Assembly: GCF_944390845.1 (NCBI RefSeq)
Contig: NZ_CALXRM010000023.1
Span: forward strand, 1-46,769
Reading direction: 5' to 3'
DNA length: 46,769 nucleotides
Source of the DNA: an uncultured Brachyspira sp.
Lineage (GTDB): Bacteria > Spirochaetota > Brachyspiria > Brachyspirales > Brachyspiraceae
The notes under the pieces were generated by a model. It was given only the letters and a program-made list of their open reading frames with translations. It had not been told where the DNA came from and did no database searches. The position numbers and the translations under genes are program-made. The number at the start of each line of letters is the position of its first letter. The stretch's first letter is position 1. Shown here piece by piece: positions 1 to 46,769 of this stretch.

Positions 1-790
1 ATTTCATTATGCCTATTATTATTTTTAATAATAATATTCTCTTTTAAACTAATTTGTTTATTAGTAAAGCCATATTTTTTTTGAATAGAAGTAGTGAGTT
101 CTGGTAAAATACATGCTTTTGATAAATCAGAACTATAAACTTTATCAATTTTTTCTTTTATCTCTTTTTCTTCTTTTTGTTTTTCTTCGCTTGAATCTTC
201 ATTATTAGTTTCTTTTTTATTTTCCTGTTTATTATCCTCTCCGCTTCCTTTTTTTGTAAACTTTCCGTCTTTATCTCTTTCATGTTCTTCTTCTTTGAAA
301 TTAGGCGACTGCCCACCTTCGGTGCTGGTATTATATCGTTCCAAAAGTCATATTCTAATTCTTTTAAGTTCTTATTTGGGTGCGGAATTGAGGCAAAGTT
401 CATTAATCTGTTTTTTATTTCTTCTATTGTGTTTTGGTCTTGAGTTGTTATATACGATAATGAAACATTTATCCTACTTTCTAATTCTTTTTTGAAATCA
501 GGCTTTAAATCTTCAATTTTATATTTCTGTAAAGTTGGGGCAACTCTGAACACGCCTTTTTTTATGAATTGATTATATTCATTTTTTAATTTAGAGCGTA
601 CTTCTTTATTGACACTTTTTAATACTTTATCATAATCCTTTTTTATGCCTTTATCTATTGCCCTGATAAGTGCCTCAATTTTTGTTTTTGATAAAATATC
701 ATTAATGCTAAATAAATTATCATCGAAAAATGACTTTAATATTCTTTTTGCTGTGTCAAATAAGCTAAGCATAACTACAGTATAAATCAA
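1..790 (-). pseudogene. Broken phage minor-head (MuF/gp7-like) gene with C-terminal toxin-type module; runs off the window
   Basis: The reading frame opens at ATG 770-772 (a TTG at 790 lies in an upstream repeat and has no SD). Residues up to about 'WNDIIPAP' look like the helical, charged N-terminal part of a phage minor head protein. At about 318-330 the frame breaks. Reading on in the shifted frame restores a linker (GQSPNFKEEEHERDKDGKF) shared almost word for word with the portal remnant at 1005-2258, then an acidic stretch, then the start of a domain with LPEL...KYGF..KQISLKENI that parallels the portal's C-terminal domain. Adding one base near 325 would join both halves. The SPP1 gp7/MuF call is weak because the usual conserved MuF motif is absent. 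Gene order portal then head protein matches phage head modules. It is AT-rich like its surroundings. The nuclease-toxin reading of the C-terminus is inference from its position after the linker. Confidence 0.5.
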
Positions 791-833
791 ACAACAAAAA
801 AAGATTTATACGATAGTTAGTTTATTAATGAAT
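770..833. repeat. Direct repeat copy 1 (promoter/operator-like, about 50 bp)
   Basis: Positions 782-833 are nearly identical to 2467-2518 (ATAAATCAAACAA followed by an A-run, then GATTTATACGATAGTTAG). Each copy contains an inverted repeat ATAAATC/GATTTAT around an A-rich loop. Read on the minus strand it ends in a -10-like hexamer, TATACT here and TATAAT in the other copy. Here it directly abuts the truncated head gene with no SD, so this copy looks like a recombination joint. Confidence 0.6.
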
Positions 834-865
834 ATTTTTAATTAATTATTTTTATTTTTTATCTT

Positions 866-891
866 TACTTATTACAAAACTATGTTAAAAT
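866..891 (+). promoter_or_regulatory. Promoter of structured RNA copy 1
   Basis: TTTACT, 16 bases, TAAAAT, then about 7 bases to the first base of the RNA's closing helix at 899. The same arrangement (TTGACT, 17 bases, TAAACT) precedes copy 2, and the two upstream regions align base by base. Conservation of the promoter with the RNA argues that the RNA is transcribed on its own. Confidence 0.5.
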
Positions 892-898
892 AAATTAT

Positions 899-1010
899 AG
901 CTAGGATGAACTGCAGAAAATCGCGCTCGCCTGCCGTGATATTTAGTATTTACTAAATTGATACGATGGAGGGATTCGGAATATCCGGCGCGCGTCCTCC
1001 CATTCTAGCT
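899..1010 (+). ncRNA. Structured small RNA, copy 1 (four-helix, unidentified family)
   Basis: This is a GC-rich island in very AT-rich DNA. It is homologous to 3142-3241: both share GATGAA/ATGAAT, GCAGAAAAT, CTCG, CTGCCG and GATGGAGGGA at matching places. Helices here: P1 899-908 with 1001-1010 (10 bp, one GU); P2 913-916 with 931-934; P3 935-937 and 941-947 with 952-958 and 963-965, loop ATTT; P4 968-973 with 995-1000, carrying an extra CGGA/TCCG hairpin. P1 and P3 differ in sequence from copy 2 but stay paired, which is compensatory change. A T-rich stretch follows. The last codons of the portal remnant on the other strand overlap P1 by six bases. I could not match it to a known RNA family. 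Confidence 0.65.
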
Positions 1011-2258
1011 TTTATTATGTTTTTTAATTTTTCTATTTCTAGCATTATTATCAATTATATGATAATTGATAATTTCATAGTTTTCTTTTTCTTCAGATAA
1101 TTCTAATAATACTATATCGCTATGTTCATTATCTGTTCTTGTTATGAAATTGTGATATGTGGGTTTGTCTGGATTCGCCTTTAATATCAATTCTGGTTTA
1201 TATAAAGCATTTCCTATTATTCTTTTAGCTTTTTCTTCAGTAATATCGGGGTGGCTTGCCTTATTTTTTTCAATTATATTCTTTTTTAATAAAATAGGCT
1301 TATCTTCTAAACCTTGTTTTTTCAAAAAAGATTTTGGAAAGTTAGGCAGAGTATTATCTTTTGTCCAGTCGATTTTTTCAAGCTGTTCAATTTTTTCTTT
1401 TATTTGTTTTTCTTCGCTTGAATCTTCATTATTAGTTTCTTCTTTATTTTCCTGTTTATTATCTTCTCCGCTTCCTTTTTTTGTAAACTTTCCATCTTTA
1501 TCTCTTTCATGTTCTTCTTCTTTGAAATTAGGCGACTGCCCGCTGTAAGCGTCAGTATCTGCTTTTATACCGCTGACACTTGGCGGTTTATTAAAATTTG
1601 CCTCATCTTCACTATTATTTTTACTATAATCAAACATTGCCTCATCATCTGCCGCATCTGTTCCGCCCATCCCGTCCATTCCTTGAGGCGGAGAGTCTAA
1701 TTCCATTTCATTCTTAAATATTTCGCTTTCGTTTAGCTCTTCTTGTATGTCTGCTATATTTGCCCCTAATTGCTGAGCTTTAAGTAAATTATCAAGTTTT
1801 TTAGCATTATTGTCTTGAGTAACGCTTTCAGGTTCAGGAAATAAATTGCCGTATTCAAACTTGAAGTTTTCTGCCCAGCTTCTAAATATTTCGCTGTCTG
1901 TTTTGTCCTGATATTCGCTGTATTTATAACGCATATCATCAATAAAAGCACTGTCCCAAGCCTTGAGCATGACATAATAATCAGTAAGGTTGTATAAAGG
2001 AGTGAGTTTATTTTCTCTAAAACTTTCTATTATTGATATTTCTGTTTCTTTATCTTTATCTCCCTCGCTGAATCCGTTTGAAAGACTTTTATCAAATAGT
2101 ATTGAGGCAGGCGTATCATTCAAGGCTTTTGTTATATCATCTTCAAGTTTATTAATGCTTTCTATAAGTCCACTTAAATTAGAAATAGGAAAATCTTCGA
2201 TTGTGCTGTCAGCTGAAATAGATTTTTTAATGTTTTTTATTTGGTAAAGAATTGATAT
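1005..2258 (-). pseudogene. Portal protein remnant (DUF1073-like C-terminal part) fused to a charged linker and nuclease-like module
   Basis: The frame is open from 2258 to the TAG at 1005-1007, but no start codon with an SD exists, so the N-terminal portion of the portal is missing; a TTG at 2123 is only formal. The first ~110 residues match the C-terminal part of DUF1073 phage portal proteins: a FPISNLSGLIESI helix region, NDTPASILFDKS (compare the family's PAT.LFG.SP), then a helical IIESFRENKLTPLY segment. A Gly/Asp/Ser-rich acidic region follows, then the linker with ERDKDGKFTKKGSG that also occurs in the broken head gene. The last ~110 residues (LPNFPKSFLKKQG onward) form an alpha/beta domain resembling the C-terminal barnase/EndoU/RelE-type nuclease modules of phage head proteins. 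That assignment is inference. The stop codon falls inside the structured RNA element on the opposite strand. Confidence 0.6.
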
Positions 2259-2284
2259 TCATTTTATATATGTTATAATTTTTT

Positions 2285-2312
2285 TATAGGGTAGGATTGC
2301 CGTCCCACCCCC
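2285..2312 (+). terminator. Probable terminator hairpin
   Basis: GGGTAGGA pairs with TCCCACCC (one A-C mismatch) around a short loop, then CCATTTTTT. It lies between the portal remnant and the 34-residue mini-ORF. Its CCGTCCCACCC arm faintly resembles the P4 arm of the structured RNAs, so it could be a relic of a third copy. Confidence 0.35.
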
Positions 2313-2331
2313 ATTTTTTGTTTTTTAATTA

Positions 2332-2436
2332 CTATTTAAGTAAAGCTACTAATGCAGTAGTTAAGCTCGCAATCGCTATGATGAGTTCTGTTAAAGCTTT
2401 AATCATAGCGATTTTTTCTTGCTGTTTTTTAACCAT
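2332..2436 (-). CDS. 34-residue hydrophobic mini-protein
   Basis: ATG at 2434-2436 follows a strong SD (GGAGG, 7 bases upstream) and the TATAAT end of the second direct repeat. The peptide starts MVKKQQEKIAMIKAL and continues as a single hydrophobic helix rich in Ile, Ala, Leu and Thr, ending in Lys. One membrane-spanning helix with a basic amphipathic N-terminus is typical of small holin-like peptides or type I toxin peptides; no family is recognisable. It resembles the 36-residue peptide at 3720-3830, sharing a KAL..I(A/I).. pattern. Function unknown. Confidence 0.55.
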   Translation of the reverse strand: MVKKQQEKIAMIKALTELIIAIASLTTALVALLK

Positions 2437-2466
2437 CTTATTACCTCCAATTTATTATTATATTGA

Positions 2467-2518
2467 AATTATAAATCAAACAATAAAAAAAGATTTATAC
2501 GATAGTTAGTTTATCGAT
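2467..2518 (-). repeat. Direct repeat copy 2 (promoter/operator-like)
   Basis: This matches 782-833 with only a few differences. On the minus strand it ends in TATAAT about 30 bases upstream of the 34-residue mini-ORF, so here it probably is that gene's promoter. The internal inverted repeat ATAAATC/GATTTAT is a plausible operator, possibly for the neighbouring ribbon-helix-helix proteins (inference). Confidence 0.55.
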
Positions 2519-2531
2519 GTTTTGGAATATT

Positions 2532-2564
2532 AAAAAGCCGACATCATTTTTAATGACATCGGCT
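2532..2564 (-). terminator. Bidirectional terminator after the RHH pseudogene
   Basis: AAGCCGA pairs with TCGGCTT, with an inner TCA/TGA pairing and a CA/CA internal loop. On the minus strand it is followed by a T-run and lies about 20 bases downstream of the RHH pseudogene stop. On the plus strand it is followed by TTGTATTTTTT. Confidence 0.65.
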
Positions 2565-2581
2565 TGTATTTTTTATTTGCT

Positions 2582-2800
2582 TTATTTATTTTCTTCCATA
2601 CCTATTATTTTATCAAGTACGATTTTTTTTGAATATAAGCCAACACTCATATCATTTTCCTCAGCATATTTTTTTAAAAGCTAATTTTCTTCATCGCTTA
2701 TTCTAAAAAATATAACATGAGTATTTTTTTTATTTTCTTTTTTCTTTCTACCAGCACCTTCTCTAGCACCGCCGTGAGTGTTTTTTACTTCATCGCCCAT
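2582..2800 (-). pseudogene. Ribbon-helix-helix small protein A, interrupted by an amber codon
   Basis: ATG at 2798-2800 overlaps the end of the upstream mini-ORF by 16 bases. The product begins MGDEVKNTHGGAREGAGRKK, has a VIFFRISDEEN strand-helix and, after an in-frame TAG, continues LLKKYAEENDMSVGLYSKKIVLDKI to a TAA. It is a paralogue of the intact gene at 3306-3509, with the same GGAR.GAGRKK N-terminus and RHH core. The TAG replaces what is probably a Glu codon (GAG to TAG), so one point mutation explains the break. The truncated product would lack the helices of the RHH fold and is probably non-functional unless the stop is suppressed. Confidence 0.6.
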
Positions 2801-2901
2801 TTTATCACCCATATTAAAATAGATATTGAAAATATAAATAAAGATATAGAAAAAATTATTTTAGATAAATTATTAATTTTTTCTAATGTTTTTTCTTTCA
2901 T
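2785..2901 (-). CDS. 38-residue hydrophobic mini-protein, coupled to RHH gene A
   Basis: ATG at 2899-2901 is preceded by GGAGGTC at SD distance. The peptide starts MKEKTLEKINNLSK, then one hydrophobic segment (IIFSISLFIFSISILIW), ending VIKWAMK. Its last codons overlap the start of RHH gene A, so the two are translationally coupled. The same pair, hydrophobic peptide then RHH protein, recurs at 3614-3306. One transmembrane helix; function unknown. Confidence 0.6.
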   Translation of the reverse strand: MKEKTLEKINNLSKIIFSISLFIFSISILIWVIKWAMK

Positions 2902-3025
2902 AAAAAATTGACCTCCATAATGTTTTTATTATATTATAATGCGTCTGGATTTATAATATTACCAGTTAGTTTTAGTTATTAACAGATTTTAAGTATTATG
3001 TTTATTGCTATTAATAATCAATCGA

Positions 3026-3068
3026 TAGCTTTAATAACTTTGTTAACATTGATTAAGATATTAAGCTA
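3026..3068. repeat. Imperfect inverted repeat upstream of RNA copy 2
   Basis: TAGCTTTAATA (3026-3036) is complementary to TATTAAGCTA (3059-3068) with a one-base bulge. A second pairing AATCAAT/ATTGATT is interleaved and a GTTAAC palindrome lies in the loop. Possible operator or replication-control site; nothing further supports it. Confidence 0.3.
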
Positions 3069-3108
3069 ATCACTTTTTTATTTTTCACCATCTTTTTATC
3101 TTTTGATT

Positions 3109-3137
3109 GACTTATCATAAAAACTTTGTTAAACTAA
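3109..3137 (+). promoter_or_regulatory. Promoter of structured RNA copy 2
   Basis: TTGACT, 17 bases, TAAACT, positioned so that transcription would start near the first base of helix P1 at 3142. It aligns with the promoter of copy 1. Confidence 0.5.
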
Positions 3138-3141
3138 ATAT

Positions 3142-3241
3142 AGAGTTAGTATGAATGGCAGAAAATTTGTCGCCCTCGACTGCCGCTTGCTTAATTTTAA
3201 GTACTGCGATGGAGGGAACGGGCGTCCTCCCTACTAACTCT
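3142..3241 (+). ncRNA. Structured small RNA, copy 2 (four-helix, unidentified family)
   Basis: Helices: P1 3142-3151 with 3232-3241 (10 bp, all Watson-Crick); P2 3157-3161 with 3180-3184 (GGCAG/CTGCC) closing a loop that starts AAAATTT and ends CTCGA; P3 3190-3193 with 3198-3201 around ATTT, with an outer GC/GC pairing; P4 3211-3216 with 3225-3230. A run of seven T (3241-3247) follows the 3' strand of P1, so P1/P4 plus T-run can end transcription. Against copy 1, at least six P1 pairs are changed on both sides with pairing kept, while GCAGAAAAT, CTCG, CTGCCG and GATGGAGGGA stay constant. This pattern supports a conserved RNA fold rather than a random hairpin. Confidence 0.7.
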
Positions 3242-3305
3242 TTTTTTATTTTATAAAAGTCTACTATTTTATAATTCTCTTTCTTATCTTTAATAGATAT
3301 TAAAA

Positions 3306-3509
3306 CTATATTTTTTCACTGTTTATTTTATCTAGTAATATTTTTTTAGCATATTGTCCTATACTTAAGTTATTTTCTTTTGCTATTTGCTCTATTTGTA
3401 AATATAGATCTTTATTTACTTTGAAAGAAATAGATTTAACAGGCTTTACTTTTTCTTCATCTGGAAGTTTCTTTCTTCCTGCACCTTTTCTTGCTCCGCC
3501 TCTCGCCAT
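3306..3509 (-). CDS. Small ribbon-helix-helix DNA-binding protein B
   Basis: A 67-residue basic protein: MARGGARKGAGRKK tail (1-14), an acidic turn, then the RHH core (about 24-63): strand VKSISFKVN, helix DLYLQIEQIAKENN, turn LSIG, helix QYAKKILLDKI. This is the layout of Arc/CopG-type repressors, which act as dimers whose N-terminal strands enter the major groove. The start ATG has GAGGATAAT upstream, formed by the end of the hydrophobic mini-ORF seven bases away, so the two are one operon. It may bind the inverted repeats nearby (inference). Proteins with the GGARxGAGRKK head are common in small plasmids and phages. Its paralogue A is broken. Confidence 0.75.
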   Translation of the reverse strand: MARGGARKGAGRKKLPDEEKVKPVKSISFKVNKDLYLQIEQIAKENNLSIGQYAKKILLDKINSEKI

Positions 3510-3515
3510 GATATA

Positions 3516-3614
3516 TTATCCTCTAATTATGAAAGATATAGATAAAATTATAACTGATAAAGATAATATGATAAAACTAGCAAATTCTATATTTTTGATT
3601 GTTTTCTTGTTCAT
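3516..3614 (-). CDS. 32-residue hydrophobic mini-protein, upstream of RHH gene B
   Basis: ATG at 3612-3614 follows GAGGTC at SD distance. The peptide starts MNKKTIKNIEFASF, continues as one hydrophobic helix rich in Ile, Leu and Ser, and ends in RG. It sits seven bases before RHH gene B, repeating the arrangement of the 38-residue peptide and RHH gene A. Short basic head plus single membrane helix; function unknown, possibly toxin-like. Confidence 0.55.
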   Translation of the reverse strand: MNKKTIKNIEFASFIILSLSVIILSISFIIRG

Positions 3615-3719
3615 ATATTGACCTCTAATTTAATATTTAATTTGTATAAGTGTTTAATAACTTCTAACATTTTTTACTGTTTAATAATTTTATAATTATT
3701 AAATCTCATATTAAAAAAA

Positions 3720-3830
3720 TTATCCATTTTTTGACATAAATATAATCAAAGCTATTGAAGTAATGATTTGACTTGTAGAAAGAGTTATAACAGCAATTAC
3801 TAAAGCTTTTAACAAAGAATCTTTATTCAT
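3720..3830 (-). CDS. 36-residue hydrophobic mini-protein
   Basis: ATG at 3828-3830 is preceded by AGGAG seven bases upstream. It starts MNKDSLLKALVIAVITLS and ends IALIIFMSKNG. It has a single membrane-spanning helix and shares the KAL...IA pattern with the 34-residue peptide at 2332-2436. It lies upstream of the peptide-RHH pair and downstream of another mini-ORF, in the same orientation. Unknown function. Confidence 0.5.
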   Translation of the reverse strand: MNKDSLLKALVIAVITLSTSQIITSIALIIFMSKNG

Positions 3831-3845
3831 AATTTACTCCTGATA

Positions 3846-3938
3846 TTATTGTTTATATTTTTTTATAATCATTATCAAATTTATTATGCTTAAAAGTAAA
3901 GCATAAATTGATATTGTATATGTAATAATTTTTAACAT
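3846..3938 (-). CDS. 30-residue hydrophobic mini-protein
   Basis: ATG at 3936-3938 follows GGAG six bases upstream. It starts MLKIITYTISIYALLLSIIN and ends in a basic IKKYKQ tail: one membrane helix with a positive C-terminus. First of four minus-strand ORFs (3938 to 3306) that read like one small operon. Unknown function. Confidence 0.45.
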   Translation of the reverse strand: MLKIITYTISIYALLLSIINLIMIIKKYKQ

Positions 3939-4259
3939 TTTTACTCCTAAACTGTAATTATATATTATTTATTAATAAAGTTAATAGCATATTTTAAAAA
4001 AATAGAATAATGTTTATATGCATATATTAATGATTCTAAAATAATTGATAGTAGTCTGTAAGTATTGACATAAGTACAGCTTGCCTTTGGTGAGAATATG
4101 ATCCTTTAAATTAATATATTAAGTATTATATATATTTTTTTAATTATTTATTGAAAAATATTAAATATTTTTTATATTTACAACAAATATCAGAAAAAAT
4201 ATTTTACTAAAGTGTCAATTTTGTATTTTTTAAAATAATTAATAAATTTTCAAAAATTA

Positions 4260-4314
4260 TTTACTAAAAATGCATTTTATTGTATAATACTTGCAACAAA
4301 TTTTTAATAAGGAG
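4260..4314 (+). promoter_or_regulatory. pckG promoter and ribosome-binding site
   Basis: TTTACT (4260-4265), 17 bases, TATAAT (4283-4288), AAGGAG (4309-4314) and ATG at 4323. The leader is only about 30 bases, leaving no room for a riboswitch. The rest of the gene-free stretch 3939-4259 is AT-rich; a GC-richer patch at 4065-4110 has a TTGACA but no convincing -10 at the right distance. Confidence 0.75.
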
Positions 4315-4322
4315 TAATATTC

Positions 4323-6116
4323 ATGAAGGTTGAAGAATTAAAACATGAACAGCTTAAAGCTTGGATTAAAGAAGTAGCAGATATGTGTCAGCCAAAAGAT
4401 ATATATGTTTGTGACGGAACTAAAGAAGAATACGATAGCTGTATGAATGGTTTAGTAGAATTAGGTTTAGCAAAACCTTTAACTAAAAGACCACATAGCC
4501 ATTCTTTTAGAAGTGACCCTTCTGACGTAGCACGTGTTGAAGATAGAACTTTTATAAGTTATCCTGATAAAGAAGATGCAGGCCCTACTAATCACTGGAT
4601 GGCTCCAGATGAATTAAAAGGCACTATGAAAGAATTATATAAAGGTTGTATGAAAAATAGAACTATGTACGTAATTCCTTTCTCTATGGGTCCTGTTGGT
4701 TCTCCTATAGCTAAAATAGGTGTAGAAATCACTGACAGCCCTTACGTTGTATGTAACATGCATATAATGACTAGAGTTGGTACTAAAGTATTAGAAGTAT
4801 TAGGTTCTAATGGTGAGTTCATACCTTGTTTACACTCTGTAGGTGCTCCACTTGCTGACGGTGAAAAAGATACTAAATGGCCATGTGCTCCAATAGAGAA
4901 AAAATATATTTCTCATTTCCCTAATGAAAACTTAATCTGGTCTTATGGTTCAGGTTACGGCGGAAACGCTTTACTTGGTAAAAAATGTTTCGCTTTACGT
5001 ATCGCTTCTGCTATGGCTAGAAGAGAAGGTTGGATGGCAGAACACATGCTTATCTTACGCCTAACTAATCCAGAAGGTAAAAGATTCCATATCGCTGCTG
5101 CATTCCCAAGTGCTTGCGGTAAAACTAACCTTGCTATGTTACAGCCAACTATCCCTGGTTGGAAATGTGAAACTATAGGTGACGATATTGCTTGGATGAA
5201 AATAAATCCTGAAGACGGCAGACTTTATGCTATCAACCCAGAAGCTGGTTTCTTTGGTGTAGCTCCAGGAACTTCTTATGATTCTAACCCTATGGCTATG
5301 GAATCAATCAAAGAAAACACTATATTCACTAACTGTGTAGAAACAGATGACGGCGATGTATGGTGGGAAGGTATGGGAGAAGCTCCTAAACATGGTATAG
5401 ACTGGAAAGGTAATGACTGGACTCCAGAAAGCGGTGAAAAAGGTGCTCACCCTAATGCTAGATTCACAGCTCCTGCTAGACAATGTCCTGTAATTTGTCC
5501 AGACTGGGAAGATCCTAAAGGTGTACCTATAGATATATTCATCTTCGGAGGAAGAAGAGCTTCAGTTATGCCATTAGTACATGAATCTTATAACTGGGAT
5601 CATGGTGTATTTATGGGTTCTACTGCTGCTAGTGAAACTACTGCTGCTAATATCGGTGCAGTTGGTGCATTAAGATTTGACCCATTTGCTATGCTTCCAT
5701 TTGCTGGTTACAATATGGGCGACTATATGAACCACTGGCTTGAAATGGGAGATAAATTAGGTGATAAAGCTCCTAGAATCTTCTATGTAAACTGGTTCAG
5801 AAAAGATGCTAATGGTAAATGGTTATGGCCTGGATTCGGTGATAACTCAAGAGTATTAAAATGGATGTGTGAAAGAGTTGAAGGTAAAATCGAAGCTGTT
5901 GACACTCCTATCGGAAGAATGCCTAAAGAAGGCGATTTAGACCTTAAAGGTTTAGATATTCCTGAAGCTGATTTCAAAGAGCTTATGAGAGTAGATGTTG
6001 AAGCTTGGAAAGATCAAGCTAATCAAATCGAAGCTCATTATGCTAAATTCGGTTCAAGATTACCAGAAAGACTTAAAAAACAATTAGAAGAATTAAGAGT
6101 TAGATTAAGCAAATAA
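4323..6116 (+). CDS. pckG: Phosphoenolpyruvate carboxykinase (GTP)
   Basis: 597 residues, the normal length of GTP-dependent PEPCK. It catalyses oxaloacetate + GTP to PEP + GDP + CO2, or the reverse anaplerotic direction in fermenters. Visible motifs: RVEDRTF with the substrate-binding Arg (71), NHW (90-92), the P-loop FPSACGKTN with the reactive Cys at 265 (261-269), the metal-binding GDDIAWM (286-292), [14 protein letters not shown] (304-317) and [20 protein letters not shown] in the nucleotide region. These are GTP-type, not ATP-type, signatures. It is cytosolic and monocistronic, with its own promoter and terminator. Codon use favours a smaller set of codons than its neighbours (many GCT, GGT, TTC), as expected for a highly expressed gene. 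Confidence 0.97.
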
Positions 6117-6143
6117 TTTTAGTTAATAGTTTTTCTTAGAAAT

Positions 6144-6186
6144 ATAGCCAATAGTTTAATTTAATATTAAGCTATTGGCTTTTTTA
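6144..6186 (+). terminator. pckG terminator
   Basis: AGCCAATAG pairs with CTATTGGCT around an AT-rich loop, followed by TTTTTT, about 30 bases after the pckG stop. Confidence 0.85.
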
Positions 6187-6369
6187 TTGCTTTATATTAA
6201 TTTAATATTCATTTTTATTAATTATAATTTTTTGTAATATATAAGTAATTTAGTTTTATTATAATTTGTATTTAGTTTATATGATCTGATTTAAGAAATA
6301 TATTTTTTATATTATTAATTTTTTATGATAAACTATAAGTTTATAACTGATGAATTAAAATAAAAAATT

Positions 6370-6622
6370 AGTATATACCTAAACAACTATATTTTGTCAA
6401 TTTTTATACTTTGTAAATCTAAATTATAATTTTTTATAATATCAAATATTATTTCATATTTGTTGGATATGTTTTACATATAAGATAAATTATTAATTTT
6501 TGTACAATAATAAGTAATCAACCGCACGTATAGAGGACTTTCGTCAATAATAAGTGATACCGTGCGGGAAGGTGCCGCAGCTCGCGGTTGACAAACTTAA
6601 AAGTTTTCAGTATATATAAAAA
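6370..6622. repeat. Intergenic element with outward-facing promoters (copy 1)
   Basis: The left end reads, on the minus strand, TTGACA (6395-6400), 17 bases, TATATA (6372-6377). The right end reads, on the plus strand, TTGACA (6588-6593), 17 bases, TATATA (6611-6616). Both ends carry AGTATATA. The left-end sequence recurs at 39278-39306 and 46693-46721, and the right-end sequence matches 39511-39540 at about 26 of 31 bases. It lies between convergent pckG and the OppA gene, where neither promoter has a gene to drive. A mobile repeat whose ends are promoters, or a pair of antisense promoters, would both fit. Confidence 0.45.
6506..6592. other. GC-rich switch-like structured element
   Basis: TCAACCGC (6518-6525) can pair with GCGGTTGA (6584-6591). 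CCGCACG (6522-6528) can instead pair with CGTGCGG (6561-6567), and CCGC (6575-6578) with GCGG (6584-6587). The first two share 6522-6525 and exclude each other. A direct repeat CAATAATAAGT(A/G)AT precedes each arm. It may be a structured RNA on either strand or the core of a mobile repeat. Confidence 0.4.
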
Positions 6623-6661
6623 TAGGCTTGAATTTATTATTAAAATCCAAGCCTATTTTAA
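6618..6661 (-). terminator. Terminator of the first OppA gene
   Basis: AAAATAGGCTTG pairs with CAAGCCTATTTT around an AT loop, about 20 bases beyond the OppA stop. It is A/T-flanked on both sides, so it can act in both directions. Confidence 0.75.
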
Positions 6662-6681
6662 TTTATATTAAATTATAAAAA

Positions 6682-8289
6682 CTATTCTAAATAACAGTGA
6701 TGGAATCTGTGGAAACCTAAAGAGTCATAATATACACCTTTAAGTTTTGGAGATACTAAAAGAGGTTCTGTATAGTAATATATTGGTATTATAGCTTCCT
6801 CTTTCATTAACATTTCTTCTGCTTTATGCATAGTTTCCATTCTGAATTTCTGATCTCCTGAAAGCATAACTTGATTTATCATATCATCATAAGCTTTATT
6901 GCTGTAAACACTATAATTGTTTGGAGAATAACTTATACATAAAGTCATAAAGTTTATAGGATCATTGAAATCTCCGTTCCAACCGCCTCTAGCCATTGTT
7001 ATATTTCTGTCATATCTAGTTTGTAGAAATACTGCCCATTCTTCTTGTGTTAAAGTAACATCAATACCTAAATTCTCTTTCCACATTTGCTGAACAGCTT
7101 CAAATATTTTTACATGAAGTCCTGGATCTGCTTTAAACTCCATAACAGGGAAACCGTTTCCATTAGGATATCCAGCTTCAGCCATTAATTTTTTAGCTTC
7201 TTCTACATTAGCTTTGTATCCTTCTTTACTTACATCTATATATTCACCGCCGTTTTCTCTGAAATCGCCATCATAATCTGATATACCATAAGGAACTAAA
7301 GCACCAGCAGGTTTTTCTCCGCCTCTTGTTATTTGATCAACTATATAGTTTCTATCAATTGCAAGAGATAATGCTCTTCTTACTCTTACATCTTTTAATA
7401 TATCATTTGTTAAATTCAAACAATAGTAATATGATGATATTCTAGGCTTTATTACTATAAGTCCTTCATCTTGTAATGTTTTTATATCTTGTCTAGGGAA
7501 TGATCTGGCAAAATGCAAAGTTCCAGCTTTTACACCAGCTACTGAAGCAGTTTCATTTTCCATAAGAACAAATGTAATTTTATCAGGTACAATAGTTTCT
7601 ACATTCCAGTAGTTTGTATTTTTTACCATTATAAGGCTTTCATCTCTGTTTCTTTCTACAAGTTTGAAAGCACCATTTCCTATATAGCTTTCAGCATTTA
7701 AAGTCCATTGATCTCCATATTTTTCAATGATATCTTTTCTTAAAGGATAGAAAGTAGGGAAGCTTAAAAGTTCCAAGAAATATGCAGTAGGAGCTTCTAA
7801 TTGAACTTCTAATGTGAAATCATCTATTGCTTTTATACCCAAATTTTCTTTAGGCATATCTCCGGCTGTTATAGCTTTAGCATTTTTTACAGGTTCATGC
7901 TGATATCCGTATTGACTTCCAGTTGCTGGATTTACTACTCTTTGCCAAGAATAAACGAAATCATTTGCTGTAACTATTTGACCATCAGTCCATTTAGCAT
8001 TTGTTCTTAGTTTAAATGTATATGTAAGTCCATCATCACTTATTTCCCAGCTTTCAGCAACTCCTGGTATTAATTTGCCATTATCATCTTTTTCTACTAA
8101 TCCTTCAAATGTATGAGTTAAATAAAATACTGCATCTGATGTTACATTTATACTAGGATCTATGGTATTTGGTTCAGGACCAGTGTTAATAAATATTGAT
8201 ATTCCATCTTCTTTTTTATTGTTGTTTGAACATGATATAACAAATAAAAAGATTAAAAAAGATATAATTATTTTATTTATTTTTGTCAT
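6682..8289 (-). CDS. oppA: Oligopeptide ABC transporter substrate-binding lipoprotein (OppA-like), copy 1
   Basis: 535 residues, close to OppA of enterobacteria. A signal peptide ends in the lipobox VISC, with the lipidated Cys at 20 followed by an Asn/Lys-rich tether. The body is the SBP_bac_5 family fold: TFEGLVEKD and GKLIPGVAESWEISDDGLTYTFKLR near the N-terminus, ANDFVYSWQRVVNP, GNGAFKLVER, VRRALSLAIDRNYI and WNGDFNDPINFM. It would bind peptides at the membrane and deliver them to an Opp/Dpp permease; no permease or ATPase genes are here. It is about half identical by eye to its neighbour copy, so this is a tandem duplication. SD AGGAGG precedes the ATG and it has its own promoter. Specificity cannot be read from sequence. 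Confidence 0.92.
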   Translation of the reverse strand: MTKINKIIISFLIFLFVISCSNNNKKEDGISIFINTGPEPNTIDPSINVTSDAVFYLTHTFEGLVEKDDNGKLIPGVAESWEISDDGLTYTFKLRTNAKWTDGQIVTANDFVYSWQRVVNPATGSQYGYQHEPVKNAKAITAGDMPKENLGIKAIDDFTLEVQLEAPTAYFLELLSFPTFYPLRKDIIEKYGDQWTLNAESYIGNGAFKLVERNRDESLIMVKNTNYWNVETIVPDKITFVLMENETASVAGVKAGTLHFARSFPRQDIKTLQDEGLIVIKPRISSYYYCLNLTNDILKDVRVRRALSLAIDRNYIVDQITRGGEKPAGALVPYGISDYDGDFRENGGEYIDVSKEGYKANVEEAKKLMAEAGYPNGNGFPVMEFKADPGLHVKIFEAVQQMWKENLGIDVTLTQEEWAVFLQTRYDRNITMARGGWNGDFNDPINFMTLCISYSPNNYSVYSNKAYDDMINQVMLSGDQKFRMETMHKAEEMLMKEEAIIPIYYYTEPLLVSPKLKGVYYDSLGFHRFHHCYLE

Positions 8290-8342
8290 CTTTCCTCCTA
8301 ACGTTAATTAAAGAAATAACTTTGTAAAGTATTATTTTTAAT

Positions 8343-8371
8343 AGTATACACTTTATATGGATTAAAGTCAA
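8343..8371 (-). promoter_or_regulatory. Promoter of OppA copy 1
   Basis: Minus strand TTGACT (8366-8371), 17 bases, TATACT (8343-8348). The spacer (TTAATCCATATAAAGTG) is nearly the same as that of copy 2, so the promoter was duplicated with the gene. Confidence 0.75.
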
Positions 8372-8397
8372 TTTTATATTATGTTTTATAACAGTTT

Positions 8398-10026
8398 TTA
8401 TTCTATTAGATAAGCTCTAGAAAAATCATGCTGACCCATAGAATCGTATATTACCCCTTTTAATTTAGGACATACTAATAAAGGTTCATTATAAAAATAA
8501 ATAGGTATTATAGCCATATCTTGTATTAATAATTCTTCTGCTTTATGCATAGTCATCATTCTATGTGAAGAATCAGTAATTAAAGTAGCTGTTTTAATAA
8601 AATCGTCATACCTTACATTACTATATACACTATTGTTATTAGGAGAAGAACTTAAAAATATAGATAGAAAATTTATAGGGTCATTAAAGTCTCCATTCCA
8701 ACCGCCGCTTGCTATGTCTATTCTTTTTGCGAATCTTTTCTTTACTAAATCCGACCATTCTAATTCTTCCATTTCAACATTTATGCCGAGATTTTCTTTC
8801 CACATTTTTTGAATAGCTTCAAATATATATTTATGTACTCCAAGTGTAGTTGTAAAAGTCAAAGTTGGGAAGTTGTTTCCATTTGGATAACCTGATAACA
8901 TCATAAGCTTTTTAGCTTCTTTAACATTCTTTTCATAATTATCTTTAGTTATATCTATATAATCTCCGCCGTTTTCTCTAAAATCACCAAAGAATCCTGG
9001 TACTCCATAAGGAACTAATGCAGCTGCAGGTTTTTCTCCGCTTTTAGTTATGTTTTCAACTATATAATTCCTATCTATGGCAAGAGATAAAGCTTTTCTG
9101 ACATTAACATCTGATAAAACACTATTTGTTACATTTACAAAATAGAAATAAGATGATATTCTAGGAACATTATGTATATATCCGTCTTTTTCTAATGATG
9201 AAATTTGATCTCTTGGGAAATTTCTTGAGAAGTGAAGAATACCTTTTTTTACAGAATCAAGAGAGTATTCATTATTATTTTTTAATATGAATTCTAATCT
9301 GCTAGGTACAACTTCAGAACTATTCCAATAAAATTCATTTTTTTCCATTATGATATATTCATTGAATTTTCTTTCAACAACTTTAAAAGGTCCATTTCCT
9401 ATAAAAGTTAAAGGATTGTCTGTCCAACTTTCTCCAAATTTTGATATCATATCTTCTCTTAAAGGAGAGAATGTAGGATATGCTAAAATTTCTAAAAAGT
9501 AAGTTATAGGCATTTCTAATATAATTTCCAATGTATAGTCATCAATGGCTTCAACACCTAGAAATTTAGGTTCTAATTCTCCATTAAAAATAGCTTTTGT
9601 ATTTTTTATAACATTATATTGATAAGCATATTTACTTCTTGTTTGAGGATCAAATAATCTTCTGAATGAATACACAAAGTCATTTGCAGTAATTCCTTTT
9701 CCATCACTCCAATAAGCATTATCTCTAAGATTAAAAGTATATACAAGACCATCACTGCTAATACTCCAGCTTTTTGCAACAGCTGGTATTATTTTACCAT
9801 CTTTATCTTTTGTAACCAAACCTTCAAATATATGTTTGAAGTATATTAATGTATCTGATGTTACATTAACACTTGGATCTATTGTGTAAGGTTCTGAACC
9901 TATATTTATTTGTAAAGCGAAATATTGATTTGTATATTTATGCGGTACAGTTTCTTCTATTTCAGAACAGGATATGTTTAAGAAACATACAAAAATAAAT
10001 AATAATATATAAAATTTATTCGACAT
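8398..10026 (-). CDS. oppA: Oligopeptide ABC transporter substrate-binding lipoprotein (OppA-like), copy 2
   Basis: 542 residues. Signal peptide with lipobox NISC (Cys 20). The same SBP_bac_5 landmarks as copy 1 appear in order: IFEGLVTKDKDGKIIPAVAKSW, ANDFVYSFRRLFDP, GNGPFKVVER, VRKALSLAIDRNYI, WNGDFNDPINFL. Differences from copy 1 are spread over the whole protein, with many acidic and aromatic positions changed, suggesting a different peptide range. No strong SD: the ATG at 10024-10026 is preceded by AGGTAAAATAA. It is transcribed from its own promoter, and the next upstream gene is a chemoreceptor-like protein, so peptide sensing and uptake may be linked (inference). Confidence 0.9.
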   Translation of the reverse strand: MSNKFYILLFIFVCFLNISCSEIEETVPHKYTNQYFALQINIGSEPYTIDPSVNVTSDTLIYFKHIFEGLVTKDKDGKIIPAVAKSWSISSDGLVYTFNLRDNAYWSDGKGITANDFVYSFRRLFDPQTRSKYAYQYNVIKNTKAIFNGELEPKFLGVEAIDDYTLEIILEMPITYFLEILAYPTFSPLREDMISKFGESWTDNPLTFIGNGPFKVVERKFNEYIIMEKNEFYWNSSEVVPSRLEFILKNNNEYSLDSVKKGILHFSRNFPRDQISSLEKDGYIHNVPRISSYFYFVNVTNSVLSDVNVRKALSLAIDRNYIVENITKSGEKPAAALVPYGVPGFFGDFRENGGDYIDITKDNYEKNVKEAKKLMMLSGYPNGNNFPTLTFTTTLGVHKYIFEAIQKMWKENLGINVEMEELEWSDLVKKRFAKRIDIASGGWNGDFNDPINFLSIFLSSSPNNNSVYSNVRYDDFIKTATLITDSSHRMMTMHKAEELLIQDMAIIPIYFYNEPLLVCPKLKGVIYDSMGQHDFSRAYLIE

Positions 10027-10063
10027 TTTATTTTACCTAATTATATTGTTTTTCTTTGATTTG

Positions 10064-10092
10064 AGTATATATTTTATATGCTTTAATGTCAA
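10064..10092 (-). promoter_or_regulatory. Promoter of OppA copy 2
   Basis: Minus strand TTGACA (10087-10092), 17 bases, TATACT (10064-10069). It lies just past the stop of the upstream chemoreceptor gene. Confidence 0.75.
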
Positions 10093-10110
10093 TTAATATT
10101 TTTTAGTATT

Positions 10111-11511
10111 TTATTCTCTAAGTTTGAAATATTCTATTATTTTTTTCAGTTCTTTTGATTCTTCTAAAAGAGATTTAGAAGTTTCAGCTGCCTGATTGAC
10201 TATTTTATAATCTTTATCTTCTGTTTTTTCTCTAGTATTATCTTGATTATGATCATTTATTTGACCTACAATTTCAGACATATCATTAGATTTGCTTGAA
10301 ACTTTATTTATCTTCCTTTTTACTGTATTAAATAAATCATTCAAATATTTTGCAATGTTATTAATACCTCTGCTCATGTCTCCAATTTCATCATTTAATT
10401 TTAAATAATTTTCAGATACACTCCAAGATATATCTCCAACTGTGATCTTTGTAAGATTATCATTTAATTCATTCATAGCTGACACAACATATTTATTTAT
10501 TGTAGCAGGTACTATTATTACTATTAAAATGATTATAATAGAAATTATAACACCAATCATAATCATCATTTTATAATTATTTTTTAATATAATTCTAGCA
10601 GGCATAGCTATTTCAATACCCCAATAAATATTACCAAACATTTTTATTGGTTCTATTGAATAGAAATATTTATATGAATTTTTTTTATTATATGCTTCAA
10701 ATATTACACTTTCATTAGAGTGTATTTTTTGTAATATATTTTCACTGCTATGCGGCTGATGTAAATTGGTAAAGTTTTCTCCTGTACAATCTTTATCTGT
10801 ATTACAGAAAATAATTGTTCCTTTATCATCAAATAGGGTAGTAGTGAGATTGGTTTGTATAAAATTCATTGAATCTAAAGCTACATCTAAACTAGCTACT
10901 CCTATAATTTGATTGTTGCTTGACATTATAGGAATAGAATATGTGTACATTGCTACATACTTGCCTTGTATAGGATAAGAATATAAAGAAGTAATATAAG
11001 GTTTTCCAGTTTGTACAGGGACATTAAAATAATCTGATTGTAAATCTGACCTTTTTAGATTTGTCATTAATATATTATTATTTGAGTCTTTGCTTATATA
11101 TATTCCAAGACGTCCGTTAATTCTTTTATATATAGGATCATCTTTATATAAATCATCATCATCTATTGCTTTAGGCAGAAATAGTATAGATATAGCAAAT
11201 GAATTAGTACTCATCTTTTTAGAAAAATTATACATAAAATCTTCATATATTTCTCTTTTTCTAATATTGTAATTGTATAGCTGCTCTACAGAATATTTTA
11301 AATTATTAATATAATTTAATTCTGAATCTATTAAGTTTTTCATTTTTAATGATTCATTTTTTGATATTTGAGATATAGTAAATAAAGACATTTTTTTAGT
11401 TATATTATAAGTATAAATTATATTTATAATACCAAATACTAATATTATAGTTATTATTGGTATAATAATAAACATACTAATTTTTATATTTAAACTTACC
11501 TTGTTGTCCAT
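10111..11511 (-). CDS. Chemoreceptor-like protein lacking the signalling hairpin, copy 1
   Basis: 466 residues against about 650 for the full receptors beside it. Order: TM helix about 11-34, periplasmic double-CACHE-type sensor about 36-310 (LYNY..RKREIYEDFM, GKYVAMYTYSIPI, GVASLDVALD), TM2 about 314-335, HAMP about 336-392 with DISWSVSENYLKLNDEIGDMSRG. After HAMP only ~74 residues remain: a coiled-coil start (VKRKINKVSSKSNDMSEI), a hydrophilic bridge, then KSLLEES.ELKKIIEYFKLRE, which matches the extreme C-terminus of the full receptors. The methylation helices and CheA/CheW-binding tip are missing. Both ends of the receptor are preserved and the frame is intact, so this looks like a kept internal deletion, not decay. 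It could form mixed dimers or trimers, or act as a decoy (inference). Last gene of the operon starting at 16890. Confidence 0.85.
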   Translation of the reverse strand: MDNKVSLNIKISMFIIIPIITIILVFGIINIIYTYNITKKMSLFTISQISKNESLKMKNLIDSELNYINNLKYSVEQLYNYNIRKREIYEDFMYNFSKKMSTNSFAISILFLPKAIDDDDLYKDDPIYKRINGRLGIYISKDSNNNILMTNLKRSDLQSDYFNVPVQTGKPYITSLYSYPIQGKYVAMYTYSIPIMSSNNQIIGVASLDVALDSMNFIQTNLTTTLFDDKGTIIFCNTDKDCTGENFTNLHQPHSSENILQKIHSNESVIFEAYNKKNSYKYFYSIEPIKMFGNIYWGIEIAMPARIILKNNYKMMIMIGVIISIIIILIVIIVPATINKYVVSAMNELNDNLTKITVGDISWSVSENYLKLNDEIGDMSRGINNIAKYLNDLFNTVKRKINKVSSKSNDMSEIVGQINDHNQDNTREKTEDKDYKIVNQAAETSKSLLEESKELKKIIEYFKLRE

Positions 11512-11539
11512 ACTAATACCTATATATAAATGTTATATA

Positions 11540-12949
11540 TTATTTTTTTAATTTGAAATATTCTATTATTTTTTCCAGTTCGCTTGATTCTTCTAAAAGA
11601 GATTTAGAGGTTTCATTTGCCTGATTAACTATTTTATAATCTTTATCTGTAGATTTTTTTATTGCTTCATCTTTGTTATCTTCATTTATTTGTTCTAAAA
11701 TTTCTGACATATCATTAGATTTGGTTGAAACTTTATTTATTTTTCTTTTTACATTGTTAAATAAATCATTCAAATATTTTACTGTATCATTAATACCTCT
11801 GCTCATATCTCCAATTTCGTCATTTAGTTTTAAATAATTTTCAGATACACTCCAAGATACATCTCCTTCTTTGATTTTGGAAATATTATTATTTAATTCA
11901 TTCATAGCTGATACGACATGTTTATTTATCGTAAAAGGTACTATTATTATTATTAATACAATAATAGCTAATATTATAATCCACATCATTATTATAATTT
12001 TGTAATTAGTTAAAAATTCTGCTTTAGCGGATACAGCTAATTCTATTCCCCAATATACATCATCAAACATATGCAAAGGCATAAAAAGGTGAATATATTT
12101 ACTTAAGTTTTTTTTGTTATATGATTCTTTTAATATAGTATTATTGGAGTATATAGTTTCAAATAAATCACTGCTTCCATATACATCAGATAAATTAGTA
12201 ATATTTTCACCTACGCTATATCTGTCTGTAGCACAATAAATAATATCTCCTTTATTATTAAATAAAGAAACTGAGTATCCATTTGTATCATCATAAAATA
12301 TAACATTGTCTAAAGATAAATTCAAAGAAGATACAGCAATCATTTCATTATCTTTAGAAAATATAGGTATTGAGTATGTGTACATAGGTTTATATTTTCC
12401 TTGTACAGGATAATATTTTAAAGTTGTAATATAAGGTTTCTTAGTTTGTATAGTAGTATCTAAATATGAATATTCTAAATCTGATTCTTCAAGATTAATT
12501 CTTGATATATTATCTTTTTCCATATCTTTAACTAAAGATATAGCCAATCTTCCATCAATATTTTTGTAAAGAGGATTATTGATATACATACTATCATTAT
12601 CAATAGCATTAGTAAAGAATATTAAAGATACAGATACAGCATTAGTACTCATTTCTTGAGCAAACCTATTCATTAAATCTTCGTATACTTCTCTTTTTCT
12701 AACATCATAATTATATAAATTTTCTACAGAATATTTTATATTATTTAGGTAATTCAATTCAACATTTATTATACCTTCTATTTCATATACTTCTTTGGCA
12801 GACATTTGAGATATTGCAAATAATGCCATTTGTTTTGTTATATTACGTGCATAAATTGTATTTATAACACCAAATATCAATATTATAATTATTATTGGTA
12901 TAATAATAAAAATGCTGATTTTTATATTTAAACTTACCTTATTACTCAT
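11540..12949 (-). CDS. Chemoreceptor-like protein lacking the signalling hairpin, copy 2
   Basis: 469 residues, a close paralogue of copy 1 and 28 bases upstream of it. Same plan: TM1 about 11-34, double-CACHE-type sensor with YNYDVRKREVYEDLM and GKYKPMYTYSIPIF, TM2 about 318-338, HAMP with DVSWSVSENYLKLNDEIGDMSRG, then a short coil (VKRKINKVSTKSNDMSEI), a charged bridge, and the receptor C-terminus LLEESSELEKIIEYFKLKK. The deletion endpoints are the same as in copy 1, so it predates their duplication. The sensor domains have diverged more than the HAMP and tail, so ligand range probably differs while the cytoplasmic part is held constant. SD AGGAG precedes ATG at 12949. Confidence 0.85.
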   Translation of the reverse strand: MSNKVSLNIKISIFIIIPIIIIILIFGVINTIYARNITKQMALFAISQMSAKEVYEIEGIINVELNYLNNIKYSVENLYNYDVRKREVYEDLMNRFAQEMSTNAVSVSLIFFTNAIDNDSMYINNPLYKNIDGRLAISLVKDMEKDNISRINLEESDLEYSYLDTTIQTKKPYITTLKYYPVQGKYKPMYTYSIPIFSKDNEMIAVSSLNLSLDNVIFYDDTNGYSVSLFNNKGDIIYCATDRYSVGENITNLSDVYGSSDLFETIYSNNTILKESYNKKNLSKYIHLFMPLHMFDDVYWGIELAVSAKAEFLTNYKIIIMMWIIILAIIVLIIIIVPFTINKHVVSAMNELNNNISKIKEGDVSWSVSENYLKLNDEIGDMSRGINDTVKYLNDLFNNVKRKINKVSTKSNDMSEILEQINEDNKDEAIKKSTDKDYKIVNQANETSKSLLEESSELEKIIEYFKLKK

Positions 12950-12965
12950 ATTACTCCTTTATACA

Positions 12966-14918
12966 TTAGTTTCTTAATTTGAAATATTCTATAGCATCAA
13001 TTAATTCATTAGCTTCATTTAATAGAGATTGAGAAGCAGCAGTAGCCTGTTCTACTAAAGCAGCATTTTTTTGAACAGATGAATCCATTTCATTTATAGC
13101 AATATTGACCTGTTCTATACCTTTTTGCTGTTCCTGTGAAGCTATATTAATTTTATCCATAATAATAGAAGCATTATCCATTTTTTGTGCAATATCGGAA
13201 AATATATCTTTAGAATTTCTTACACTTTCAGAAGCTAAGTTAGTTTTTTCATTACTATCTGCTATTAAAGCACTAATATTTTTTACTGATTCTTGAGTAT
13301 TCTGTGCTAGGTTTCTTACCTCACTTGCTACTACTGCAAAACCGCGTCCCTGATCTCCGGCTCTTGCAGCCTCAACTGAAGCATTAAGTGCAAGTATATT
13401 AGTTTGGAAAGCAATATTTTCTATAAGTTTAGTGATATCCATTATTTTAGCACTAGCCTCATGAACATCGTCCATTTTTCTAACACTTTCTTCTACTATA
13501 GAACCAGCTTTATCTAAAAACTCTTTAGCATCTGATACTATAGATGTACTTTCTGATACGCTTTCAGTTGATTCTTTTATAGTGCCAGCCATTTCATTCA
13601 TAGAAGCTGCAGTTTCTTCCAGACTAGATGCCTGGGATTCTGTTCTGTTTGCTAAATCATTATTACCAGCTAAAACTTGATTTGCAGCAGCAGAAACTTG
13701 CTGAGCAGAATTTTTTACTGTTAAAACTACTTTATTTAAATTACTAAGTATTTTATTACAGCTTTTGGCTATATCACCCCATTCATCGTTCATATTTAAG
13801 AATTTTTCTGATACAGTAAATGATATATCTCCGTTTGATATTTTTAACATATCTTGAGATAAACTGGAAATAATACTTACTACTTTATTTTTGATTATTA
13901 TTGGTATTAAGATAGCAGATATTATAATTATTAGAAAAGATATTAAAATCATTGTGTTTCTCATCATATCGCTGTCTTTAAATATTTCTTTACTAGCGGC
14001 CATTATTTCAAGTATCCAATATTGTCCGTCAACAACTTCTAAAGGAATAAAATAATAAGTTGCATATCCTTTATAATAACTTGTATAATCTGAAAAATAT
14101 ACTGTTCTGTTTGCAAAAATATTTTCAGATACTTGGTGACTTTTATATAAAGGATATATATCATAAATATTTTTTCCTAAATTAAGTGTTTCTTCAGCAT
14201 CATATAATAAATTACCAAAATGATCATATAATAAACCTTCAGAATTTTCAAAAGGTTTTATTGCTTTCATAGTTTCATTTAATGTTGTTATTTTTATATC
14301 TCCTGTTATTACACCTATAGGTTTGTTTTGATACATTATAGGCACTGCCCAGGTATACATTTGTATTTTATCATTATTTCCTATATCAAATTCATATATT
14401 CCAGACAAATACTCTTTTGCTTTTCTAATAGGTTCTGTATAATAATCAGCTTCTATATCCTGACGAGGAAGTGCTCTTTCTGTAATATTGTTAGCTGAAG
14501 ACCTCGATATATAATATGTTTGCTGACCTTCTGTTAAAGGATAAATATTAATATAATCTGCATCATTACCTACAATATTTGGTTCAAATGTTAACATAAC
14601 ACCAACAACAGTGTTAGGAAGAACATTAAAGAAAGTTTTTACAGCATCCTCATAAGCTTTTCTATCTCTAACTCCAGAACTATACATGTTTTCTACTGTA
14701 TATTTTAATCCAGTTATTTGATAAAGGCCTTCTTTTATAACTGCACTTAACTTATTTCTTTCGCCTTTTGCAGCTTCTTCTAAAATTTTGTATGATAACT
14801 TACTGCTTATACTTTGAACATAAATAATGTTGATTACATTTGATATAATCATCATTATTAATAATGGTATTAATATAACTAAACTAATTTTTACTTGAAG
14901 ACTAACTCTCTTAAACAT
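12966..14918 (-). CDS. Methyl-accepting chemotaxis protein (full length)
   Basis: 650 residues. TM1 about 9-33, double-CACHE-type periplasmic sensor about 34-310 ([37 protein letters not shown]), TM2 about 315-338, HAMP with [21 protein letters not shown], then the complete signalling hairpin: methylation helix with [19 protein letters not shown], tip [39 protein letters not shown] (about 499-539), return helix and the tail EYFKLRN. This is the class of receptor that gathers in polar arrays and controls CheA through CheW. It is translated 16 bases before the shortened receptor copy 2, so full and shortened receptors share one message. Ligand unknown; CACHE domains often bind amino acids or other small metabolites. 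Confidence 0.95.
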
Positions 14919-14937
14919 AATAAAACCTTCTATATAA

Positions 14938-16890
14938 TTAATTTTTTAATTTAAAATATTCTATAGCTTTTAATAAATCTTTTGCTTCGCTTAATAAAGA
15001 TTCTGATGCAGAAGTAGCTTCTGATACTAAAGCAGCATTTTTCTGTACAGATGCATCCATATTGTCAATTGCTATATTAACTTGATCAATACCTTTTTCC
15101 TGTTCTTGCGATGCAGTATTAATCTTGTCCATTATATTAGAAACACTGTCCATTTTTTCTAATATTTCATTGAATATGGTATGTGATTCCTGTACGCTGC
15201 TTGCCGCTAATTTTATTTTGTCATTACTATCTGTTATTAAGGAAGTAATGCTTTTTACTGATTCTTGTGTATTTTGTGCTAAATTTCTAATTTCACTAGC
15301 AACTACTGCGAAACCGCGTCCCTGATCACCAGCCCTTGCAGCCTCTACTGAAGCATTAAGAGCAAGTATATTAGTTTGGAAAGCAATATTTTCTATAAGC
15401 TTAGTGATATCCATTATTTTAGCACTGGATTCATGAACCGCATCCATTTTATTAACGCTGTCTTCTATTATGCCGCCTGCTTTATTTACACATTCTTTTA
15501 CATTCATTACCATAGATGTGCTTTGAGCAACACCTTCAGCTGATTCTTTTATAGCACTAGCCATTTCATTCATAGAAGCTGCAGTTTCTTCCAGTCCAGA
15601 TGCTTGGGTTTCTGTTCTTTGAGATAAATCATTATTACCTATCAAAACTTCATTTGCTGCATTTGAAACTTGTTCTGCTGAATTTTTTACTGTAGAAACA
15701 ACATTTCCTAAATTCTTTAAAGTATTTTGTAATCCTCTTGCTATATCTCCCCATTCATCATTCAATTTTAAAAAGCTATTTGAAATACTGAAAGATATAT
15801 CTCCGTTTGATATTTTAGTAATATCTCTTGCAGTAAACCCTATTAATTTTGTTACTTTTCTTTTTATTATTAGAGGAACTATTATAGAACTTATTATTAC
15901 TATTAATGCTGATATCATAAACATTATATTTCTTATAATATTTGAATCTTTTAATATAATATCATTAGGAGCAGTTATTTTTAATCCCCAATAATTTCCT
16001 TTTGACATTTCTATAGGAGTAAATGAATATGTGTAGTATTTTTTCAATGTTCCGCTGAAATTTTCAAACAGCAGATTTTCTCCGCTTTTTATTTTATTGA
16101 ATACATTATGTTCATTGTAGTACGGATATATTTCATCAAGCGTTTTAGATATATACTCACTTTTATCACTATCATATATTATAGTTCCTGCATTATCAAA
16201 AAATGTAATAGTTGTTCCTTCAAATGGTTTTATTGTTGATAATAAATCGTTAATGGAATTTATAAATACTTCTAAACATATCACACCTATAACTCGATTT
16301 TCTTTTTTTATTGGTACAGCCCAAGTATAAAGCAAATCTTTATCATTAACAGGGGATTTATATATATCAGATATATATATTTCTCCAGTACTTAAAGTTT
16401 TTGTATATGCTTCATTTTGGAAAATTCTAGTATCAAAATGTGAGGCTTGAATTTTAGAGTTATTATTTTTTGATAAGTAATAAGTGAAACGTCCATTTGC
16501 AGGACCGTATTTTTCTGAATTTGTATAATCTGAATCATTGCCAATTATATTAGGCTCAAATGCTATAAGTAAACCATTAACTTTTTGAGGCAGTTCATCA
16601 AAAAAACTATATAAAAGCCTCTCATAAAATGGCCTGCTTAAAGTACCGTCATTATAAAATCCTCTTACAACTCTCTCCAGTCCTATAAGAGAATATAAAT
16701 CTTCTTTCATGTACGATAATAATTTGGCCGCTTCTCCTTTTGAGTTTTCTTCTAATATTCTATATGATAAATTCTTACTGGCTGATTTTACATATACAAT
16801 ATTTACTGCATTTGAAATAATAAGCATTATTAATAAAGGTATTAATATTGCTAAACTAATTTTTATTTGAAGTCTAAATTTTTTAATCAT
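14938..16890 (-). CDS. Methyl-accepting chemotaxis protein (full length)
   Basis: 650 residues, same architecture as its neighbours: TM1, double-CACHE-type sensor ([43 protein letters not shown]), TM2 about 315-335, HAMP with [23 protein letters not shown], complete signalling hairpin with [20 protein letters not shown] and the [15 protein letters not shown] tip, tail IEYFKLKN. It is first in a four-gene operon (16890 to 10111) with gaps of 19, 16 and 28 bases. The cytoplasmic half is almost identical to the receptor at 17106-19064, including [15 protein letters not shown] in the return helix, pointing to recent duplication or gene conversion; the sensor halves are clearly different. Confidence 0.95.
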
Positions 16891-16929
16891 AATTAAGCCT
16901 AATATAATTGCTTTTTATTTTTTCACAAT

Positions 16930-16957
16930 ATTATACATTTTTTATTTGCAATTTCAA
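16930..16957 (-). promoter_or_regulatory. Promoter of the four-gene chemoreceptor operon
   Basis: Minus strand TTGAAA (16952-16957), 16 bases, TATAAT (16930-16935), about 40 bases before the ATG at 16890. The rest of the 215-base gap is AT-rich with no clear terminator for the upstream receptor gene. Confidence 0.6.
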
Positions 16958-17105
16958 TAATTAAAAAAAAATTTATTATTAAATAATAGTTTTGTTAATT
17001 TTTTTTATATTATTTGCCTTTTAGTAAAGATATTTTTATATTTTTTCAGTTCATTATTACTGTTTTTATATAAACAAATAATGAAATGAAAAAATATATT
17101 TTATA

Positions 17106-19064
17106 TTAATTATTTTTTAAATTGAAATATGATATAGCTTTTAATAAATCATTAGCCTCACTTAATAAAGATTCTGATGCTGAAGTAGCCTCTGATACCA
17201 AAGCAGCGTTTTTCTGTACAGATGCATCCATATTATTAATAGCTATATTAACTTGATCAATACCTTTTTCTTGTTCTTGAGCAGCAGTATTGATTTTATC
17301 CATTATTGAAGCAGCATTATCCATTTTTTCTAATATTTCATTAAATATAGTTTTTGATTCCTGTACGCTGCTAGCTGCTAATTTTATTTTATCATTACTG
17401 TCTGTTATTAAAGAAGTAATATTTTTTACTGATTCTTGTGTATTTTGTGCTAAATTTCTTATTTCACTAGCAACTACTGCGAAACCGCGTCCTTGATCGC
17501 CAGCTCTTGCTGCCTCTACTGAAGCATTAAGAGCAAGTATATTAGTTTGGAAAGCAATATTTTCTATAAGTTTAGTGATATCCATTATTTTAGCACTAGC
17601 TTCATAAACATTATCCATCTTATGAACACTGTCTTCTATTATGACTCCTGCTTTATTGATATATTCTTTTGCATCTATTACTATAGAAGTACTTTGAGCA
17701 ACACCTTCAGCTGATTCTTTTATAGCACTAGCCATTTCATTCATAGAAGCTGCTGTTTCCTCCAAACTAGATGCTTGAGATTCTGTTCTTTCTGATAAAT
17801 CATTATTACCTATTAAAACTTCATTTGCTGCAGTTGTAACTTGTTCTGCTGAATGTCTTACTGTATTTATTACACTATTAAAATTATCCATAGCTTTTTT
17901 CCATCCTCTAGCTATGTCCCCCCATTCATCATTTTTCTTTTCAAAGCCTTGAGATATTTCTATAGTTAAATCTCCAGTAGACATGGCCATAATATCTTTA
18001 GCTAAAAGTATTATTATATTAGATACTTTCTTTCTTATTATTATAGGTGTGATAATTACAGAAACTATCAATATAAATATTAATATCCCTATCATTATAT
18101 TTCTTATATTTGTTGTTTCTGCCTGTATAACTCTGCTTGGAGTAAGAATTTCTATTCCCCAATTATATCCTTCAAACATAGTTACAGGTGATATTACATA
18201 AGTTCCAACTTCATCAAATACTGTTGTGAAATGTTCAAAATTTAGTGATTTTCCTGCTCTTACATTTTCTATTATTTGGAAATTTTTATACCAATCATAT
18301 ACATTATAAGCATTCTCTCCTATACCATCTGATTTTCCGGCATTATATACCAAATTTCCAGCAGTATCGAATAAAATAACTTGACTTTCAGGATAAGGTT
18401 TTATTTTTGCTATAGAGGCTGCCAAACTTTCAGGAGATACATCGGCAACAACTACACCTATATTTTTGCCATTACTATCAAATATAGGAATACTCCAAGT
18501 ATATATTTCTGTTTTTGTGTTTCCTATATTGTATAAATAAATAGGTGTTATATGCGGTTTTGATGTGTTTTTAGATACAGTAAAATACTCAGCATTTAAA
18601 TCTGATGCTACAAATTTTTGCTGAAAAGCATTTCCATTATTTTTTGCAAAATATACCCCAAATTGTCCTGCTATATCAGCATAAAATTCATTATTGACGT
18701 AATTTGCATCGCTATCTAATAAGTCTTTATTAAATATACAACCCATAGCAACTATATTTGAATCTTCATTTTGTACATAATTGCTTATTACGCTTGAATA
18801 TGTGTTTCTATCTCTTATACCTATACCATATAAATCTTCTAATGTAGATGCTAATTCTGATAAATAAACATATTCGATTTTTAATATATTTTGGCCTCTG
18901 TAAGATTCTGCTTCAACTGATTTTTTTAGATAGTCTAAAGATTTTTTTCTGTTTACATTATTTACTAAGATTATATTTACTATACTGGACACTATAATCA
19001 TAGCAAAAAATATACTAAGTATTAATAAACTAATTTTAAATTGTAACCCTACTTTTTTAAACAT
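17106..19064 (-). CDS. Methyl-accepting chemotaxis protein (full length)
   Basis: 652 residues. TM1 about 9-33, double-CACHE-type sensor (LYGIGIRDRNTYSSVI, IYTWSIPIFDSNGKNIGVVVADV), TM2 about 315-337, HAMP with [24 protein letters not shown], methylation helix [20 protein letters not shown], the [20 protein letters not shown] tip, tail ISYFNLKNN. The C-terminal tail departs from the EYFKL of the four downstream receptors. It has its own 280-base leader region and is separated by a promoter from the next receptors, so it is probably transcribed separately. SD TGGAG precedes the ATG at 19064. Confidence 0.95.
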   Translation of the reverse strand: MFKKVGLQFKISLLILSIFFAMIIVSSIVNIILVNNVNRKKSLDYLKKSVEAESYRGQNILKIEYVYLSELASTLEDLYGIGIRDRNTYSSVISNYVQNEDSNIVAMGCIFNKDLLDSDANYVNNEFYADIAGQFGVYFAKNNGNAFQQKFVASDLNAEYFTVSKNTSKPHITPIYLYNIGNTKTEIYTWSIPIFDSNGKNIGVVVADVSPESLAASIAKIKPYPESQVILFDTAGNLVYNAGKSDGIGENAYNVYDWYKNFQIIENVRAGKSLNFEHFTTVFDEVGTYVISPVTMFEGYNWGIEILTPSRVIQAETTNIRNIMIGILIFILIVSVIITPIIIRKKVSNIIILLAKDIMAMSTGDLTIEISQGFEKKNDEWGDIARGWKKAMDNFNSVINTVRHSAEQVTTAANEVLIGNNDLSERTESQASSLEETAASMNEMASAIKESAEGVAQSTSIVIDAKEYINKAGVIIEDSVHKMDNVYEASAKIMDITKLIENIAFQTNILALNASVEAARAGDQGRGFAVVASEIRNLAQNTQESVKNITSLITDSNDKIKLAASSVQESKTIFNEILEKMDNAASIMDKINTAAQEQEKGIDQVNIAINNMDASVQKNAALVSEATSASESLLSEANDLLKAISYFNLKNN

Positions 19065-19178
19065 AATAATGACTCCATAAAATCATAATTATTAAATTGT
19101 TTTTATATATTTTAATTATCAAGATGTTTTATATAGTCTTAAAATTATTTTTTGAATAAAATACTTTATACAATTTTC

Positions 19179-19280
19179 AGTTCTGTTACTTGAGGTTGGC
19201 TCCTAATTTGTATATTACCGCTCTATCACACTATTTCAACAATTATAAATTATGCTAGCATTAAAAATTAAAAAAGTCAA
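19179..19280 (-). promoter_or_regulatory. Possible promoter and GC-richer leader of the receptor at 17106-19064
   Basis: Minus strand TTGACT (19275-19280), 17 bases, TAGCAT (19252-19257), which would give a leader of about 180 bases. Inside it 19179-19246 is richer in GC than its surroundings; it contains a short TAAT/ATTA hairpin and the string TAGAGCGGTAA that recalls a tRNA D-arm. No full tRNA fold and no terminator is seen, so its role is open. Confidence 0.3.
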
Positions 19281-19348
19281 TACGAAAACTCTTTGTATAA
19301 TTGTAAATAGTAATTTTTTTACTATAAATGATAATTTGATATGTATTT

Positions 19349-20746
19349 TTAGCTTCTATTAATGTTTGAAGATCTAATTAACTTTTTAAATGATATAGTA
19401 AACATTGTTACAGTTGTACATACAGCGAGAAAATCTGCTATAGGTTCTGCCAACAGTACAGCAAAAACTTTATCTTCAAGAAATATTGGCAATATAAATA
19501 TAAGAGGTATTAATAGTATTACCTTCCTTAATATGGCTAAAAAAGCTGATATTTTGGCATTTCCCAAAGCTACAAATGTTTGCTGACATGCAGTTTGAGC
19601 TCCGAATATTAAAGAACTGGCCATATATATTCTTAAAGCCCATATACTGTAATTGATTAATTCTTCATTGCTTGTAAATATTCTTACAAAAAGATATGGG
19701 AAAAATTCGGATATTACCCACATTAAAGTAGAAAAAGAAACACAGCTTATCAATAATATTTTGAAGGTATTTTTTACTCTGTCAAGATTATTAGCTCCAT
19801 AATTATAACTAATGATAGGCTGAGCACCTTGAGTAAGTCCCATTATAGGAAGGAAAGAAAATTGCATTATACTGCTTAATATTGTCATAGCACCTACAGC
19901 CAAATCACCGCCATATTTTAATAGTGAAGTATTAAAGGATACGAATAAAACGCTTTCAGTAAATTGCATTATAAAAGGGGAGAAACCTAAAGCCAAACAT
20001 GGAAGTATAACACTAGGGGATATTCTTAAATTTTTGAATTTTAATTTTAAAATAGTCCTTTTAGATGTCATGAATGAAAGTATCCATATACATGATATAG
20101 CCTGTGATATAATTGTGGCAAGAGCAGCACCTCTTACATCCATGTGAAATACGAATATGAATATAGGATCTAGTATTATATTAGTAATTGCTCCTATTAG
20201 TACAGTGAACATGCTTGTTTTTGCTTTTCCTTGTGCAGTTATAAAAGTATTAAGTCCCAAAGCTAATTGAACAAATATTGTTCCTATAGAATATATTCTT
20301 AAATATCTCAAGGCATAGATTATAGTGTTTTCACTAGCACCAAAAATCATAAGCAATGGTCTTGAAAATAGTAATAATATTATAGTCAAAGTAATTGATA
20401 TAATGATTAATGTCATAGCACAGTTGCCGAGTATTTCTTCTGCCTTATCATAATCCTGCTTTCCCATCATAATTGATGCACGTGGAGAGCCGCCCATACT
20501 TATAAGATATGCAAATGCCGATACTGCCATTATAACCGGCATTGTTACTCCAACCCCAGTTAAAGCCATAGCACCAATATCTTGAATATGTCCTATATAC
20601 ATTCTGTCTACAACATTGTACAAAACATTTATTATTTGTGCTGCTATTGCAGGAAGTGCTAATTGAAATAATAATCTTCCAACAGGTTTATTGGATAAAT
20701 CATTAGCCTTGCTATTTGTATCATTTAAGATTGCTTCATTTCCCAT
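19349..20746 (-). CDS. MATE family multidrug/sodium antiporter
   Basis: 465 residues with twelve hydrophobic segments in two halves. The N-terminal part has LALPAIAAQIINVLYNVVDRMYIGH and the second half GLTQGAQPIISYNYGA, the two repeated MATE signatures. It is an inner-membrane Na+- or H+-coupled exporter of cationic drugs or metabolites; substrate cannot be assigned. A hydrophilic ~20-residue head (EAILNDTNSKANDLSNKP) precedes the first helix. It is divergent from the 5'-nucleotidase gene. A second, more distant MATE gene lies at 41574-42893. Confidence 0.92.
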   Translation of the reverse strand: MGNEAILNDTNSKANDLSNKPVGRLLFQLALPAIAAQIINVLYNVVDRMYIGHIQDIGAMALTGVGVTMPVIMAVSAFAYLISMGGSPRASIMMGKQDYDKAEEILGNCAMTLIIISITLTIILLLFSRPLLMIFGASENTIIYALRYLRIYSIGTIFVQLALGLNTFITAQGKAKTSMFTVLIGAITNIILDPIFIFVFHMDVRGAALATIISQAISCIWILSFMTSKRTILKLKFKNLRISPSVILPCLALGFSPFIMQFTESVLFVSFNTSLLKYGGDLAVGAMTILSSIMQFSFLPIMGLTQGAQPIISYNYGANNLDRVKNTFKILLISCVSFSTLMWVISEFFPYLFVRIFTSNEELINYSIWALRIYMASSLIFGAQTACQQTFVALGNAKISAFLAILRKVILLIPLIFILPIFLEDKVFAVLLAEPIADFLAVCTTVTMFTISFKKLIRSSNINRS

Positions 20747-20782
20747 AAAAATCCCATATAATAATTCTTTAATATTTTTTAT

Positions 20783-20810
20783 ATAATAAACTTATTTATA
20801 TTTTAGTCAA
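20783..20810 (-). promoter_or_regulatory. Promoter of the MATE gene at 19349-20746
   Basis: Minus strand TTGACT (20805-20810), 16 bases, TATTAT (20783-20788), about 35 bases before the start codon. Confidence 0.55.
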
Positions 20811-20831
20811 ACTTATTACATCTAAATATTA

Positions 20832-20860
20832 TTGACTTTAAAAATTAATGACTATATTAT
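20832..20860 (+). promoter_or_regulatory. Promoter of the 5'-nucleotidase gene
   Basis: TTGACT (20832-20837), 17 bases, TATTAT (20855-20860), about 30 bases before ATG 20890. It is back to back with the MATE promoter, about 20 bases apart. Confidence 0.55.
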
Positions 20861-20889
20861 TAATTTAAAACTATAATTAGGATATCAAA

Positions 20890-22419
20890 ATGAAAAAAAT
20901 AGGCTTGATCTTTATTATTCTTTTTATCATTTTATGTGTTTCATGCTCCAATAATACTAATAATGGAACAAAAGTTCTCACAATAGTACATATGAATGAT
21001 ACTCATTCAAAAAACAGAGAGTTTATAAAAGTATCAAAAGAAGATGGTATTACTAATAGATACGGCGGTGCGGCAAGAAGAAAAACTTTTATTGATAATA
21101 TAAAAAATGATAATAAAAATGTTATAGTTATGCATGCAGGCGATACTATTACAGGAAGTGTATTTTCTATAGTTTATCAGGGAATGGACGAAGTTGAACT
21201 TATGAATGACATTGGTGTTCAGGTATCAGCACTTGGAAATCATGAATTTGATTTTGGAATAGATCAGCTGAACAATATTATAAGCAATAGAAATTTCCCA
21301 ACAATAGCATGCAATGTAAAAGTAATCGCTACAGGTGAAAATTATGTTCTTCCATATATAGTAACAAATATTAATGGAGTAAATACTGCAATAGTAGGAG
21401 TTTTACAAAGCGAGAAGATGAATATTACTCAGGGGCTTGATTATGTTGATATAGAAGAAGAGGTATCATCATTAAAAAATCTTTTAAAAGAAATTCCTTT
21501 AAATACCACTAATGATGTTACCATATTATTAAGCCATGCAGGATTCGATATTGATAAAAAAATAGCACAGGAGATTCCAAATACATTTAATATTATAGTA
21601 GGAGGTCATACTCATACAGTATTAGAAAAACCGGTTATTATAGGAAAGACGTCTATAGTTCAGGCTGGACAATACGGAGAGTATATAGGTACTATAGATA
21701 TAATATTTAAAAATGGAAAATATGCTTATCCTGATTATAAACTTATAAGATTAGATGAAACTATAGAAGAAGACAAAACTATATTGGCAAAAATAGATGA
21801 AATGCAAAGCCAAGTTGATAAAGAGTTTAATATAGAAATAGCTTCTTTACCTTATGCTTTAACAGATGAGAATGTGAGAAATAAGTCTACAGCTTTGGGA
21901 AATTTCGTTTCTGATATAGTAGCATCATCTCAAAACAGCATCGATATAGCATTAATAAATTCTGGTTCTTTAAGAGGACAGCTTCCGGGCGGAAAAGTTA
22001 CATTAGGAAATATTTATGAGTTTTTCCCATTCGATAATTTAATAATACTTACAACTTTAAGCGGAAAAGATTTAAAAAATATATTAGAGTTATCAGCTTC
22101 AAGAAAAGGGGAGGGAGCGTTTTTACAGATATCAAAAGACTGTATTATAAATTTTGACAGTAACGGAAAACTTTTAGAATCATACATAAAAGGCAAACCT
22201 ATAAATGACAATGAAAAATATGTAGTTGCCGTTGCTGACTATATATTTAACGGAGGCGAAAAGTATATAGATTCAAACGGAAAGCCTTTGTTTCAATATG
22301 GAGAAAACATTATACATACAGGACTTGATATGAGAGATTTAATAATTAAAACTTTAAAAGAATATAAAAATATTCCTGAAACTTCTATTGATGACACAGA
22401 GCGTATAATATTTAATTAA
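20890..22419 (+). CDS. 5'-nucleotidase / 2',3'-cyclic phosphodiesterase lipoprotein (UshA family)
   Basis: 509 residues. Signal peptide with lipobox CVSC (Cys 19), so it is membrane-anchored outside the cytoplasm. The N-terminal calcineurin-like metallophosphatase domain has all metal ligands in order: HMNDTHS (34-40), HAGDTITGS, ALGNHEFDFG, LLSHAGFD and GGHTHTVLEKP. The C-terminal 5'-nucleotidase domain shows GNFVSDIV, ALINSGSLRGQLPGG, FPFDNLI and VAVADYIFNGGEKY. It would dephosphorylate extracellular nucleotides for purine or phosphate salvage. Monocistronic: promoter upstream, strong terminator downstream. Whether it also cleaves cyclic nucleotides cannot be read from sequence. Confidence 0.92.
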   Translation: MKKIGLIFIILFIILCVSCSNNTNNGTKVLTIVHMNDTHSKNREFIKVSKEDGITNRYGGAARRKTFIDNIKNDNKNVIVMHAGDTITGSVFSIVYQGMDEVELMNDIGVQVSALGNHEFDFGIDQLNNIISNRNFPTIACNVKVIATGENYVLPYIVTNINGVNTAIVGVLQSEKMNITQGLDYVDIEEEVSSLKNLLKEIPLNTTNDVTILLSHAGFDIDKKIAQEIPNTFNIIVGGHTHTVLEKPVIIGKTSIVQAGQYGEYIGTIDIIFKNGKYAYPDYKLIRLDETIEEDKTILAKIDEMQSQVDKEFNIEIASLPYALTDENVRNKSTALGNFVSDIVASSQNSIDIALINSGSLRGQLPGGKVTLGNIYEFFPFDNLIILTTLSGKDLKNILELSASRKGEGAFLQISKDCIINFDSNGKLLESYIKGKPINDNEKYVVAVADYIFNGGEKYIDSNGKPLFQYGENIIHTGLDMRDLIIKTLKEYKNIPETSIDDTERIIFN

Positions 22420-22438
22420 AATTTTTTTATATATAATT

Positions 22439-22472
22439 AAAAGGGGCTGTAAAAAACAGTCCCTTTTATTTT
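22439..22472 (+). terminator. Terminator between the 5'-nucleotidase and the OLD-like gene
   Basis: AAAGGGGCTGT pairs with ACAGTCCCTTTT, then a T-rich run. It lies between two convergent genes and has A/T tracts on both sides, so it probably serves both. Confidence 0.85.
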
Positions 22473-22487
22473 TAGAAATATTTTTTA

Positions 22488-24485
22488 TTAATCTATTTCT
22501 CTGATAACCTTAAAGAAATTATCTATAGTAGCCTGAGATATTATCTTTTTTTCATAATACTCTATTATATTATTTTTGAATAAACTAGAAGCAAGTGCAT
22601 CTTTATGTTTTTTATCTATTCTAAAAAATTGCTTATCCATATTATCAAATAAATCTTCTATTGTAATAAAATTAGGGTTAATATCTTTAAGCTGAGTTAT
22701 TCTCAAACTTGTTTCTTCTGCCAACTCTGCAAATTGATCTGCTGAAATATCGCTGTCAATTAATAGAGTAGGATTTTTTGATAATTGACATAAAGAATCT
22801 ATTATATCTTTTTTTTGTCTTTCATCATTAGGTTTTCCAACTCCATTAATAGGCATAAAAGCGGTATTTATTTCTTTGTTTTCTATATGCTCCATTAATA
22901 ATTTGAAAGCTGTAAGATAATTATAATCTGTAATGCCTTCAACATATATTATTCTAGTGTCTCTTGTAATATCTATATGTTTTACACCGAATGCATTGAT
23001 AATTTTTTCTAATGAATCCACTTTTCCATAAGTAGCGGAGAAGTCATTTTCTATTTTTACGCCTATGCCATCTTGTTTTGGTTCCACTATTTTTAATTCA
23101 TCTAAATGATTAATATCAGCAAAATAAGGATTTTGTATAGATGTTATTATAGTAATACCATTATCTTTTGCAAACTGTTTTAAAAATTTTCTAAGCTCTT
23201 TTATTAAAGGTACTGATAAATGCTGCTCAGGCTCATCAATTATTATTATATCTCCTTTTTTTAATTCATTAGGATTTATTGTATTAAAGAACAAGCTGAA
23301 AAACCAATTAAAGCCATCGGATTCATTTTCTAAATTTGTAAGCCCGTTTTTTGTTTCAAAATATATTTTTATAAAGTCTTTTTCTAGTGCTGCTTTGAAT
23401 CTATATTCATTATTTGATTTATACATCTTATTGAATTTTTTTGATATAGTGCTGTCAAAAAGTTTATTTATTTCATTTTCTGTCTGTTTTGTGAAAGCAG
23501 TATCTGATAATATATTTTCATAATTGTTTATTAAGTTATTATACATATCCATATTACCTGCAGCTTTGAATAATGAACGTAGAAAATTAGATTTAGATAT
23601 AATATTTCTTGGAGGATTACATATACGATTACCATCCCTATACATATAACATTCCACTGTAAGCTCACTGCTTTTTATATTTTCTTTATGGACATATATA
23701 TTTATATCTTGACATTCAATTTCCATTAATATTTTTTTAAATTCTTCTATGTAATTTTGATTAGTCACAATTACATTAAAATTGAACTCATAATATCCAG
23801 AAATTTTATTTAGTTTATAGAATCTTGCATCAAGCAAGCTAATTAATAATTTTAATTTATCTGTATTTTCATTATATTTAGATAGTATATCCGTTATTTT
23901 TGATACAGCATAATTTAATATATCTTCATAAGTATATTTCTCTTTTGATTTATTATCAACTCCATAATTATTTTTATAAACATAGTATATTTCATTATAT
24001 TCATATCTAATAAAACTATTACTATTATTAGGAAGTTTAAATGCCCAGTCTATTATTTTTAATAAATAATCTTTACTTAATATGGTATCAATATTAATGT
24101 TATTTTCTTCTAATTCCCATACAAGTTTATATTTGTTTTCATTTTTTATAATTTTATATTTACCTTTATATATAAGTCCGCTGTCTACTTCTAAAAATAT
24201 TTCTAATTCTGGTTTGCAGTCTTTAAAGCCGTCTATTTTGGGATTATCCCTTTTATCATCTATGCCGCCTTTAAATGCTTTTTCTACTGCTGAAAGTATA
24301 TTGCTTTTACCAGTGCCGTTTGCTCCTATAATGCTAATTAATGCACCCTGTTCTACATCTCCGTTAAGATATAATCTGCCGTATTTTACTTCATCTTCTC
24401 TGACTGCTGAATTATTTTCTTTATCTTTGTTTACTATTACAGGGTTAATGTTTCTGAAGTTTTTAATTGTTAAGTATCTTTTCAT
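22488..24485 (-). CDS. OLD-like AAA/ABC ATPase with C-terminal TOPRIM nuclease domain
   Basis: 665 residues. ATPase head split over the chain: KNFRNI (8-13), Walker A GANGTGKS (54-61), a ~330-residue coiled insertion, a signature-like NESDGFNWFFSL (387-398), Walker B IIIIDEPEQHL (413-423) and a sensor-like TSIQNPYF (448-455). The last ~150 residues form a TOPRIM-type domain: YVEGITD with the conserved Glu 516, PINGVG (545-550) and LIDSDIS (575-581). This is the OLD family plan, seen in phage-defence nucleases and retron or two-gene effectors. It lies downstream of an HTH regulator but is separated from it by 190 bases with a repeat. The substrate is unknown and no retron or second effector gene is nearby. 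All catalytic motifs look intact. Confidence 0.85.
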   Translation of the reverse strand: MKRYLTIKNFRNINPVIVNKDKENNSAVREDEVKYGRLYLNGDVEQGALISIIGANGTGKSNILSAVEKAFKGGIDDKRDNPKIDGFKDCKPELEIFLEVDSGLIYKGKYKIIKNENKYKLVWELEENNINIDTILSKDYLLKIIDWAFKLPNNSNSFIRYEYNEIYYVYKNNYGVDNKSKEKYTYEDILNYAVSKITDILSKYNENTDKLKLLISLLDARFYKLNKISGYYEFNFNVIVTNQNYIEEFKKILMEIECQDINIYVHKENIKSSELTVECYMYRDGNRICNPPRNIISKSNFLRSLFKAAGNMDMYNNLINNYENILSDTAFTKQTENEINKLFDSTISKKFNKMYKSNNEYRFKAALEKDFIKIYFETKNGLTNLENESDGFNWFFSLFFNTINPNELKKGDIIIIDEPEQHLSVPLIKELRKFLKQFAKDNGITIITSIQNPYFADINHLDELKIVEPKQDGIGVKIENDFSATYGKVDSLEKIINAFGVKHIDITRDTRIIYVEGITDYNYLTAFKLLMEHIENKEINTAFMPINGVGKPNDERQKKDIIDSLCQLSKNPTLLIDSDISADQFAELAEETSLRITQLKDINPNFITIEDLFDNMDKQFFRIDKKHKDALASSLFKNNIIEYYEKKIISQATIDNFFKVIREID

Positions 24486-24521
24486 AAGTTTTCTCCTTTG
24501 ATTTTATGTATTTATTATTTT

Positions 24522-24582
24522 GGGGGCTAGCCCCCAACGCCCCCACTTCTTTTGTTGGCACAAAGAAGCAAAAAGACTGCAT
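24522..24582. repeat. Double-hairpin dispersed repeat, copy 1
   Basis: GGGGGCTAGCCCCC (24522-24535) is a perfect GC hairpin. After CCCCA comes CTTCTTTTG...CAAAGAAG, a second hairpin, then CAAAAAG. The second part recurs almost unchanged at 39351-39385 behind a different GC hairpin. It may be a small mobile or structured repeat; it separates the regulator and OLD-like genes and could weaken readthrough. Confidence 0.55.
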
Positions 24583-24679
24583 TTTGACTAAAAAATATTA
24601 TTTATTTCCATTTTTTATAAATTTTATATTATCATAATAAATAACTATTTGTCATAAAGCCAATTATTGATAAAAAATG

Positions 24680-25189
24680 TTATCTACTTTTATCTTTATT
24701 TGATAATCTCATTCTAAAGCCTTGAGATTTATATAAACTCATAAGAGGCGATATAAACTCATAATCTTCATCAGATAATTTTTTGTCCGAATCAGCAGAA
24801 AGTTTTTTACACTTCATCAAATAGTCCAATATAGGGTCAAAGAAATTATCTTCTGTAAGCATATATATAAAATCTTCTTTTGTTTTATTTTCTGTTTTTA
24901 ATAATGATTTTATTTTCATTCTTTTGTCCTCCTCGCTATTATTTGTATTGCTGTTTTCAATAATATTATTCATTATATAATAAATAACATTACTGTTCCC
25001 TATATTTTTACTATTTTGTATATAGTCAAATAGATTTAATATTTTTGTGTCTATTGTGCCTCTGTTTCCTTCTTCGTACATATCTATATACTTATATAAA
25101 GTGGGTCTTGATATTTTTAAATATTCTGCCAAATCTGATATTCTTAAATCAAGATCTCTTATTTTATCTCTTAGTAATTTGTTTTCCAT
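24680..25189 (-). CDS. HTH transcriptional regulator upstream of the OLD-like gene
   Basis: 169 residues, cytosolic. An N-terminal helix-turn-helix (about 8-40: RDKIRDLDLRISDLAEYLK, ISRPTLYKYIDMYEEG) resembles Cro/TetR-like or terminase-type HTHs; the middle is Asn-rich and low-complexity (about 70-85), and a C-terminal acidic helical domain (about 95-160) has no recognised family. Its promoter carries three evenly spaced TTTACA-N5-TGTAAA palindromes, so it probably represses itself. With the OLD-like gene downstream in the same orientation this resembles a regulated defence pair, but the intergenic gap means co-transcription is not certain. No clear SD upstream of the ATG (GCGAATAAATTAAA). 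Confidence 0.7.
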   Translation of the reverse strand: MENKLLRDKIRDLDLRISDLAEYLKISRPTLYKYIDMYEEGNRGTIDTKILNLFDYIQNSKNIGNSNVIYYIMNNIIENSNTNNSEEDKRMKIKSLLKTENKTKEDFIYMLTEDNFFDPILDYLMKCKKLSADSDKKLSDEDYEFISPLMSLYKSQGFRMRLSNKDKSR

Positions 25190-25238
25190 TTTAATTTATT
25201 CGCTTTATTTTTTATGATTATGTTTTTGATATATTTAT

Positions 25239-25314
25239 AGTATAGTATGTTTACAGAAAATGTCAATTATAAATTTACAAAAAATGTAAAATTTTTAATT
25301 ACAAAAAGTGTAAA
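25239..25314 (-). promoter_or_regulatory. Autoregulated promoter with three phased operators
   Basis: Palindromes of the form TTTACA-N5-TGTAAA lie at 25250-25266 (right arm TGTCAA), 25274-25290 (perfect) and 25298-25314 (left arm ATTACA). Their centres are 25258, 25282 and 25306, exactly 24 bp apart. The first overlaps the -35 (TTGACA, 25261-25266, minus strand) and the spacer of a promoter whose -10 is TATACT (25239-25244). The rest of the gap up to 25508 is AT-rich and shows nothing else. Confidence 0.7.
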
Positions 25315-25508
25315 GTGTATTTTGTGTTTTAATTAGGATAAATTTTATTAAATAGATTTTATTGTTAATTTTGAAATTGCGGTATTTATCGTTTCATTAT
25401 ATCAATGATACAATTTACTTTTTGTTAGTTATAAGATATTTAATGGGTGAGCCAAATATATTTATTCAAAGTATAATAAATTTTGATATTATTTAAAATT
25501 TATAATTA

Positions 25509-26363
25509 TTATTCATTAATTCCGCCTGCAGTAATATTCGATATAATTTTTTTAGACAGTATTATATAAATTATAATAGTAGGTATCAAAACTATAACAA
25601 CAGTAGCAAACATTCCTGAATAATCATTAGTATACTTCATAGATTGAATCATAGAAAAAAGCCCTATTGATAATGGTCTTAAATTAGTTTTATTTGCAAA
25701 TATTAATGCTGTAAAATATTCATTCCATATTGAAATAAAATTAAATATAGATACAGTTACTATTCCTGGTGATGCCAATGGAAACATTATATTCCAAAAA
25801 GCTCTGAAAGGACTGCATCCATCTATAGCGGCAGCTTCTTCAAATGTATGCGATATATTTTTAAAAAATGATATAAGAAAGAAAATTGTAAAAGGTATAT
25901 GCATAGCTATATAAACTAATATTAATATGAATCTATTGTTTATTAATTTTAAAGTTGCAGCTATTCCAAAAAGCGGAATAACTATCATTATGCCGGGAAC
26001 TCCCATTGCTAATACAAAAATTTTCTTTAATACATTATTTAATTTAAAATCTATTCTTGCTATTGCATAAGCAGCAGGCGAACATAATATTACCAATCCT
26101 ATTACAGAAGTTGATGAATAAATAATAGAATTAATAAAATATATTCCAACTCTGTTATTAACAAAAGCTTTATAATAATTTTTGAAATTTATTCCTGAAG
26201 CTAGAATTTTTCCGTCAAATATATCTGTTGTTGTAGATAATGAAGCTAAAAATATCCAGCCTATACATATAAATATTAATAAACACCAAGTGATCATTAT
26301 CATGTATTTAATTATTAAAAATAACTTATTAATTACTATTTTTTTTTCTAAACGATTTAACAT
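25509..26363 (-). CDS. Sugar ABC transporter permease (MalG-like)
   Basis: 284 residues, six hydrophobic segments. The EAA loop reads EEAAAIDGCSPFRAFWNIMFPLASPG (about 176-201), the contact for the ATPase in carbohydrate uptake (CUT1) permeases. The N-terminal tail and the first periplasmic loop before the core are of MalG/UgpE type. It follows the other permease by two bases, forming binding protein - permease - permease. No ATP-binding gene is in the operon; in many bacteria one shared MsmK-type ATPase serves several such systems (known for other species, inference here). Confidence 0.92.
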   Translation of the reverse strand: MLNRLEKKIVINKLFLIIKYMIMITWCLLIFICIGWIFLASLSTTTDIFDGKILASGINFKNYYKAFVNNRVGIYFINSIIYSSTSVIGLVILCSPAAYAIARIDFKLNNVLKKIFVLAMGVPGIMIVIPLFGIAATLKLINNRFILILVYIAMHIPFTIFFLISFFKNISHTFEEAAAIDGCSPFRAFWNIMFPLASPGIVTVSIFNFISIWNEYFTALIFANKTNLRPLSIGLFSMIQSMKYTNDYSGMFATVVIVLIPTIIIYIILSKKIISNITAGGINE

Positions 26364-26365
26364 AA

Positions 26366-27274
26366 TTATTTATTATTATCCCTAAAAAATAAATTTACAA
26401 GTAAAAAAGAAATCAATGCTATAATAGATAAAATAATACATATTGAAGCCCCCAATCCTGCATTTCTATCTGAAACTATTAAATTGGAACCGAATAATTG
26501 AAAATACATATATATTTTAGGAGTAATTGTTCCAGGTTCAGGATCTAAAGGCGAGAATATTTGAGACCATACAAACATTCCGAAAGCTTCTATACTCCAG
26601 ATTACTATTGCACTTTTTATTGCATTTAATGTTAAAGGCAATGTAATTTTAAAAAATTTATCAAAAGAATTTGCACCGTCTATAGATGCAGAATCATATA
26701 ATGCTATTGGTATAGATTCCATAGAAGCACAAAACATTACCATAAAATATCCAACATTAGAAAAAGAATATGCAATCAGTAATGAAATGAATATATAATT
26801 AGGAGAAGCCCATTTTATATCAGCCAAATTTTGAAGCCCTATTAAAGTAAAAAATGATTTTAAAAAACCATAATCAGGCTGATAAAAATAATAAATCCAC
26901 ATAGTAGCCAAAGCAACAGAAGATATTATATTAGGCAGATAAATTATTGTTTTAAAAAATGATTTTAATTTCATATCTTGAGCTGTAAGTATAGATGCGA
27001 AAAAAAGAGATATAGAAAAAACTATTAATCCGCCTACAAGCCATATAATAAAAACATTTTTTAATGATTTTAAAAATAGTTTACTTTGAAATAAAAATAT
27101 AAAATTATCTATTCCTACGAATTTCCAGTTCATTATGCTGTCTGATATTGTTTCAACACAAAATAAACTCATGATACCAGTTCTAATTACAGGATACAAG
27201 AATGCTATTAGAAATATAATTATTGCTGGTAATACAAATATTACAGCTGTTATTTTTCTATATTTTTTATACAT
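26366..27274 (-). CDS. Sugar ABC transporter permease (MalF/UgpA-like)
   Basis: About 302 residues from the preferred ATG at 27272-27274 (MYKKYRKITAV), which has TTAGAG at SD distance; an in-frame ATG at 27301 would add nine residues and overlaps an intercistronic stem-loop. Six membrane segments. The EAA loop is IPIALYDSASIDGANSFDKFFKITLPLTLN, CUT1 type. Pairs with the downstream MalG-like subunit to form the membrane channel. Confidence 0.92.
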   Translation of the reverse strand: MYKKYRKITAVIFVLPAIIIFLIAFLYPVIRTGIMSLFCVETISDSIMNWKFVGIDNFIFLFQSKLFLKSLKNVFIIWLVGGLIVFSISLFFASILTAQDMKLKSFFKTIIYLPNIISSVALATMWIYYFYQPDYGFLKSFFTLIGLQNLADIKWASPNYIFISLLIAYSFSNVGYFMVMFCASMESIPIALYDSASIDGANSFDKFFKITLPLTLNAIKSAIVIWSIEAFGMFVWSQIFSPLDPEPGTITPKIYMYFQLFGSNLIVSDRNAGLGASICIILSIIALISFLLVNLFFRDNNK

Positions 27275-27300
27275 AATATTATACTCTAAAATAATTGACA

Positions 27301-27342
27301 TGCTGTATTAATTAGCATTATAAATACTAAAAATATACAGCA
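27301..27342 (-). other. Intercistronic stem-loop after the binding-protein gene
   Basis: TGCTGTAT (27301-27308) pairs with ATACAGCA (27335-27342) without a T-run. Such stem-loops downstream of binding-protein genes typically protect the upstream message so that more binding protein than permease is made; that role is inferred. Confidence 0.5.
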
Positions 27343-27374
27343 TATCTAATTTATTTAATTAATTATTTTTTATT

Positions 27375-28625
27375 TTATTTTTTCATTTCAGCAATAAATT
27401 CTTCTGCTGTTATTTGACCTGACATTAATTTTATAACATTAGCATTTATTATAGGAGTTTTTTCTGTATTAACATCTATTCCTCCATCTAAAGGATAATA
27501 TTTACCTAATTTAGGGAATATTTCTTTAGTATCTTCAAGCTGTTTTGTCCAATATGTACTTGTGCTTGAAACAGGAAGAGCATAAGAACGTTTTGCTATT
27601 TCTTCGTCCCATTTTCCAGTAGTAAGATGTACTATAAGATCAAAAATTTCTTTTGGATATTTAGTATCTTTATTTATTTGGAATGACTGACTTCCATAAT
27701 GCATATCATAAAGTCCGTCAGTGCCGCCTTCTACTGTAGGATAAGGGAAATGTCCCCATTCAAAATCTTCGCCTGCAGTTTCCATTACAAAATTAGGAAC
27801 CCAAGTACCATTTAAGAACATTGCAGCTTCTCCTCTTGCTAATTCATGTCTTCCTGCAGGGAATTTATTTCCAGCAACTTTAGGAGATATATATCCTAAT
27901 TCTACCATTTCCTGCCAATCTTTAGCTGCTTTTAATACTGTAGGATCATCCCATAAACCTTCTGTAACTACTTTTTGAACGAATTCTGTTCCTTTATATT
28001 TAGCCATATGGTATCCTAATAAAGCATTAATTTCAGCATCATCATCAGTAATAGGCGGTATTCCTAATGCTTTTATTTTAGCACAAGCATCTTTAAATTC
28101 CTGCCAAGTTTCTGGTACTTTTTCTATTCCTGCCTCTCTAAATATTTTTTTGTTATAATTAAATAAGAATACAAAAGGCTGATAAGGAATAGCATATAAT
28201 GAACCATCTGAAGAAAAAGATCTTCCTAAATCTAGTAATGATTTTATAATAACATCTTCATAAGGTTTTCCGCCTGTAGTATCATAAACATTAGTGATAT
28301 AGTCATCTAATTTTAATGCATATTTTCCCCAGTTTTTGGTTGTTCTTTCTATATTTTCATCCCAGAAATCTATAGTTTGACCATTGTCTAATGCAGGCTG
28401 AAGTGTTTTTCTTATTTCTCGGCCATTAAAATTTATCTCTACTTCTATATCAGGATGTTTTGCCATATAATCTTCAATGGCTGCTTTCACTGCTTGACCT
28501 TGAGATTCTGTTTCATTCCACATTGACCAATAAACAATTTTTTTCTTTTCTGAACCATTTCCGCCGGAACATGATGGCAAAAATAAAATTAAAGATAAAG
28601 ATAGAATAAGTAAAATTCTTTTCAT
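27375..28625 (-). CDS. Sugar ABC transporter substrate-binding lipoprotein
   Basis: 416 residues from ATG 28623-28625, which has GGAGG at SD distance; a TTG 18 bases upstream lies inside that SD and is not the start. Signal peptide with lipobox LPSC, then a Gly/Ser linker. The body is a family 1 extracellular solute-binding fold (SBP_bac_1): YWSMWNETESQGQAVKAAI near the N-terminus, YAIPYQPFVFLFNYNKKIF, ETWQEFKDACAKIKA, RGEAAMFLNGTWVPNF and YGSQSFQINKDTKYP. Aromatic residues suit carbohydrate binding. First gene of the three-gene uptake operon; ligand unknown. Confidence 0.93.
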   Translation of the reverse strand: MKRILLILSLSLILFLPSCSGGNGSEKKKIVYWSMWNETESQGQAVKAAIEDYMAKHPDIEVEINFNGREIRKTLQPALDNGQTIDFWDENIERTTKNWGKYALKLDDYITNVYDTTGGKPYEDVIIKSLLDLGRSFSSDGSLYAIPYQPFVFLFNYNKKIFREAGIEKVPETWQEFKDACAKIKALGIPPITDDDAEINALLGYHMAKYKGTEFVQKVVTEGLWDDPTVLKAAKDWQEMVELGYISPKVAGNKFPAGRHELARGEAAMFLNGTWVPNFVMETAGEDFEWGHFPYPTVEGGTDGLYDMHYGSQSFQINKDTKYPKEIFDLIVHLTTGKWDEEIAKRSYALPVSSTSTYWTKQLEDTKEIFPKLGKYYPLDGGIDVNTEKTPIINANVIKLMSGQITAEEFIAEMKK

Positions 28626-28748
28626 AATAAAATTATCCTCCAAAAATATTTTTTATTTTTTTATTATGATTATTATTTATATAATTTTATATAAATTTCT
28701 TCTGTATGTAATAAATTAATGATTTATTATATTATTGATGTTTGTAAA

Positions 28749-28765
28749 ATAGATGACCCATCTAT
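28749..28765. promoter_or_regulatory. Perfect palindrome, possible operator of the sugar transporter
   Basis: ATAGATG-ACC-CATCTAT, a 7-bp inverted repeat about 125 bases upstream of the binding-protein ATG. It stands out in an AT-only region and could be a repressor site or leader hairpin. Confidence 0.35.
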
Positions 28766-28768
28766 TGA

Positions 28769-28837
28769 TTAGAAAATTTGAGGGAAATGGTATTTGTAAA
28801 TGAAATAGTTTTTATTGATTTTTTCAAAAATTTTCAT
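28769..28837 (-). CDS. Possible 22-codon leader ORF upstream of the sugar ABC operon
   Basis: ATG at 28835-28837 with AAGGG eight bases upstream; begins MKIFEKINKNYF and is rich in Lys, Tyr and Phe. It lies within the leader expected from the promoter at 28869-28897. GGTATTT before it can pair with AAATACC inside it. Such a short frame can arise by chance in this AT-rich DNA. Confidence 0.25.
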   Translation of the reverse strand: MKIFEKINKNYFIYKYHFPQIF

Positions 28838-28868
28838 AAAAAATACCCTTAAGATTTTATTGGTATGC

Positions 28869-28897
28869 ATCTTAAATTATTATCATTAAAAAGTCAA
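28869..28897 (-). promoter_or_regulatory. Candidate promoter of the sugar ABC operon
   Basis: Minus strand TTGACT (28892-28897), 17 bases, TAAGAT (28869-28874). It implies a leader of about 240 bases carrying a small ORF and a palindrome. The remaining gene-free sequence up to murJ (28898-29184) is almost only A and T with no convincing signal. Confidence 0.4.
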
Positions 28898-29184
28898 TTA
28901 CGATATAAAAAATTATATACAAAATATTAAATAATCATTATTTATTTTTTTATGAAAATATATTTTATTATAGTTTATAATATAAAATTAAAAATATTTA
29001 TATTAAAAATAGTTTATCAATATTATTTGAATTTTATAAAATTAATTGTAAAAAATATTATGTTAAGTAAAATATCCTGATTGTTTTTTATTATTTTTTA
29101 ATTTATAGTTTTATAATATATTTAATATTCTGTTATTATTAAACATTATATAGGAATTTTTAAAAAATATAATTTAGAGGAAAT

Positions 29185-30798
29185 ATGTCAGAAAATAAAA
29201 CAGTAAGCAAAGAGAAAATAGCCAAATCATCATTAAAAATGTCATTAGTAACTACAGTAAGTAGGGTATTCGGACTTGTAAGAGATCAAATACAGGCTGC
29301 TCTGCTTGGAACTACATTTATAGCTGATGCTTTTGCAATAGGATTTATACTTCCTAATCTTTTAAGGCGTTTATTTGCCGAAGGTAATATGGTAGCTAGT
29401 TTTATACCAGTTTTTACTGAGCTTGAAAAAGAAAAGGGTATAGAAGAATCAAAAAAGTTTTTTAGAGCAATTTTTACATTATTAGGACTAATATTAATAG
29501 TAATTGTTGCTATTGGTATCATAATTTCTCCTTTATTGGTTAATATACTTTATAAATCTGGTAAGGATAATATAGAAGCATTAAAATTAGCTACTGATTT
29601 ATCAAGAATAATGTTTCCTTATCTTCTATTTATATCTTTGGCAGCACTTATGCAGGGAGTACTCAATATAAGAGGATATTACTCCATATCAGCAGCAAGT
29701 CCTATACTTTTAAATACCGTAATTATATCTATGGCTCTATTTTTTAAATTCTTTTTGCCTGATTTCTTTAATAATATGGCTTATGTATTTGCATTTGCTG
29801 TTCTTTTAGGAGGGTTTGTACAATTTATATATCAAATGCCGTTTGTACATAAGCAAGGATTTACTTTTACGCCTAATTTTAATTTTAAAGACCCTTATGT
29901 TATAAGAATGATAAAATTATTTGCTCCCGGTATTTTTGGGGCTAGCATATATCAGATAAATTTATTAGTATCCACTGCTTTTGCCGGTGCCATTGGAGAG
30001 GGTAGGGTTTCTGCTGTTACTTTTGCTACAAGAATACATGAATTTGTTTTAGGTGTTTTTGCTGTTAGTGTGGCAACTGTTATGCTTCCTACTTTAAGTA
30101 AGTTAATAGCGGATAAGAAAAAAGATGAGGCTGTTGAAACTTTGGGTTATTCTCTTAGACTTGTTGCATTGGTTACTATTCCTGCAACTTTTGGTTTTGT
30201 GGTTCTTGGAAAGGAAATTGTAAGAATGATATTTGAATATGGGGCATTTTCTTCAAAATCTACATATTTAGTATCAAGTGCTTTAAGATATTTATCTATA
30301 TCTTTATTCTTTGTGGCAAGCTACAGAATACTTGTACAGTCATTTTATGCTATGAAGGATATGAAAACACCAGTTTATATAGCCTTTTTTACCTTCATTA
30401 TTAATGCTGTTAGTAATTATTTATGTGTTTATGTATTTAAATTCGATATTATAGGAATATCTATATCAAGTGTTATTGCAAATATTGTATCTTTTTGTAT
30501 ACTATATGTATTGCTTATGAAGAGAATGACTGTGAAATCGATAGTAAATAAGAAACTTGAAGTTGTAAAAACTTTGATATCCAGTTTGTTTATGGCAGGA
30601 TCTGTTTATGGTGTGAAGTATTATTTATTATCAGGAACAGGAGATTCTAGGATATTTTTTATATTTAAGGTATTTATAGTAATATTATTAGGAGTTTTAT
30701 CATATTCTATTATTAATTTAATATTAAAAAATGATGATTTTCTTTCTTTTGTTAATATGTTTAAAGGAAAATTATTTAGAAAGTTTATTAAAAAATAG
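29185..30798 (+). CDS. murJ: Lipid II flippase MurJ (MviN family)
   Basis: 537 residues with about fourteen hydrophobic segments. The N-terminus SLKMSLVTTVSRVFGLVRDQIQAALLG, then ADAFAIGFILPNLLRRLFAEGNMVASFIPVF, is the MurJ signature including the cavity arginines; RVSAVTFATRIHEFVLGVFAVSVATVMLPTLS marks the second half. It moves lipid-linked peptidoglycan precursor across the inner membrane and is normally essential. SD AGAGGAAAT precedes the ATG. It is 78 bases upstream of the large chemoreceptor gene on the same strand. Confidence 0.95.
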   Translation: MSENKTVSKEKIAKSSLKMSLVTTVSRVFGLVRDQIQAALLGTTFIADAFAIGFILPNLLRRLFAEGNMVASFIPVFTELEKEKGIEESKKFFRAIFTLLGLILIVIVAIGIIISPLLVNILYKSGKDNIEALKLATDLSRIMFPYLLFISLAALMQGVLNIRGYYSISAASPILLNTVIISMALFFKFFLPDFFNNMAYVFAFAVLLGGFVQFIYQMPFVHKQGFTFTPNFNFKDPYVIRMIKLFAPGIFGASIYQINLLVSTAFAGAIGEGRVSAVTFATRIHEFVLGVFAVSVATVMLPTLSKLIADKKKDEAVETLGYSLRLVALVTIPATFGFVVLGKEIVRMIFEYGAFSSKSTYLVSSALRYLSISLFFVASYRILVQSFYAMKDMKTPVYIAFFTFIINAVSNYLCVYVFKFDIIGISISSVIANIVSFCILYVLLMKRMTVKSIVNKKLEVVKTLISSLFMAGSVYGVKYYLLSGTGDSRIFFIFKVFIVILLGVLSYSIINLILKNDDFLSFVNMFKGKLFRKFIKK

Positions 30799-30876
30799 TA
30801 TATATCTCTCTCAATAATAAATTGTAAATATCCGATAAGTTAAGCAGTAATTTTTTTATAATATAAGGTTTTTTTT

Positions 30877-33774
30877 ATGAGTCTAAAAAATAAAGTACTT
30901 TTACTTGTTATTATTGTTGTAATTTTGGCATTATCGCCTACGATTTTTATAAATACAAAAACTAATAAGGAAGCTTTATATAATTCTGCTATGAATGTTT
31001 CGCAGAACTATTTCTATGATGTAGGCTCAACATTTGAAAATATTTTTTCATCTACAAGTGTTGGTACAGTTTCTTTGGCAGATATAGCTACTGTGTCTTA
31101 TGATTTATATTCTACCGGAACTGTTACTGATGTAGCTACTAACCTTAGAAAAATTATTTACAGATTCCATAAATCTCAAACAGCATTGCATCATGTTATA
31201 GCAAACGGTATATATTTTGAGCCGGATGTTATAGATAATAATCCTTATATGAGAGGACTTTATTCATTATATCTATATGATGTAGGCAATACTGGAGATA
31301 TGCATCCTAAAATTGAAAATTCTACTGATAATTATGTTGAACATGAATTCTATTCTTTAGCACTTCCAAATAACTGGAACAGAGAATCTAAAAGACCTAG
31401 AAGTATTTATTATTCTTCACCTTATTTAAAGAATATTGATAAGCCTCAAAAAGTTATTTCTTTTTCTTCTCCTATTTATTCTAGTATAAATAATAATCTT
31501 ATAGGAGTATCTTTATCAGATCTTTCTTTAGATATAGCTTATGAAATGCTTACTAATATAGTAAAAACAGGTCCTTTTAATACTGTAATTTTTGATTCAA
31601 GAAATAGAAAAATAGTTTATCATGATAATCCTAATTTTATACTTAGTAATTTAAAAGAAATAGAATGGATTGATACAATAGTAAATAATACAACATTCTA
31701 TACAAATACAAGAGTAAGAGAAAATTATCAGGTTGGAGATCAGAATTATACATTATTCTTTAGACAATTTGATAATGGATTCTATAATATATTTATGTCC
31801 GTTCCTACAAGTTTCTTCTATAATGTTTTAGAGACAACTAATAATACTATATTCTTTATATTGATAGTGGCAGTAATTGTTATTATAGTTGTATTGAATA
31901 TAACTATACCTATATCTTTAAAACCTTTAGATAAAATATCTCAGGAATTGGAATCCGGCGTATTTGACAATAATATATTTGTAAATGTAAGTAAAATTCA
32001 TTCAAGAGATTCATTAGGAGATTTAAGTACTTGGATAAGAATATTCTTTGATATGGTTCAGCATGTATTTTCAAGTGTATCAAAAACTTTAAAGGTATCG
32101 AAAGAACAAAGCAATGCTTTGAAAGACAGAATGTCAAATATTACCGAAGCTGCTGGTGCTATGACAGAAAATGTTACTATGATAATAGATAATATATCAT
32201 CTCAGCAAACAGAGTTTAAGCATGTAGAAAGCAGTAATTTGGAAATATATAAAATTATAGCTTCAAGTTTGGCTGAATTAGTTTCCATTGATGATATGAC
32301 TAATAATCTTCAAAGTAAGATTGATGATCAGTCTGTAAGTTTGAATCAAATAAATTCTTTAACTATGAGTATGCAGAAGGATATGCAGGAAGTATCAATT
32401 TCAGTAGGAAAGGCTAAAGAAGAATCAGAACAGGTTGTTTCTTTGGCAGAAGATAGTAAAGAGAAAATAGTAAAAACAGAAAACATTACAAAATCATTGA
32501 TATCTTCTATAAGAGGTATTACAGACTTCGTAAATTCAACTATAGATATATCTCAGCAAACTAACATGTTAGCGATGAATGCCGCTATTGAGGCTGCACA
32601 TGCTGGAGAGCAAGGTAAAGGATTCGCAGTAGTTGCTGAAGAAATTAGAAAATTAGCTACTACTACAAATTTGCAGTCTGAAAAAGCTTGGAAAATATTA
32701 AGAGATATAGAAAAAGAAATGAATCTAATAATGTCAAGTATGACAGAGAGAATAATCACAACAGAAGATATGCTTGCTAAAATGCAAAACTTTGTTAATA
32801 CTATGAACAGAGTAAAAAAAGTTGCTGATGAGAAATATGATTCAACAAAAGAGATTAGCGTTTCTATAGAAAGTTTGTATGATGCTGTTAAAGTAATTAA
32901 AGAACAATATACAGATTTACATGGAAGAATTTCTATAGCAAAAGATGATTTAGTAAACCTTTCTGATTTCTCTAAGAAAAATGATGAAGCTATGAAGCTT
33001 GTATCACAAAATACAGATGATATAGTTTCAAAAACTCAGGATATGGGAAATCAAATAGGACATGTATTTGATCTTATAAAAGAAATAGAACAGCTTTCTA
33101 ATGTAGCAAGCGATTCAGTTGATATGTTAGAAAATGAAATGTCTAATTATGTTATAAAAGACTTTGAAGAGGTTATTAAAGAGAAAATAAAAATTATCAA
33201 TGAAGGTGACAGAGCTTACGGAAGACAAGCATTCGTTCAAAGTATTTATAAATTTGTTGTAGCAACTTTTGGTAAAGAAAAATTCCAAAAATTGTTGGAA
33301 CAAATGCCAGATGAATGCAGATATATATTTAAAGATATTACTAAAACTAAATTTAGAAAAAAATATCCTTTATCATCTTCATGTTTCATACCTATGACTT
33401 CTATAATGGACGAATTCTATGAAGGTTCAAGAGAGGGTATAAGAGAGAAAGCTAGATATGACTTTAAAAGATTTTCTTTCTTTACAAAATTACTTATTAA
33501 AGTTTCAAAAAGAAATACTTTAGCTGATATATTTATTAATTTCAATAAGAAGATGTTTAAAAATATTCATATAGAACCAGTTAAGGCTGAAAAGAAACGT
33601 ATAATTTATCATTTACATTATTTCCCTAACTATGATTCTATGATAGAAACTTATTATGATGAAATAATAAAAAATATATTCAGATTCAAATATCCTAACG
33701 GTTCTAAAGTAAAAATGACTAAGTCTATAAGCAAAGGTTATATATATACTGAATATATTGTAACTTGGCAGTAA
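30877..33774 (+). CDS. Methyl-accepting chemotaxis protein with 200-residue C-terminal extension
   Basis: 965 residues, about 300 more than usual. TM1 8-25, large periplasmic CACHE-like sensor about 30-310, TM2 about 318-343, HAMP-like region, then a signalling domain with tip [35 protein letters not shown] (about 556-592), which differs from the five tandem receptors (MAAIEAAH, GKG, EEIRKLA) and is thus another receptor class. After the coiled coil (to about 765) comes a globular C-terminal domain: [54 protein letters not shown], then a basic beta-rich end. This resembles the alpha/beta DUF2378/V4R-like domains; the match is by pattern only. A strong terminator follows. Confidence 0.9.
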
Positions 33775-33796
33775 TAAAAATATTATTTTTATAAAT

Positions 33797-33834
33797 AAAA
33801 GCCTAAATCTGAAATATGATTTAGGCTTTTTTAT
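33797..33834 (+). terminator. Terminator of the 965-residue chemoreceptor gene
   Basis: AAGCCTAAATC pairs with GATTTAGGCTT followed by TTTTATT, about 25 bases after the stop. Confidence 0.85.
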
Positions 33835-33902
33835 TGCTAATGGCTTTTTTATTTTTTCCGATAAAAATAATAGTATATAAAAATTTATTATTAGGATAAA
33901 TT

Positions 33903-34283
33903 ATGAATATAACAGATAAATATAATTTAAGCATGGGAAGTGCTAATTTAACTAGATTAGAAAATACTAAAAAACAGTATTCAAATGCTAAATTTTCTAT
34001 AGAAGAACCAACAGAAAATAATAATAATATTGCATCAAAATATGACAAAGAATTTGAAAAAAATCGTCTTAGAAAAGTTTCTGAAGATTTTGAAGCTTTG
34101 ATGATTAATCAGATGCTAAAAGAAATGAGAAAAACTGTTGATAAAAGCGGTTTAATAGACGGCGGTATGGCAGAGCAAATTTTTGAAGATATGCTTTATG
34201 ATGAATATGCTAAAGAATTTTCAAAAACAAAAACTTTTGGTCTTGCTGATATCATATATAATCAAATGGAAAAATATGTTTAA
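33903..34283 (+). CDS. flgJ: Flagellar rod-binding protein (FlgJ N-terminal domain type)
   Basis: 126 residues. The C-terminal ~75 residues match the rod-binding domain of FlgJ: LRKVSEDFEALMINQMLKEMRKTV, GGMAEQIFEDMLYDEYAKEFSK and FGLADIIYNQM. The muramidase domain of enterobacterial FlgJ is absent, as in many spirochaetes and other bacteria where a separate hydrolase does that job. It caps the periplasmic rod during assembly. The N-terminal ~45 residues are polar and disordered-looking. SD AGGATAAATT upstream. It stands alone here, not in a flagellar operon. Confidence 0.85.
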   Translation: MNITDKYNLSMGSANLTRLENTKKQYSNAKFSIEEPTENNNNIASKYDKEFEKNRLRKVSEDFEALMINQMLKEMRKTVDKSGLIDGGMAEQIFEDMLYDEYAKEFSKTKTFGLADIIYNQMEKYV

Positions 34284-34297
34284 TAAATATATTAATG

Positions 34298-34342
34298 TTA
34301 TTTCTTTTTATGTAATTAATACTTTTACATAAAAAGAAATAA
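34298..34342 (+). terminator. AT-rich hairpin after the FlgJ-like gene
   Basis: TTATTTCTTTTTATGTA pairs with TACATAAAAAGAAATAA, a long stem with few G or C. Possible terminator in both directions. Confidence 0.5.
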
Positions 34343-34375
34343 TGTTTTATTAAAATCATTTATCAATTTTTTAAT

Positions 34376-34816
34376 ATGATAAAAATATTAAAACTCATAT
34401 TAATATCTTTTCTTACCATTTTTATAATTTATGACAGTAATACACATATAAAAATATATGACATACCAATAGGTGAATTATGTCTTATAAGAAAGACTAC
34501 TGGTTTTCCTTGTCCTGCTTGCGGTATGACCAGAGCTCATATTGAATTAATGAAATTAAATTTTAAAAAAGCTTTTTATTATCACCCTTTATTTATTCTT
34601 CCAACTATTATTTTTGCAATTGCTATATTTAGAAATAAATTTAAAATAGCTGATTATATATACAATAATAATTATATAACAATTACTATTTTAATAATAT
34701 TTATTATTGTATATATAGTAAGATTTGTATTATTATTTCCTAATCAAGAACCTTTTACATATAATTATAATAGTGACTTTTATAAAATATTAAAAATCTT
34801 GAAAAATATTATATAA
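34376..34816 (+). CDS. DUF2752 family membrane protein
   Basis: 146 residues with three hydrophobic segments. The family motif CPACGMTRA (about 43-51) is followed by a basic helix LNFKKAFYYHPLF. DUF2752 proteins are small inner-membrane proteins of unknown function; the paired cysteines suggest metal or redox chemistry, unproven. The N-terminus has a signal-like helix. No clear SD; translation probably starts at the ATG 34376 after an AT-rich leader. Confidence 0.75.
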   Translation: MIKILKLILISFLTIFIIYDSNTHIKIYDIPIGELCLIRKTTGFPCPACGMTRAHIELMKLNFKKAFYYHPLFILPTIIFAIAIFRNKFKIADYIYNNNYITITILIIFIIVYIVRFVLLFPNQEPFTYNYNSDFYKILKILKNII

Positions 34817-34982
34817 TTGTTTTCTTTTTTATATAATTAATAAATTAGGATTTTATATTATAGAATATAATTCCGCTAATATTGATCAAATATTATTTTT
34901 TCAAAATCATATTTGTTTGGTTTAAGTTTATGTATTATTTAAACTATAATTGAGGTTGTAATAAAAAAACAGGAATATAAAG

Positions 34983-36281
34983 ATGAGAAATATATTATTA
35001 ATATTATTATGTGTTTTTTTATATTCCCCTCTTTATCCTCAAGAGGAAATGCAATCTGCTCATAAAGAAAAACAGCTTCTTGTAGACAGAGTATTTATTA
35101 TAAGAAAAACTCAGATAAAATCATCTAAAGCTAAGAATATCGCTGAATTAATTAAAGAGTATGCCAATATAGATATTAATAATAAAACAGTCTATTCTCA
35201 ATCAACTTTCATATTGAACGGTGAAATATTAAATAATGAAGAAAAAAGAGTTTATTTATTTTTATATGATAAAAAGAATATAGATTCAATAGATATTAAT
35301 TATTATGTTTTAAGCGGAACAATAGTATATAATATTTTGAGTAAGAAATTTGCTAAATCTGAAGAAATTTTATATGTGAACTTATTGAAAGATGTGAAAA
35401 TGGAAGCAGATAAAACCATCAAATATAAAAAAACACAAACTAATGAAAGCAAATCATCTGGTAAAATGAATTTGCTTGAATATAATTTAAAAAATCAAAA
35501 TAATAGTTCTTTAAAATTTAATTTAGATACTTCCGGAGAAGAAAGAGGTTTCAGCAGTAAAAAAAGTACATCAGCCGATTTCAGGTCCTACGTTAACGGA
35601 AACGTTAATTTTAATATAAGTCCAATAAAACAGATTAGTTTAACAGGAAAATATTTTGTTAATATGCAAACAGATATTGCATTGCTTGGAAAAAGTTATA
35701 CTAATAGCATAAAAAATCAAAATCTCTATCAAGGCGGAAATATTGGTTTATCATTAAAGCCTCATGATATTATTACTGTTGAAGCTATATATTTTATAAG
35801 TGCCAAAAAAGATTTACTTACAAATAATAATCAGTACTTAACAACTCAGGGAAGTAAAACAAGTATAATATTCAATATACCTATAAAAGAAATTAACTCT
35901 ACTATAAAAATAAAGGGTAATTATTCTTATTTAGTCGGTCAGAATTTATATAATGTAAGTGTTCAAAATAATAGTTTGCCTGGTTTGCCAAGACATCAAT
36001 TCAATACATCATTAGAATACATATATAGTAAGAGTAGTGATTTAGAGGCGAGTGTACTCTTTAATGTACAATATATAGGAGATAAATATAATAATACTAC
36101 AAAATCAGAAGTAGATAAATCCTATACCACTTTTGATGTAATAAGTTCTTTTGTATTTAAAAAAGATGTGTCTTTAAGGTTTGGCGTAAAAAATATATTA
36201 GATGTTAAATATGAAACTATCAAAGGATATCCTATATCAAGCAGAGAATATTTTGTAAATGTTTCTGCCAAATTACGATAA
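34983..36281 (+). CDS. Small TonB-receptor-like outer membrane beta-barrel protein
   Basis: 432 residues, far below the 600-900 usual for TonB-dependent receptors. Signal peptide 1-20 (ending YSPLYPQ). Residues about 25-130 (KNIAELIKEYANIDI, FILNGEIL) look like a reduced plug domain; no TonB box is visible. A Lys/Ser-rich linker (about 135-165) leads to amphipathic strands of alternating pattern. The C-terminus is clearly of receptor type: LPGLPRHQFNTSLEYIY, FGVKNILDVKYETIKGYPISSREYFVNVSAKLR, with a terminal aromatic/Arg strand for barrel assembly. Probably an outer-membrane uptake protein or a shrunken receptor relative. Ligand unknown; no transporter genes adjoin it. Confidence 0.6.
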   Translation: MRNILLILLCVFLYSPLYPQEEMQSAHKEKQLLVDRVFIIRKTQIKSSKAKNIAELIKEYANIDINNKTVYSQSTFILNGEILNNEEKRVYLFLYDKKNIDSIDINYYVLSGTIVYNILSKKFAKSEEILYVNLLKDVKMEADKTIKYKKTQTNESKSSGKMNLLEYNLKNQNNSSLKFNLDTSGEERGFSSKKSTSADFRSYVNGNVNFNISPIKQISLTGKYFVNMQTDIALLGKSYTNSIKNQNLYQGGNIGLSLKPHDIITVEAIYFISAKKDLLTNNNQYLTTQGSKTSIIFNIPIKEINSTIKIKGNYSYLVGQNLYNVSVQNNSLPGLPRHQFNTSLEYIYSKSSDLEASVLFNVQYIGDKYNNTTKSEVDKSYTTFDVISSFVFKKDVSLRFGVKNILDVKYETIKGYPISSREYFVNVSAKLR

Positions 36282-36337
36282 TAATTAAGTTATGATTTAA
36301 TATTTATTAATCTATAAAAAATATTTATGGAAATATT

Positions 36338-39097
36338 ATGAAAAAAACATTTCTTATTATCGACGCATTCGGTATACTTTACAGATACCATTTTATTTTT
36401 TTGAAAAGACCTCTATTAAATTCTAAGGGACAGAATGTTTCATCTATCAATGGTTTTATGAGAACTTATTTTTCGCTTATAAATACATATCCTGCTGAAT
36501 ATGTTGCTATAGCTTTGGACAGTTCAAGAAAAACTTTCAGAAATGAAATATATAAAGAGTATAAAGAGAATAGAGAGAGCATGCCTGATGATTTAAGAAG
36601 CCAAATACCTATACTTTATAATCTTATAGATGCTTTAGGTATATCAAGGATAGTTCTTGAAAATTATGAGGCTGATGATATAGTTGGAACTATTGCTGAG
36701 AGAAATAAAAAAGAGAATATAAAAACTATAATTTATTCCCCGGATAAAGATATACTTCAGCTTGTTGATGAAAATGTTATTGTTGTGGCAAGCAATAAAG
36801 ATAATGAGCTTATGGAATATAACTCAGATATGGTAAAGGAAAAAAGAGGAGTTTATCCGAATCAAATAATAGATTTACTTTCTCTTATGGGAGATGCTTC
36901 AGATAATATACCAGGTGTTAAAGGGGTAGGTGAGAAAACAGCATTAAAACTTCTTGAAGAATATAAAAGTTTAGATGGTATATATGAGAATATTGACTCT
37001 ATTAAGGGTAAGATTCAGGAAAAATTGCTTGGGTCAAAAGATATGGCATATATGAGCTATAAACTTGCTACCATTGAGAGAAATATAGAAGGTTTTAACT
37101 TAGATTATGATGAAATAGCAAGCAATAAAATAAATATTGATGAAGTTAATAAAATATTAGATGAATTAGAATTAAAACAAATAAGAGATAAAATCAATTC
37201 ATATATATACGGTTCTTCTAAAAAAGAAGATAAAGTAAAAATCTCTGATGAAAAGGTAAATAATAATGATGCTGCAAAAGAAGAAAGTCCTATACTTAGT
37301 GCTAAAGATAATAAAGCAAGTTATTATTTAATAGAGAATGAAACAGAATTAGAAAATCTTTTAAATGATATTAAGAGTAAAAAACTTGTATGTATAGATT
37401 TTGAAACTACAGGATTAGATGTATTTAAAGATACTATTATAGGAATTTCTTTTTCTATAAGATCTTCAGAGGCATTTTATTTAGATTTAAGCGGCAGAAC
37501 AAATATTGATAAAGAAAAATGTATGAATCTTGTATTTGATACTTTGGCCAGTGAAGACATAAAGGTTATAGGTCATAATCTTAAATATGAATACAAGATG
37601 ATGAGAGCTATAGGTAAAAGTTTAGGTAATATGTACTTTGATACTATGGTTGCTGCATATTTGATTAATCCTACAAGAGGAAGATATAATATGGACGATT
37701 TAGCTATAGCCTATCTTTCATACAATACTATCAAATACGCTGATTTAACTGATAATGCTAAAAAGACATTATTAGATGCACCTTTAAAAGATGTTGTTGA
37801 ATATGCTTGTGAAGATGCTGATGTAACATTTAGATTTTATGAATGTTTTGCACCGCTTTTAAAAACTCATAATCTTGAAGAATTATTTTTTAATATAGAA
37901 ATGCCTTTAGTTAGCGTACTTGCTGATATGGAATTTGACGGTGTTTATATAAGCAGCGAAAGAATGAAAGCTTTATCAGATGAGTATAGTTTACTTTTAG
38001 AAAAGACAAAAGAGAAAATATATAAGGAAGCTGGAGAAGAATTTAATTTGCAGTCTCCAAAACAGCTTGAATATATATTATTTGATAAAATGGGAATACC
38101 TCCAACTAAAAAAACTAAAACAGGTTTCTCAACTGATGAAGAAGTATTAACTGATCTTTCACAAAAACATAAAATAGCTGAATACATGCTTACATATAGA
38201 AAATATGCAAAATTAAAAAATACTTATCTTGATGTATTCCCAACTTTAATAAATGAAAAAACAGGAAGAATACATGCTTCATTCAATCAAACTGTAACAG
38301 CAACAGGACGTTTATCATCATCAGAGCCTAATTTACAGAATATTCCAGTAAGAGGAGAAGAGGGAAGAGAAATAAGAAATACATTCATAGCAGAAAAAGG
38401 AAATTTGCTTATAGCTGCTGACTATTCTCAAATAGAATTGAGATTATTAGCTCATTTCAGTAATGATCCAGTATTAGTTGAAGCATTCAAAAATAATGAT
38501 GATATTCACAGAAAAACAGCAATGAAAATATATTCTGTAAGCAAAGAGCATGTAACTCCTTCAATGAGAAATATTGCTAAGATAATAAACTTCTCTATCA
38601 TTTACGGTAAAACAGCATTCGGACTTTCAAAAGAACTTGGAATAAAGAGAAAAGAAGCTGAAGATTTTATAAAAGGATATTTTGCAACATATTCTAAAGT
38701 AAAGCCTTTCTGCGAGGAAGTTGTTGAGGAAGTAAGAAATAAAGGCTTTGTAAGAACTATGTGCGGAAGAATTAGGGATTTATCAAAGACTATAAATTCT
38801 TCAAATGCTATGGCGAGAAATGAAGCTGAAAGAATGGCTTTAAATACCCTTATTCAGGGAAGTGCAGCTGACATGATAAAAGTAGCTATGATTGCCATAC
38901 ATAAAGAGTTTAAAAACCATTTAAAAACAGCAAAAATAGTTATGCAAGTTCATGACGAATTAGTAGTTGAAGTTTCAGAGTCAGAAGCAGACAAAGCTAT
39001 GACTATAATGAAAGAGATAATGGAGCATTCAGTAAAAACTAATGTGCCTATAACTGTTGATATACATAAAGGAAACAGCTGGGGAGAGGTTCATTAA
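36338..39097 (+). CDS. polA: DNA polymerase I
   Basis: 919 residues with all three domains. 5'-nuclease 1-290: FLIIDAFGILYR, YKEYKENRESMPDDL, YEADDIVGTIA (110-120), SPDKDILQLV, MGDASDNIPGVKGVGEKTA (184-202). 3'-5' exonuclease about 325-510: CIDFETTGLD (352-361), the NLKYEYKMM motif, YACEDADVTF; the acidic catalytic residues look present, so proofreading is probably active, unlike in many Gram-positive Pol I. Polymerase about 520-919: ATGRLSSSEPNLQNIPVR, motif A ADYSQIELRLLAHF, the O-helix region RNIAKIINFSIIYGK, motif C QVHDELVVEV (870-879). Replaces Okazaki primers and fills repair gaps. SD GGAAAT, terminator after the stop. Confidence 0.97.
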   Translation: MKKTFLIIDAFGILYRYHFIFLKRPLLNSKGQNVSSINGFMRTYFSLINTYPAEYVAIALDSSRKTFRNEIYKEYKENRESMPDDLRSQIPILYNLIDALGISRIVLENYEADDIVGTIAERNKKENIKTIIYSPDKDILQLVDENVIVVASNKDNELMEYNSDMVKEKRGVYPNQIIDLLSLMGDASDNIPGVKGVGEKTALKLLEEYKSLDGIYENIDSIKGKIQEKLLGSKDMAYMSYKLATIERNIEGFNLDYDEIASNKINIDEVNKILDELELKQIRDKINSYIYGSSKKEDKVKISDEKVNNNDAAKEESPILSAKDNKASYYLIENETELENLLNDIKSKKLVCIDFETTGLDVFKDTIIGISFSIRSSEAFYLDLSGRTNIDKEKCMNLVFDTLASEDIKVIGHNLKYEYKMMRAIGKSLGNMYFDTMVAAYLINPTRGRYNMDDLAIAYLSYNTIKYADLTDNAKKTLLDAPLKDVVEYACEDADVTFRFYECFAPLLKTHNLEELFFNIEMPLVSVLADMEFDGVYISSERMKALSDEYSLLLEKTKEKIYKEAGEEFNLQSPKQLEYILFDKMGIPPTKKTKTGFSTDEEVLTDLSQKHKIAEYMLTYRKYAKLKNTYLDVFPTLINEKTGRIHASFNQTVTATGRLSSSEPNLQNIPVRGEEGREIRNTFIAEKGNLLIAADYSQIELRLLAHFSNDPVLVEAFKNNDDIHRKTAMKIYSVSKEHVTPSMRNIAKIINFSIIYGKTAFGLSKELGIKRKEAEDFIKGYFATYSKVKPFCEEVVEEVRNKGFVRTMCGRIRDLSKTINSSNAMARNEAERMALNTLIQGSAADMIKVAMIAIHKEFKNHLKTAKIVMQVHDELVVEVSESEADKAMTIMKEIMEHSVKTNVPITVDIHKGNSWGEVH

Positions 39098-39106
39098 TAT
39101 TTGAAT

Positions 39107-39159
39107 TTTTAAAAGAAAAAGAGTATTTTATTTTTATATATAAAAACTCTTTTTCTTAA
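39107..39159 (+). terminator. polA terminator
   Basis: AAGAAAAAGAGT pairs with ACTCTTTTTCTT around an AT-rich loop, just after the polA stop. Confidence 0.75.
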
Positions 39160-39333
39160 ATAAAAATTAATAAATCATTGTTATATATTTATTATTTTTG
39201 ATGTGCTTTATAAAAAACAATAAAAAATAAATCTATTATGTTTCAATAGTTTTTGTAATATTTATATTATTCTTTAGTATATACATAAACAACTATATTT
39301 TGTCAAAAATAATTTTTTTAATTTAAAATATTT

Positions 39334-39385
39334 GCAGGGCTTTGCCCCGCACCCCACTTCTTTTGTTTCCACAAAGAAGCAAAAA
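39334..39385. repeat. Double-hairpin dispersed repeat, copy 2
   Basis: GCAGGGC-TTT-GCCCCGC hairpin (39334-39350), then CCCCACTTCTTTTGTT and CACAAAGAAGCAAAAAG as at 24541-24573. The GC hairpin sequence differs from copy 1 but is still a hairpin, so structure is kept. Confidence 0.55.
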
Positions 39386-39475
39386 GGCTATATTTGAGCT
39401 TAATTTTAATAATTTATATTACATGTAAAACAAAGTTAATATTATTTAGTACTAATTTTACATTTGCACTTTTTG

Positions 39476-39501
39476 CAACTTTTTGCGGCGGGAAAAAGTT
39501 G
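39476..39501. other. CAACTTTTT/AAAAAGTTG hairpin with GC loop
   Basis: CAACTTTTT pairs with AAAAAGTTG around GCGGCGGG. It lies between the double-hairpin repeat and the GrpB promoter and may be the far end of the same repeat. Role unknown. Confidence 0.4.
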
Positions 39502-39568
39502 AATAAAAAAAATTACAAAGTTAAAAATTTTTAGTATATATAATAATTTTATTATTTGGAGTTTGTGA

Positions 39569-40105
39569 ATGAGAATAATTGAAATTGTTGATTATGATCC
39601 TAATTGGAAGAATTTATATATAGAGGAAGAATCAAAAATAAAAAATATTATTAATGATATACTCATAAGCATTCATCATATAGGAAGCACATCAATAGAA
39701 AATTTAAAAGCAAAACCTATTATAGATATATTGGCTGTAGTTTATGATATAAATAAAGTTGATTGTTATAATGATGATTTTGCTAATATCGGATATAAAG
39801 CTATGGGGGAAAATGGAATAGCAAAGAGAAGATTTTTTATGAAAGATTATATTGATGATAATGGTACCAAAAAAAGATTTTCTCATATACATATATTTGA
39901 TATTAATAATAAGTTTGATATTGAAAGACATTTAGCTTTCAGAGATTTTGTAAGATCTAATAAAAATATTGCTGAAGAATATGTTAAAATAAAATTGGAA
40001 GCTTTGAAAAATTGTAATAATGATATTGAATTATATTGTAATTATAAAGATAAATTTATAAAAGACATAGAAAAAATGGCATTAGAATTTTATAGAAAGA
40101 ATTGA
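39569..40105 (+). CDS. GrpB family protein (UPF0157, nucleotidyltransferase fold)
   Basis: 178 residues. The N-terminal [21 protein letters not shown], then [23 protein letters not shown] (about 36-58), is the GrpB/UPF0157 hallmark: a GS motif and paired acidic positions of the nucleotidyltransferase fold. RFSHIHIFD and ERHLAFRDF in the second half also fit. Members are variously stand-alone or fused to kinases; the reaction is not established. SD TTGGAG precedes the ATG. Its stop overlaps the start region of the next ORF, so the two are co-translated. Confidence 0.85.
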
Positions 40106-40113
40106 TAAATATT

Positions 40114-40512
40114 ATGAGATACTGCTTTATTAAATTTCTTATTAATGACAGAGAATCTTTTTCCAGAATGAAAGATTTATTTTTATATATTAAATCTCTT
40201 AAAGATGAAGAACTTCAAATACCAGACCTTTATAAGGATAATAATATTTTAAATTTCTATACTGATAAAGAGCTTAATATTTTTTCATCTGGTGACAGGT
40301 GGGATTATGAAGACATATTTGATTGTATAGGCAATGGAGAATATTATTTTGAAGAAATTAAAGAAATAGAAAATAATACAGCATTCTTATATTTTAATCC
40401 CGTTAGTTATCCTTATGGAGGAGTTGAGCCTATAATAGAGTTTGTATTGTCTTTTTCAATGAAAATTATATCTGTTGATAATGGATATATGCCTGAATAT
40501 GATTATGAATGA
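40114..40512 (+). CDS. Hypothetical protein, coupled to the GrpB family gene
   Basis: 132 residues from ATG 40114 (a TTG at 40102 overlapping the previous stop would add four). No family recognised. It is acidic and rich in aromatics and Asp/Glu, with no signal peptide or membrane segment: RYCFIKFLINDRESF, SSGDRWDYEDIFDCIGNG, and a conserved-looking YPYGGVEPIIEFVLSF near the C-terminus. The size and coupling suggest a cytosolic partner of the GrpB-like protein, or an immunity-type protein; this is a guess from context. Confidence 0.65.
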   Translation: MRYCFIKFLINDRESFSRMKDLFLYIKSLKDEELQIPDLYKDNNILNFYTDKELNIFSSGDRWDYEDIFDCIGNGEYYFEEIKEIENNTAFLYFNPVSYPYGGVEPIIEFVLSFSMKIISVDNGYMPEYDYE

Positions 40513-40655
40513 TTTTTTTATATAAAAATTAATTAATTATATAAGAATTACAGTATTATTGTGGTAATTTTATTGTTTGAGTTTATGTGATAAAATGTTA
40601 ACATAAACGTAAACATATAATATACATAAATCTTATAAAATTAATAATTTTTTAA

Positions 40656-40690
40656 TAGGGCATAATTTTAATTAATCATGCCCTATCATT
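40656..40690 (-). terminator. Terminator of the 7alpha-HSDH-like gene
   Basis: ATAGGGCAT pairs with ATGCCCTAT around an AT loop, about 20 bases after the stop on the minus strand; an A/T tract follows. Confidence 0.7.
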
Positions 40691-40707
40691 ATATTAATTA
40701 TTATTTT

Positions 40708-41511
40708 TTATCCTCTTTTGCCGCCCATATCCATATATTGACTGTACATAGGTGATGGAAGTCCGAAACCTCCTGCTACAGGCATAGTTTCTCCAGTTAT
40801 AAATGATGAATTATCGCTTGCAAAGAATAACACAGCATTTGCTATATCTTCAGGAGTTGCCGGTCTGTTTAATGGTACATTTTTCAAAAACATCTTTAGA
40901 AAATCTTCGGACATATTTTCCATTGCTGCATCAGTTGCTACAAATCCAGGAAGTACGGCATTGCATCTTATATTATTTCTTGCATACTGCACTGCAATGT
41001 TTTTAGTAAGGAAGTTTATTGCAGATTTTGATATGCCATAAGCTAGTCTTGACATATCAGGGAATATTCCGCCTACAGAAGATATATTAATAATGCTTCC
41101 GCCTCCTGTTTTTAACATTTGAGAAACAGCTGCTTTTGAAGGTAAATAAACACTTTTCAAATTTTCATTAACTATTTTGAAGAATGCTTCAGTGTCGCCA
41201 TTAACTAAATCAAAATCTTTATTAGTGTCAGTAGTACCGAAGTTGTTTACAAGTATATCGATTCTATTTTCTTTTTTTACAACATCTTCAATCATAGAAG
41301 TAAAAGTTTCTTCTTTTGTAGCATCAAAATATACAACGTCAGCATCGCCTCCGTTTTTTATGATTTTTTCTGCTACTTCTTTTCCTGCTTCAAGTCTTCT
41401 TACAGCCAAATAAACTTTAGCTCCATTTTCAGCAAGTTTTTCTGAACAGGCTAATCCTATACCTCTTGTAGATGAAGTTACTAATGCTATTTTTTTATCT
41501 AAAAGTTTCAT
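40708..41511 (-). CDS. Short-chain dehydrogenase, probable 7alpha-hydroxysteroid dehydrogenase
   Basis: 267 residues, classical SDR. Cofactor loop TSSTRGIG (12-19) in place of the usual TGxxxGIG; NNFG (89-92); catalytic Ser 145, Tyr 158, Lys 162. From memory of the clostridial 7alpha-HSDHs, the agreement is unusually long: the TSSTRGIG loop, VYF.A..EET.TSM, SVYLP.KAA, GGGSI.NIS, KSAIN.LT.NIA.QYAR.NIRCNAVLPG and PLNR...PEDIANAVL. This enzyme oxidises or reduces the 7alpha-hydroxyl of bile acids. Arg 38-39 after the second strand suggest NADP use. It lies 62 bases downstream of a MATE exporter in one operon. The exact steroid specificity cannot be fixed from sequence. Confidence 0.75.
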   Translation of the reverse strand: MKLLDKKIALVTSSTRGIGLACSEKLAENGAKVYLAVRRLEAGKEVAEKIIKNGGDADVVYFDATKEETFTSMIEDVVKKENRIDILVNNFGTTDTNKDFDLVNGDTEAFFKIVNENLKSVYLPSKAAVSQMLKTGGGSIINISSVGGIFPDMSRLAYGISKSAINFLTKNIAVQYARNNIRCNAVLPGFVATDAAMENMSEDFLKMFLKNVPLNRPATPEDIANAVLFFASDNSSFITGETMPVAGGFGLPSPMYSQYMDMGGKRG

Positions 41512-41573
41512 TACTGTATCCTCCTTAATTATAGTATATTAAATAAAATTAATATTGCTATAATTAATCAAAA

Positions 41574-42893
41574 TTATTTTGAATATATAGTTCTATATTT
41601 TATAAAAAACACTATAACAATAATAAATGTTAAAGCTTCTGTAATAGGCATAACATACCATATAGTTTCTTTTATAAACAATAAAGGAAGTACAAATATT
41701 AATATCCCGCTTATGATTAATCCTCTTGATATAGCAACTATAAAAGAACATGCAGGCTTCATTATGGACTGAAAATAATATGTTGAATATACATTAAAAG
41801 GCAAAATTAAAAATGATATGAAATAAGCTCTCATAATGTTTTTTGATATAGACATTGCTTCTTCGGAAGGTTTCATAAATGCTTTCATTAGGAAGTCAGT
41901 ATTAAAGTATGTAAATAAAGTAGATACTATACTTAATATTAAAGCCGTTATTATACTGCATTTTAATGCTGATTTTATTCTATCCATTTTGTCAGCCCCT
42001 AAATTTATTGATATTATAGGCTGAGATGCTTGTCCTATTGCATAAGCTGATGACTGAACTAATATATTAATATTTATTATAACAGAATAAACAGCCAAAG
42101 CAGGAGCACCAAAATATTTCATTATTTGATTATTGAACATTAAGGCTAATATTCCCATTGCTATATCTATAAAGAATGTAGAAAATCCAATTGATATTAT
42201 ATTGTTTGATAATGATAAAAAATTATTTATTTTGGTAAATTGTAATGTATTTTTCTTTGTAAATAAATGTGATATTAAAATAGAAGCAGTAATTATTTGT
42301 CCTATAGCAGTTGCAAGACCAGCACCAAATATACCCATATCGCATACAAATACAAAGAAGTAATCACCAAATACATTAAATATTCCTCCAGCCATAACAC
42401 CTGCTGTAGCTTTTATAGGGGCATTGTCATTTCTTAAATATGAAGCGAAAAATTGACTGAAAGCAAATAATGGAAGAATAATTTTTATTGGAAGGAAATA
42501 TTTTTTAGCTAAATTTAATAATACCTCATCGGCACCAAGAAAATAAAGTATATTATCTTCAAATAATAATGTAAATATCCAAACTATAGTAATTATAATA
42601 GATAAACCTATAAAAGATACTGTGAAAAATACATTGGATTTTTGATATTCTCCAGATCCTCTCGCTTTACTGAAAAGTACAGAACCTCCTATACCAAATA
42701 ATAGGCCTATACTATAAATTACATTCCATATAGGGGCAAATACGGCTAATGCAGCAGCTCCATTATCTCCTTCGTATTGACCAACCATAGCAACATCAAC
42801 TATAGAATAAATTGCAACAATTAAAGCACTTCCAAAACTTGCAGATAAATATTTCAAAAATATTTTTTTTACATCTGTTTTTAACATATCCAT
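41574..42893 (-). CDS. MATE family exporter, upstream of the HSDH-like gene
   Basis: 439 residues from ATG 42891-42893 (MDMLKTDVKKIF), which has AGGAG eight bases upstream; an in-frame TTG at 42923 lies inside the attenuator hairpin and is not the start. Twelve membrane segments in two halves: SIVDVAMVGQYEGDNGAAALAVFAPI in the first, AIGQASQPIISINLGADKMDR in the second. Closer to the DinF/VmrA-like branch than to the MATE protein at 19349-20746. The leader carries a nine-codon ORF and an intrinsic terminator, suggesting induced expression. Candidate cargo: a ribosome-targeting antibiotic (from the attenuator) or bile acids (from the HSDH partner); neither is shown. Confidence 0.9.
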   Translation of the reverse strand: MDMLKTDVKKIFLKYLSASFGSALIVAIYSIVDVAMVGQYEGDNGAAALAVFAPIWNVIYSIGLLFGIGGSVLFSKARGSGEYQKSNVFFTVSFIGLSIIITIVWIFTLLFEDNILYFLGADEVLLNLAKKYFLPIKIILPLFAFSQFFASYLRNDNAPIKATAGVMAGGIFNVFGDYFFVFVCDMGIFGAGLATAIGQIITASILISHLFTKKNTLQFTKINNFLSLSNNIISIGFSTFFIDIAMGILALMFNNQIMKYFGAPALAVYSVIININILVQSSAYAIGQASQPIISINLGADKMDRIKSALKCSIITALILSIVSTLFTYFNTDFLMKAFMKPSEEAMSISKNIMRAYFISFLILPFNVYSTYYFQSIMKPACSFIVAISRGLIISGILIFVLPLLFIKETIWYVMPITEALTFIIVIVFFIKYRTIYSK

Positions 42894-42920
42894 AAATAAT
42901 ACTCCTAAAAACTTTAAAAA

Positions 42921-42971
42921 CAAAAAAGGCTGGACAAGAAATCTAATAATTAGACATCTTATCCAACCTTT
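42921..42971 (-). terminator. Attenuator terminator in the MATE leader
   Basis: On the minus strand AAGGTTGGATAAGA and TCTAAT pair with ATTAGA and TCTTGTCCAGCCTT (GU pairs at two places), followed by TTTTTTG. This strong intrinsic terminator sits between promoter and gene, only about 30 bases before the MATE start. Confidence 0.8.
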
Positions 42972-42988
42972 GGTATTTTTATTTCCAA
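42959..42988 (-). CDS. Nine-codon leader peptide of the MATE operon
   Basis: TTG start at 42986-42988, stop TAA at 42959-42961 inside the 5' arm of the terminator; peptide MEIKIPKVG. CGGAGG lies five bases upstream, an ideal SD, and sits in the loop of a hairpin AAGTTC/GGACTT (42990-43007). A ribosome stalled here would cover the terminator arm. This is the design of ribosome-mediated attenuation of antibiotic resistance genes. Confidence 0.5.
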   Translation of the reverse strand: MEIKIPKVG

Positions 42989-43014
42989 TAAGTCCTCCGA
43001 TGAACTTGCGAAAT

Positions 43015-43042
43015 ATTATAGTATAAATGGCGTAAAAGTCAA
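43015..43042 (-). promoter_or_regulatory. Promoter of the MATE-HSDH operon
   Basis: Minus strand TTGACT (43037-43042), 16 bases, TATAAT (43015-43020). Transcription would start about 43008, just before the first leader hairpin. Confidence 0.7.
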
Positions 43043-43189
43043 ATTTTGTACTAATATTTTTGTTAAAATATCATAAATAGTAACTTTTATTGTATAAGTA
43101 ATGAAAATTGTTTATTGATATTTTTTATATAATATATTATATTAGTATAGTATAAAGTGTATTATTATAGAAATAAGAAGATAGAAAGT

Positions 43190-43936
43190 ATGAAAAAGTT
43201 TTTATTTGTATTTATTTTAATGTTAATACTATCTGCATTAGCTTATTCTTTTCCATATAAGATGTATACAGGTATGACAGGAGCTTTACGTCTTGGAGGA
43301 ACGGTTTATTTAAATAATGATAGAATAGGTACAAAGAAATATACTTTATCAAGTCCTATTATGATAAATTTTGGTATACTCAGAAATTTTGATATATTTG
43401 CAAGAGTTTTACCTATTACATATATTCCGGAAGTAGGCGTTGGTGTTGAAGGAGAGCCTCAATTCTCTATAATGCCAAGATTCCAATTTTTCAATGGTTT
43501 TATAGGTGCTATTGAAGTATTATTTCCCGGATCATCTAAACAGAAATTCGGACTTAATCCTCAAATTCACTATTTAATAGGTTTGGGCGACTTCCTTACT
43601 ATGTATGCCAATTTTGAACTTCCTATGTATTTTAATGATCCTAGAGGAGTAGTTGAATCTATCAGACTTAAAACTGCTTTGGGAGTATATCCGGGTTCAT
43701 TATTTGGTTTCTCACTTGCCGGTATATATTTAGAATATCATATAGCTTATGATTTTTATAATAGTGCGTTTTTATATCTTAATCATTTAGGATTGGGTAT
43801 TTATTTAGTATTGAATAGCGATGCCAGTCTTTCATTGAATTTTACTCCATATTTGGAACAGCTAGCAAGCGGATTCTACTTTGGTATAGGAGCTTCTTTA
43901 TCATATACCTTTGACTTTAATAGATTCATAAGATAA
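43190..43936 (+). CDS. Predicted outer-membrane beta-barrel protein
   Basis: 248 residues from ATG 43190; an upstream in-frame TTG adds eleven residues with no SD and would bury the signal peptide. Signal peptide 1-18 (FVFILMLILSALAYS). The rest is alternating hydrophobic/polar strands, rich in Gly, Phe, Tyr and Leu, ending SLSYTFDFNRFIR, a typical last barrel strand. About 10-12 strands could form. No family recognised with confidence; spirochaetes carry many such small porin-like proteins. It precedes the BatD-like gene by 40 bases on the same strand. Confidence 0.65.
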   Translation: MKKFLFVFILMLILSALAYSFPYKMYTGMTGALRLGGTVYLNNDRIGTKKYTLSSPIMINFGILRNFDIFARVLPITYIPEVGVGVEGEPQFSIMPRFQFFNGFIGAIEVLFPGSSKQKFGLNPQIHYLIGLGDFLTMYANFELPMYFNDPRGVVESIRLKTALGVYPGSLFGFSLAGIYLEYHIAYDFYNSAFLYLNHLGLGIYLVLNSDASLSLNFTPYLEQLASGFYFGIGASLSYTFDFNRFIR

Positions 43937-43977
43937 TTAGTATTGACTTTTTTTAAGTTTTTATATAATCTACATTG

Positions 43978-44508
43978 ATGATTAAATATTATATATTTTT
44001 ATTTTTAATGATTACAAGTATGCTATATCCTATTGTTATAGTAGAAGAAAAAGTAAACAAGAAAAGTTTATATATGTGGCAGAATTTAGAATATTCTTTG
44101 TATTATACAGGGGATGCAGGAAAGTTTAAAGCTTCTGGTATAAATGAGAATGCTATAAGCGATTTTGAAGTTATTAATAAAAGAATAGAAACAGAAACTA
44201 TACATAAAGATAGTGAAATTGCTACAATGAATTATAAAATTACATATACTTTAAAGCCTCTTAGAAAAGGAAAATTAAAAATACCGGAATTAGAAGCTAC
44301 ATACTATAATATAGAAAGAGGAAATAGTTTAGTACCTGAAGAACAATTAATTAAAGAATATAATATAAGAGTTTTTAGTTCTTGGTTTATAATAGTTATG
44401 GTAGGGCAATGGGTAATAATACTTCTTATTGCATTTTTGATTTATAAGTTTATAAGAGATCAATATAAATGGAATAAAAAAGCTTTTGATAGTAAAAAAA
44501 TAAATTAA
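43978..44508 (+). CDS. BatD-like membrane-anchored protein (short)
   Basis: 176 residues from ATG 43978. N-terminal signal helix (YYIFLFLMITSMLYP), an extracytoplasmic beta-rich domain of about 110 residues (VNKKSLYMWQNLEYSLYYTG, YKITYTLKPLRKGKLKIPELEATYYN), then a transmembrane helix (about 136-160) and a basic cytoplasmic tail. The beta domain with its LRKGKLKIPELEA motif resembles one repeat of BatD, the aerotolerance-operon protein, which is usually 400-600 residues. It lies 29 bases before MoxR, the usual partner. Either a minimal BatD or a remnant. Confidence 0.6.
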   Translation: MIKYYIFLFLMITSMLYPIVIVEEKVNKKSLYMWQNLEYSLYYTGDAGKFKASGINENAISDFEVINKRIETETIHKDSEIATMNYKITYTLKPLRKGKLKIPELEATYYNIERGNSLVPEEQLIKEYNIRVFSSWFIIVMVGQWVIILLIAFLIYKFIRDQYKWNKKAFDSKKIN

Positions 44509-44537
44509 TAATAAATTGAGATTAAAGGAAAGTTGGT

Positions 44538-45527
44538 ATGGTAGAAAATAATTCTTTGCAGGCTATTTCTGAAGCCTCTAAAATGGCACTTGATGTTGTT
44601 CAAGCTATAAAAAATGAAATAAAGAAAGTTATTATCGGTCAGGAAAATATGATAGATAAACTTCTTTTGGGTATAATATGTGATGGTCATGTTCTTTTAG
44701 AAGGTGTTCCAGGACTTGCTAAAACTTTAACAGTTAAATCTTTGGCAAGCACAATAGATGCAACATACAAAAGAATACAGTTTACTCCGGATTTGCTTCC
44801 TGCTGATATAGTTGGAACTGAAATCTATGATATAAAAAATTCTGTTTTTGTGCCTAAACAAGGTCCTATATTTTCTAATATAATATTGGCCGATGAGATA
44901 AACCGTTCTCCAGCTAAAGTTCAATCAGCATTATTGGAGGCTATGGGAGAACATCAGGTTACTATAGGCGATACAACTTATCAGCTTCCAGATGTTTTCT
45001 TGGTTCTTGCAACTCAAAACCCTATAGAACAGGAAGGTACTTATCCTTTACCGGAAGCTCAAGTTGATAGATTTATGTTAAAGGTTATAGTAAAATATCC
45101 TACAAAAAGCGAAGAAAAAACTATTATTAAAAATATGTCATCTTCAAAACCTGAAGAATTAAAGCCTATAACTACTATAGAAACTATAGAGAAATTAAGA
45201 AAATTAGCAGTTCAAATACATATAGAAGAAAGACTTTTGGATTATATAGTAAATATTATAGATGCTACTAGAAATCCTAAAGAGTATAATTTACAAGGAG
45301 AATATATAGAATACGGAGCTTCACCAAGAGCTGGTATATATTTAACTAAAGCAGCAAAAGCAAATGCTATGATGCAGGGAAGAGGTTTTGTAATGCCTGA
45401 AGATATAAGGGCTGTTGCTTATGAGATATTAAGACATAGAATAAGCGTGAGTTATGAGGCTCAGGCTGAAAATATTAACAGCGATATGATAATAGAGAAT
45501 TTATTAGCTAGTATAAATGTGCCTTAA
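44538..45527 (+). CDS. MoxR family AAA+ ATPase
   Basis: 329 residues. VIIGQENMIDKLLLGI (31-46), Walker A GVPGLAKT (56-63), RIQFTPDLLPADIVGTEIYD, Walker B ILADEINRSPAKVQSALLEAM (about 117-137), sensor 1 LATQNPIEQEGTYPLPEAQVDRFM with the arginine finger region, and sensor 2 YGASPRAGIYL (about 254-264). This is the complete MoxR signature. MoxR proteins are chaperone-like ATPases that act on metal enzymes or envelope complexes, usually with DUF58 and VWA proteins encoded downstream. Here no DUF58 or VWA gene follows: the next gene is on the other strand behind a terminator. Confidence 0.93.
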   Translation: MVENNSLQAISEASKMALDVVQAIKNEIKKVIIGQENMIDKLLLGIICDGHVLLEGVPGLAKTLTVKSLASTIDATYKRIQFTPDLLPADIVGTEIYDIKNSVFVPKQGPIFSNIILADEINRSPAKVQSALLEAMGEHQVTIGDTTYQLPDVFLVLATQNPIEQEGTYPLPEAQVDRFMLKVIVKYPTKSEEKTIIKNMSSSKPEELKPITTIETIEKLRKLAVQIHIEERLLDYIVNIIDATRNPKEYNLQGEYIEYGASPRAGIYLTKAAKANAMMQGRGFVMPEDIRAVAYEILRHRISVSYEAQAENINSDMIIENLLASINVP

Positions 45528-45552
45528 AAAATAATCAATTGTTTTTTTAATA

Positions 45553-45588
45553 AAAGCCTATATATAAATTATTTTATATATAGGCTTC
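45553..45588. terminator. Bidirectional terminator between MoxR and the unknown gene
   Basis: AAGCCTATATATAAA pairs with a complementary TTTATATATAGGCTT, with T-runs on both sides, between convergent genes. Confidence 0.8.
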
Positions 45589-45645
45589 ATTTTTAGGTAT
45601 ATCTTATTAAGACATGTTAAATTTTTAAAAGTGTACAATTAAAAT

Positions 45646-46656
45646 TTATAAATAACATTCAATATTTATTTCTTTTATAATATCATTATCTATATAATAT
45701 ATAATTCCAAATTTGTCGCTGAAATAAGTTTTATTACTTGGCATTGTGCAAATATTTTTTAATGTATTATTATTTAGATTATATATATTGATATTATTGT
45801 TTTTTGAATCTAATGCTATTAAATTATCTTTATAATAATATAATTTTCCATGTACTTCATTATATTCATCTAAACTGAATAAATTAGTATTAATTGATTT
45901 ATAGCTTTCTAAATATTTGTATTCATTATTGTTGCTGTCATCTATTTTTATATCATCTATATTATAGAACATTAATTGATTATAAATAAAATCTTCATCA
46001 TTAAAATTTGTATTATCACAAGCCAAAACAATTTTTTTATCATCTATAAAAGCAACAGGCCTGTCCCAATTATAACCGCTTATATATTCATTAACAACAT
46101 CTACTTGACATTTCTCATATTCTTTTAAAAATTCATCGATATTAAAATAACTTATACAGTCAACAGGATTCCATATCCAGCCATTAGAAAGAAAATGTTT
46201 ATAATCTTTAGATACTAATAAATTGCTGTGAAAATAATCTATTGAAAATTTTTCTTCATCTCTATTTGTATCAGTTATCATTTTCTTTGTTTTTAAATTC
46301 ATTATATCAAGAGTATTCCATTTTGTTTGTGTAATAAGATGTATTTCATTATTAATAATACAAAATTCATTTGAATAGCTTGATACATCAGAATGATAAT
46401 CTTCTCTTTTTAAATTTATAGTTTCTAATGTTTCTATATTTACTACTGAAGAATTTAATCCTTTTTCTTCAGTGATGCAAATATAAGGATGCATTAATTT
46501 TAAAACTATCATTTCTTTTTTAGAATTTATATTTTCTAGTTTTATTAATTCATCATATTTATTTTCTTTTTTATTGTATTTTATGAGAGTAGAATCGTCT
46601 GTGAATAAAAAGTATTCATCTATGTTGTTATCGTTTAGTATTATAGTGTTTATCAT
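45646..46656 (-). CDS. Hypothetical protein, beta-propeller-like
   Basis: 336 residues, no signal peptide or membrane helix. Not recognised as a named family. It consists of repeated beta-strand stretches with polar turns (EYFLFTDDSTLIKYNKKENKYDEL; NEIHLITQTKWNTLDIMNLKTKKMI; KLYYYKDNLIALDSKNNNINIYNL), the pattern of WD40/Kelch-like propellers that read out value strings blade by blade. Rich in Asn, Asp and Lys. Probably cytosolic. Expressed from a promoter of the repeated TTGACA-N17-TATATA type at 46693-46721. Confidence 0.6.
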   Translation of the reverse strand: MINTIILNDNNIDEYFLFTDDSTLIKYNKKENKYDELIKLENINSKKEMIVLKLMHPYICITEEKGLNSSVVNIETLETINLKREDYHSDVSSYSNEFCIINNEIHLITQTKWNTLDIMNLKTKKMITDTNRDEEKFSIDYFHSNLLVSKDYKHFLSNGWIWNPVDCISYFNIDEFLKEYEKCQVDVVNEYISGYNWDRPVAFIDDKKIVLACDNTNFNDEDFIYNQLMFYNIDDIKIDDSNNNEYKYLESYKSINTNLFSLDEYNEVHGKLYYYKDNLIALDSKNNNINIYNLNNNTLKNICTMPSNKTYFSDKFGIIYYIDNDIIKEINIECYL

Positions 46657-46692
46657 AATTTTTTAGCTTTATAATTTTTTAATATTATATAA

Positions 46693-46721
46693 TATATACC
46701 TAAACAAATATATTTTGTCAA
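46693..46721 (-). promoter_or_regulatory. Promoter of the beta-propeller-like gene (repeat-type promoter)
   Basis: Minus strand TTGACA (46716-46721), 17 bases, TATATA (46693-46698). The spacer is nearly identical to those at 6378-6394 and 39284-39300. Here it has a gene about 35 bases downstream. The window ends too soon to see whether a matching right end lies beyond. Confidence 0.65.
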
Positions 46722-46769
46722 TTTTCAAACAGATGAAAGTTCTCTGCTAATGCTATTGATAATTCACGT

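What the first reader, a model, noticed from the sequence alone, without database searches (positions are those of the whole stretch)
899..3241. Two copies of an unidentified four-helix small RNA with compensatory base changes
899-1010 and 3142-3241 keep ten-pair P1, the GGCAG/CTGCC-type P2, an ATTT-loop P3 and the GGAGGG/TCCTCC P4, while P1 and P3 sequences differ. At least six P1 pairs changed on both sides. Single-stranded blocks (GCAGAAAAT, CTCG, GATGGAGGGA) stay fixed. Each copy has a matching promoter whose start would fall on the first base of P1, and copy 2 ends in seven T. That is the signature of a free-standing functional RNA, not a terminator or chance hairpin. Both lie in phage/plasmid-like DNA near RHH genes and tiny hydrophobic peptides, so it may be a regulator, an antitoxin RNA or a selfish element. 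I do not recognise the family.
Basis: seen in the sequence. Interest (0 to 1): 0.85.

Follow-up and report, generated by a model that had tools for sequence, protein, structure and literature searches.

The report
Phage toxin's partner RNA, kissing loops
The two small RNAs are real members of a new, highly structured RNA family that sits, in every intact case examined, at the tail end of genes for a predicted phage RNA-cutting toxin, so they are most likely RNA antidotes to that toxin; they are also distant cousins of a known but unexplained bacterial RNA family.

Summary
Window 899-1010 and 3143-3240 encode a ~100-nt RNA (P1 closing P2, P3 and P4), each with a sigma-70-like promoter 6-7 nt upstream. 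Covariation over 22 homologues is strong (97% paired; 16 pairs changed on both sides).

No Rfam family reaches gathering score, but homologues link it to skipping-rope RNA (RF02924), an sRNA with a covariation-supported pseudoknot.

The RNA is welded to a protein domain. All 16 LPD13 (PF18825) genes over cut-off in 393 spirochaete genomes, and all 9 LPD13 loci in viral contigs, have it at their 3' end in convergent orientation, often overlapping the stop codon. LPD13 is modelled with a MuF-C/PBECR-like ribonuclease fold and is often fused to phage portal protein. Skipping-rope RNA likewise directly follows PBECR3 nuclease genes in most loci seen. One phage has a four-unit RNA array.

Best explanation: an RNA antidote (type III-like antitoxin) of phage-borne BECR-type ribonuclease effectors. 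Structure and linkage are shown; neutralisation is inferred. Copy 2 is an orphan beside an LPD13 remnant.

The parts
864..891 (+). promoter of copy 1 (TTTACT-16-TAAAAT, extended -10 TG)
   Evidence: promoter scan; conserved upstream of other copies
899..1010 (+). RNA copy 1: P1 899-907/1002-1010, P2 913-916/931-934, P3 935-937/963-965 plus 942-947/952-957, P4 968-972/996-1000
   Evidence: covariance model 91 bits; covariation
922..926 (+). kissing strand in P2 loop, CGCGC
   Evidence: complementary to 990-994; permutation test
990..994 (+). kissing strand in P4 loop, GCGCG
1005..2258 (-). phage portal fragment with C-terminal LPD13 domain (1032-1370), the putative toxin partner of copy 1; its stop codon lies inside P1
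   Evidence: Pfam LPD13 E=1.7e-18; search of own genome; stop position
3107..3135 (+). promoter of copy 2 (TTGACT-17-TAAACT)
   Evidence: promoter scan
3143..3247 (+). RNA copy 2 with T7 tail: P1 3143-3151/3232-3240, P2 3158-3161/3180-3183, P4 3211-3215/3226-3230
   Evidence: covariance model 90 bits
3171..3175 (+). kissing strand in P2 loop, CGCCC
   Evidence: complementary to 3220-3224
3220..3224 (+). kissing strand in P4 loop, GGGCG
3226..3312 (-). remnant of an LPD13 C-terminus next to copy 2
   Evidence: home-made LPD13 profile, positions 89-117, E=5e-4
3..179 (-). second LPD13 domain, cut by the contig end
   Evidence: PF18825 24.6 bits, below cut-off

Best explanation
The RNA is the antidote half of a toxin-antidote pair carried by temperate phages. 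The toxin half is LPD13 (elsewhere PBECR1 or PBECR3), a small BECR/MuF-C-type ribonuclease domain fused to or encoded beside the portal and minor head proteins, hence made late and probably packaged and injected. The RNA is made from its own constitutive-looking promoter on the opposite strand, folds through P1, P2, P3, P4 and the P2-P4 kissing pair into a compact pseudoknot, and binds the toxin through its fixed blocks (GCAGAAAA, CG, GAUGNRGGRAA), blocking it as type III antitoxins block ToxN. It thus protects the lysogen and its phage; orphan copies such as copy 2 may still give immunity to incoming phages. Shown: structure, covariation, promoter-like sites, linkage to the domain. Inferred: toxin activity, binding, neutralisation, immunity role.
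For: Structure: 97.3% of cells paired versus 80.6% in shuffles, covariation 0.484 versus 0.175, 0/500; 28/28 kissing pairs of at least 4 bp and 21/28 of at least 5 bp versus maxima of 23 and 15 in 20,000 permutations. Linkage: 13/13 LPD13 genes over cut-off in the genus, 3/3 elsewhere in the phylum and 9/9 viral-contig loci have the RNA convergent at the LPD13 3' end, usually with the stop codon inside or next to P1. LPD13 model (pLDDT 90) and PBECR3 model (pLDDT 88) share topology and Foldseek hits, among them a MuF-C protein. Skipping-rope RNA directly follows PBECR3 in 6 of 8 treponeme loci, an IMG/VR phage and a Streptococcus suis phage. Four-unit RNA array under one promoter beside PBECR1. 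No complementarity to the LPD13 reading frame beyond chance.
Against: No experiment. LPD13 was not counted among the likely enzymatic LPDs by its describers (PMC5512222) and no solved structure matches it. The layout (convergent, own promoter, mostly single copy) is not that of type III systems. PBECR3 in general is not always linked: of 14 over-cut-off PBECR3 loci only two have a clear RNA by covariance model. Late transcription would run antisense through the RNA gene.
Confidence: 0.62

Rival explanations
1. Type I-like antisense RNA: the RNA represses the effector by pairing with the 3' end of its mRNA, as in convergent Bacillus/Clostridioides pairs.
For: Convergent genes whose 3' ends overlap.
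Against: No complementarity to the LPD13 frame beyond chance; in L352 the stop of the full LPD13 copy lies 321 nt past the RNA end; compensatory structure is kept across distant phages; the related skipping-rope RNA lies on the same strand as PBECR3.
Confidence: 0.1
2. Cofactor or cargo RNA: the RNA binds the effector to guide, activate or package it in the virion instead of inhibiting it.
For: LPD13 is fused to portal proteins; the RNA is obligate at LPD13 genes.
Against: Promoter opposite to the late operon; RNAs kept where the effector is gone (copy 2) and in chromosomes beside stand-alone PBECR3 genes.
Confidence: 0.13
3. Regulator of late transcription (collision, terminator or attenuator between portal and head genes).
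For: Lies between portal and head genes on the opposite strand.
Against: Would not need a conserved kissing pair and core; found in a four-unit array and outside phage operons.
Confidence: 0.08
4. Phi29-pRNA-like packaging RNA that multimerises through the complementary loops.
For: Closed P1, about 100 nt, two complementary loops, near portal and terminase genes.
Against: No match to any Rfam family including the phage pRNA at gathering score; several different RNAs in one phage; chromosomal relatives next to PBECR3.
Confidence: 0.03
5. Selfish or recombination element that spreads with effector cassettes.
For: Several copies per genome with shared flanks.
Against: Own promoter and compensatory changes show selection on the RNA itself.
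Confidence: 0.04

Closest known systems
skipping-rope RNA (Rfam RF02924; its covariation-supported pseudoknot is shown in the Rfam 14 paper, PMC7779021)
   Same: P1-P2-P3-P4 order, GCAG(G)AAA at P2, AUG before P4, pseudoknot, promoter upstream; full-length matches both ways: a copy from the same genus scores 31.6 bits on RF02924, and R2, built without skipping-rope, ranks the skipping-rope sites as the 8 best hits in those 8 loci.
   Different: Below the gathering score (36.7); longer, with a 5-bp variable kissing pair; partner is LPD13 or PBECR1 and convergent, whereas skipping-rope follows PBECR3 on the same strand.
Type III toxin-antitoxin systems (ToxIN, CptIN, TenpIN; PMC5086642)
   Same: Small pseudoknotted RNA paired with a putative ribonuclease; one tandem array seen.
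   Different: Toxin family differs; RNA is convergent with its own promoter, not upstream in one operon; units are large, four-helix, mostly single and, in the array, not identical.
MuF polymorphic toxins of temperate phages (PMC5576092) and polyvalent proteins (PMC5512222)
   Same: Phage portal or MuF protein with a variable C-terminal toxin domain thought to be injected, with an immunity factor expected next to it.
   Different: The antidote proposed here is an RNA, not a small protein.

Membership tests
skipping-rope RNA (RF02924) | covariance score at or above gathering (36.7 bits) | tested here: not met
   window copies give no hit; best relatives 31.6 and 24.1 bits
skipping-rope RNA (RF02924) | P1-P2-P3-P4 topology with pseudoknot | tested here: met
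Type III toxin-antitoxin | RNA with pseudoknot | tested here: met
   P2-P4 kissing pair with compensatory changes
Type III toxin-antitoxin | toxin is an endoribonuclease | tested here: inconclusive
   LPD13 model resembles MuF-C/PBECR folds; hhalign against PBECR3 finds no sequence similarity; no activity data
Type III toxin-antitoxin | antitoxin repeats upstream of the toxin in one operon, terminator between | tested here: not met
   convergent, own promoter; array only in one phage
Type III toxin-antitoxin | RNA neutralises the toxin and is processed by it | not testable with these tools
   needs experiments
Phi29 pRNA | match to the Rfam phage pRNA model | tested here: not met
   cmscan of the window, no hit of any family at gathering score
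LPD13 (PF18825), partner protein | Pfam gathering score 27 bits | tested here: met
   67.3 bits, E=1.7e-18

The most novel reading that the evidence does not exclude
A superfamily of kissing-loop RNAs, including the orphan skipping-rope family, serves as RNA antidotes to injected or chromosomal BECR-fold ribonucleases; phages collect different RNA units in arrays as a repertoire against rivals' effectors.
Probability: 0.4. Interest if true: 0.92.

Novelty: new variant of a known kind. Interest (0 to 1): 0.82.

Why it matters
It gives a testable function to a structured RNA family of unknown role (skipping-rope) and its new relative, and a partner to LPD13, a domain of unknown function. It would add an RNA form of immunity to phage-borne polymorphic toxins, and a type III-like system with a new toxin fold and gene layout.

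Tried and rejected
RNA families: no window hit at gathering; snoTBR7 (27.4 bits, gathering 45) is chance. tRNA mimicry: ARAGORN found none. LPD13 in annotated phage and plasmid collections: none; window RNA copy 1 in phages: none. A hand-made descriptor gave 0 hits in shuffles but 29 in 2.6 Mb of control contigs, so it is not used as proof. I first gave the RNA at L348:3102-3186 to a PBECR3 gene; it lies against an LPD13 remnant, and the PBECR3 gene has its own skipping-rope RNA. hhalign of LPD13 against PBECR3 found no sequence similarity; the fold link is structural only.

Full report
Observation. In both, P1 closes P2, P3 and P4. The own genome has four: two in the window and two on contig C118. 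Promoter-like sites lie 6-7 nt upstream of P1 in both window copies, and a TTGACT-16/17-TAAACT-type promoter recurs upstream of the others.

The P2 loop and the P4 loop are complementary over five bases, and the pair changes from copy to copy: CGCGC/GCGCG, CGCCC/GGGCG, CAGCC/GGCTG, CTCAC/GTGAG, CGTGC/GCACG, CTGCC/GGCAG, CTGAC/GTCAG, CGGGC/GCCCG, CGGAC/GTCCG, CGACC/GGTCG. Among 28 distinct units all have at least 4 bp and 21 at least 5 bp; 20,000 permutations never exceeded 23 and 15. In the 22-sequence alignment, 97.3% of cells pair (shuffled 80.6%), 16 of 26 pairs change on both sides, the covariation score is 0.484 (shuffled 0.175; slid registers at most 0.098), and all nine P1 pairs covary. 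The alignment was fitted to the helices, but not to the kissing pair, which was left out of the model. The helices hold 19 G-U against 3 A-C cells, which marks the plus strand as the functional one.

Where it lives. Every intact copy lies convergent to, and at the 3' end of, an LPD13 domain (PF18825), or in one phage pair also a PBECR1 gene. Searching with the Pfam family, without regard to the RNA, all 13 LPD13 loci over cut-off in the genus have the RNA at the 3' end (against 24). Three other spirochaete genomes among 393 have LPD13, and all three have a divergent version of the RNA there, once embedded antisense inside a 1608-codon reading frame. In IMG/VR, a protein search with LPD13 returned nine loci on eight contigs (two of them near-identical), all with the RNA; the most divergent, L353, scores only 14.5-20.7 bits but keeps P1 and a GGCCA/TGGCC pair. 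The protein search used patterns derived from RNA-linked members, so the Pfam-based count is the cleaner one. The effector's stop codon usually falls inside or at the end of P1. RNAs without a full LPD13 are the decayed or orphan cases: L018 and L023 have a mismatched kissing pair at the standard position, L029 is degenerate, and window copy 2 lies by a ~29-residue remnant.

The partner. LPD13 is fused to phage portal protein (L206; L377, a 1064-residue portal next to terminase) or stands alone beside head genes. Its predicted structure (pLDDT 90) shares helix-strand order and several Foldseek hits, including a MuF-C protein, with the predicted PBECR3 structure. MuF-C and PBECR are predicted BECR ribonucleases (PMC5512222). 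Sequence profiles of LPD13 and PBECR3 do not match, so the fold assignment is structural inference. Temperate-phage MuF proteins with toxin tails are thought to need adjacent immunity factors (PMC5576092).

A known relative. One array unit and one genomic copy match Rfam's skipping-rope RNA over its full length but below gathering (24.1 and 31.6 bits against 36.7). In reverse, the model built without any skipping-rope sequence ranks the skipping-rope sites as its eight best hits in eight loci. Skipping-rope has a covariation-supported pseudoknot (PMC7779021). Its gene context proved telling: in 6 of 8 treponeme loci it directly follows, on the same strand, a ~120-residue PBECR3 gene (Pfam E 1e-15 to 1e-20 in the five scanned), and the same holds in an IMG/VR phage and in a Streptococcus suis phage. 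In two further phages no PBECR was recognised next to it; one of these, a satellite phage, has a Gp49-type toxin gene just downstream.

An array. In phage contig 3300006201_000524 (and a near-identical contig), four different RNA units, each with its own P1 and kissing pair, follow one TTGACA-17-TATAAT promoter, 3' of a PBECR1 gene. Other PBECR1 and PBECR3 genes (L374, L375, L345, L399, L402) have convergent RNAs with promoter, P1 and T-run that I recognised by eye only.

Mechanism. The economical reading is an antidote RNA made constitutively from the prophage, folding into a kissing-loop pseudoknot and blocking a BECR ribonuclease that is otherwise made late or injected. The same-strand arrangement of skipping-rope with PBECR3, the lack of complementarity to the effector frame and the conservation across effector types argue against a type I antisense mechanism. 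What is not shown: toxicity, binding, neutralisation. Counter-evidence: PBECR3 loci at large mostly lack a recognisable RNA (2 clear of 14), either because the RNAs are too divergent for the models or because many effectors do without.

Verdict. A real, new RNA family of a known architectural kind, tied to a phage effector domain. The link is strong; the antidote role is likely but unproven.

Noticed in passing
window 2332-3938: Five tiny hydrophobic minus-strand ORFs (30-38 aa) interleaved with two RHH-like ORFs (2681-2812 cut by a stop; 3306-3509 weak RHH_7 match, E=1.5e-4); a similar RHH plus hydrophobic set occurs near other copies (L023, L377).
   Followed up: partly
window 1-4320; L383, L384: Degraded portal/head pieces with a retained RNA lie next to the PEPCK gene in several species of the genus: a decaying prophage insertion hot spot.
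   Followed up: partly
window 783-826 and 2471-2515: Near-identical ~45-bp repeat (ataaatcaaac...gatttatacgatagttagttta), with a similar sequence upstream of RNA copies in other genomes (L023, L026).
   Followed up: no
L372 3309-3700: Four different RNA units in a row under one promoter beside a PBECR1 gene.
   Followed up: partly
L374, L375, L345 2050-2650, L399, L402: Other P1-closed convergent RNAs with promoter and T-run 3' of PBECR1/PBECR3 genes; some with loop-loop complementarity (L375 GTCTG/CAGAC, L399 GACC/GGTC).
   Followed up: partly
L420 1488-2083: Skipping-rope RNA in a Streptococcus satellite phage, followed by a Gp49-type (HigB/RelE-like) toxin gene.
   Followed up: no
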